Source: Pseudomonadota bacterium (GTDB taxonomy: Bacteria; Pseudomonadota; Alphaproteobacteria; Rhizobiales; Xanthobacteraceae). From it: 34,751 nt of DNA. The stretch spans positions 1-34,751 of the forward strand of contig JACQAE010000030.1 in NCBI GenBank assembly GCA_016195095.1, given 5' to 3'. Below are positions 1 through 34,751 of the stretch, piece after piece; within the stretch, counting starts at the first letter, position 1, and the number at the start of each line of letters is the position of its first letter. The translations under genes were made by a program, and so were the position numbers. The notes beneath the pieces were generated by a model, which worked only from the letters and a program-made list of their open reading frames with translations, ran no database searches and was not told the DNA's origin.

Positions 1-953
1 TCAACGCGATCTTTTTCACGCATATGCATTCCGACCACAGCGAGGGATTGTTCGACATCCTCCAACACCGTTGGCATTTTGCCTCGACGCGTCCCAAGCT
101 CGACGTGGTGTGCAGCAGCGACGCCACCTCGCCACTGGGTTTCATTTTGAGCTGCCGCAAATTCGTCACCCATATCGGAGACGCCTTTCTGCAACCCGGC
201 GAGATCGCCCAGCGGCGCGCCGAAAACAAGGACCGGTCGCCGGGCGGCCCCGCCGACATCGCCAATGTCATCACTTTCGAGCCGAGGAACGAGCCGCAAT
301 TGGTCTGGTCGTCTGGCGACGTGAAGGTGAGCCGCAACCAGCTCCTCCCATGTCGCTGGCCACGCGTCCTAGCGTGTTGACACGCCGGCCGGCGGCGTCG
401 TGAACGGCGGCGATGCCGGCAACGACAAGTTCGCCCCGCCGCGAACCTTTTCCACTTCCGATCGGGTCGAGCAGCTAGCGCGGGCCCCCGATATCATCGT
501 GCATTCGGCAATTCATCCGGTCATGGACCCGGTCCGTGACAGCAACATGCCGCCGCCGATCTTCTTTCGCCTGAGCGCGGCGTCCGACTTGGGCGCGATG
601 GCGCAGCGGGCGGGGGCAAAGAGCATCGTGCTCACGCATTTGATCCCAGCGCCCGGCGCCAGCCGCAAGGGGCGTCGAAGGTTCCTGGCGGCGCGCTGTC
701 CGAGGAGGATTATCGCAAAGCCGCCGAGGCTGGCGGGATCACCGGCGAAACGCTCGTCGCCAGCGACCTGGCAACGGTGCGACTGCCGGCCAAATGGATG
801 GTGGCGAGCGCGGGCGGGAGCGGCGATGTGGCCGAACGACGCATTCAGCCGTTCGGTGGCGTTCATGCACGCGCTTGTCGCGCCGATGTTTCACATGTAA
901 CCGTCTATTGGCATTTCGAAAACCGGCGGCAACCGCTTTCGTTGAGGTTTTAA
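1..953 (+). pseudogene. MBL-fold metallo-hydrolase, 5'-truncated by window and disrupted by three lesions
   Basis: The frame from base 3 encodes the metal-binding signature T-H-M-H-S-D-H (18-38), which identifies a metallo-beta-lactamase-fold hydrolase whose N-terminus lies outside the window. Homology then has to be followed through frame changes. An extra base near 333 moves the reading to the frame giving S-S-H-V-A-G-H-A-S (from 340). The next codon in that frame is TAG (370-372), where a TAC Tyr is expected. The same frame continues through G-G-D-A-G-N-D-K-F and V-L-T-H-L-I-P-A-P-G. A missing base near 675 returns the reading to the first frame, giving K-V-P-G-G-A-L-S-E-E-D-Y and ending around L-P-A-K (about 794). 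The last open frame stops at 951-953, so the original stop also seems lost. Each fragment clearly belongs to one protein, so this is a decayed gene. I am sure of the fold and the disruption but not of the substrate. Confidence 0.85.
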
Positions 954-1020
954 CGGCGATGCGGTTGGAAGTGGGCTGAACTGTCGATTGACCTAGCGAG
1001 AATTTTGCAAGGGGGCGACG

Positions 1021-2004
1021 ATGGCCTGGATGCGTTACGCGCTTGTCGCGCTCTGTCTGTTCATGGCGGGACCGTATGTGCCGGCGCATGCGCAGAAACA
1101 CCCTTCGCGCACGACAACCATCGTCGTGTCGATCGGCGCCGGAACAGGGATGGACGTGCTCACCCGCCTCTACGCCGAAAAGCTCTCGCAGGCGCTAGGC
1201 AAGGCGGTCGTCGTCGAAAACAAGCCGGGAGCCGCAACCATGCTGGCCGCGGCCCAGGTCGCCAGCGCCGCGCCCGACGGCTATACGCTGGTTGTCCTGA
1301 CCAGCGCCGCGTTGGCGATTAATCCTTGGCTCTACAAGAAGATCAATTACGACCCGGCGCAGGATTTTGTGCCAATCTCGCTATATGTGAAATCGCCGTT
1401 CATCCTGGTCGCCAACCCGAATTTGCCGGCGAAAACCGTCCCCGAGCTGATCAAGCTCGCCAAGGACTCCAACCCGCCGCTCAATTACGCCTCGGTTGGC
1501 GCCGGCACCTTGCAGCACCTGTCGATGGAATTCACCAAGCATCGATTTGGATTGGAATTGACCCACGTCCCCTATCGCAATTCCGGGCAGTCCGTCGCCG
1601 ACCTGGTCGCGGGCCATGTTGCCGTAGGCTTTGTCGAGGCAGGCGCGTCGCTACCGCTGATCAAGGACGGCAAGTTGCGCGCGCTCGCCGTATCGGCGTC
1701 GAGCCGCCTGCCGCTGCTGCCCGACGTGCCGCCATTCTCGCAAGCGGCGGGGGCGCCGGATTTCGAGGCCGTGTCGTGGCACGTGCTGCTCGCACCCGCG
1801 AAGACGCCACGTGAGATTGTCGAGCGTCTGCATGCCGAAATGAAGACGATCATGGCCGATCCCGAAATGACGGCAAAGGCTTCCACCATCGGCCTCATCC
1901 CCATCGAAACGCCCTCGATCGCGGGCATGGTCGACTATATCAAGGCCGAGCGAGACAAGTGGGGAGCGCTGGTAGACAGGCTTGGGCTCAGGGGCTCGCA
2001 GTAA
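1021..2004 (+). CDS. Bug/TctC-family tripartite tricarboxylate transporter solute-binding protein
   Basis: This is a 327-residue periplasmic binding protein of the Bug (TctC) family, which captures carboxylates or related small molecules for TTT transporters or acts as a stand-alone sensor. The N-terminus is a signal peptide (hydrophobic residues about 6-22, cleavage after A-H-A). The family features G-A-G-T-G-M-D, V-V-E-N-K-P-G-A and A-A-P-D-G-Y-T-L follow in order, then H-V-P-Y-R-N-S-G-Q, the conserved stretch of the ligand pocket. The ATG at 1021 has a strong ribosome binding site (AAGGGGG) about five bases upstream. No TctA or TctB membrane subunits are nearby, which is usual for orphan Bug proteins. 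The gene lies just after the decayed hydrolase and converges with a second Bug gene 22 bp downstream. The ligand cannot be told from the sequence. Confidence 0.93.
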   Translation: MAWMRYALVALCLFMAGPYVPAHAQKHPSRTTTIVVSIGAGTGMDVLTRLYAEKLSQALGKAVVVENKPGAATMLAAAQVASAAPDGYTLVVLTSAALAINPWLYKKINYDPAQDFVPISLYVKSPFILVANPNLPAKTVPELIKLAKDSNPPLNYASVGAGTLQHLSMEFTKHRFGLELTHVPYRNSGQSVADLVAGHVAVGFVEAGASLPLIKDGKLRALAVSASSRLPLLPDVPPFSQAAGAPDFEAVSWHVLLAPAKTPREIVERLHAEMKTIMADPEMTAKASTIGLIPIETPSIAGMVDYIKAERDKWGALVDRLGLRGSQ

Positions 2005-2026
2005 CGCGCGCCGTCACGCGTCTTGA

Positions 2027-3004
2027 TCAATCGATGCTGATGCCGACGCGCCGGATCAGCTTGCCCCAGCGCTCGATCTCCTCCGGCAGGAAGCGTGCGA
2101 GGTATTCCGGCGTGCGCCGTTCGGGGCCTGCGATCTCAAGTCCGAGCGTTTCCAGCCGTTGGCGGATCACCGGAGTATCGAGCATCCCGCTCATCGCCGC
2201 GTTGAGCTTGTGAATGATGGGGGCGGGCGTGCCGACTGGCGCGAAATAGGCGTTCCAGGCGCTTGCCTCGACGCCGCTCAGTCCCTGCTCGCCGCTGGTC
2301 GGTAATTCCGGGATCGCGGGCGAGCGCTTTCCCGACATGACGGCGATGCCCTTGACGTTGCCTTGACGGGCCTGCACGGCGCCCGTTTGGATCGTGTCGC
2401 ACATGTAGTCGATGCGGCCGGCGATCAGGTCCTGCATCACCGGGCCGGCGCCGCGATAGGGTACGTGGGTGACGTCAACGCCAAGGGCAAGATTGAGCAA
2501 TACACAAGGAAGATGCGTCGCCGATCCAACGCCGGCGGAACCGAACTGCATCTTGGCGTGATTGGCTTTCACATAGGCGATGAACTCCTGGAGATTGCTC
2601 ACCGGCAGATCCTTGCGCACAACCAGGATGCGCGGCGATTCCGTAACCAGGCCGATTGGCGCGAACTCGCCAGCCGCATGATAGAGCGGCCGCTTGTAGA
2701 GGGTCTGGCTATAGGCATGGGTGCCGACATTGCCGATCACCATCGCATAGCCGTCCGGCGCCGCCTTTGCGACACGAGCCGCCCCGGCCATGCCCGCCGC
2801 GCCGCCGATATTCTCGATCACGATCGTCTGCCCGAGAATCTCACCCATGCGGATCGCCTGGATGCGCGCGGAAGCATCAATGCCGCCGCCGGCGGCGAAG
2901 GGAACGACCAAGGTGACCGGCCGCGTTGGCCATTCTTGTGCTGCGACGGGCTGGGTCCACGCGCATAGGCCCATGCAGACCACGATGATCCCACTTTTTC
3001 CCAT
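2027..3004 (-). CDS. Bug/TctC-family solute-binding protein (second)
   Basis: This 325-residue Bug-family periplasmic binding protein has a signal peptide at residues 1-22 (M-G-K-S-G-I-I-V-V-C start, cleavage after V-A-A-Q). The mature protein begins E-W-P-T-R-P-V-T-L-V-V-P-F-A-A-G-G, the standard family opening, and carries A-A-P-D-G-Y and H-V-P-Y-R-G-A-G-P. The frame is open 69 bases further upstream, but the ATG at 3004 is preceded by AGGGGAG with good spacing and leads straight into the signal peptide, so it is preferred. It is only distantly similar to the neighbour at 1021, so this is not a recent tandem duplication. It lies downstream of the TetR gene on the same strand, separated by 171 bp that contain a degenerate repeat. 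The ligand is unknown. Confidence 0.92.
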   Translation of the reverse strand: MGKSGIIVVCMGLCAWTQPVAAQEWPTRPVTLVVPFAAGGGIDASARIQAIRMGEILGQTIVIENIGGAAGMAGAARVAKAAPDGYAMVIGNVGTHAYSQTLYKRPLYHAAGEFAPIGLVTESPRILVVRKDLPVSNLQEFIAYVKANHAKMQFGSAGVGSATHLPCVLLNLALGVDVTHVPYRGAGPVMQDLIAGRIDYMCDTIQTGAVQARQGNVKGIAVMSGKRSPAIPELPTSGEQGLSGVEASAWNAYFAPVGTPAPIIHKLNAAMSGMLDTPVIRQRLETLGLEIAGPERRTPEYLARFLPEEIERWGKLIRRVGISID

Positions 3005-3074
3005 GTTAGGCTCCCCTGCGGCCGTACCCGTTTTTCTGGTCCGCAACCGCCGTGATCGGCGATAGCCGAACAAT

Positions 3075-3115
3075 TAAAGCATGTTCCGACGCCGCCGGCA
3101 TCGGCTCGTTGCAGG
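3075..3115. repeat. Degenerate copy of dispersed repeat family 2
   Basis: The segment begins TTAAAGCATGTTCCG and continues with a GC-rich stretch ending GGCTCGTTG. It resembles the element at 10711-10757, which begins TTAAAGCATTTTTCCG. Both lie between genes. The match is partial and was made by eye. Confidence 0.4.
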
Positions 3116-3175
3116 CTACGATCGAATCGCACTCCGGGATGCAAATTTCCCCAATTGATCTTTCGCTACGGCGCA

Positions 3176-3775
3176 TCAGGGCGCGTCGTCGTCCGCCGGC
3201 GCGATGCCGCGCAGCGTCAATGCGCGAAACAGCGCGTCGACCTCCGCCGGCGGCAATCGCGCCCTGCGGTCAAGCCACCATGTCAGGACCGCCATGAAGG
3301 CGCCAACGACATATTGAACCACGAGTTCGCGATGCGCCGCGCCAGCGCCATTCCTGGCAAGCGTCGCCGTCAAATCCTCGCGTACCAGTTCGCTGAGCAC
3401 GCGGCGGATCTCGCCAAGCGCCACGATCCCGCCGCGACCCCTGACCAAGGCGCGGTAGATTTCCGTGTGATCACGCGCATGTTCGAACATGGCGCGGCTG
3501 AAGCCCAGGCGGCGCGCGTCGGCATTACCGCGCTCGGCCAAGGCAGAGCGCTGGTGCTCGACGAGCAGCGTGCGCAATTTCTCGAAGCCGCCGCGGAACA
3601 GCGCCTCCTTGCTCTTGTAATGCGCATAGAAGGTCGAGCGGCCGACATTGGCCTGGTCGATGATATCCTTGACGGTGATGGCGTCGTAATCCTTCTTGAG
3701 TATCAGTGTGATCAGGGCATCGCGCAACAGCACGCGCGTGCGCAGCGTCCGTCGGTCGGTTGCCTTGGCCGCCAT
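3176..3775 (-). CDS. TetR/AcrR-family transcriptional regulator
   Basis: This 199-residue TetR-family repressor is probably the regulator of the divergent ABC exporter operon that starts at 3922. The N-terminal helix-turn-helix is typical: [21 protein letters not shown] followed by K-S-K-E-A-L-F. The C-terminal half is a helical ligand and dimer domain with no recognisable signature. The frame stays open upstream to 3997, but that extension would cover the intergenic operators and overlap the ABC gene. The ATG at 3775 (M-A-A-K-A-T-D-R-R) has GGGAAGGGA upstream and gives the usual family length. Two GGACA/TGTCC inverted repeats lie 47-95 bp upstream of the start, so autoregulation is likely. 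The inducer is unknown. Confidence 0.92.
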
Positions 3776-3821
3776 CTCTGCCGTCCCTTCCCGGCCAATC
3801 GTCGCGCCAATGTTCGCAACC

Positions 3822-3843
3822 GGACATTGCAAGCACGATGTCC
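3822..3843. promoter_or_regulatory. Inverted repeat, candidate TetR operator 1
   Basis: GGACAT (3822-3827) and ATGTCC (3838-3843) form a perfect 6-bp inverted repeat with a 10-base spacer, between the divergent TetR and ABC genes. The arms share the GGACA/TGTCC core with the neighbouring repeat at 3858-3870, as expected for two sites bound by one dimeric repressor. Confidence 0.5.
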
Positions 3844-3857
3844 ATTGACCCAATACC

Positions 3858-3870
3858 GGACATATTGTCC
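3858..3870. promoter_or_regulatory. Inverted repeat, candidate TetR operator 2
   Basis: GGACA-TAT-TGTCC is a 5-bp inverted repeat around a three-base spacer, 52 bp upstream of the ABC start codon. A TTGACC hexamer just before it (3845-3850) could be a -35 element for the ABC gene, so a bound repressor would cover the promoter. No convincing -10 box was seen. Confidence 0.5.
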
Positions 3871-3921
3871 AAAATCTTACACGTCGTCCAACTGCTCGTT
3901 CAAGCCGATGGGAGCGCCTTG

Positions 3922-4692
3922 ATGCCTTTGACCGACTGCAAGGATATGGCCGCGGCGGCGCGCGGCAACACGGCGATCGCGATGCACGCGGTGACAAAGC
4001 GCTTTGCGACGCCGGCCGGCTCCTTCACCGCGCTCGACGCCGTGAACTTGACGATCGCGAGCGGTGAGTTTGTCGCCATCGTCGGCAAGTCCGGCAGCGG
4101 CAAGTCGACGCTCATCAACATGATCGCCGGCATCGACCGGCCGACCTGCGGCGAGGTTATGGTCGCCGGATCACGGATCGACGACGTGCGCGAGTCGGAT
4201 CTGGCGAAATTTCGCGGCCGCACGATCGGCATCGTGTTCCAGTTCTTCCAACTGTTGCCGACGCTCACGATCGCCGAGAACGTCATGCTGCCGATGGATT
4301 TCTGTGCCGTCTATCCGCCGGCGCGCCGAGCGGCGCGCGCGCGCGAACTGCTCGATCGCGTTGGCGTCGCCGAGCAAGCGGACAAGTTTCCCACCGCGCT
4401 ATCGGGCGGCCAGCAACAGCGCGCCGCCATCGCACGCGCGCTTGCCAACGATCCGGCGATCATCGTCGCCGACGAGCCGACCGGCAATCTCGATTCACGT
4501 ACCGCCGAAGCGGTAATCGCGCTGTTCTGCGATCTGGCGCGGTCGGGCAAGACGGTTGCCCTCGTCACGCATGAACGCGACATCGCGCGCGTCGTCGATC
4601 GCACCGTGACGCTCACGGACGGTCGCATCGCGACCGACATCGTCGGACGGCGGCGCGGCGACAGCCACACCATCAAGGAGCTTGACGCATGA
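3922..4692 (+). CDS. ABC transporter ATP-binding protein, LolD/MacB-type
   Basis: This 256-residue ATPase energises the FtsX-type permease encoded directly after it. The nucleotide-binding motifs are complete: Walker [11 protein letters not shown]-loop F-Q-F-F-Q-L-L-P-T, signature L-S-G-G-Q-Q-Q-R, Walker B I-I-V-A-D-E-P followed by T-G-N-L-D-S, and switch histidine V-T-H-E. The N-L-D-S and [10 protein letters not shown] elements are typical of the LolD/MacB/FtsE class rather than nutrient importers. The ATG at 3922 is chosen because GGGAG stands at proper spacing; the upstream open frame would run through the operators. The stop overlaps the permease start (ATGA), so the two are translationally coupled. 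It is probably repressed by the divergent TetR protein. Confidence 0.93.
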
Positions 4693-7100
4693 TCCGGCCA
4701 CGCTGGCGCAAGCTTTTCCGCGACGTTGTGCGCGATCGCGGCCGATCGCTCATGGCGTTCATCGCCGTCACGGTTGGTGTGTTCGGCTTCGCCACCATAT
4801 TGACCGCATTCTCGATCCTCACCCGCGAGATCCGCGATATTTACGCGAGCACGAACCCGGCCTCCGCAACCATTGAAGTGGACGCGGTCACCGAGACGAT
4901 GCTGGCCAAGGCACGGGCCTTTCCCGGCATTTCCCAGGCTGAGGCGCGCGCGGTCGTACTCGCAAGGGCGAAAATCGGCAACGAGTGGTTTCCGATGCTG
5001 CTTTTCGTGATCGATGACTTCGACGCCATACGGCTCAATATCTTTCGGCGCATCTCCGGCGCCTGGCCGCCGCCGCTCGGCGCCATGCTGGTCGAGCGCT
5101 CGGCCTTGCGCCTGCTCGGCCCCGGCGAGCAGAAGGCGGTGGTGGTCAAGACGCCGAACGGCCGCCCAACTGAAGTTCCCATCGCCGGCGTTGTGCACGA
5201 CATGACGCTTGCCCCCGCCTGGCAGGAGCGATACGGCTACGGCTATATCCGGCGCGAAACGCTCACGTCGCTTGGCGAGGCGCCGCTGCTCGACGAGCTA
5301 CGCGTTCGGTTCGAGGGAGATCACGGCGACGTCGCGATCATCGAGGCCAAGGCGCAAGCGCTCGCGGTCGCGCTGCGCGAACAGGGCGCGAAGGTTCGCG
5401 AGTTGAAGGTGCCGCCGCCAAAAAAACACCCTCACCAGGATCAGATGATGGCGGTCCTTGCCTTGTTCATAGCCTTCGCCGCCTTGGCGCTGCTGCTCAG
5501 CGCCGTTCTTGTCGCCGCCGTTCTCGCGGCGATGCTGGCAAGGCAGGTGCGCGAAATCGGTGTCATGAAGGCGCTCGGCGCCGGCACCGGGCAGATCGCG
5601 CGCATGTATCTTGCGATGATCCTGCTGCTTGGCATCGCGTCGGTGGCGGTCGGGCTTCCATTCGGCCTCGCATGCGGAACAGCCTTTGCCCGTACCATCG
5701 CCGACGACCTCCTAAATTTCACGATCTTGAGCGCGGGCGTTCCGTTTTGGGTCTACGCGGCTGTAATCGGTTCCGGCGTACTCGTGCCCGTGCTTGTCGC
5801 CATGCCGATCATCATCCGCGGCACACAATTGACCGTGCGCGAGGCGATCAGCGATTTCGGGGTGGCGACGGCGTCGTTCGGTCGTGGACCTTTCGACGCT
5901 ATTCTCGGCGCTTTGCGCGGATTCGGCCTGCCCTATGTCCTGGCCATGCGCAACATGTTCCGCCGGCGCGGGCGGCTTGTCATGGCCCTGGCCCTACTCG
6001 CCGCCGGCGGCGGCATATTCATCACCGGTCTGAACGTGCGCGACGGCTGGGAGAATTTCGCCGATCGCGTCAACACCGACCGCTTCTATGATTTCGAGTT
6101 TCGCCTCAGCAGGCCGACCGCGTCGACGCGCATCGCCAACGTACTCGATACGCTGCCCGGCATCGCGCGGTTTGAATCGTGGGGCTACGCCGAAACGGCG
6201 ATCGCGCGCGCCGGCCAGATCGACGTTGCCCGCGTCTATCCCGACCGCAGTCACGGCAGTTTCGTTCTCCTTGGGATCCCCGCCGATACGTCGATGATCC
6301 GCTTTCCGCTCCTCGCCGGCCGATGGCTGCGGCCGAGCGATAACGACGCGGTGGTTCTCAACCAAACCGCCGCCGGCGTCGTGGCCGGAGCGAAGCTAGG
6401 CGAGCGTATCCTGTTGTCGGTCGATGGCCGGCCCACGTCCTGGCGGCTCACGGGTATCGTCGAGGAAGTCGGATCGCCGCCGGCCGCCTACGTGACCGCC
6501 GACGCTTTCGCCGCGGCAACGGGCGCGCAAGGCGTTGCGCGCATGCTGCGCATCGCCACGACGGCCCGCGACCCGGCCGAGCGTGGCCGGATTGTCGCCG
6601 CTATCGAGGCGGCGCTCGACGACGCCGGGATCGGGGTCGAGCGCGGGCTGCCGCGCGCGTTGTTGCGCACCGCGATGGGCGACCATGTGGCGGTGTTGGT
6701 CGCGATGTTGCTCGCGACGGCGGGTCTTCTCGCGCTCATCGGCGCGCTCGGATTGGCTTCGACCATGACCATGAACGTGGTCGAGCGCACGCGCGAAATC
6801 GGCGTGATGCGCTCGATCGGCGCGATGCCGGAGATGGTCTTACGCATCATCGTCGGCGAGGGCCTTTTTGTCGGCGTACTGAGCTGGTTTCTGGCGGTCC
6901 TAGTGTCGCTGCCGCTTTCGGCGACGATCGGATCGATCGTCGGCAGGCTCGCGTTCCGAACGCCACTCGCCTTGACAGTCTCAACGACCGCGCTGGTGTC
7001 GTGGCTCGCTTTGGTCGTCGTTATCGCCATTGCCGCATCCGCGATCCCCGCGTTGCGCGCGGGGCGGCTCGTCATCCGCGAAGCGCTGGCCTATGGCTGA
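4689..7100 (+). CDS. FtsX-like ABC permease with two FtsX domains (803 aa)
   Basis: This is an inner-membrane permease of the large double-FtsX type, partner of the ATPase that overlaps its start by four bases. A transmembrane helix at about 21-45 is followed by a periplasmic domain (50-250) and three helices at about 253-283, 305-330 and 350-375. A second unit has one helix (425-447), another periplasmic domain, and three helices (668-690, 720-745, 775-795). Each half carries the FtsX cytoplasmic element R-E-I-G-V-M-(K/R)-(A/S)-(L/I)-G-A, at about residues 289 and 703. AAGGAG stands eight bases before the ATG. Proteins of this layout act in lipid, lipoprotein or drug export from the outer leaflet of the inner membrane (type VII ABC fold). 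The substrate is unknown; TetR control suggests an inducible efflux role. Confidence 0.9.
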
Positions 7101-7134
7101 AGCGGCCGCGGTCGAAATAGGCGTACCTGTTCCT

Positions 7135-7204
7135 TTCCCGTTCGTGCGGGAACGTCGGCGATGTCAGAGCCTTTCTCAAAGCCCCGGTGCGTGCGCGCTG
7201 GGGC
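7135..7204. terminator. Two small hairpins between convergent exporter and mutL genes
   Basis: TTCCCG (7135-7140) pairs with CGGGAA (7147-7152) around a six-base loop, and GCCCC (7181-7185) pairs with GGGGC (7200-7204). They lie in the 110-bp gap between two convergent genes, where terminators are expected. Neither is followed by a T tract, so intrinsic termination is doubtful. Confidence 0.25.
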
Positions 7205-7210
7205 GATCGG

Positions 7211-8737
7211 TCATCGTCGGGCGAACAGCCGCTCGATGTCGGCAAGTTTGAGTTCCACATAGGTTGGGCGGCCGTGATTGCACTGCCCGGAATTGGGCGT
7301 GCGTTCCATTTCACGCAGCAGCGCGTTCATCTCCGCCGGCTGCAAGCGGCGGCCGGCGCGGACCGAGCCGTGGCAGGCCATCGTCGCTGCGACGTGCATG
7401 AGCCGGCGTTCGAGCGGCAGCGCCTCGTCCCATTCCGCGACATGCTCGGCCAGGTCGCGCACGAGCGCCATGGCGTTGACGTTGCCGAGCGGCGCCGGGG
7501 TTTCGCGCACGATGACCGCGCCAGGGCCGAAACCTTCGATGAGCAGGCCATAACGGACAAGCTCCTCGGCGAGCGACACGAGGCGCACCACGTCGGGCGC
7601 GTCAAGGCCCAAGGCCGCGTTCCCCGCCAGAGCGATCGGGCGCGCCGGCGAGCGGCGCCAGTCGAAGTTTCCCGCGCGCCCGCCATAGCCCGCGCGAAAG
7701 GCCGCAATTGTCGCCGTTCCGCCGGTGGTCGCCGCGCGTGCGCCATCGCGCGCAAGCGCTTCCTTGAGCGCATGCACAAGCAACGCACGCACAAGGCCTG
7801 GATCGCGGAAGCGGACCTCCGACTTGGCCGGGTGCACGTTGACATCGACCTCGCGCGATCCGACCGACATGAACACGGCGAGCACCGGGTGGCGATCGCG
7901 CGGCAGGTAGTCGGCATAGGCCGCGCGCACCGCGCCGACGAGCAGCTTGTCGCGCACCGGCCGATCATTGACGAACGGATATTGCCCAAGCGAATTGGCG
8001 CGTGTGAAGGTGGGCAGGCCCGCAAAACCAGCAACCGACACACCCTCGCGTTCGGCGTAGAATTCGACGGCATTGGCGCGAAATTCCGGCCCCATGACAT
8101 CGCCAAGCCGCGCCAGACGGCCGGGCGCGCCCGGCAAGGCGGCTGCCCAGGTGACCGGCGAGCGCTCCTCGTTGGCGAGAGAGAACGCGACATCCGGACG
8201 GCTCATGGCAAGCCGGCGCACGATTTCGCGCACCGCCTCGGTTTCGCTGCGGTCGGACTTGAGGAATTTCAGCCGCGCGGGCGTGGCGAAAAACAGGTCG
8301 CGCACCTCGACGACCGTTCCCTGCCCGAGCGCAGCAGGCTTGACCGTGGATTTGGCGCCACCGTCAACGGCGATTGTCATCGCGTGCGCCGCACCGGCAT
8401 GACGTGTCGTAATCTTCAGCCGTGCGACGGCGCCGATCGACGGCAATGCCTCGCCGCGAAATCCCAAGGTACGGATCTCGAGCAGATCCTCGCCGTCGAG
8501 CTTCGACGTCGCGTGACGCTCTACCGCCAATTCGAGGTCGCCCTGCGGCATGCCGCAGCCGTTGTCGCTGACCCGCATCAAGCGACGGCCTCCGCCCTCC
8601 GTCGCCACGTCAATGCGCGTCGCGCCTGCGTCAAGCGCGTTCTCGACGAGTTCCTTGATCACGCTCGCCGGCCGCTCCACCACTTCGCCCGCGGCAATGC
8701 GGTTGACGATGGCCTCGGGAAGCTGGCGCACAGGCAT
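7211..8737 (-). CDS. mutL: DNA mismatch repair protein MutL, internally shortened (508 aa)
   Basis: MutL couples mismatch recognition by MutS to strand removal. The N-terminal GHKL ATPase is intact: [11 protein letters not shown] (29-39), D-N-G-C-G-M (58-63), G-F-R-G-E-A-L (92-98) and H-P-A-K-S-E-V-R-F (302-310). The end of the C-terminal domain is also present: G-F-G-P-G-A-V (402-408), A-C-H-G-S-V-R-A-G (454-462) and Q-C-N-H-G-R-P-T (485-492). Between about residues 365 and 385 the protein passes directly from W-R-R-S-P-A-R-P to L-D-A-P-D-V-V-R-L. This skips the usual linker and the start of the C-terminal domain, including the DQHA(x)2E(x)4E metal motif expected in alphaproteobacteria, about 100 residues in all. 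The frame is maintained. The protein may be impaired or may work in a reduced way. The ATG at 8737 has only a weak GGGG upstream. Confidence 0.9.
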
Positions 8738-8767
8738 CGGAAACCCCGATTCGAATAGTGAAATCTT

Positions 8768-8815
8768 AAAGCATGATGGCGAAAAGTGGGAGCCGGGTTT
8801 CGGATATGATCACAC
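8768..8815. repeat. Dispersed repeat family 1, copy A
   Basis: The element starts AAAGCATGATGG and contains the core GCGAAAAGTGGGAGCCG (8779-8795). This core, with small changes, recurs at 8835-8851, 18213-18259 (opposite orientation) and 22631-22684, always between genes. Here it lies 30 bp upstream of mutL. Similar GCATGATC-type repeats are familiar from Bradyrhizobium-related genomes (recollection, not a search). Confidence 0.7.
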
Positions 8816-8827
8816 TTACGCAAGAGC

Positions 8828-8879
8828 AACGATCGCGAAAAGTGGGAACCGATTTCGCGAAATCGTCATGTGCTAATCT
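8828..8879. repeat. Dispersed repeat family 1, copy B
   Basis: This second copy follows copy A directly and has the core GCGAAAAGTGGGAACCG (8835-8851). The flank GATTTCGCGAAATCG (8851-8865) is itself a near-perfect inverted repeat. The copy runs over the last codons and stop of the arfB gene, so it may act as an mRNA end structure. Confidence 0.65.
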
Positions 8880-9301
8880 AGTGTCGGACCGCTCTGGCGC
8901 AATCGCTTGACGCCGGCGCGACGTTTTTTCGCCTCAATGCGGCGTTCGCGCGAACCGGCGGTGGGTCGCGTTGGACGGCGCACCACCGGCCGCTGCGCCG
9001 CCTGGCGGATCAGTTCCACTAAGCGCGCGCGCGCATCCTCCCGATTTCGTTCCTGCGTGCGATGGCGCTGCGCCGCGATGACAATGACGCCGTCGCGCGT
9101 CAACCTGCGGCCGGCGAGCCGTTCCAGTCGTGCGCGTATGTCCGCGGGAAGCGAGCTTGACCGCCGAACGTCGAAACGCAGTTGCACGGCGGTCGACAGC
9201 TTGTTGACATTCTGCCCACCCGGTCCCGAGGCGCGGATGAAACGCTCCTCGACCTCGCTCTCATCAATGCTGATGCGGTCGGTGACGCGGATCACGGCCA
9301 T
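8873..9301 (-). CDS. arfB: Peptidyl-tRNA hydrolase ArfB (YaeJ), class I release-factor domain
   Basis: This 142-residue ArfB-type ribosome-rescue factor enters the empty A site of a ribosome stalled at an mRNA end and hydrolyses the peptidyl-tRNA. The GGQ catalytic loop is present as R-A-S-G-P-G-G-Q-N-V-N-K (about residues 26-37), and the tail after residue 110 is rich in Arg and Lys, matching the basic extension that ArfB inserts into the mRNA channel. There is no stop-codon recognition domain, which separates it from RF1 and RF2. An open frame runs 126 bases further upstream into pgi, but the ATG at 9301 gives the normal family start (M-A-V-I-R-V-T-D) and length. It follows pgi by 34 bases and is probably cotranscribed. 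It ends in TAG inside a dispersed repeat. Confidence 0.9.
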   Translation of the reverse strand: MAVIRVTDRISIDESEVEERFIRASGPGGQNVNKLSTAVQLRFDVRRSSSLPADIRARLERLAGRRLTRDGVIVIAAQRHRTQERNREDARARLVELIRQAAQRPVVRRPTRPTAGSRERRIEAKKRRAGVKRLRQSGPTLD

Positions 9302-9335
9302 GGTCCATACCGCCAAATGCCGCCAATTGCCGCCG

Positions 9336-10655
9336 TCAGCCGGCGGTAAGATACGCCTTGGCCAGGAGCTTGCCCTCCTCCACGGCAGGCTGATCGAAAG
9401 CGTCGACGCCGAGGAGTCTTGCCGCAATGACCGTTTCCAACATGAAATGCATCAAGAGCTCGCCGACGCTTGCCTCGTCAACGCGATCGATATGCAAGGT
9501 TCGCACCGGACAGCCGTTGCGCGCGAGCGTGTCCGTGGTCGCGCGCCCTTGCGCGGCGACAAGATCGCCGATGTGCTTGCCGCCCAGTGCCGGTGCGCCG
9601 GCGCACGCGGCAAGCTCCGCGTCCACGCGTGGTCCACGGCCGGCGGTCCCGGTCGTGATCACCGTGAACAGCTTGTCACGCGGGCCGGCGATGAAGAGCT
9701 GAAGCTGGCTGTGCTGATCGACCGGACCGAGCGCCGCGATCGGCGTCGTGCCTCTGCCGTCTTTGCCAAGGCTTTCGGCCCACAGCTGCACGTACCAGCG
9801 CGTGAACCGCTCAAGTCGATCGCTATAGGCCATCGTCACCGCGACCGACTTCGCACGCGTCTCGGCCGCCGCGACGGCCAGGGCGGCGCCAATGGCGGCG
9901 GGAACTTCGGCGGCGGGCTTGCCGGCCAGAATCGGTGCCAACGCCCGCGCCGCGCCGGCGCGCACCGCCGCTATATCGAGGCCGGCGATGGCCGCCGGCA
10001 ATAGCCCGACATTGGCGAGCACGGAGAAACGCCCACCGACGCGCGGATCGTGGTCGAGCACCGGCACATCATGGGCAGCGAGAAGGTCGCGCAAGCCGTT
10101 TCGCGTGCCGGAGCGCGCCGGCTCCGTGATGCCAAGCATGCGCGCAACGGCAGGCGCCCCTGGCGGCGCGGCCTTGAGCGCGCTCAGAGCCGCAATCGTC
10201 TGCATGAGCGTTTCCGCGGTGCCGCCAGATTTCGAGATCGCGACAAAGCGGGTTGTCGCCAGCGGCAGCCGTTGCAGGATCGCGGCAAATGTATCGGGAT
10301 CGAGATTGTCCATGAAATGCAGGCGCGCGCCGTCGCGCAGCATGCCGAGACCGGCGACGCCATGGCCGGAAATCTGCGCCAGCGTTTGCCCGCCGAGACT
10401 AGAACCGCCGGTTCCAAGAAAGACGATGTCGCGCGCGCCAGCCGTGATAGCGCGCGCCGCCTGCGTGATAATTGCCAGGTCATCGCGCGTCGCGGGCAAG
10501 CGCAGCAGCGGCAGACTGGCGTCGGCATGTCGCTGGCGGATATCCGCGAGCGCCGGCTCGGCGCGCGCCAGCGCGCCGCCAAATTCATGCGCATCCACGC
10601 CGTGCGACCCGACGTTCTCGGCCAACGCGCTGTCAACGGATTGCACGAGCGCCAA
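9336..10655 (-). CDS. pgi: Glucose-6-phosphate isomerase, short alphaproteobacterial form
   Basis: This enzyme interconverts glucose 6-phosphate and fructose 6-phosphate in the cytoplasm. Two SIS-type sugar-phosphate sites are visible: F-L-G-T-G-G-S-S-L-G-G and A-I-S-K-S-G-G-T-A-E-T. The PGI signature V-G-G-R-F-S-V-L follows, then W-A-E-S-L-G-K with the catalytic Glu, G-P-V-D-Q-H-S-Q-L-Q-L with the ring-opening His, and E-E-G-K-L-L-A-K near the end with the conserved Lys. At about 440 residues it is the compact form rather than the 550-residue E. coli type. No ATG lies at the start. A TTG at 10655 follows GGGGGA by six bases and is preferred; a GTG at 10646 or a TTG at 10688 is possible. Confidence 0.92.
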   Translation of the reverse strand: MALVQSVDSALAENVGSHGVDAHEFGGALARAEPALADIRQRHADASLPLLRLPATRDDLAIITQAARAITAGARDIVFLGTGGSSLGGQTLAQISGHGVAGLGMLRDGARLHFMDNLDPDTFAAILQRLPLATTRFVAISKSGGTAETLMQTIAALSALKAAPPGAPAVARMLGITEPARSGTRNGLRDLLAAHDVPVLDHDPRVGGRFSVLANVGLLPAAIAGLDIAAVRAGAARALAPILAGKPAAEVPAAIGAALAVAAAETRAKSVAVTMAYSDRLERFTRWYVQLWAESLGKDGRGTTPIAALGPVDQHSQLQLFIAGPRDKLFTVITTGTAGRGPRVDAELAACAGAPALGGKHIGDLVAAQGRATTDTLARNGCPVRTLHIDRVDEASVGELLMHFMLETVIAARLLGVDAFDQPAVEEGKLLAKAYLTAG

Positions 10656-10661
10656 GCAATA

Positions 10662-10667
10662 TCCCCC
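10662..10667 (-). promoter_or_regulatory. Ribosome binding site deciding the TTG start of pgi
   Basis: GGGGGA on the minus strand ends about six bases before the TTG at 10655. The alternative starts at 10646 and 10688 have poorer spacing or no purine-rich site. Confidence 0.5.
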
Positions 10668-10710
10668 GGCGAAGCATCGCCACCGCAATGGACCGCGAAC
10701 GCGCGACTGT

Positions 10711-10757
10711 TAAAGCATTTTTCCGCCGCGGCCGGGACCGGTTCACCGAGAAAATCG
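10711..10757. repeat. Dispersed repeat family 2, copy
   Basis: The element begins TTAAAGCATTTTTCCG and contains GACCGGTTCACCGAGAAAAT. The GCATTTT end and the ACCGGTTC...GAAAAT end resemble a palindromic element common between Bradyrhizobiaceae genes (recollection). A related half-element is at 20616-20647. It lies between pgi and the upstream M16 gene. Confidence 0.55.
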
Positions 10758-10845
10758 ACAAATACATGGGGATGATTTCAGCACCGCCGGAAAAGGTGAA
10801 TTGCGCGGTGCCGTCACCGATCGCGCGATGTCGAGGCGATTGACC

Positions 10846-12180
10846 TCAGCCGCCCTTGCCTTCCACACCTTGCGGCCGCCCCACGACGGTGACGAGGAGA
10901 CCACCATCGAGCAGGCGCTTTGCGATGCGCCGCACATCGGCAAGTGTCACCGCATCGACAAGATCATTGCGCCGGGCAATATAATCGATGCCAAGGTCCT
11001 CGAACTGGACGGCTACGAGTTGACTCGCGATATTGCCCGACGTGTCGAAGCGCAGGGCATAGGAGCCTTTCAGGTAGGATTTCGCCTTGCCGAGTTCATC
11101 CTCGGTCGGCCCTTCCTGCGCCAGACGCTTGATTTGTTGCTCCACCACGTCGAGCGTCTGTCCCGCCTGTTCCTTGCGGGTCGCGGTCGTACTCATGAAC
11201 AGCGACGCATAGTCGAGCGGCACCAGGGTCGAATAGACCGAATAGGCAAGACCGCGCTCCTCGCGCACCTCGCGATAAAGGCGCGATGAGAAGGAGCCGC
11301 CGCCAAGGATGTGATTGACGATAAAGGCGGCCATGAAGTCCGGATCCTTGCGCGCGATGCCCGCGCCGCCCACGATGACAACCGCTTGCGGCACGTCGAG
11401 ATCGACGACAATGCGGCTGCCCAGGCCCTTCGGCCGCGTCGGCGCGATATCGCTCAACGCGGGCGCGGCCGGCAATGATCCAAACACGCGATCGAGAACC
11501 GCGGCGAGTTCGGCCGGCGCGATATCGCCAACAACGCCGACCTTGAGCGCACCGCGCGCGAGCACCCGCCGTGCGTAGGTCCGCAGGTCATCACCGGTGA
11601 TCGCGGCAACCGTATCGAGCGTTCCCTTGACCGCGCGTCCATAGGGGTGGCCGGCGAAAGCCGTTGCCCACCAGCGGCGCGAGGCGATGTCGTTGGGGCT
11701 CGTTGTCTCGCGCCGCAGGCCAGACAACATTTGGCTGCGGATGCGTTCGACATCGGCCAAGTCGAAGCGTGGCGCGGTCAGCGAGAGGCGCAACAGGTCG
11801 AAGGCCTCGTCGCTGTTTTCGCGCAGCGTCTTGAGCGAACCGCTGAGATGGTCGCGCCCGGCGCGGAAGCTGATTTCGATGGCCTTGTCCTCGAGCCGCT
11901 CGCGAAAATGCCGCGAATCGATGTCGCCGGCACCCTCGTCGAGCAGCGCCGCGACCATGCTGGCCACGCCGGCCTTATCGACGGGATCCTGATTGGCGCC
12001 GCCGCGAAACGCGAACTCGAAGGAAATCTGCGGCGAGGATGGCGCGCGTACCAGCCATGCCTCGATGCCGCCCGGGCTGACGACGCGCTCGATATGCATC
12101 GCCGGAGCGCAAACAGCCGCCGCGAGGACGGCGGCGGCGGCAAGGCCGATGCGCAGGGATGCGGCGGCGGGCATATTCAC
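10846..12180 (-). CDS. M16-family peptidase-like subunit without the zinc motif
   Basis: This 444-residue M16 protein has a signal-like hydrophobic N-terminus (residues 9-25). The inverted zinc motif HxxEH is absent: the corresponding region reads A-S-M-V-A-A-L-L-D-E-G-A. The second half keeps the M16C features, including G-G-G-S-F-S-S-R-L-Y-R-E-V-R-E-E-R-G-L-A-Y-S split over two short blocks, which in M16B heterodimers supplies the substrate-contacting Arg and Tyr. It is therefore the non-catalytic partner of the zinc-bearing M16 protein encoded immediately upstream. The GTG at 12180 overlaps the upstream stop by four bases (GTGA) and has GAGGAG eight bases before it, so it is preferred over the ATG at 12174. 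Together the pair probably forms a periplasmic or envelope peptidase. Confidence 0.92.
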   Translation of the reverse strand: MNMPAAASLRIGLAAAAVLAAAVCAPAMHIERVVSPGGIEAWLVRAPSSPQISFEFAFRGGANQDPVDKAGVASMVAALLDEGAGDIDSRHFRERLEDKAIEISFRAGRDHLSGSLKTLRENSDEAFDLLRLSLTAPRFDLADVERIRSQMLSGLRRETTSPNDIASRRWWATAFAGHPYGRAVKGTLDTVAAITGDDLRTYARRVLARGALKVGVVGDIAPAELAAVLDRVFGSLPAAPALSDIAPTRPKGLGSRIVVDLDVPQAVVIVGGAGIARKDPDFMAAFIVNHILGGGSFSSRLYREVREERGLAYSVYSTLVPLDYASLFMSTTATRKEQAGQTLDVVEQQIKRLAQEGPTEDELGKAKSYLKGSYALRFDTSGNIASQLVAVQFEDLGIDYIARRNDLVDAVTLADVRRIAKRLLDGGLLVTVVGRPQGVEGKGG

Positions 12181-13538
12181 GAGCGTTTCTCCTCGCGCTT
12201 GACGGCGTCATTGGTCAGATATCCCGTCACCGATCGCCGCCGGTCGAGCCACTGGCGCGCGGCCGCCTCGACCGCCGGCGCGGTCACGGATCGAATCCGA
12301 TCCGGCCAGGCGCTGACCTCTTCCACGGTCGCGCCGGTCGCCAGCGCCGCGCCGTACCAGCGCGCCATCGATGACTGGTTGTCTTGCGCATAGACAGCGT
12401 CCGCAATCAACCGCAGCTTGGTGCGCTCGAGTTCCTGCGACGTGATGCCGTCGGCGATGAGCTTCGCGATCACAGCATCGACCTGCGTTTCAAGCTGCGC
12501 CAGCGTGACGCCCGGCCGCGGGGTTGCGTAGATGCCGAGCTTGGTCATGTCGAGCGCCGTACCCTGGTACCAACCGCCGGCGTTGGTGGCGATGCCGGTC
12601 TCGGCGACAAGCGTCCGGTAGAGCCGGCTGTTGGAGCCGCCGCCGAGAATATGCGCCAGCACTTCGATTGCCTCCGCCGCGCCGGGCTTGGCGGTCGAAT
12701 AGGACGGCACGAGGTAACTGCGTTGCAGGCTCGGCTGAGCGACCTGCGGATCAGACAAGGTAACCTGGCGCACGCTGCGCTGCTCGGGCTCCTGCGGGCG
12801 CTGGCGTGGCTTGAGGTCGGCGCGGCGCGCGATCTTGCCATAGGTCCGCTCCGCGATATCGCGCACGACCTCCTCGGTCACGTCGCCGGCGACCACGACA
12901 ATGGCGTTATTCGGCGCGTAGAAGCGCCGATAAAAGTCAAGTGCATCCTCGCGGTTAAGTTTTTCGATCTCGTGACGCCAGCCGATGACCGGACGTCCAT
13001 AGGTGTGGTTGAGAAACAAAGCGGCCGCGACGTCCTCGCCGAGGCGCGCCGCCGGATTATTCGCGACGCGCGTGTTCTGCTCCTCGAGAACGACGTTGAG
13101 TTCAGGGCCAACCACGCTGTCGGTCAGCACGAGCCCGGTCATGCGGTCCGCCTCGAACGCCATCAGCGCTTCGAGATGCTCGCGCGCGGCGCGCTGGTAG
13201 TAGCCGGTATAGTCGTTCGATGTGAACGCGTTCTCGACGCCGCCGAATGCCGCCAGGGTCTTGGAAAATCGCCCGGAGGGATTCTTTTCCGTGCCCTTGA
13301 ACATAAGGTGTTCGAGGAAATGCGCGATCCCCGATTTGCCCCACGGCTCATCGGCGGAGCCGACCTTGTACCAGATCATATGCGTGACGATGGGCGCGCG
13401 CCGGTCCGGTATCACCACGACGTCAAGGCCATTGGACAGGGCAAAGTGCGCGACCTTGGCCTTCTCGGCAGCGGCGCCGGAAATAACCGACGCAAGCAAG
13501 GTCAGGGCGATTAGCGCGCCGCTCAGCAATGCCGCCAT
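12177..13538 (-). CDS. M16-family zinc metallopeptidase, catalytic subunit
   Basis: This 453-residue M16 (pitrilysin-type) peptidase has an N-terminal signal sequence (about 1-24, ending G-A-A-A-E). The inverted zinc site H-F-L-E-H is at about residues 73-77, followed by L-M-F-K-G-T-E. The distal zinc-ligand Glu lies in the helix about 75 residues later (E-L-N-V-V-L-E-E-Q). N-A-F-T-S-N-D-Y-T, typical of the active subunit, is also present. The C-terminal half carries the G-G-G-S-N-S-R-L-Y element. The ATG at 13538 has a moderate purine stretch upstream. It is coupled by four-base overlap to the HxxEH-less M16 gene, the usual arrangement of heterodimeric M16B peptidases. It lies in the lspA cluster, suggesting a role in envelope protein turnover. 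The substrate is unknown. Confidence 0.94.
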   Translation of the reverse strand: MAALLSGALIALTLLASVISGAAAEKAKVAHFALSNGLDVVVIPDRRAPIVTHMIWYKVGSADEPWGKSGIAHFLEHLMFKGTEKNPSGRFSKTLAAFGGVENAFTSNDYTGYYQRAAREHLEALMAFEADRMTGLVLTDSVVGPELNVVLEEQNTRVANNPAARLGEDVAAALFLNHTYGRPVIGWRHEIEKLNREDALDFYRRFYAPNNAIVVVAGDVTEEVVRDIAERTYGKIARRADLKPRQRPQEPEQRSVRQVTLSDPQVAQPSLQRSYLVPSYSTAKPGAAEAIEVLAHILGGGSNSRLYRTLVAETGIATNAGGWYQGTALDMTKLGIYATPRPGVTLAQLETQVDAVIAKLIADGITSQELERTKLRLIADAVYAQDNQSSMARWYGAALATGATVEEVSAWPDRIRSVTAPAVEAAARQWLDRRRSVTGYLTNDAVKREEKRS

Positions 13539-13705
13539 TATGTTCCACTCTCTGTTCGCCAGCGCCTATCCGACACCACGTCGGCGCGGCTTGGCGAACC
13601 CGACTGACGTCCGCTCACCAAAGCTGACGTCTGCCAACCACAAACGCATTGCTTGGACGCCCGCGGCCGGCACGACCGCGCAGGCCGGGTCGCGATCCGC
13701 GCCGC

Positions 13706-14410
13706 TCATCGCTCTTCGCGCGCGGCACGGTCCTCAATGGTCGCGGGCTTGTTCTCGGCGACACTCGGCTTGCCCAAGCCATAGGGATAGCTCGGCGACG
13801 GCGTCTGATAGCCCGGCGGCGGCTGGGTCAATATCGTGCGGTCGGGCTCGCCGGTGAACGGCACGCTCTCGTCCTTGCTGCCGCCGAACATGCGCGTCCA
13901 GGTAAACAGATTGCGGACCGACTTCAATTCCGCCTGGCTCGACTGATCCGTGCCCTGCTCGGTCGTGCGCGTCGGATATTGGCCACTGCCCGCGGGACCG
14001 CGCTTGGACAATTGACTAGCCGGCAATGGATAGGACTCGGCCTCGATTTCCGACATGCCGTTCGCGCGGCCACGGCGCCGCTTGGCGGAGGCCTGCTTGC
14101 GCCGCTGCACGTCGGCATCAACTGGCCATGCCGGATTTTGCGCCGCAACATTCGCCGATTCCGGTGGCGGAAGACTGCGTGAGGGTGGGACCACGAGCGG
14201 TGAGCGTTCGCGATAATCAATGCCCGCCTCATCGCCGCGACGCAGGCCGACGCCCTTGAGAATGCCACGCAATATGCGCGTGTCGATCCATTCGTCCTCG
14301 TCGTCTTCAGCCAACGCGCTCCCGGGACTAGCCGCAAGCATCATGGCAAGCCCCACCGCCAACAAGGCGGCGTGGCAAAACCTGCGGTAGCGCCGATCCA
14401 GACATGCCAT
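13706..14410 (-). CDS. Secreted proline-rich protein in the lspA-M16 cluster (BamF/DUF3035-like position)
   Basis: The family is not firmly recognised. The ATG at 14410 starts a 234-residue protein with a clear signal peptide (hydrophobic A-A-L-L-A-V-G-L-A-M-M-L-A-A, cleavage after A-L-A). An acidic stretch follows, then the segment Y-R-E-R-S-P-L-V-V-P-P-S-R-S-L-P-P-P-E and N-P-A-W-P-V-D, and a low-complexity basic and Pro-rich tail. The frame is open 129 bases further upstream, but only this ATG leads directly into a signal peptide. In Caulobacter and relatives the gene between lspA and the M16 peptidases encodes BamF (DUF3035), a small envelope protein with a P-L-x-x-P-P-x-x-x-L-P-P motif. 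Position and motif suggest a diverged relative. No lipobox Cys follows the signal, so it would not be a lipoprotein, which weakens that link. Confidence 0.75.
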   Translation of the reverse strand: MACLDRRYRRFCHAALLAVGLAMMLAASPGSALAEDDEDEWIDTRILRGILKGVGLRRGDEAGIDYRERSPLVVPPSRSLPPPESANVAAQNPAWPVDADVQRRKQASAKRRRGRANGMSEIEAESYPLPASQLSKRGPAGSGQYPTRTTEQGTDQSSQAELKSVRNLFTWTRMFGGSKDESVPFTGEPDRTILTQPPPGYQTPSPSYPYGLGKPSVAENKPATIEDRAAREER

Positions 14411-14640
14411 GGCCCTTACCCGTCCTCGCCCTATTCCGCCGCCCCTCGGATCGTCCATCGCCGCCCGCAGCCTTGCGCGGGACGCCCATGATCGCCAAAA
14501 CTCAACGTCGATCTGCGCCAGCGCGGCGGAATCCCGCATGTCCCACGTGAGCGGCCGATCTTAACGCTGGAGGGCTTTCCAACGCAAAGCCAGACTTCCA
14601 AATTCCTCAATGCGCCCCGGGCCTAACGCTATAGCGCTAA

Positions 14641-15159
14641 TCAGGGCGCTTTTGCGGCATCGCCGCCGAAGACGGAATCATACAGCAGCAGGGCAACGCC
14701 GACAACGACCCCCGCGTCGGCAATATTGAACACGTACCAACGCAGGTCCATGCCGGCAGCGGTGACGTGCAGCAGCACATAATCCGCAACGGCGCCATGG
14801 GCCAAGCGGTCGATTCCATTACCAAGGCCGCCACCGATGATCAGGCCGAGCGCCAGTGCGCAGAGCGCCGACCCGGCGCGCGCGAGCCACATCCAAAGCA
14901 ATGTCACCGCCACGATTTTGACCGCCAGCAGCCCCCATTGGCCTAGGACCGTATCTTGCTGAAACAGGCCGTAGCTGATGCCCGTGTTCCAGACCAGGAC
15001 GAGATCCATGAACGGCGTGATCGTCACCCGCCCGCGCGCGGCAAGGTCGAACACGAACAGCAGCCACAGTTTGGCGGCCTGGTCGATAGCGGCCGTTGCA
15101 ACGGCCGCGCCCAGCCCGATGCCGGTATGCGGTCCGACAAAGTAGGCGGCACGGCTCAT
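14641..15159 (-). CDS. lspA: Lipoprotein signal peptidase II
   Basis: LspA is the inner-membrane aspartic peptidase that cleaves signal peptides of diacylglyceryl-modified prolipoproteins. The 172-residue protein has four transmembrane segments. Both catalytic aspartates sit in their family motifs: [10 protein letters not shown] and F-N-I-A-D-A. The substrate-gating N-T-G-I-S-Y-G-L-F segment is also present. The ATG at 15159 overlaps the ileS stop (ATGA). The frame is open further upstream but only within the ileS coding region. ileS-lspA coupling is widely conserved in proteobacteria. Confidence 0.96.
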
Positions 15160-18146
15160 GCCCGCTCCGCGACCGGCCGCAGCGCCTTCCATTCGCGCAG
15201 CGCCTGCGCGTCGCGCGGCGATACGTCGGGATAATCCCGGTCGGTGCCGACGGAGGGGAGAATTTTCCATGAGCGCGCGCATTTGCGCCCGGTCGCCAAC
15301 GCCGGGGCAACGGCAACGCCGCGCACCTCTTCAAGGCGGAACGCGTCCGGTGGCCCCTCGCCTTGCACCAGCGTCGCCGACGACGTGATGCAGATCTCGG
15401 CGAGGTCAATATCGACGAGCGCGCCAAACCGGTCGGTGTCGGCGACATGAATGATCGGCGCGGCCTCGAGCGAGGATCCGATGCGCTTGCCGGCGCGCTC
15501 GCGTTCCAGCGCGCCCGTGACCACGCGGCGAACCTCGCGCACCTTGCGCCATTTCTCCGCCAGCGCGTCCGCACGCCATGACGGTGGAACATCGGGAAAC
15601 GGCTCCAGGTGCACGGACGAATCCGCGTCCTGATAGCGCGCCAGCCAGGCTTCTTCCGCAGAAAACGGCAACATGGGCGCAAGCCACAACGCCGTGTAGC
15701 GGAATAATTGATCAAGCACGGTAAGGCAGGACAAGCGCCGCAGTGCGGACGGCGGGTCGCAATAGAGCGCATCCTTGCGAATGTCGAAATAGAACGCCGA
15801 AAGATCGACGGTCATGAAGTTGTTGAGCGCGGCAAAGATGCGCTTGTGATCGAAATCGCGGTAGCACTGGCGCACGAGCGTATCGAGTTCGCTCAGCCGG
15901 TGCAGCATGAGGCGGTCAAGTTCCGGCATTCGCTCCGGCGCCACACGGTCCTCTTCGCGCAAATGCGAGAGGTTGCCGAGCATCCAGCGGATCGTGTTGC
16001 GTAGCTTGCGATAGGTCTCGATCGTCGTCTTGAGGATTTCCGCGCCGATGCGCATGTCGTCGGCGTGGTCGGACGCGCAGACCCACATGCGCAATATGTC
16101 GGCGCCCGACTGCTTGATCACGTCCTGCGGCGCGATGGTGTTGCCAAGCGATTTGGACATCTTATGCCCGTTCTCATCGAGCACGAAACCATGCGTGAGC
16201 ACGACGTCATAGGGCGCGATACCTCGCGTGCCGCAGCTTTCGAGCAGCGAGGAATGAAACCAGCCGCGGTGCTGGTCGGAGCCTTCGAGGTACATGACGA
16301 CGTCGCCGCCGCCGTCGCGAGCGCGCCTGACCTTGAGGTCGGCGCGCGCTTCCAGCGTATAGGAATGCGTGGCGCCGGAATCAAACCAGACGTCGAGAAT
16401 ATCGTCGACTTTCTCCCAATCCTCGCCGGCGCGCTCGGCCAGGAAACGCTCGCGCGCGCCCGACGCGTACCAAGCGTCGGTACCCTCCACCTCGAAGGCC
16501 TCGATAATGCGGCTGTTGACACGCGCGTCGCGCAGGATTTCGACGTTCGCGTCGCTTGTTCCGCGCACGAATATGCTGATCGGCACGCCCCAGGCGCGCT
16601 GGCGCGAAATGACCCAGTCCGGCCGGCTTTCGATCATTGCGGTGATGCGGTTCTCACCCGCCGGCGGCACCCAACGCGTCTCCGCGATAGCGGCAAGTGC
16701 GCGATTGCGCAGCGTGAAGCCGTCGCGCACGCCGCCGTCATGGATCGGGCGATCCATGGCGATGAACCATTGCGGCGTATTGCGAAAGATCACGGGCTTC
16801 TTGGATCGCCAGGAATGCGGGTATTGATGCTTGAGCCGCGAACGCGCGATGAGCATGTCGGCCTCGACAAGCGCCTTGATCACCGCCTCATTGGCATCGC
16901 CCTTCTCGCCATTTTCGGTGAGAACGCGCTTGCCGGTGAACCCGGGCGCCTGATCGGTGAAATGGCCGTCGGCGTCGACCGTATAGGGTATGGCGACGCT
17001 GATGCCGCGCCTTTCCAGTTCCGGCGCGTTGTCGCTCCAGATGTCGAAATCCTCGAGCCCGTGCCCCGGCGCGGTATGCACGAAACCGGTGCCGGCGTCG
17101 TCGCTAACGTGGTCGCCGTCCAGCAATGGCACGGCGAAGCCGTAAGGCGTATCGTCCAGCCGGCGCGATAGCGGATGCCAGCACAATCCGCCGTAAAGGC
17201 TCGCGGCGGGGACGTCCGCGACTTTCTTGAACGCCGTGACTTTTGCCGCCGCCATGACCTCGTCGGCGAGCCGGTCGGCAAGAATGAGCAAGTCCCCGCG
17301 CCGCGCCCAGTTGCCCTCCGGCGCCTCGGTGACTTCATACAGCCCGTAGGCGATCGCGGCCGAAAAGCTGATGGCGCGGTTTCCCGGCAGCGTCCATGGC
17401 GTCGTCGTCCAAATGACGATTGCCGCGTTTTGCGCAGCCGGCATGGTTCGCGCGCCGCCTAACAGGCGGATCGGAAACTTCACCCAAATCTGGTCGCTGA
17501 TGTAGTCGTCGTATTCGATTTCAGCTTCCGCCAACGCGGTCTTCTCGACGACCGACCACATCACGGGCTTGGAACCGCGATAGAGCGTTCCATTGGCCAC
17601 GAATTTCATGATCTCGCACGCGATCTGAGCTTCGGCGGCAAATGCCATGGTCGAATAGTAGCCCCCCCAATCGCCCTCGACGCCGAGGCGCCGGAACTGG
17701 GCCATCTGAACGCCAATCCAGTGCTCCGCGAAGGCGCGGCATTCGCGGCGGAATTCCACGACGGGCACGGCATCCTTGCTCTTGCCCTTGGCGCGATACT
17801 CCTCCTCGACCTTCCATTCGATCGGCAGTCCGTGGCAATCCCAGCCGGGCACGTAATTTGCGTCATAGCCAAGCATCTGCTGGCTGCGCGTGACGACGTC
17901 CTTGAGGATCTTGTTAAGCGCGGTTCCGGTGTGAATATCGCCATTCGCATAAGGAGGACCGTCGTGCAGGATGAAGCGCGGGCGTCCGCGCGCCTGCTCT
18001 CGCAGCCGCTGGTAGAGCCGCAGCTTTTCCCAATGCGCGAGGATACCCGGCTCTTTCTGCGGCAGCCCCGCGCGCATCGGAAAATCCGTCTGCGGCAGGA
18101 ACAGCGTGTCCGAATAGTCGCGTTCGTCGATCTTCTTACCGCCCAT
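15156..18146 (-). CDS. ileS: Isoleucyl-tRNA synthetase
   Basis: This cytoplasmic class Ia synthetase (996 residues) charges tRNA-Ile. The Rossmann domain opens with [15 protein letters not shown] (61-75), where the HIGH signature reads [15 protein letters not shown] follows, and the editing domain carries [11 protein letters not shown]. The KMSKS loop is canonical (K662-M-S-K-S). The C-terminal zinc-binding-like segment survives only as K-C-A-R-S-W. The ATG at 18146 is chosen because the open frame upstream runs through a dispersed repeat (18213-18259) and gives residues unlike any IleS N-terminus. It is coupled to lspA by a four-base overlap. Confidence 0.96.
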
Positions 18147-18212
18147 GGCCGCGCTTACTGGAGCCGTATCGCTTCCTTTTTGATCGTCCGACGGGTCCAG
18201 CCTTTTGTTCGA

Positions 18213-18259
18213 GCATGATCTTTTCCAAAAAAAAACCGGGTCCCACTTTTCGCAATCAT
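18213..18259. repeat. Dispersed repeat family 1, copy C (inverted)
   Basis: GCATGATCTTTTCC is followed by nine A residues (18227-18235), then ACCGGGTCCCACTTTTCG, the complement of the GCGAAAAGTGGGANCCG core. This is the clearest copy and shows the palindromic GCATGATC...AATCAT ends. It lies 67 bp upstream of the ileS start. Confidence 0.7.
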
Positions 18260-18439
18260 CCTCTAGCAGGCCGCGCGGTTGCCAGGCAACCGCAGCCCCA
18301 GTCAATGGCCGCGAGTCGCGTTCGGTCAGAACCGCAAATCGATGATTGGCGTCGTCCGACTGCCGGGGAGGGGCCAGTAGAAAGGTTGGCGTCATGGCCC
18401 GCAGGGCACCGCCGCGGCACGCGCCGCGCGGTTGCCGCC

Positions 18440-18606
18440 GGGCGAGCGGCGCCGAGGCAAAATCCGCCAGGGCACCCGCCGCGCACAACGATCATCGCAA
18501 CGAGGGTGGCGACGCCATAGCCGCCGCACTGGGCCCACAGGCTGCCTTCGGCTAATCCGCCGGCAAGCGCGCTTCCGAAGATGCCCAATTTCTATTCGCA
18601 AACGAG
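18440..18606 (-). pseudogene. Possible remnant of an MFS-type transporter C-terminus
   Basis: On the minus strand the frame reads R-A-S-L-V-C-E, a TAG stop, then K-L-G-I-F-G-S-A-L-A-G-G-L-A and [17 protein letters not shown]. The pattern L-G-I-F-x-G-S-A-L-x-G-x-L-W-A-Q-x-G-G-Y-G followed by a hydrophobic helix is how the last two helices of many MFS permeases look. An internal stop and loss of everything upstream would make this a remnant. It could also be chance translation of GC-rich DNA. Confidence 0.25.
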
Positions 18607-18681
18607 GCTGGCGCGCAGAGCAAGCGGCGGGCATCCTACGATGCGATTGCCGCGCGCCATGCTCCCGAATCTCGCGCGCCG

Positions 18682-19692
18682 TCAATGGCCATCGCGCCGG
18701 TTATCGCGTTGGCCTTCGACCGGTGGAACGGCCGCGGGCGCGCGCGCCAGCATGGCGAGGGCGATGCGCGTGTCCTCCTGCATGCGGCGCACGAGGTCCT
18801 CGATCGTGTCGAAATGCATCTCCGGCCGGATCCATGCGACGAACGCCACATCGATCGCCTGGCCGTATATATCGGCCGAAAAATCGAACAGAAAGACCTC
18901 GAGCAGCACCGCGCCGGTATCAAACATCGGGCGCCGGCCGAAACTGGCGACGCCATCATGGCGCTTGCCGCCGACCGTGGCGCGGACGGCATAAATGCCG
19001 TGACGTAAGCCGCAGGCGGGATCGAGGCGCAGGTTGGCGGTCGGAAAACCAAGGTCGCGGCCGCGCCGGTCGCCCTGCACCACGTCACCGGTGACGAACC
19101 ACGGATAGCCCAACAGCGCCGCAGCGGCGGAAACATCGCCTTCGGCGAGCGCGGCACGGATCGGCCCGGAGGAAACAACCTGGCCATTATCGACATGCGC
19201 GGGAACGATATCGACGGAAAACCCATGCGCCTTTCCCTGCGCGCGCAGGAATTCCGGCGTGCCGGCACGGTTGTGGCCGAAGTGAAAATTGAATCCCACG
19301 ACCACGCCGCGGACCTGCAACGCGCCAACAAGCACCCGACGAACGAAATCCGTAGCGGTCATCGCGGCGAGGTCGGCATCGAAGGTCATGACGACCGTGC
19401 CATCGAGCCCCGTCATCGCCAAGAGGCGCAGCTTGTTGGCGTCGTCGGTGAGCCGAAACAATGGTTCATCAGGCTTGAAATAGGCGCGCGGATGCGGCTC
19501 GAAAGTCATGACCGCGGCCGGCGCGCCAAGCGCGCGGGCGCGCGTGATCGCGGTGCCGATAACGGCGCGGTGGCCGCGATGCACGCCGTCGAAATTGCCA
19601 AGCGCGATCACGGTCCCGCGCAGCGCGCCGGGATCGGCGACGGCATCGCGCACGAGGATGAATTGTTGTGGATCGTGATCCTGGACGGTCAT
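18682..19692 (-). CDS. ribF: Bifunctional riboflavin kinase / FAD synthetase
   Basis: RibF phosphorylates riboflavin to FMN and adenylates FMN to FAD. The N-terminal nucleotidyltransferase domain has L-G-N-F-D-G-V-H-R-G-H (about 32-42), the F-N-F-H-F-G-H segment, and V-S-S-G-P-I-R in place of the family's S-S-T-x-I-R. The C-terminal flavokinase domain has V-V-Q-G-D-R-R-G-R-D-L-G-F-P-T-A-N. Length (336) is typical. It is the first gene of the long minus-strand run down to mutL; the 516-bp gap upstream separates it from the divergent cheY. Confidence 0.95.
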   Translation of the reverse strand: MTVQDHDPQQFILVRDAVADPGALRGTVIALGNFDGVHRGHRAVIGTAITRARALGAPAAVMTFEPHPRAYFKPDEPLFRLTDDANKLRLLAMTGLDGTVVMTFDADLAAMTATDFVRRVLVGALQVRGVVVGFNFHFGHNRAGTPEFLRAQGKAHGFSVDIVPAHVDNGQVVSSGPIRAALAEGDVSAAAALLGYPWFVTGDVVQGDRRGRDLGFPTANLRLDPACGLRHGIYAVRATVGGKRHDGVASFGRRPMFDTGAVLLEVFLFDFSADIYGQAIDVAFVAWIRPEMHFDTIEDLVRRMQEDTRIALAMLARAPAAVPPVEGQRDNRRDGH

Positions 19693-20208
19693 GACATGTT
19701 GGTGAACAAGGTTCCTGACCGTGCCGTTCGCGCCGGCCGAAAGTCAAGCCGGGGCATCGCAAAGCCGACGACAACACACCCTTCCCCGACACCTCCCACG
19801 CCACGCAACCATGAATTAGGGTTAACGAAAAATTCTGGCATCCGCGCATCTTGCGATCGCACGCGTGGGTGGCACGCGCCCCGTTGCGGCGACATCCATC
19901 GCAGCCCGTCCATCCGCGCGACCGCGGGTGCGGTGGCGACGACGTTCGATATGGCGGTATTGCGCGGGATCGCGTAAATCGCCGCGGCACAAGGGCCTGC
20001 GGTTCGCGCGACAGCGTGCCACCGACCCTGGAATTTCGCGCGCCTGCGGCGGTTAACCGGAAATTCAATCGCGGATGCTAGTCTCGAAACTACTGGGGAG
20101 GGTCTGGGTTCTTGCCCGGATGGTGGGACCTGTCCGCTCGAAATGGTCGAAGCAACGACACGGAGCGTAGAACGCGCTCCCTAGGTGATGGGTAACGGAG
20201 CAGAAGCA
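19693..20208. promoter_or_regulatory. Divergent ribF/cheY intergenic region (516 bp) with candidate cheY promoter
   Basis: No gene was recognised. GGTTAACC (20051-20058) contains TTAACC, followed after 18 bases by GCTAGT (20077-20082), a plausible alphaproteobacterial promoter for cheY. A second GTTAAC lies near 19820. TTAAC half-sites resemble CtrA recognition elements, but no full TTAA-N7-TTAA site was seen. GGAGCG (20162-20167) and CGCTCC (20175-20180) form a six-bp hairpin in the presumed cheY leader, 29 bases before its start codon. Confidence 0.35.
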
Positions 20209-20592
20209 ATGGCGCTCGATCTCTCGATGCCGGTCCTCGTGGTCGATGACTACAACACGATGATCAGGATTATCCGCAATCTCCTTAAGCAAATCGGCTT
20301 TCAGGACATTGACGATGCGGCCGACGGATCCGCTGCGCTCGGCAAGATGCGCGAGAAAAAATATGGTCTGGTGATCTCAGACTGGAACATGGAACCGATG
20401 ACCGGTTATGAGCTGCTCAAGGAGGTCCGCGGCGACCCCGGGCTGACCAAGACGCCGTTCATCATGGTCACCGCCGAATCCAAGACCGAAAACGTGATCG
20501 CGGCCAAGAAGGCGGGCGTGAACAACTATATCGTCAAGCCGTTCAACGCGCAGACGTTGCAATCCAAAATCGAAGCGGTTTTCGCCGACTAG
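20209..20592 (+). CDS. cheY: CheY-type single-domain response regulator
   Basis: This 127-residue stand-alone receiver domain has the full phosphorylation site: acidic pair D13-D14, phospho-acceptor D58 (in I-S-D-W-N-M-E-P-M-T-G), T88 (V-T-A-E-S), and K110 (in Y-I-V-K-P-F-N-A). The W-N-M-E-P-M-T-G motif is shared with chemotaxis CheY. Its product should bind the flagellar switch when phosphorylated. The ATG at 20209 is preceded by GGAG at eight bases. A GTG at 20185 and an ATG at 20188 are in frame but would add residues that CheY proteins lack. cheZ follows 362 bp downstream on the same strand, pairing the signal with its phosphatase. The kinase partner is not in the window. Confidence 0.93.
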   Translation: MALDLSMPVLVVDDYNTMIRIIRNLLKQIGFQDIDDAADGSAALGKMREKKYGLVISDWNMEPMTGYELLKEVRGDPGLTKTPFIMVTAESKTENVIAAKKAGVNNYIVKPFNAQTLQSKIEAVFAD

Positions 20593-20954
20593 CGAAAATC
20601 AGGGAAGATGGGGCGCCGGTTCGCCGTCAGAAAATGCGTCACAATCAGGCACATGCGCGTCTTGCGGCAACGCCGATATCAGTTGCCTTCCGGGAGAACG
20701 CGTCAATTTCCGCAGCCAGAGACTTTTCACGCACAAATTCAGTCTTGGGCTTTGCGTTGTACGCCCGGGGGGCGCGATCTTGAGCCCGTTTGGCCGGCGC
20801 ATGCCGGAATTCGGGGATCGGTTGAGCGGATCGCGGGTGCGGTCGGCTTGAATACGGCGCGCGCTTGTCTGTGTGACCACGGTCCGCCGGACGGGTTCGC
20901 GCGCTTGGTGGGCATGGCCTGCATGTGGCAGGCATCGGAGACAGGGGACCCGCC
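20593..20954. other. cheY-cheZ intergenic region (362 bp)
   Basis: No intact gene was recognised on either strand. It contains a half repeat (20616-20647) and a hairpin GCCTGC-ATGTG-GCAGGC (20917-20933) just before cheZ. The gap is long for an operon, so cheZ may have its own promoter. Confidence 0.5.
20616..20647. repeat. Dispersed repeat family 2, half copy
   Basis: CCGGTTCGCCGTCAGAAAAT is followed by GCGTCACAATCA. The order CCGGTTC...GAAAAT matches the right half of the element at 10711-10757. It lies 24 bp after the cheY stop. Confidence 0.45.
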
Positions 20955-21653
20955 ATGACAAGCGGCAACGCGCAGCATTTCGAAACCCTCATCGGCTTCC
21001 TCAAGGAGAAACGCGAGAACGTCACGTTCGGCGACATCATCCGATTGGCGGAAATATCGGCGGAGTCGTTGCAGGGCTTTTTTCGATCAATGGACTGGAC
21101 GGTCTACCGCGAATTGCGCGAGATCGCGGGCTATATTGAGACGATGAAGAAGGAAATGGGCGCGCTGCGAGCGAATGAACTCAAGGAAAACCGCATTCCG
21201 GCCGCCGGCCTCGAACTTAGCGCCATAGTCCAGGCGACCGAGACTGCGTCCAATACCATCATGGAATGTGCCGAGGCCCTCATGGCCGCCAATGCCAAGG
21301 ATCCGGCCGCATATAAGGCGCTCGTCGAAGAAAAGATGCTTGTCATTTTCGAAGCGTGCTCGTTCCAGGATCTCACTGGGCAGCGCATCGCGAAGGTCGT
21401 CGAAACGCTCCAGCACATCGAGGAACGCGTGGCGCGCTTCGCAAGCGTGATGCAGGCCAAGGACCTGGACGGATTCATGAGCGACACCGAACGCAGCCGC
21501 GACGAGCGCAGGCAACGCCTGCTGCTCAATGGTCCGCAGCTCGCCGGCCACGGTATTGACCAGTCCAGTGTCGATACGCTGTTGGCGGGAAGCGGAGGCA
21601 AGACCCAAGCGGCGAAATCGCCGCAGGACGAGGTCGACGCCCTCTTCCCCTGA
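20955..21653 (+). CDS. cheZ: Protein phosphatase CheZ
   Basis: CheZ accelerates dephosphorylation of CheY-P. The 232-residue, mostly helical protein has the catalytic signature A-C-S-F-Q-D-L-T-G-Q-R-I, with D139 and Q143 corresponding to the E. coli catalytic Asp and Gln four residues apart. The C-terminus ends S-P-Q-D-E-V-D-A-L-F-P after a Gly/Ser/Gln-rich linker. This resembles both the CheZ tail that docks on CheY and the FliM N-terminal CheY-binding peptide (S-Q-x-E-I-D-A-L-L). The ATG at 20955 has AGGGGA six bases upstream; an in-frame start at 20925 lacks such a site. Its partner is presumably the CheY encoded just upstream. Confidence 0.92.
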   Translation: MTSGNAQHFETLIGFLKEKRENVTFGDIIRLAEISAESLQGFFRSMDWTVYRELREIAGYIETMKKEMGALRANELKENRIPAAGLELSAIVQATETASNTIMECAEALMAANAKDPAAYKALVEEKMLVIFEACSFQDLTGQRIAKVVETLQHIEERVARFASVMQAKDLDGFMSDTERSRDERRQRLLLNGPQLAGHGIDQSSVDTLLAGSGGKTQAAKSPQDEVDALFP

Positions 21654-21728
21654 AAGCGCGACGTGGCGTCGGACCGCGACGTGGACGGCATTGCAATTGG
21701 TGGCCGCCGCGGTCAGCCCGGCCCTATC

Positions 21729-21776
21729 GCCGCGCTTATGGCGCGCTTACCAGGACAGGCGCGCCATAAGCGCGGC
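21729..21776. terminator. 18-bp perfect inverted repeat at the cheZ/HAD convergence
   Basis: Bases 21729-21746 are the exact reverse complement of 21759-21776, with a 12-base loop. The right arm lies in the last codons of the HAD gene, whose TAA stop (21747-21749) falls in the loop. The left arm is 75 bp beyond the cheZ stop. Both transcripts can form the hairpin, which suits a bidirectional terminator or transcript-end structure, although no T tract follows on either strand. Confidence 0.6.
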
Positions 21777-22613
21777 CGGAAAACTGCCGGCGGGCCCGAA
21801 GAACGCGGCCATGGACGCTTGCGTGCGCAAGCCTGGGTCGAACTCGGCGGCATGAATTCCGCCGGTGACAAATACGCAATCGACGCCCAGTCGCCGCGCG
21901 CCGGCCAGGTCCGTGCGCACCGAATCGCCGATCGCCAACACGCGCGCAAGCGCGGTCGCCTCCCCGCGCGCCGCCGCTGCGCGCGCCAAGGCCAGTTCGT
22001 AGATCGGGCGGTGCGGTTTGCCGGCATAAAACACGTCGCCGCCGAGCGAGCTGTAGAGTTCAGCCAGCGCGCCGGCGCAATAAACGAGCCGGTCGCCGCG
22101 CTCGACGACGATATCGGGATTGGCGCAAATCATGCTCAACCCTTGCCCGCGCATGCGCCCGAGCAATGCGCGGTAATCCTCCGGCGTTTCGGTCTCGTCA
22201 TCCAACAGCCCCGAGCAAATGGCGTAATCGGCCGTTTCTGCGGGTGCGAAATTCACGTCAAGTCCGGAAAAAATTGACCGGTCGCGTTCCGGCCCAAGAT
22301 GAAAGACGCGCATTCGCGCGCGTGCCACGACAAGGTCGCGTGTGAGGTCGCCTGAACTTGCGATGCCGTCATAGGTGGACGGTGGCACGGCGAGCCGGCG
22401 CAGCATTTGCGCAATGTCCGGGCTCGGCCGCGGCGCGTTGGTGATGAGGATGACGGTACCGCCATTGGCGCGAAAACGCGCGAGCGCGTCGCAGGCTTGC
22501 GGGAACGCCTCCACGCCATTGTGGATGACACCCCATACGTCGGACAGGATGACATCATACGCCGGCGCCAACCGCGAAAGATGTTCGATAAACAATGATT
22601 CGTTACCGCGCAT
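21747..22613 (-). CDS. HAD superfamily hydrolase, subfamily IIA (TIGR01459-like)
   Basis: This 288-residue cytoplasmic hydrolase is of the NagD-like IIA branch. Motif I is Y-D-V-I-L-S-D-V-W-G-V-I-H-N-G, with the nucleophile Asp at residue 25; the usual second Asp is Trp, as is normal in the TIGR01459 group. Motif II follows in L-I-T-N-A-P-R, the conserved Lys in Y-A-G-K-P-H-R-P-I-Y, and motif IV in I-G-D-S-V-R-T-D-L-A-G-A. The protein is common in alphaproteobacteria, often near ribF, and its substrate is not established. The ATG at 22613 has only a weak GGCCGGG upstream. Its last codons form one arm of the 18-bp inverted repeat. Confidence 0.92.
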   Translation of the reverse strand: MRGNESLFIEHLSRLAPAYDVILSDVWGVIHNGVEAFPQACDALARFRANGGTVILITNAPRPSPDIAQMLRRLAVPPSTYDGIASSGDLTRDLVVARARMRVFHLGPERDRSIFSGLDVNFAPAETADYAICSGLLDDETETPEDYRALLGRMRGQGLSMICANPDIVVERGDRLVYCAGALAELYSSLGGDVFYAGKPHRPIYELALARAAAARGEATALARVLAIGDSVRTDLAGARRLGVDCVFVTGGIHAAEFDPGLRTQASMAAFFGPAGSFPAALMARLSW

Positions 22614-22630
22614 GCCCGGCCGCTTTTAGA

Positions 22631-22684
22631 ACATGAGTGGCGAAAGTGGGAACTGGTTTTCGCAAGATTTCTTACGTCGTCATG
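22631..22684. repeat. Dispersed repeat family 1, copy D
   Basis: ACATGAGTGGCGAAAGTGGG is followed by AACTGGTTTTCGCAAGAT. It is a diverged copy of the GCGAAAAGTGGGAACCG element, in the 257-bp gap between the HAD gene and the TipF-like gene. No other feature was recognised in that gap. Confidence 0.55.
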
Positions 22685-22870
22685 CGGCGCTTTGCGCTAT
22701 CCCGCACAGCAAAAACTGGATTGACGGGAAGACCACCCGTGAACATTGCGCCGATGCGGTATCGGTGGGAGGCGGCGACATTGGCCCAACCCGCAATCCG
22801 CCGATCCCGCCTGCGATCACCCTGCTGGACATCGTGGCAGTAGCTATTCAATTTTTGCGGGAGCGCCCAC

Positions 22871-24322
22871 TCACCCGGATGCAGCGCTCCCGCGCGTGAG
22901 ACGCGCGCGGGCAAGCATGCGCGCGCCGCCGCTCGAGCGCGAATCCGCAGCCGTCGCGGTCACGTCGCGCGATGCCGGCGCCATTGTTGCCGGCGCGGCC
23001 GCGTTTTCGACCCGATCCGGCCTCGCCGGCACCGCCTCCGGGCGCACCGGGCGCGGCGGCGAAAACAGGAAGCCCTGGCCAAAGCGAACGTCGTAGTCGA
23101 GCAGGTCAACGACCGCCGTTTCGCTTTCGATGCGTTCCACGATCAGTTCGATCCCGGATCGGCCTAGCAGGCCGGAAAGATCCGCAGGATGGATATTGCT
23201 CGACATGGCGTTGCCAAGGAGCAAATCGGCAGGAACCTTGATAAAGCGAAACCCGCGATCGGCAAACTCGCGCGGGTCGAGCCGCAGGTCGACGACGTGA
23301 TCCATCGAGAAGCGGAATCCCTGCGCCGCCAGGCCGGCCAGACGTTCCGATTCCACCGGCTGCAGCGCGCGGTAGGTCGCCTGGGTAAATTCGAGCACCA
23401 GCGAGGGAGCCAGCGCCCGATTAGCCGCCATGAAGTCGGCAAACTGGGAAAACAACTGCGAATCGGTGAGCGTTGACCCGGAAATATTGCAGAACAGGCT
23501 GACGTCTCGGTTCTTCGACAGCAGCCGGCGCACCACCTGCACACAGCGGAACAGCATGATGTTGTCGATCCTGGGCATTAGCCCCGCTGCTTCCGCGAAT
23601 GGCAAGAAGTCGGCAGCTAGCAGTAAGTCGCCGCTCTCGCCGCGCAGCCTTCCCAGCGCCTCGTAGAACCGCACCTTGCGCTGCGGCAACGAAACGACCG
23701 GCTGTAGGTGCAGCTCGATACGATTGGCCTCGACGGCCTTTTGCAAGAGCGCGACGACCGCGTCGCGCCGCATGCCCTTGAATGGACCACCGGCGCCGAC
23801 TGCGGCCGGCGCCACGGGAACGTCGTCGATGACCGCGGCGACATCGCCCATGGCTTCCGTTGCAAGCTCGGCCGCGGGCAGCGCGGCGAGGGTGGAGGCT
23901 GGCGGCTTGGCGAGCGCCAGGTCGCCGAGCTGACCGTCATGGGCCGCCACGGTGACCGCCAGTTCCCGCACCAAGGCGCCCAACTCGCCAATTTCCGCCA
24001 ATGGTGGCGACGCCGTCTGCGCGCCATGCACGACCTTGTTGACCTCCGCCTCGACCATTGCCAGACGCCGGCCGAATTCGGCTAATTGGCGCGCCAAGTC
24101 GCTGGTGCCACGCGAAAGATCGGCGATCTTGCCGCTCACGTCGGAGCGGTCGCGCAACCGGGTCGAGGCGGCGTTGAATACCGCCAGCCCGCTGAGCACG
24201 CCGATCGCCACGAGCGCGGATTCGACGCCGCCTATTCCCATCGTCAGATAGAGCACCAAGCCGCAGGACGCCGAAATAATGACCATGCAGATGGCAATGA
24301 AGATCGTGCTGATGCGCACCAT
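22871..24322 (-). CDS. TipF-like membrane protein with degenerate EAL domain
   Basis: The 483-residue protein has two N-terminal transmembrane helices (5-28 and 33-51), a predicted coiled coil (about 60-135), a variable linker, an EAL domain (185-425) and a low-complexity tail. EAL residues retained are E221 (in Y-E-A-L-G-R-L-R), N279, E311 (L-E-F-T-Q), K362, E396 and Q416 (G-Q-G-F-L-F-S-P-P). The metal-binding D-D-F-G-T-G loop is replaced by D341-H-V-V-D-L, so phosphodiesterase activity is unlikely and c-di-GMP binding more plausible. This layout matches Caulobacter TipF, a c-di-GMP receptor that directs flagellar assembly. Nearby cheY and cheZ support a motility role. The start (ATG 24322) has a weak ribosome binding site. 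Confidence 0.85.
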   Translation of the reverse strand: MVRISTIFIAICMVIISASCGLVLYLTMGIGGVESALVAIGVLSGLAVFNAASTRLRDRSDVSGKIADLSRGTSDLARQLAEFGRRLAMVEAEVNKVVHGAQTASPPLAEIGELGALVRELAVTVAAHDGQLGDLALAKPPASTLAALPAAELATEAMGDVAAVIDDVPVAPAAVGAGGPFKGMRRDAVVALLQKAVEANRIELHLQPVVSLPQRKVRFYEALGRLRGESGDLLLAADFLPFAEAAGLMPRIDNIMLFRCVQVVRRLLSKNRDVSLFCNISGSTLTDSQLFSQFADFMAANRALAPSLVLEFTQATYRALQPVESERLAGLAAQGFRFSMDHVVDLRLDPREFADRGFRFIKVPADLLLGNAMSSNIHPADLSGLLGRSGIELIVERIESETAVVDLLDYDVRFGQGFLFSPPRPVRPEAVPARPDRVENAAAPATMAPASRDVTATAADSRSSGGARMLARARLTRGSAASG

Positions 24323-24449
24323 TGGCGATCTCGCGTTGGCCGCGCTCGCGCCCGTCGGCGTGATTCGCCGGCCCCATGGCTACTGTCGACGACCTTGATC
24401 GCCGGCGCAAGCGATCAGCACGGCCGATTAAGAAAATCCGCGCGCCCGG

Positions 24450-25187
24450 TCAGGCTCTAGCCGGTAGCGTCGCCGCGGCGTCCGACACGATGCCGCCATC
24501 GATGAGGTGAATGCGCCGGTCCATGCGCGAGGCGAGGTCCAGGTCGTGGGTGACGGCAACGACCGTCTTGCCGTGCAGATCGACGAGTTCGCGTAGGTTG
24601 TGGAAAACCTGTTCGCTGGCCTTGGAATCGAGCGAGCCGGTCGGCTCGTCGGCGAGCACGACGGGGGGATCGTTGGCCAGCGCGCGCGCGACCGCAACGC
24701 GCTGGCGCTGGCCGCCGGAGAGCTGTTCCGGCCGCTTGCCCAGATGGTCGGCAAGCCCGAGCGCCGCCAAGAGCGCGTCGGCGCGCTCGCGCATGGCGCG
24801 CTTCGGTAGCCGGCCAAGCGCGCGCATCGGCAGCATGACGTTCTCACGAATGGTGAATTCGGGCAGCAGGAAATGGAACTGGAAGACGAAGCCAAGCATG
24901 GTAAGGCGCGTTCGCGCGCGCTCCTCCTCGCCCATGTCCGTGGTCGCGCGACCGCGGATGAGAACCTCGCCTTGCGTCGGAAGGTCGAGCAAGCCGAGCA
25001 GGTAGAGGAGCGAAGACTTGCCCGACCCGGACGGCCCGGTAACGGCGAGGAACTCGTTGCCGCCGATGACGAGATCGATATCGCGCACCAGCGTCGTCGG
25101 CACGATGCCTGGAAGGATGCGGGTCACGCCGCGCGCCTCGATCAAGGGGGGCGTACCATCGCGCGCATCGGCGCCGCCCGCGCTCAC
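24450..25187 (-). CDS. ABC transporter ATP-binding protein, LolD/MacB-type (second)
   Basis: This 245-residue ATPase is the third gene of a minus-strand efflux operon. Motifs are complete: Walker A G-P-S-G-S-G-K-S-S, Q-loop F-Q-F-H-F-L-L-P-E-F, signature L-S-G-G-Q-R-Q-R, Walker B V-V-L-A-D-E-P-T-G-S-L-D-S, and H-loop V-T-H-D. These features place it with LolD, MacB and YbbA. The likely start is GTG at 25187 with GGGGCG upstream. It lies 41 bp after the FtsX-type permease, which is itself coupled to an RND-type adaptor. If the permease is really interrupted, this ATPase would have no partner. The substrate is unknown. Confidence 0.92.
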   Translation of the reverse strand: MSAGGADARDGTPPLIEARGVTRILPGIVPTTLVRDIDLVIGGNEFLAVTGPSGSGKSSLLYLLGLLDLPTQGEVLIRGRATTDMGEEERARTRLTMLGFVFQFHFLLPEFTIRENVMLPMRALGRLPKRAMRERADALLAALGLADHLGKRPEQLSGGQRQRVAVARALANDPPVVLADEPTGSLDSKASEQVFHNLRELVDLHGKTVVAVTHDLDLASRMDRRIHLIDGGIVSDAAATLPARA

Positions 25188-25228
25188 GTCGCGCCCCGGA
25201 TGATATCGACTGGGTGAGCGCGCGCGGC

Positions 25229-26419
25229 CTAGCGCGCCGGGGAATAGCCCGCCGCCAGCGACGAGAGGAGCGCCACTGCCATGGCAATGGCGTAGTGCAG
25301 CGGGCTATAGACGATGGGCAGCCGAGTCATGTCGGTGAACGGATTCCTGATCTCGATTTGACCAAGTGCAAGACAAAGCGCGTAACCAAGCGCGAAGCCG
25401 GCAATGGCACCGGCCATGCCGATCATGACGGCCTCGAGCACGAAAATTCCGCGAACCGTGTGCTCGCGCAAGCCGAGCGATTTCATGATGGCGATGTCGC
25501 GCGCCTTTTCATGGGTGATGGTCGAAATAATATTGTAGGTGCCGAAACTCGCCACCAGCAAGATGGCGCCAACGACCGTGTACATGATGATATTGCGGAT
25601 CACGAGCGCGTTGAGTAGGTCCTCGTGCGCCTCTTGCCAGGCGATCGCCTTGTAGCCGGTCTGGCTTTCGATCCGCGCCGCGACATCGCGGGCGGCGAGC
25701 GGATCGGCGACGCGCACGCGCAGCTCGTTGACGAGGCCGATCTGCTTGGCGAGGATTTGCCCGGTGCGCGCCAGCGTATAGGCGGTGGTTTCGTCGATCG
25801 AACGCACGCCGGAATGGAACATGCCCACGACCTAGGCATTGATGCGCACGCCGGAACTCGTCTGCACGGTCATGTTGGCGTCGATCTTGGCGCCCACCTT
25901 TTCCGCCAGCCGATCGCCGATAATGATGGCGTTGTTGGCGCGATAGAGTGAGGCGAGGCTGCCCTTGCGCATCTGCGTCACGAGTTCCGACACGCGCGCT
26001 TCGCGGTAGGGATCGATGCCGATGATGCTGGCACCGGTGTCGCGCGCCGCGTAGCGCAGGATGGCTTCGACCTTGACCGAGGGCGCGACCGCGCCCGGCA
26101 CCCAGCTTTCAAGCGTGGCGATGGTGGCGAGCGGGTTCTTAATGCCGCGCCGACGCGCTTCCGGTTTGAGGCCGCGGATTTCGGCGGCGTCGAAAGCGCT
26201 CTCGGCTGGTTGCGGCGGCGCGCGGCGGCGTTCGTCGGTGATGGAAATGTGCGGCAAGGCGTTGACCAGCTGGCGCACGAAATCCTCCTGCGAGCCCTGC
26301 ATCAGCGCCGCCATCATGACAGAAAAGCCGACGCCGGTGGCGACGCCGGCGACGGCCACTAGCGTATGGCGCGCGCGATGGCGAATATGTGTCACGGCGA
26401 TGTCGAGGACGAGATTCAC
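25229..26419 (-). pseudogene. FtsX/MacB-type ABC permease interrupted by an in-frame TAG
   Basis: The 396-codon frame encodes a MacB/LolC-type permease. An N-terminal helix (about 18-40) is followed by a periplasmic domain, then three helices in the last 140 residues around the FtsX element R-D-I-A-I-M-K-S-L-G-L. A TAG codon (25832-25834) lies between S-G-V-R-I-N-A and V-V-G-M-F-H-S-G, within the periplasmic domain. Frame and homology continue unchanged on both sides, so it is a single nonsense change or a sequencing error. The first 195 residues would keep one helix and no FtsX domain. The GTG start at 26419 overlaps the adaptor stop (GTGA). The gene's own natural stop is also TAG, which argues against programmed amber readthrough. 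Confidence 0.85.
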
Positions 26420-27432
26420 GGCGTCGCGCCCTGGTTCCCAATGACGCGCACCCGCATATCGTCGGCGTTATCGGCCATGGCAGGCGCGACGATGCGCTCG
26501 CCCTCCGACAGGCCCGCAATCACCTCGATGGCGCGGCTGCCGCGGATGCCAATTTTAACCGCGCGCCGGCGCGCGCGGTCGGCGTCGACGACATGCACCG
26601 CGTTGGCGCGCAACGCGTCGGCAGGTATGAGCAGAACGCCGGATTTCTCGCGCGTGACAATATTGACCTCGACGCTCATCCCGGGCTTGAGCGGCGTCTC
26701 GTCAGGTAGCGCGATGCGGATGCGATAGGTCTTGGTCACCGGGTCGCCCATGGGCGTGATTTCGCGCACCGCGCCGCGCAGTCCGCCATCCGGGAAGGCG
26801 TCGGTGCGCAAGAGCGCGGCCTGGCCGACGCCGACGCGCGGGATATCCTCCTCGTTGACTTCGGCGACGACCTGGAGCGGCTTGAGCACGCCGATGCGAA
26901 ACAGCACCTGGCCGATATCCGCCAATTCGCCGATCTCGCCGTCGCGCCGCAGCACCACGCCGTCCATCGGCGCGGTGATCGTATAGTCGTCGAGCCGCTC
27001 CATCTGCACGGAGATGAGCGCCTGAATCTGGCGCAACTCGCTCGACACGCGTTCGTGCGCCTGGGTCGTTGATGCGCCACGGCCGATCAGCTCGGTCTGG
27101 CGCGCCACTTCGCGCTTGGCGAAATCCTCGCGCGCCTTGTGTTCCTGCAGCTGCGCCCGCAGCTCGCGATCGTCGAGGCGGGCGAGAACGTCGCCGACCG
27201 CCACGGCACGCCCCTCGCAATCGCAGATATCGATGATGCGCTCGCGCACGACGCTGGCGACCTTGGCCCAACGCACTGGCTCGACCACGCCGGTGGCATA
27301 GACGATCTCGGCGGCGGTGCCGCGCACAACCGCCGCCACGGTTACCGGCGTGCCGCGCCCGAGGGCCCACCATGCTGCGCCGGCAGCGACGGCAATGCAG
27401 ACCAGGAGGAACGCGATGCGGCGAATGGCCAT
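26416..27432 (-). CDS. Efflux periplasmic adaptor (HlyD/MacA-type membrane fusion protein)
   Basis: This 338-residue adaptor has one N-terminal membrane anchor (residues 4-27), a lipoyl-like half motif (E-G-R-A-V-A-V-G-D-V-L-A-R-L-D-D), an alpha-helical hairpin (about 90-150), the second half motif (I-T-A-P-M-D-G-V-V-L-R-R-D-G-E), a beta-barrel domain and a membrane-proximal domain. It would link the inner-membrane permease to an outer-membrane channel, as MacA does. The ATG at 27432 leads straight into the anchor; the open frame far upstream runs antisense to hisS and is spurious. It is the first gene of the operon adaptor-permease-ATPase. No outer-membrane factor is encoded nearby. The substrate is unknown. 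Confidence 0.92.
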   Translation of the reverse strand: MAIRRIAFLLVCIAVAAGAAWWALGRGTPVTVAAVVRGTAAEIVYATGVVEPVRWAKVASVVRERIIDICDCEGRAVAVGDVLARLDDRELRAQLQEHKAREDFAKREVARQTELIGRGASTTQAHERVSSELRQIQALISVQMERLDDYTITAPMDGVVLRRDGEIGELADIGQVLFRIGVLKPLQVVAEVNEEDIPRVGVGQAALLRTDAFPDGGLRGAVREITPMGDPVTKTYRIRIALPDETPLKPGMSVEVNIVTREKSGVLLIPADALRANAVHVVDADRARRRAVKIGIRGSRAIEVIAGLSEGERIVAPAMADNADDMRVRVIGNQGATP

Positions 27433-27786
27433 GTGGTTCCGTGTCCCGCGCCGGCGAAACCGCGCTGCGGTCGCCGGCCGGCATAGTCCCCTATTGGTCT
27501 GACGCCGAAGGTTGAATCGCAAATGTCGGGGTCGGACCGCCCGTGTATCGAATCCGCGGTGCGACCAGTCCAAACGGATGCGAACCGTCTGTTCGAGTCG
27601 CACCACTGCAGCATATAGGCCGCTGGCGCGGCGAAACCAGGGCGCGGCGAGCATAGGTGGCATCGCGCGTTTGGTGCCGGCGACCGGGTGCGCCATTTCC
27701 CGCATGAGCACAATGGCGGCTGCCATGATGATTGAGCAATTCGCGTTCGCCTTGCGGCGGCGGCGGCCATACGTTACCAATTTGCC
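27433..27786. promoter_or_regulatory. Divergent region between efflux operon and hisS (354 bp)
   Basis: It must contain promoters for both directions. GGTGCGAC (27558-27565) pairs perfectly with GTCGCACC (27597-27604), and ACGG (27574-27577) pairs with CCGT (27585-27588) inside it, giving a nested stem. No gene and no clear -35/-10 pair were recognised. It may be an operator or an RNA leader structure. Confidence 0.4.
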
Positions 27787-29307
27787 GTGAACGCCGACGA
27801 AAAGCAGAACCGGCTCAGCGCGCGGCTTCCGCGCGGCCTCGATGATCGCGGCCCGGCGGAAATCGCCGCGACGCGCGTCATGCTGGACAAGATCCGCGTG
27901 GTCTATGAGCGCTACGGTTTCGAGCCGGTGGAAACACCGGCGATCGAATATACCGAGGCGCTGGGAAAATTCCTGCCAGACCAGGACCGGCCGAACGCGG
28001 GCGTGTTTTCGTTCCAGGACGACGACGAGCAATGGCTCTCGCTGCGCTACGACCTCACCGCGCCGCTCGCGCGCCATGTCGCGGCAAATTTCGACGCGCT
28101 GCCCAAGCCCTACCGCTCCTACCGCCACGGCTACGTGTTCCGCAACGAGAAGCCCGGCCCCGGCCGCTTCCGCCAGTTCATGCAGTGCGACGCCGATACG
28201 GTAGGTTCGGCCTCGCCCGCGGCCGACGCGGAAATCTGCATGATGGCGGCGGACACGATGGAGGCGCTGGGCATCCCGCGCGGCGCCTACGTGGTCAAGG
28301 TCAACAGCCGCAAAATTCTCGACGGCGTCCTCGAATCCATCGGCCTTGGCGGCTATGAAAACGCCGGCAGGCGCCTCACGGTTCTGCGCGCGATCGACAA
28401 GCTTGACCGATTGGGCGTCGAGGGCGTGCGCCATTTGCTCGGGCCGGGACGCAAGGACGAGAGCGGGGATTTCACCAAGGGCGCGGGGCTCGAAACGTGG
28501 CAAGCCGGCGTGATCCTCGGTATCTTCCGTGACGGCGGCGACAAAGGTTTTGATCTGATCGCAACGTCAATCGCGCTTCCCGACGGCAAGGCCGTGCGGG
28601 AAGCGAGTGAATTGTACCGGGCCGGCAGCGACGAGCTTGATGAAATCCGGAGTCTTCTGCTCGCCTCCGACTATGGTCCCGACCGTATTCGCATCGACGG
28701 AACTGTGGTGCGCGGCCTCGAATATTACACCGGGCCGGTGTTCGAGGTGGAGCTGACCTTTCCCGTTCAAGGCGACGACGGGCGGCCGGTGCGTTTTGGT
28801 TCCGTTGCAGGCGGCGGGCGCTATGATGGGCTCGTCGGCCGCTTCCGTGGTGAAGCGGTGCCGGCAACTGGATTTTCCATCGGCGTTTCGCGGCTCATGG
28901 CCGCGCTCACCCACCTCGGCAAAGTCGACGCACGCGCGCCTCCCGGACCGGTCGTGGTTATCGTGTTCGAGCGCGAGCGCATTGCCGACTACCAGAGCAT
29001 GGTGACCGCACTACGCAATGCCGGCATGCGCGCCGAACTTTATCTCGGCGCGGGAAAATTCGGCGCGCAGATGAAATACGCCGACAAGCGCAACGCGCCC
29101 TGCGTGGTGATTCAAGGCTCCGACGAAAGAGCCAAGGGCGAGGTCACCATCAAGGACCTCATCGTCGGCGCCGAACTCGCCAAGCTGGAGAAGGGCCGCG
29201 ACGAGCACCTCAAAAATCAGGCGCAGGCGCAACGCGCCGTGCCGCAAACACAACTCGTCTCAGCCGTTGCCGAAGTACTCGCTCGCCACGGCATTGCGTG
29301 GACCTAA
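27787..29307 (+). CDS. hisS: Histidyl-tRNA synthetase
   Basis: This class IIa synthetase of 506 residues charges tRNA-His. Class II motif 2 is [18 protein letters not shown], with the R-Y-D-L-T-A-P-L histidine loop before it. The histidine-specific [12 protein letters not shown] follows, and motif 3 is G-G-G-R-Y-D-G-L. The anticodon-binding domain includes [10 protein letters not shown]. The R-N-E-K-P-G-P-G-R form and the N-terminal extension are typical of alphaproteobacterial HisS rather than the regulatory HisZ. The start is probably GTG at 27787 without a good ribosome binding site; the next in-frame ATG would remove needed residues. Confidence 0.95.
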
Positions 29308-29419
29308 CCCGCGACCGCGAACTGCCGTGTAGCGTCGGCCGGGTCGCCGGCACATTACCGCCACGATTGCTGGCACATCGATACGGCGATCGCCGAGGAG
29401 TTGGCCGCAATGGCCGCCC

Positions 29420-30796
29420 TCACGCCGGCGCGCTGGCGGTGGCGACCACCTCCCTGGCCGGCGCGCGCACCAGCTTGGTCACCGCGCTTGCCGCGACGAT
29501 CGCCTGCTGCTGCGCGTAGGCCTCGTGGTTCTCCTCGATGTCGTCGAGATCGTAAAGATAGTTGACCATCAGGCCGTGCGCCTGCGCGATGCTGCGGTCG
29601 GAGGTGTCGCCCAACCAGTCGAGGCGCTCAAGCCGCGCGCCGTTACCAAGATGGAAGCGCGCGACCGCGTCGAGCGGCGTGCCGCGCGGCGAGCGCGCGC
29701 GCACGAAATAATAGGCGGCCGCGCGCATGAACGGCTCCTGCATCGCCGCCGCCGCGTCCGCATCCTTCCACCATTGCGGCCGATCGAGGCCGGCAAGCTT
29801 GGCGCGGTCGTCCGCCGACAGCACGACGGAGGCATCCGCCTTGCGCTCGCGCGCGAGCCAATCGGCAAGGCCCGGCGCCGGCGAGAGCGTCACGAAATTG
29901 GCAAGCCGCGGCAATTCGCGCGTGATCTCCTCGACCACCTGCTTGATGAGGAAGTGTCCGAAGCTGACGCCCGCCAGCCCGCGCTGGCAGTTGGAGATCG
30001 AGTAGAACACGGCAGTATTTGCGCGCGCCGGCGCCACCGGCTCGCCGTCGCCGTCAAGGATGGGGGCAATCGCGCCGGGTATCTCGCGCATCAGCGCGAC
30101 CTCGACAAAGATCAGCGGCTCGTCGACCAGGGCGGGATGGAAGAAGGCGTAACACCGCCGGTCCGGCGGATCGATGCGGCTGCGCAGGTCGTTCCAGTCA
30201 TTGATGGCGTGCACCGCCTCGTAGCGAATGATCTTTTCCAGGATGTTCGCCGGCGTCGACCAGTCGATCCGGCGCAACACCAGGAAACCGCGATTGAACC
30301 AGGACGAGAACAGGTGGACGAAGTCCGCGTCGAGCGCGGCGAGGTCGTCGCGGTGGCGCATGGCGTCGATGAACTGCGCTCGCATGCGCACCAGCGCCGC
30401 GGTGCCGCCGGGCGCGAGATTGAGCCGGCGCAGCAGTTCCTGGCGCCGCGGCTCGGCGGCGACGTGCAGCTCGGCCGCCGTCTCGTCGGTCTGCCTGCCT
30501 TGCCAGGCGGCGACGGCCCTGGCAATGCGCGAATGATCGGGGCCGAAATCGCGGGCGAGCGATTCAAAAAAACCGATGCGCGGGCCGGTCGTGAGGTCTC
30601 CGTATCGCGCCAGCACCTCGCGCGCGAGCGCGACGCCCGAGGCCTCGCCACGCCCCGAGAGGAGCTGCTCGCACAGCTCGACCAGGCTCGCCGATTGCTG
30701 CTCCGCCGCCTCGCGCCGGTCGCGCGTGCGCTCGATCAGCGAACGCCCGCGCTCCGCGATGGTCTGCAAGAGATCACCAAAAAACGATGTATTCAC
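29420..30796 (-). CDS. Malonyl-CoA decarboxylase
   Basis: The enzyme converts malonyl-CoA to acetyl-CoA and CO2, the last step of malonate use (MatA in rhizobia). The 458-residue protein has the N-terminal helical domain and the GNAT-like catalytic domain. Y-S-I-S (265-268), the conserved segment with the catalytic serine, is followed by G-L-A-G-V-S-F-G-H-F-L-I-K. The catalytic His lies in F-H382-L-G-N-G-A-R-L-E-R. The GTG at 30796 has GGGGA seven bases upstream and is preferred over the TTG at 30817. It is divergent from a CaiB/BaiF CoA-transferase across 131 bp, near a TRAP transporter. This suggests malonate or dicarboxylate catabolism. No malonyl-CoA synthetase (MatB) is visible. Confidence 0.94.
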   Translation of the reverse strand: MNTSFFGDLLQTIAERGRSLIERTRDRREAAEQQSASLVELCEQLLSGRGEASGVALAREVLARYGDLTTGPRIGFFESLARDFGPDHSRIARAVAAWQGRQTDETAAELHVAAEPRRQELLRRLNLAPGGTAALVRMRAQFIDAMRHRDDLAALDADFVHLFSSWFNRGFLVLRRIDWSTPANILEKIIRYEAVHAINDWNDLRSRIDPPDRRCYAFFHPALVDEPLIFVEVALMREIPGAIAPILDGDGEPVAPARANTAVFYSISNCQRGLAGVSFGHFLIKQVVEEITRELPRLANFVTLSPAPGLADWLARERKADASVVLSADDRAKLAGLDRPQWWKDADAAAAMQEPFMRAAAYYFVRARSPRGTPLDAVARFHLGNGARLERLDWLGDTSDRSIAQAHGLMVNYLYDLDDIEENHEAYAQQQAIVAASAVTKLVRAPAREVVATASAPA

Positions 30797-30803
30797 CGTG
30801 ACG

Positions 30804-30808
30804 TCCCC
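30804..30808 (-). promoter_or_regulatory. Ribosome binding site deciding the GTG start of malonyl-CoA decarboxylase
   Basis: GGGGA on the minus strand lies seven bases before the GTG at 30796. The in-frame TTG at 30817 would place this sequence inside the coding region. Confidence 0.5.
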
Positions 30809-30927
30809 GATTGCCAAGGCCTGCCGCCTGAGCGGCTGCGCGGCACAGGTATAGACAAATTCCGGCGATCAGGCGACACAGCCGTGACGCCTTGGCGGCG
30901 CGCCGCCACAACCTTGAGGTTTGCTTG

Positions 30928-32100
30928 ATGCCTGGTCCCCTTGCCGGCCTGAAAGTGCTTGAACTTGCTCGCATCCTCGCCGGGCCCTGGGCCGGACAGA
31001 TTCTTGCCGATCTTGGCGCCGACGTAATCAAGGTCGAGCGGAGCGGGACCGGAGACGACACCCGCGCCTGGGGACCGCCATTTGTCGCCGGCCACGGTGA
31101 GACGCATCTCGGCGCCGCCTATTTCCATGCTACGAATCGCGGCAAGCGCTCCATCGCGCTTGATTTCGAGGGCGAGGATGGCCGGCGCATCGTGCGCAAG
31201 CTCGCCGCACGATCCGACGTTTTGATCGAGAATTTCAAGGTCGGGGGCTTGAAGAAATTCGCCCTCGATTACGCGATCCTCGGTCCGGAAAACCCGCGCC
31301 TGATCTACTGTTCCGTTACCGGATTCGGCCAGACGGGACCCTATGCCGCGCGCGCAGGCTACGACCTGATGGCGCAGGGCATGGCCGGCTTCATGAGCCT
31401 CACCGGCGCGGCCGCGGGCGAGCCGACGCGTGCCGGCGTGCCAGTATCGGACATCTTCACCGGCGTCTATTCGGTCATCGGCATTCTTGCCGCGCTGGCC
31501 CGCCGCGAGAAGACCGGCAAAGGCGGATACATCGACACCGCGCTAATCGATACCACTGTAGGCGTCCTCGCCAACCAGGCGCTGAACTATTTCGTTTCCG
31601 GCGAGACGCCTGTGCGCATTGGCAACGCACATCCCAATATCGTTCCCTACCAGGTCTTCCCGGTCGCCGACGGCCATATCATCATCGCCACCGGCAACGA
31701 CGGCCAATACGTCAAGCTATGCGGCGTATTGGGAGCGCCGCAGCTTGCCCGCGACGCCACCTACAAGGACAATACCAGCCGGCTTGCCAACCGCGCGGCG
31801 CTAATCGAACTGCTCTGCGCGCTGACTCTGAAATTCCGCAGCGCCGACCTGCTCGCCCAACTGGCGGCGGTAGGCGTACCGGCGGGCCCGATCAATACGC
31901 TCGACCAGGTCTTTGCCGATCCGCAGGTCGTGCATCGCGGCCTGCGCATCGAGCCGGCGAGCGCAGATGCCAAGGATGGCAAGATCGCCGGCCTGCGCAC
32001 GCCGATCATGCTCGACGGCGCGCCCATGGCGTCGCCAAGGCCGTCGCCGCGCCTTGGCGAGCACACGCGCGAAATCCTGCGCGAGATCGGCGAGGGTTGA
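30928..32100 (+). CDS. CaiB/BaiF-family (type III) CoA-transferase
   Basis: Family III transferases move CoA between carboxylic acids through a covalent Asp intermediate. The 390-residue protein opens with P-L-A-G-L-K-V-L-E-L-A-R-I-L-A-G-P and has D-L-G-A-D-V-I-K-V-E, N-R-G-K-R-S-I-A-L-D, and the catalytic region A-R-A-G-Y-D-L-M-A-Q-G, where Asp is the nucleophile. P-T-R-A-G-V-P-V-S-D and the late G-V-P-A-G-P-I-N are also conserved. The ATG at 30928 follows GAGG by nine bases; an in-frame start at 30892 lacks a site. Its divergent neighbour makes acetyl-CoA from malonyl-CoA, so a malonate or succinate CoA-transfer role is possible. Substrate cannot be read from the sequence. Confidence 0.93.
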   Translation: MPGPLAGLKVLELARILAGPWAGQILADLGADVIKVERSGTGDDTRAWGPPFVAGHGETHLGAAYFHATNRGKRSIALDFEGEDGRRIVRKLAARSDVLIENFKVGGLKKFALDYAILGPENPRLIYCSVTGFGQTGPYAARAGYDLMAQGMAGFMSLTGAAAGEPTRAGVPVSDIFTGVYSVIGILAALARREKTGKGGYIDTALIDTTVGVLANQALNYFVSGETPVRIGNAHPNIVPYQVFPVADGHIIIATGNDGQYVKLCGVLGAPQLARDATYKDNTSRLANRAALIELLCALTLKFRSADLLAQLAAVGVPAGPINTLDQVFADPQVVHRGLRIEPASADAKDGKIAGLRTPIMLDGAPMASPRPSPRLGEHTREILREIGEG

Positions 32101-32129
32101 GCACGCAGAGCCTTAGGCCGCGCCGCGCA

Positions 32130-33449
32130 CTACCTCTTGATCTGGCCCATCATGGTGTCAGGGAGCCAAGTGGCGATTTCCGGAACCAGGCTCAGGATGA
32201 CGATACCCACCACCATGCACAGGACATAGGGCACCGAGCCGAGCAACACGGTGCGCGTCGGCACGTCGGGCGCGATGGCATTGACCACGAACAGGTTGAG
32301 CCCGACAGGCGGCGTGATCAGCCCGATCTCCATGTTGATGGTCACGATGACGCCGAACCAGACAGGGTCGAAGCCGGCTCCGGTGATGATCGGAAGCAGG
32401 ATCGGCGCGGTCATGAGGATGATCGCCGCCGGCGGGATGAAGCAGCCGCAGACCAGCAGGAAGAGGTTGATCATTCCCATCAGCACCCAACGATTGAGCT
32501 GCATCGCCGCGATACCTTGCGCCAATGTCTGGGTGAGATAGAGCGAGGTGAGCATGTATCCGAACAGCACCGCGGCCGCGATGATCATCAGGATCATCAC
32601 CGATTCTCGGGTGGTGTCGCGCAGGATCGCCCACCAATCGCGCGGCCGCCACATGCGGTAGATGATCACGGCAAGGACGACACAAAGCGCCGCCCCGACG
32701 CCGGCCGCCTCGGAAGGCGTCGCCACGCCGCCATAGAGCACGTAGAGGACGCCACCGACGATGAACAGGAACGGCGCCACCTTGGGGACGGATTCGAATT
32801 TTTCCTTCCAGCTATAGCGAAACCCCGCCGCGTAGGGACGGAAGCCCTGCATCCAGATATAAATCAGCGTGTAGAGAATGAAGAGCGTAGTGAGCAGCAG
32901 GCCCGGCATCACGCCGGCGAGGAACAGCCGCCCGATCGACGTCTCGGTGGCGATGCCGTAAAGAATGAAGGTAATCGAGGGCGGAATGAGAATTCCAAGC
33001 GTGCCTCCAGCGCAGATCGATCCGGTGGCGATCTCGTCGGGATAGCCGCGCTTGCGCATCTCGGGAATGCCCATCTTCCCGATTGCCGCGCAGGTCGCGG
33101 GTGAGGACCCGGTCAACGCCGCAAACAGCGCGCAGGCGCCGATATTGGAGATCACGAGGCCGCCGGGCACTCGATAGAGCCAGCGATCGAGCGCCTCGTA
33201 GAGGTCCTTGCCGGCCGGCGAGGTTCCGATCGCCGCGCCCATCATGATGAACATCGGGATCGATACCAGCGTAAAATCGTTGAGACCGGCGTAGAACGTT
33301 TCGGCGACCGCGCGCAGCGAATCGAGGCCATGAAACAGCACGAGGAACACGATGGAGATCGCTCCGAGCGCGAACGCGACCGGCGCGCCGGAAAGAAAAA
33401 CGACGACCGTGACGACGAGGACGAGCAAGCCCTGCTGGGTCGGCGTCAT
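32130..33449 (-). CDS. TRAP transporter large permease (DctM-type)
   Basis: This 439-residue integral membrane protein has about 12 predicted helices, the ion-coupled transport subunit of a TRAP carboxylate transporter. Family features include the P-V-A-F-A-L-G opening helix, F-I-M-M-G-A-A-I-G-T-S in the first half, A-L-T-G-S-S-P-A-T-C-A-A-I-G, and I-P-P-S-I near the middle. G-L-I-T-P-P-V-G-L-N-L-F-V, the standard DctM C-terminal signature, follows. The ATG at 33449 overlaps the small-permease stop (ATGA). It ends 30 bp from the convergent CoA-transferase gene. Confidence 0.94.
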   Translation of the reverse strand: MTPTQQGLLVLVVTVVVFLSGAPVAFALGAISIVFLVLFHGLDSLRAVAETFYAGLNDFTLVSIPMFIMMGAAIGTSPAGKDLYEALDRWLYRVPGGLVISNIGACALFAALTGSSPATCAAIGKMGIPEMRKRGYPDEIATGSICAGGTLGILIPPSITFILYGIATETSIGRLFLAGVMPGLLLTTLFILYTLIYIWMQGFRPYAAGFRYSWKEKFESVPKVAPFLFIVGGVLYVLYGGVATPSEAAGVGAALCVVLAVIIYRMWRPRDWWAILRDTTRESVMILMIIAAAVLFGYMLTSLYLTQTLAQGIAAMQLNRWVLMGMINLFLLVCGCFIPPAAIILMTAPILLPIITGAGFDPVWFGVIVTINMEIGLITPPVGLNLFVVNAIAPDVPTRTVLLGSVPYVLCMVVGIVILSLVPEIATWLPDTMMGQIKR

Positions 33450-33970
33450 GATCGATCATCCTGGCGTGGCGCGAGGCCGAAGGGCGGTTCGCGCCCGCTG
33501 ACCAAATTGATGACGTCGGCGATATATTGCAGCGACAGGATGCCAAGCCCGATCGGCATCGCCGCGTAGGGAATCCACAGCCGCGCCCGCCACATCGTGT
33601 CGGACACCCAGGCGTTTTCCCAGGCCTCGTGCCAGAACATAAAGGTCAGCACGCTCATCGCCAGCGCGAAGAACAGCGACAGGAACGCCGCGACCAGCGC
33701 CAGGCGATAGCGCATGCGCTGGCTGACATAGAGCGGCACGACGTCGACATTGACGTGGCCGCGCGTCATGAGCACGTAGGGGCTGCCGATGAAGGTCGCG
33801 GCGACAAGGCTATAGGTGACGAAATCGGTCTGCCAGATCGTGTTCTCATTAAGCACGTAGCGGGCGAACACCATCTGGCAGACGATGACGACGCTGGCGG
33901 CGATGAGCAGGCCCGCGACCACGCCGCAGGCCTGCGAAACGAGCGTGACGGCGCGGACGAAAACGATCAT
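33446..33970 (-). CDS. TRAP transporter small permease (DctQ-type)
   Basis: This 174-residue, four-helix membrane protein forms the membrane complex with DctM. Helices lie at about 13-35, 50-68, 90-112 and 133-155. The R-Y-V-L-N-E-N-T-I-W segment after helix 1 and the R-G-H-V-N-V-D loop are DctQ hallmarks. It begins at ATG 33970 and is translationally coupled to DctM through a four-base overlap. A strong GC hairpin (34003-34029) separates it from the binding-protein gene upstream. Confidence 0.92.
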   Translation of the reverse strand: MIVFVRAVTLVSQACGVVAGLLIAASVVIVCQMVFARYVLNENTIWQTDFVTYSLVAATFIGSPYVLMTRGHVNVDVVPLYVSQRMRYRLALVAAFLSLFFALAMSVLTFMFWHEAWENAWVSDTMWRARLWIPYAAMPIGLGILSLQYIADVINLVSGREPPFGLAPRQDDRS

Positions 33971-34002
33971 GCGGCGACTGTCCGAAGGCCGGGGTTTGCG
34001 GC

Positions 34003-34029
34003 CGGCCGGGGGCGTTGCGCCCCCGGCCG
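34003..34029 (-). terminator. GC-rich hairpin between dctP-like and dctQ-like genes
   Basis: A 12-bp perfect stem (34003-34014 with 34018-34029) closes a three-base TTG loop. It begins eight bases after the binding-protein stop. No T tract follows. Such hairpins behind binding-protein genes commonly protect the upstream message or partly terminate, giving more binding protein than permease. Confidence 0.6.
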
Positions 34030-34036
34030 CGCCACG

Positions 34037-34751
34037 TCATTTCACGGCCAGCGCTTCGTCGATCAACTTCTTGCCGTCGGGAACCTCCTTCGCGAATTGC
34101 GCGTAGGAGCTCTCGCGCGCCACACTCAGCCATTTGTCGTATTCCGCCGCCGTCATGCTGACGACCTCGACATTGTTGTCCTTGAAGGCCTTGACCATCT
34201 TGCTGTCGAGGCCGGCGGCCTCCTTGCGGAAATAGGCCTCCGATTTCTTGCCGGAGGCGAGCAACACGTCCTGCTGCTGCTTGTTGAGTCGGCTGAAGTT
34301 GCGCTTCGACATCAGCACCGGCTCATACATGAACCACAGTGCGTTCTCGCCCGGCGCGGTGATGCATTTGACCTGCTCATAAAGGCGGAAGGAAACGAAG
34401 CTACCGGTCGAGGTGTCGGTCGCGTCGGCGACGCCCGTCTGCAGCGCGTTATAGACCTCGTTTGAAGGGATCGACACAATCGATCCGCCGGCCTTCTGCC
34501 ACATGGCGGCGAATGTCGGGCCGGCGGAACGGATCTTCAAGCCCTTCATATCGTCGGGCGTGCGGATGCAGCCTTTCTTGGAGGCCACCGCGCCGGCGAG
34601 CCATGCGTCGGCCAGGACGATAACGCCGGCCTTGTCGATACGGCTGCGGATATCCTGCATGAACGGCGAATTATCGAGCCGCGCTGCGCGCTCGTGGTTG
34701 CGCACGAGGCCGGGCATGAGCGTGGCGCCGAAGGCGCGCACCTTGCCGCTA
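34037..34751 (-). CDS. TRAP transporter solute-binding protein (DctP-type), 5' end outside window
   Basis: This is the C-terminal 237 or so residues of a periplasmic TRAP binding protein; the frame is open to the window edge, where it reads S-G-K-V-R-A-F. Family features include the G-L-K-I-R-S-A-G-P segment with the conserved Arg that binds the ligand carboxylate, V-S-I-P-S-N-E-V-Y-N-A-L-Q-T-G-V-A-D-A-T, and the C-terminal helices. It is the first gene of the TRAP operon (binding protein, DctQ, DctM). The set resembles MatPQM-type and DctPQM-type transporters; the ligand is unknown. Confidence 0.93.
   Translation of the reverse strand, partial: SGKVRAFGATLMPGLVRNHERAARLDNSPFMQDIRSRIDKAGVIVLADAWLAGAVASKKGCIRTPDDMKGLKIRSAGPTFAAMWQKAGGSIVSIPSNEVYNALQTGVADATDTSTGSFVSFRLYEQVKCITAPGENALWFMYEPVLMSKRNFSRLNKQQQDVLLASGKKSEAYFRKEAAGLDSKMVKAFKDNNVEVVSMTAAEYDKWLSVARESSYAQFAKEVPDGKKLIDEALAVK

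Follow-up and report, generated by a model that had tools for sequence, protein, structure and literature searches.

A class III CoA-transferase as a candidate replacement for malonyl-CoA synthetase beside malonyl-CoA decarboxylase in Xanthobacteraceae

Our analysis points to a malonate-catabolic module in which a class III CoA-transferase has replaced the malonyl-CoA synthetase MatB, a reading to which we assign a probability of about 60%. The module lies in the window, by which we mean the whole 34,751-nt stretch analysed from a Xanthobacteraceae (Rhizobiales) assembly (GCA_016195095.1, contig JACQAE010000030.1). To our knowledge, bacterial malonate use has been described as proceeding via the ATP-dependent synthetase MatB or via the Mdc complex. 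The latter works with a carrier-protein prosthetic group, and differs from the present case in that a search of this assembly with TIGR01110, the profile for the MdcA subunit, found nothing.

Results

Malonyl-CoA decarboxylase (MatA/MCD) is encoded on the minus strand at 29420..30796. Both of its domains score far above cut-off (PF17408, N-terminal, 102 bits; PF05292, C-terminal, 353 bits), and its nearest solved chains, 4ksa and 4ksf, both carry the name malonyl-CoA decarboxylase. The open reading frame list ends the gene at 30817; comparison with relatives makes a GTG at 30796 ('MNTSFFG...') the likely start. The class III (CaiB/BaiF) CoA-transferase, a proposed malonate CoA-transferase, follows on the plus strand at 30928..32100, where relatives likewise favour an ATG at 30928 ('MPGPLAG...') over the listed start at 30892. 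Direct reading leaves a gap of 131 bases between the two divergent genes (30797..30927), which presumably would hold the promoters of both; a consensus scan found no sigma-70-like site in this gap, and the promoter scan never rose above chance. A TRAP transporter completes the locus on the minus strand, as for MCD: the large permease DctM (MatM-like, 32130..33449; PF06808 317 bits; TIGR00786 357 bits, cut-off 268), the small permease DctQ (MatQ-like, 33446..33970; PF04290 92 bits) and the binding protein DctP (MatP-like, 34037..34750; PF03480 112 bits; NF037995 113 bits, cut-off 50). DctP lacks its N-terminus, being cut where the contig (C307) ends at 34751, and sequence past that position is unreadable for the same reason. 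The TRAP genes converge with the transferase and therefore share no operon with it. Every gene is a clear family match, which bears out the layout put forward in the original prediction, with MCD divergent from a CaiB/BaiF transferase and a TRAP transporter alongside.

That prediction had also noted that no synthetase was visible, and had named a matB gene adjoining the TRAP operon as evidence that would overturn it. No MatB was found anywhere in the assembly, the best score to NF005702 being 269.5 bits where the cut-off is 558, and the adjoining matB is likewise absent, yet genera g11 and g38 carry both enzymes near MCD. When the eight strongest candidates were taken, all seven that were scanned fitted another ligase family better, the eighth having an internal stop and being left unscanned. 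Judged as MatAB-type malonate catabolism, this assembly has MatA and lacks MatB. The ligase profile also has 21 hits in this genome, and malonate could be activated by one of them.

Across the family the two possible partners of MCD largely exclude one another, as emerged from the neighbourhood comparison that had been suggested as a check. The comparison set comprised the 122 MCD-bearing genomes of the window's family, linkage being defined as a transferase at most 12 kb from MCD. Linkage was found in 43 of the 122, so the adjacency of the two genes is not due to chance. MatB is missing from 38 of the linked genomes and present in five, and it is present in 77 of the 79 unlinked genomes; the other two, G021 and G396, have MCD without either partner at the thresholds used. 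Among linked genomes at least 95% complete (by rounded completeness columns), 23 of 26 lack MatB, including three assembled as one contig each (G027, G055 and G079). Genera g11 and g38 account for the five genomes in which both enzymes lie near MCD, and in G053 both are probably near MCD across a contig break. With such both-enzyme loci excepted, no MatB of at least 330 bits was found in the fetched transferase-type loci.

The transferase belongs to class III both by its match to PF02515 (407 bits, cut-off 23) and by its conserved aspartate. Asp187 (402-residue numbering; codon 31450..31452, plus strand), the predicted acyl-anhydride-forming residue, aligns with an aspartate in four different solved homologues (4ed9, SUGCT 9br6/9br7, 10uh and YfdE 4hl6) at what we take to be the catalytic position of class III transferases, and its equivalent is kept in all motif variants shown, the commonest four per group. 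The best family match is NF052585, succinate-glutarate CoA-transferase, at 568.2 bits. The nearest solved chains are 4ed9 and then human SUGCT 9br6/9br7, the SUGCT chains aligning almost end to end and conserving the aspartate.

These relationships raise the alternative that malonate is not the main substrate and that the enzyme is instead of the glutarate/succinate type (SUGCT-like) or a CoA-transferase of broad dicarboxylate range, any malonate used being activated by another acyl-CoA ligase. We consider this unlikely, while recognising that a good deal speaks for it. The nearest characterised relatives are of the SUGCT type, GcdH is encoded in the same genome on contig C119, no second transferase was found there at E 1e-160 or better, and paralogues of the transferase occur in ABC/MR-MLE clusters. 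The active-site motifs of MCD-linked and gcdH-linked transferases are nearly alike, and as only four alignment positions separate the two groups at the thresholds used, sequence gives no preference for malonate over glutarate. Against it, the transferase is unlinked to gcdH in its own genome and scores below the NF052585 equivalog cut-off of 750, MCD-linked and gcdH-linked transferases form separate groups in the tree, and the near-exclusion of MatB would be left unexplained. The locus differs from SUGCT in its own tree branch and in having MCD as the partner instead of glutaryl-CoA dehydrogenase.

The transporters also favour malonate as the substrate of the module. The same two types, TRAP and SBP5-type ABC, lie beside MCD with either partner. 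A TRAP locus without the transferase has the order DctPQM-MCD-MatB (L143; DctP 76% and DctM 80% identical to the window), another sets TRAP-MCD beside the transferase without MatB (L061), and a third holds TRAP, MCD, transferase and MatB all together (L068). The SBP5-type ABC transporter accompanies MatB in L141, L145, L150 and L158, and the transferase in L044, L049, L051 and L052. In six loci outside the family, related TRAP genes (DctP 46–58%, DctM 57–64% identical) stand with MCD and MatB, all running in the same direction in L292, L296, L298, L301 and L318, with MatB divergent in L286. DctP has its nearest solved chain in 4mco/4mev at 145 bits, the next scoring 69 bits, and 4MCO is described, in an excerpt of PMC4086125, with malonate in its binding site. 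By relationship the transporter is therefore predicted to be of the malonate type. A separate observation is that glpD often lies near the locus, in MatB and transferase kinds alike.

It is improbable, on this evidence, that the pair instead handles endogenous malonyl-CoA, either as donor for the transferase or to balance its level, with the TRAP transporter importing some other diacid. CoA-transferases are reversible and MCD in other organisms also serves malonyl-CoA control, which lends this account some plausibility; it sits poorly with the related TRAP genes that adjoin MCD and MatB inside and outside the family, and with the resemblance of DctP to the malonate-holding 4MCO.

How many evolutionary events underlie the exclusion of MatB is a separate matter from its extent. 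Fisher's test gives p = 1.2e-23, a value that ignores shared ancestry and so is not readable as a probability. In the transferase tree, genomes without MatB group on a single branch (35 rows, support 90), and because the transferase copies that co-occur with MatB fall outside it, the exclusion may mirror few evolutionary events. On the MCD tree, four independent pairs on well-supported branches give a median sign-test p of 0.25. Lineage hitch-hiking, in which one old transferase–MCD arrangement was inherited and a single loss of MatB had unrelated causes, would fit that single branch and the contrasts too few for significance, but is improbable given that linkage stays while gene order and orientation vary (divergent, convergent, TRAP in between), that genera g31 and g33 each contain both transferase-type and MatB-type genomes, and that the two kinds are intermixed on the MCD tree, with 8 changes for linkage and 12 for MatB.

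The swap from MatB to the transferase was seen within the window's family alone, as judged against 32 genomes of the order and the stretches fetched for the phylum. Within the order, a linked transferase is absent from all 32 MCD genomes that belong to other families. The phylum sample of 249 genomes contained 45 with MCD, from which 34 stretches were fetched; MCD is present in 33, and 31 of these come from genomes outside the family. A single stretch, L302 (G336), had a class III transferase of at least 80 bits, 42% identical and about 5 kb from MCD. This candidate replacement was rejected, since MatB sits just beyond the stretch, at G336:C21:81858.

Discussion

The malonate reading implies a short route, in which the substrate, CoA donor and direction of the transferase are those we infer. 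Malonate would be imported by the TRAP transporter, and the transferase would then pass CoA to it from a donor acyl-CoA (acetyl-CoA or succinyl-CoA) by way of an aspartyl anhydride formed on Asp187 of the enzyme. MCD would convert the resulting malonyl-CoA to acetyl-CoA and CO2. Were acetyl-CoA the donor, the cycle would prime itself and need no ATP to convert malonate to acetate and CO2, and the acetate could be reactivated by AcsA, which is present in this genome. The original prediction of a variant route that saves ATP finds support in its first part, given the lack of MatB, the near-exclusion and a transporter that is malonate-type by relationship, and becomes conditional in its second. 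With an acetyl-CoA donor there would be no saving, because reactivating acetate, for example by AcsA, costs two ATP equivalents, the same price as MatB; ATP would be spared only if succinyl-CoA were the donor or if the acetate were not reactivated by that kind of route.

In the oxalate cycle, the product of the decarboxylase serves as the next CoA donor, the decarboxylase Oxc being a ThDP enzyme. The pairing of formyl-CoA:oxalate CoA-transferase (Frc) with oxalyl-CoA decarboxylase (Oxc) is described in PMC3720670, in which malonate terms were not found. The present locus shares with that pair a class III transferase and a decarboxylase whose product can be the next CoA donor. It differs in that the decarboxylase is MCD and not a ThDP enzyme, the transferase is SUGCT-like (TIGR03253 208 bits, cut-off 504) and the acid would be malonate. 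The rhizobial matRABC and the Sinorhizobium meliloti TRAP form matPQMAB, described in extracts of PMC5237526, likewise combine a transporter with the decarboxylase; compared by those descriptions, the window has the TRAP transporter and malonyl-CoA decarboxylase in common with them and a class III CoA-transferase in MatB's place.

The proposed reaction, acetyl-CoA + malonate -> acetate + malonyl-CoA, is that of EC 2.8.3.3. A Pseudomonas ovalis enzyme acts as a malonate CoA-transferase according to PMC8307300, which, in the portion available, lists EC 2.8.3.3 without a KEGG function number and mentions no CaiB gene for the activity; the name malonate CoA-transferase is also used in PMC5727896. 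Our literature search on this topic returned no paper uniting all search terms. A 2020 paper reportedly deals with malonate degradation by Rhodopseudomonas palustris. We tentatively suggest, with well under even confidence, that an ATP-free malonate cycle of a class III acetyl-CoA:malonate CoA-transferase and MCD forms a counterpart of Frc/Oxc, that it displaced MatB in a broad Xanthobacteraceae-like set of Alphaproteobacteria, and that these are the genes for EC 2.8.3.3.

If the malonate reading is true, the class III transferase would be a third way of malonate activation and the EC 2.8.3.3 reaction would gain genes. Genome-based prediction of malonate use would also change: of this family's 122 MCD-bearing genomes, a prediction based on MatB would miss the 38 that have the transferase instead, and would score them as unable to use malonate.

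Results

Five genes occupy the final 5.3 kb of the window. Malonyl-CoA decarboxylase (MCD, MatA; minus strand, likely start 30796) is divergent from a class III (CaiB/BaiF) CoA-transferase (likely start 30928), both starts being taken from comparison with relatives, and TRAP transporter genes dctM, dctQ and dctP, also on the minus strand, converge on the transferase. Gene calls and family matches bear out this arrangement as first described. The window is an entire contig of a 3.81 Mb assembly (307 contigs, 96% complete) and stops inside dctP, which lacks its N-terminus, so any adjacent gene past 34751 is unreadable there. The search for the malonyl-CoA synthetase MatB still took in all contigs and confirmed the proposed absence, with none of 21 matches to profile NF005702 above the cut-off (best 269.5 against 558 bits). 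Seven of the eight strongest candidates were scanned and all seven fit a different ligase family better; the eighth has an internal stop and was left out. The assembly has a single MCD and an AcsA, and zero matches to MdcA of the Mdc malonate decarboxylase.

Relatives were surveyed as 150 and then 229 genomes, with counts taken from the 229 and linkage defined as a transferase within 12 kb of MCD. In the window's family, MCD is mostly paired with either of two partners, transferase or MatB. The transferase is linked in 43 of 122 MCD-bearing genomes, 38 of which lack MatB and five of which have it, while the remaining 79 comprise 77 with MatB (not always adjoining MCD) and two with neither partner (G021, G396). 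The 77 include G053, since its MCD is interrupted by the end of a contig; judging by the fragment beside its transferase, G053 probably belongs with the genomes carrying both enzymes. Genera g31 and g33 each contain both types of member, and g11 and g38 include genomes carrying both enzymes. The locus of G021 is TRAP-MCD (L162:374-4474). Five genomes from other families of the same order (G116, G121, G125, G132, G141; four represented by loci L170-L173) have MCD with neither MatB above cut-off nor a linked transferase.

The exclusion is striking, yet the genomes compared are kin. Within a 35-row branch of the transferase tree MatB is absent from every genome tested for it, and copies from MatB-bearing genomes (L062, L066, L067, L068) fall in a neighbouring 10-row branch alongside paralogues linked to ABC and MR-MLE genes, so a single MatB loss could account for much of the exclusion. 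Against this, the MCD tree intermixes the two kinds, with 8 changes for linkage and 12 for MatB. Among four independent pairs on its supported branches, too few for significance, MatB was opposite in a mean of 2.9 and did not differ in 1.1.

The transporters of MCD stay the same under either partner, as the conserved-neighbourhood comparison established: gene order reveals the same TRAP or dipeptide-type ABC transporter, and glpD is frequently close in both kinds. The window's order recurs in L047, L050 and L058; L143 has TRAP-MCD-MatB, L061 TRAP-MCD with the transferase, and L068 all four. Where first-fetch loci have TRAP beside the transferase, DctP is 60-84% and DctM 75-83% identical to the window's. 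Outside the family, six loci hold related TRAP genes with MCD and MatB, five in one direction (L292, L296, L298, L301, L318) and one with MatB divergent (L286). The closest solved structure to DctP is 4MCO (145 bits; runner-up 69), which holds malonate in its site according to PMC4086125, with the caution there that the ligand that matters for a template of this kind is not always known. Given this kinship and the related TRAP genes with MCD and MatB, malonate is the leading candidate for the acid that the transporter carries.

The closest named family to the transferase is succinate-glutarate CoA-transferase (SUGCT; 568 bits, below the cut-off of 750), and its closest solved chains are 4ed9, whose name gives no function, human SUGCT 9br6/9br7, and 10uh. 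Copies linked to MCD and to ABC/MR-MLE genes form one group (support 98), separate from those linked to gcdH (glutaryl-CoA dehydrogenase). In an alignment comparison, active-site motifs did not separate MCD-linked from gcdH-linked transferases, and it is therefore gene context rather than transferase sequence that points to malonate. Ten named public loci among the 80 matches listed have MCD in the stretch, with titles of Xanthobacteraceae, Pseudolabrys, Pseudorhodoplanes, Hyphomicrobiales or Proteobacteria MAGs and one 'Rhizobium sp. Q54' MAG, which makes Xanthobacteraceae the probable family.

Several related loci differ in content. Paralogues of the transferase (62-66%) in L070, L071, L072, L075 and L193 have as neighbours an MR-MLE enzyme of the enolase family and a dipeptide-type ABC transporter, joined in L075 by an ADSL-type lyase and a molybdopterin oxidoreductase. 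Such a paralogue and the MCD-linked copy share a contig in G012, G054, G055, G398 and G429, at a distance of ~9-23 kb. In Mesorhizobium ciceri WSM1271 (L241:7989-10810) a 58% identical transferase directly precedes a protein in which the three TPP-enzyme domains are all present, an arrangement like that of the Frc/Oxc pair of the oxalate cycle. The MCD locus of G336 (L302:1-7500) also encodes a class III transferase of 42% identity, TctC-type receptors, a GntR-FCD regulator and a member of the enoyl-CoA hydratase family; MatB lies a little beyond the stretch.

Discussion

Comparative genomics supports well the original proposal that the transferase may replace MatB. With acetyl-CoA as donor, transferase and MCD would convert malonate to CO2 and acetate; with succinyl-CoA, to CO2, acetyl-CoA and succinate. 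MatB would cost two ATP equivalents, a price that the acetyl-CoA route followed by AcsA would equal, whereas the succinyl-CoA route would cost one, the missed substrate-level phosphorylation. The predicted ATP saving therefore hinges on the donor: it would hold for succinyl-CoA and fail for acetyl-CoA followed by AcsA. The literature searched, with most subscription journals outside its reach, gave no account of such a replacement, and we class the module as a variant of the MatA-type malonate pathway, new on that literature.
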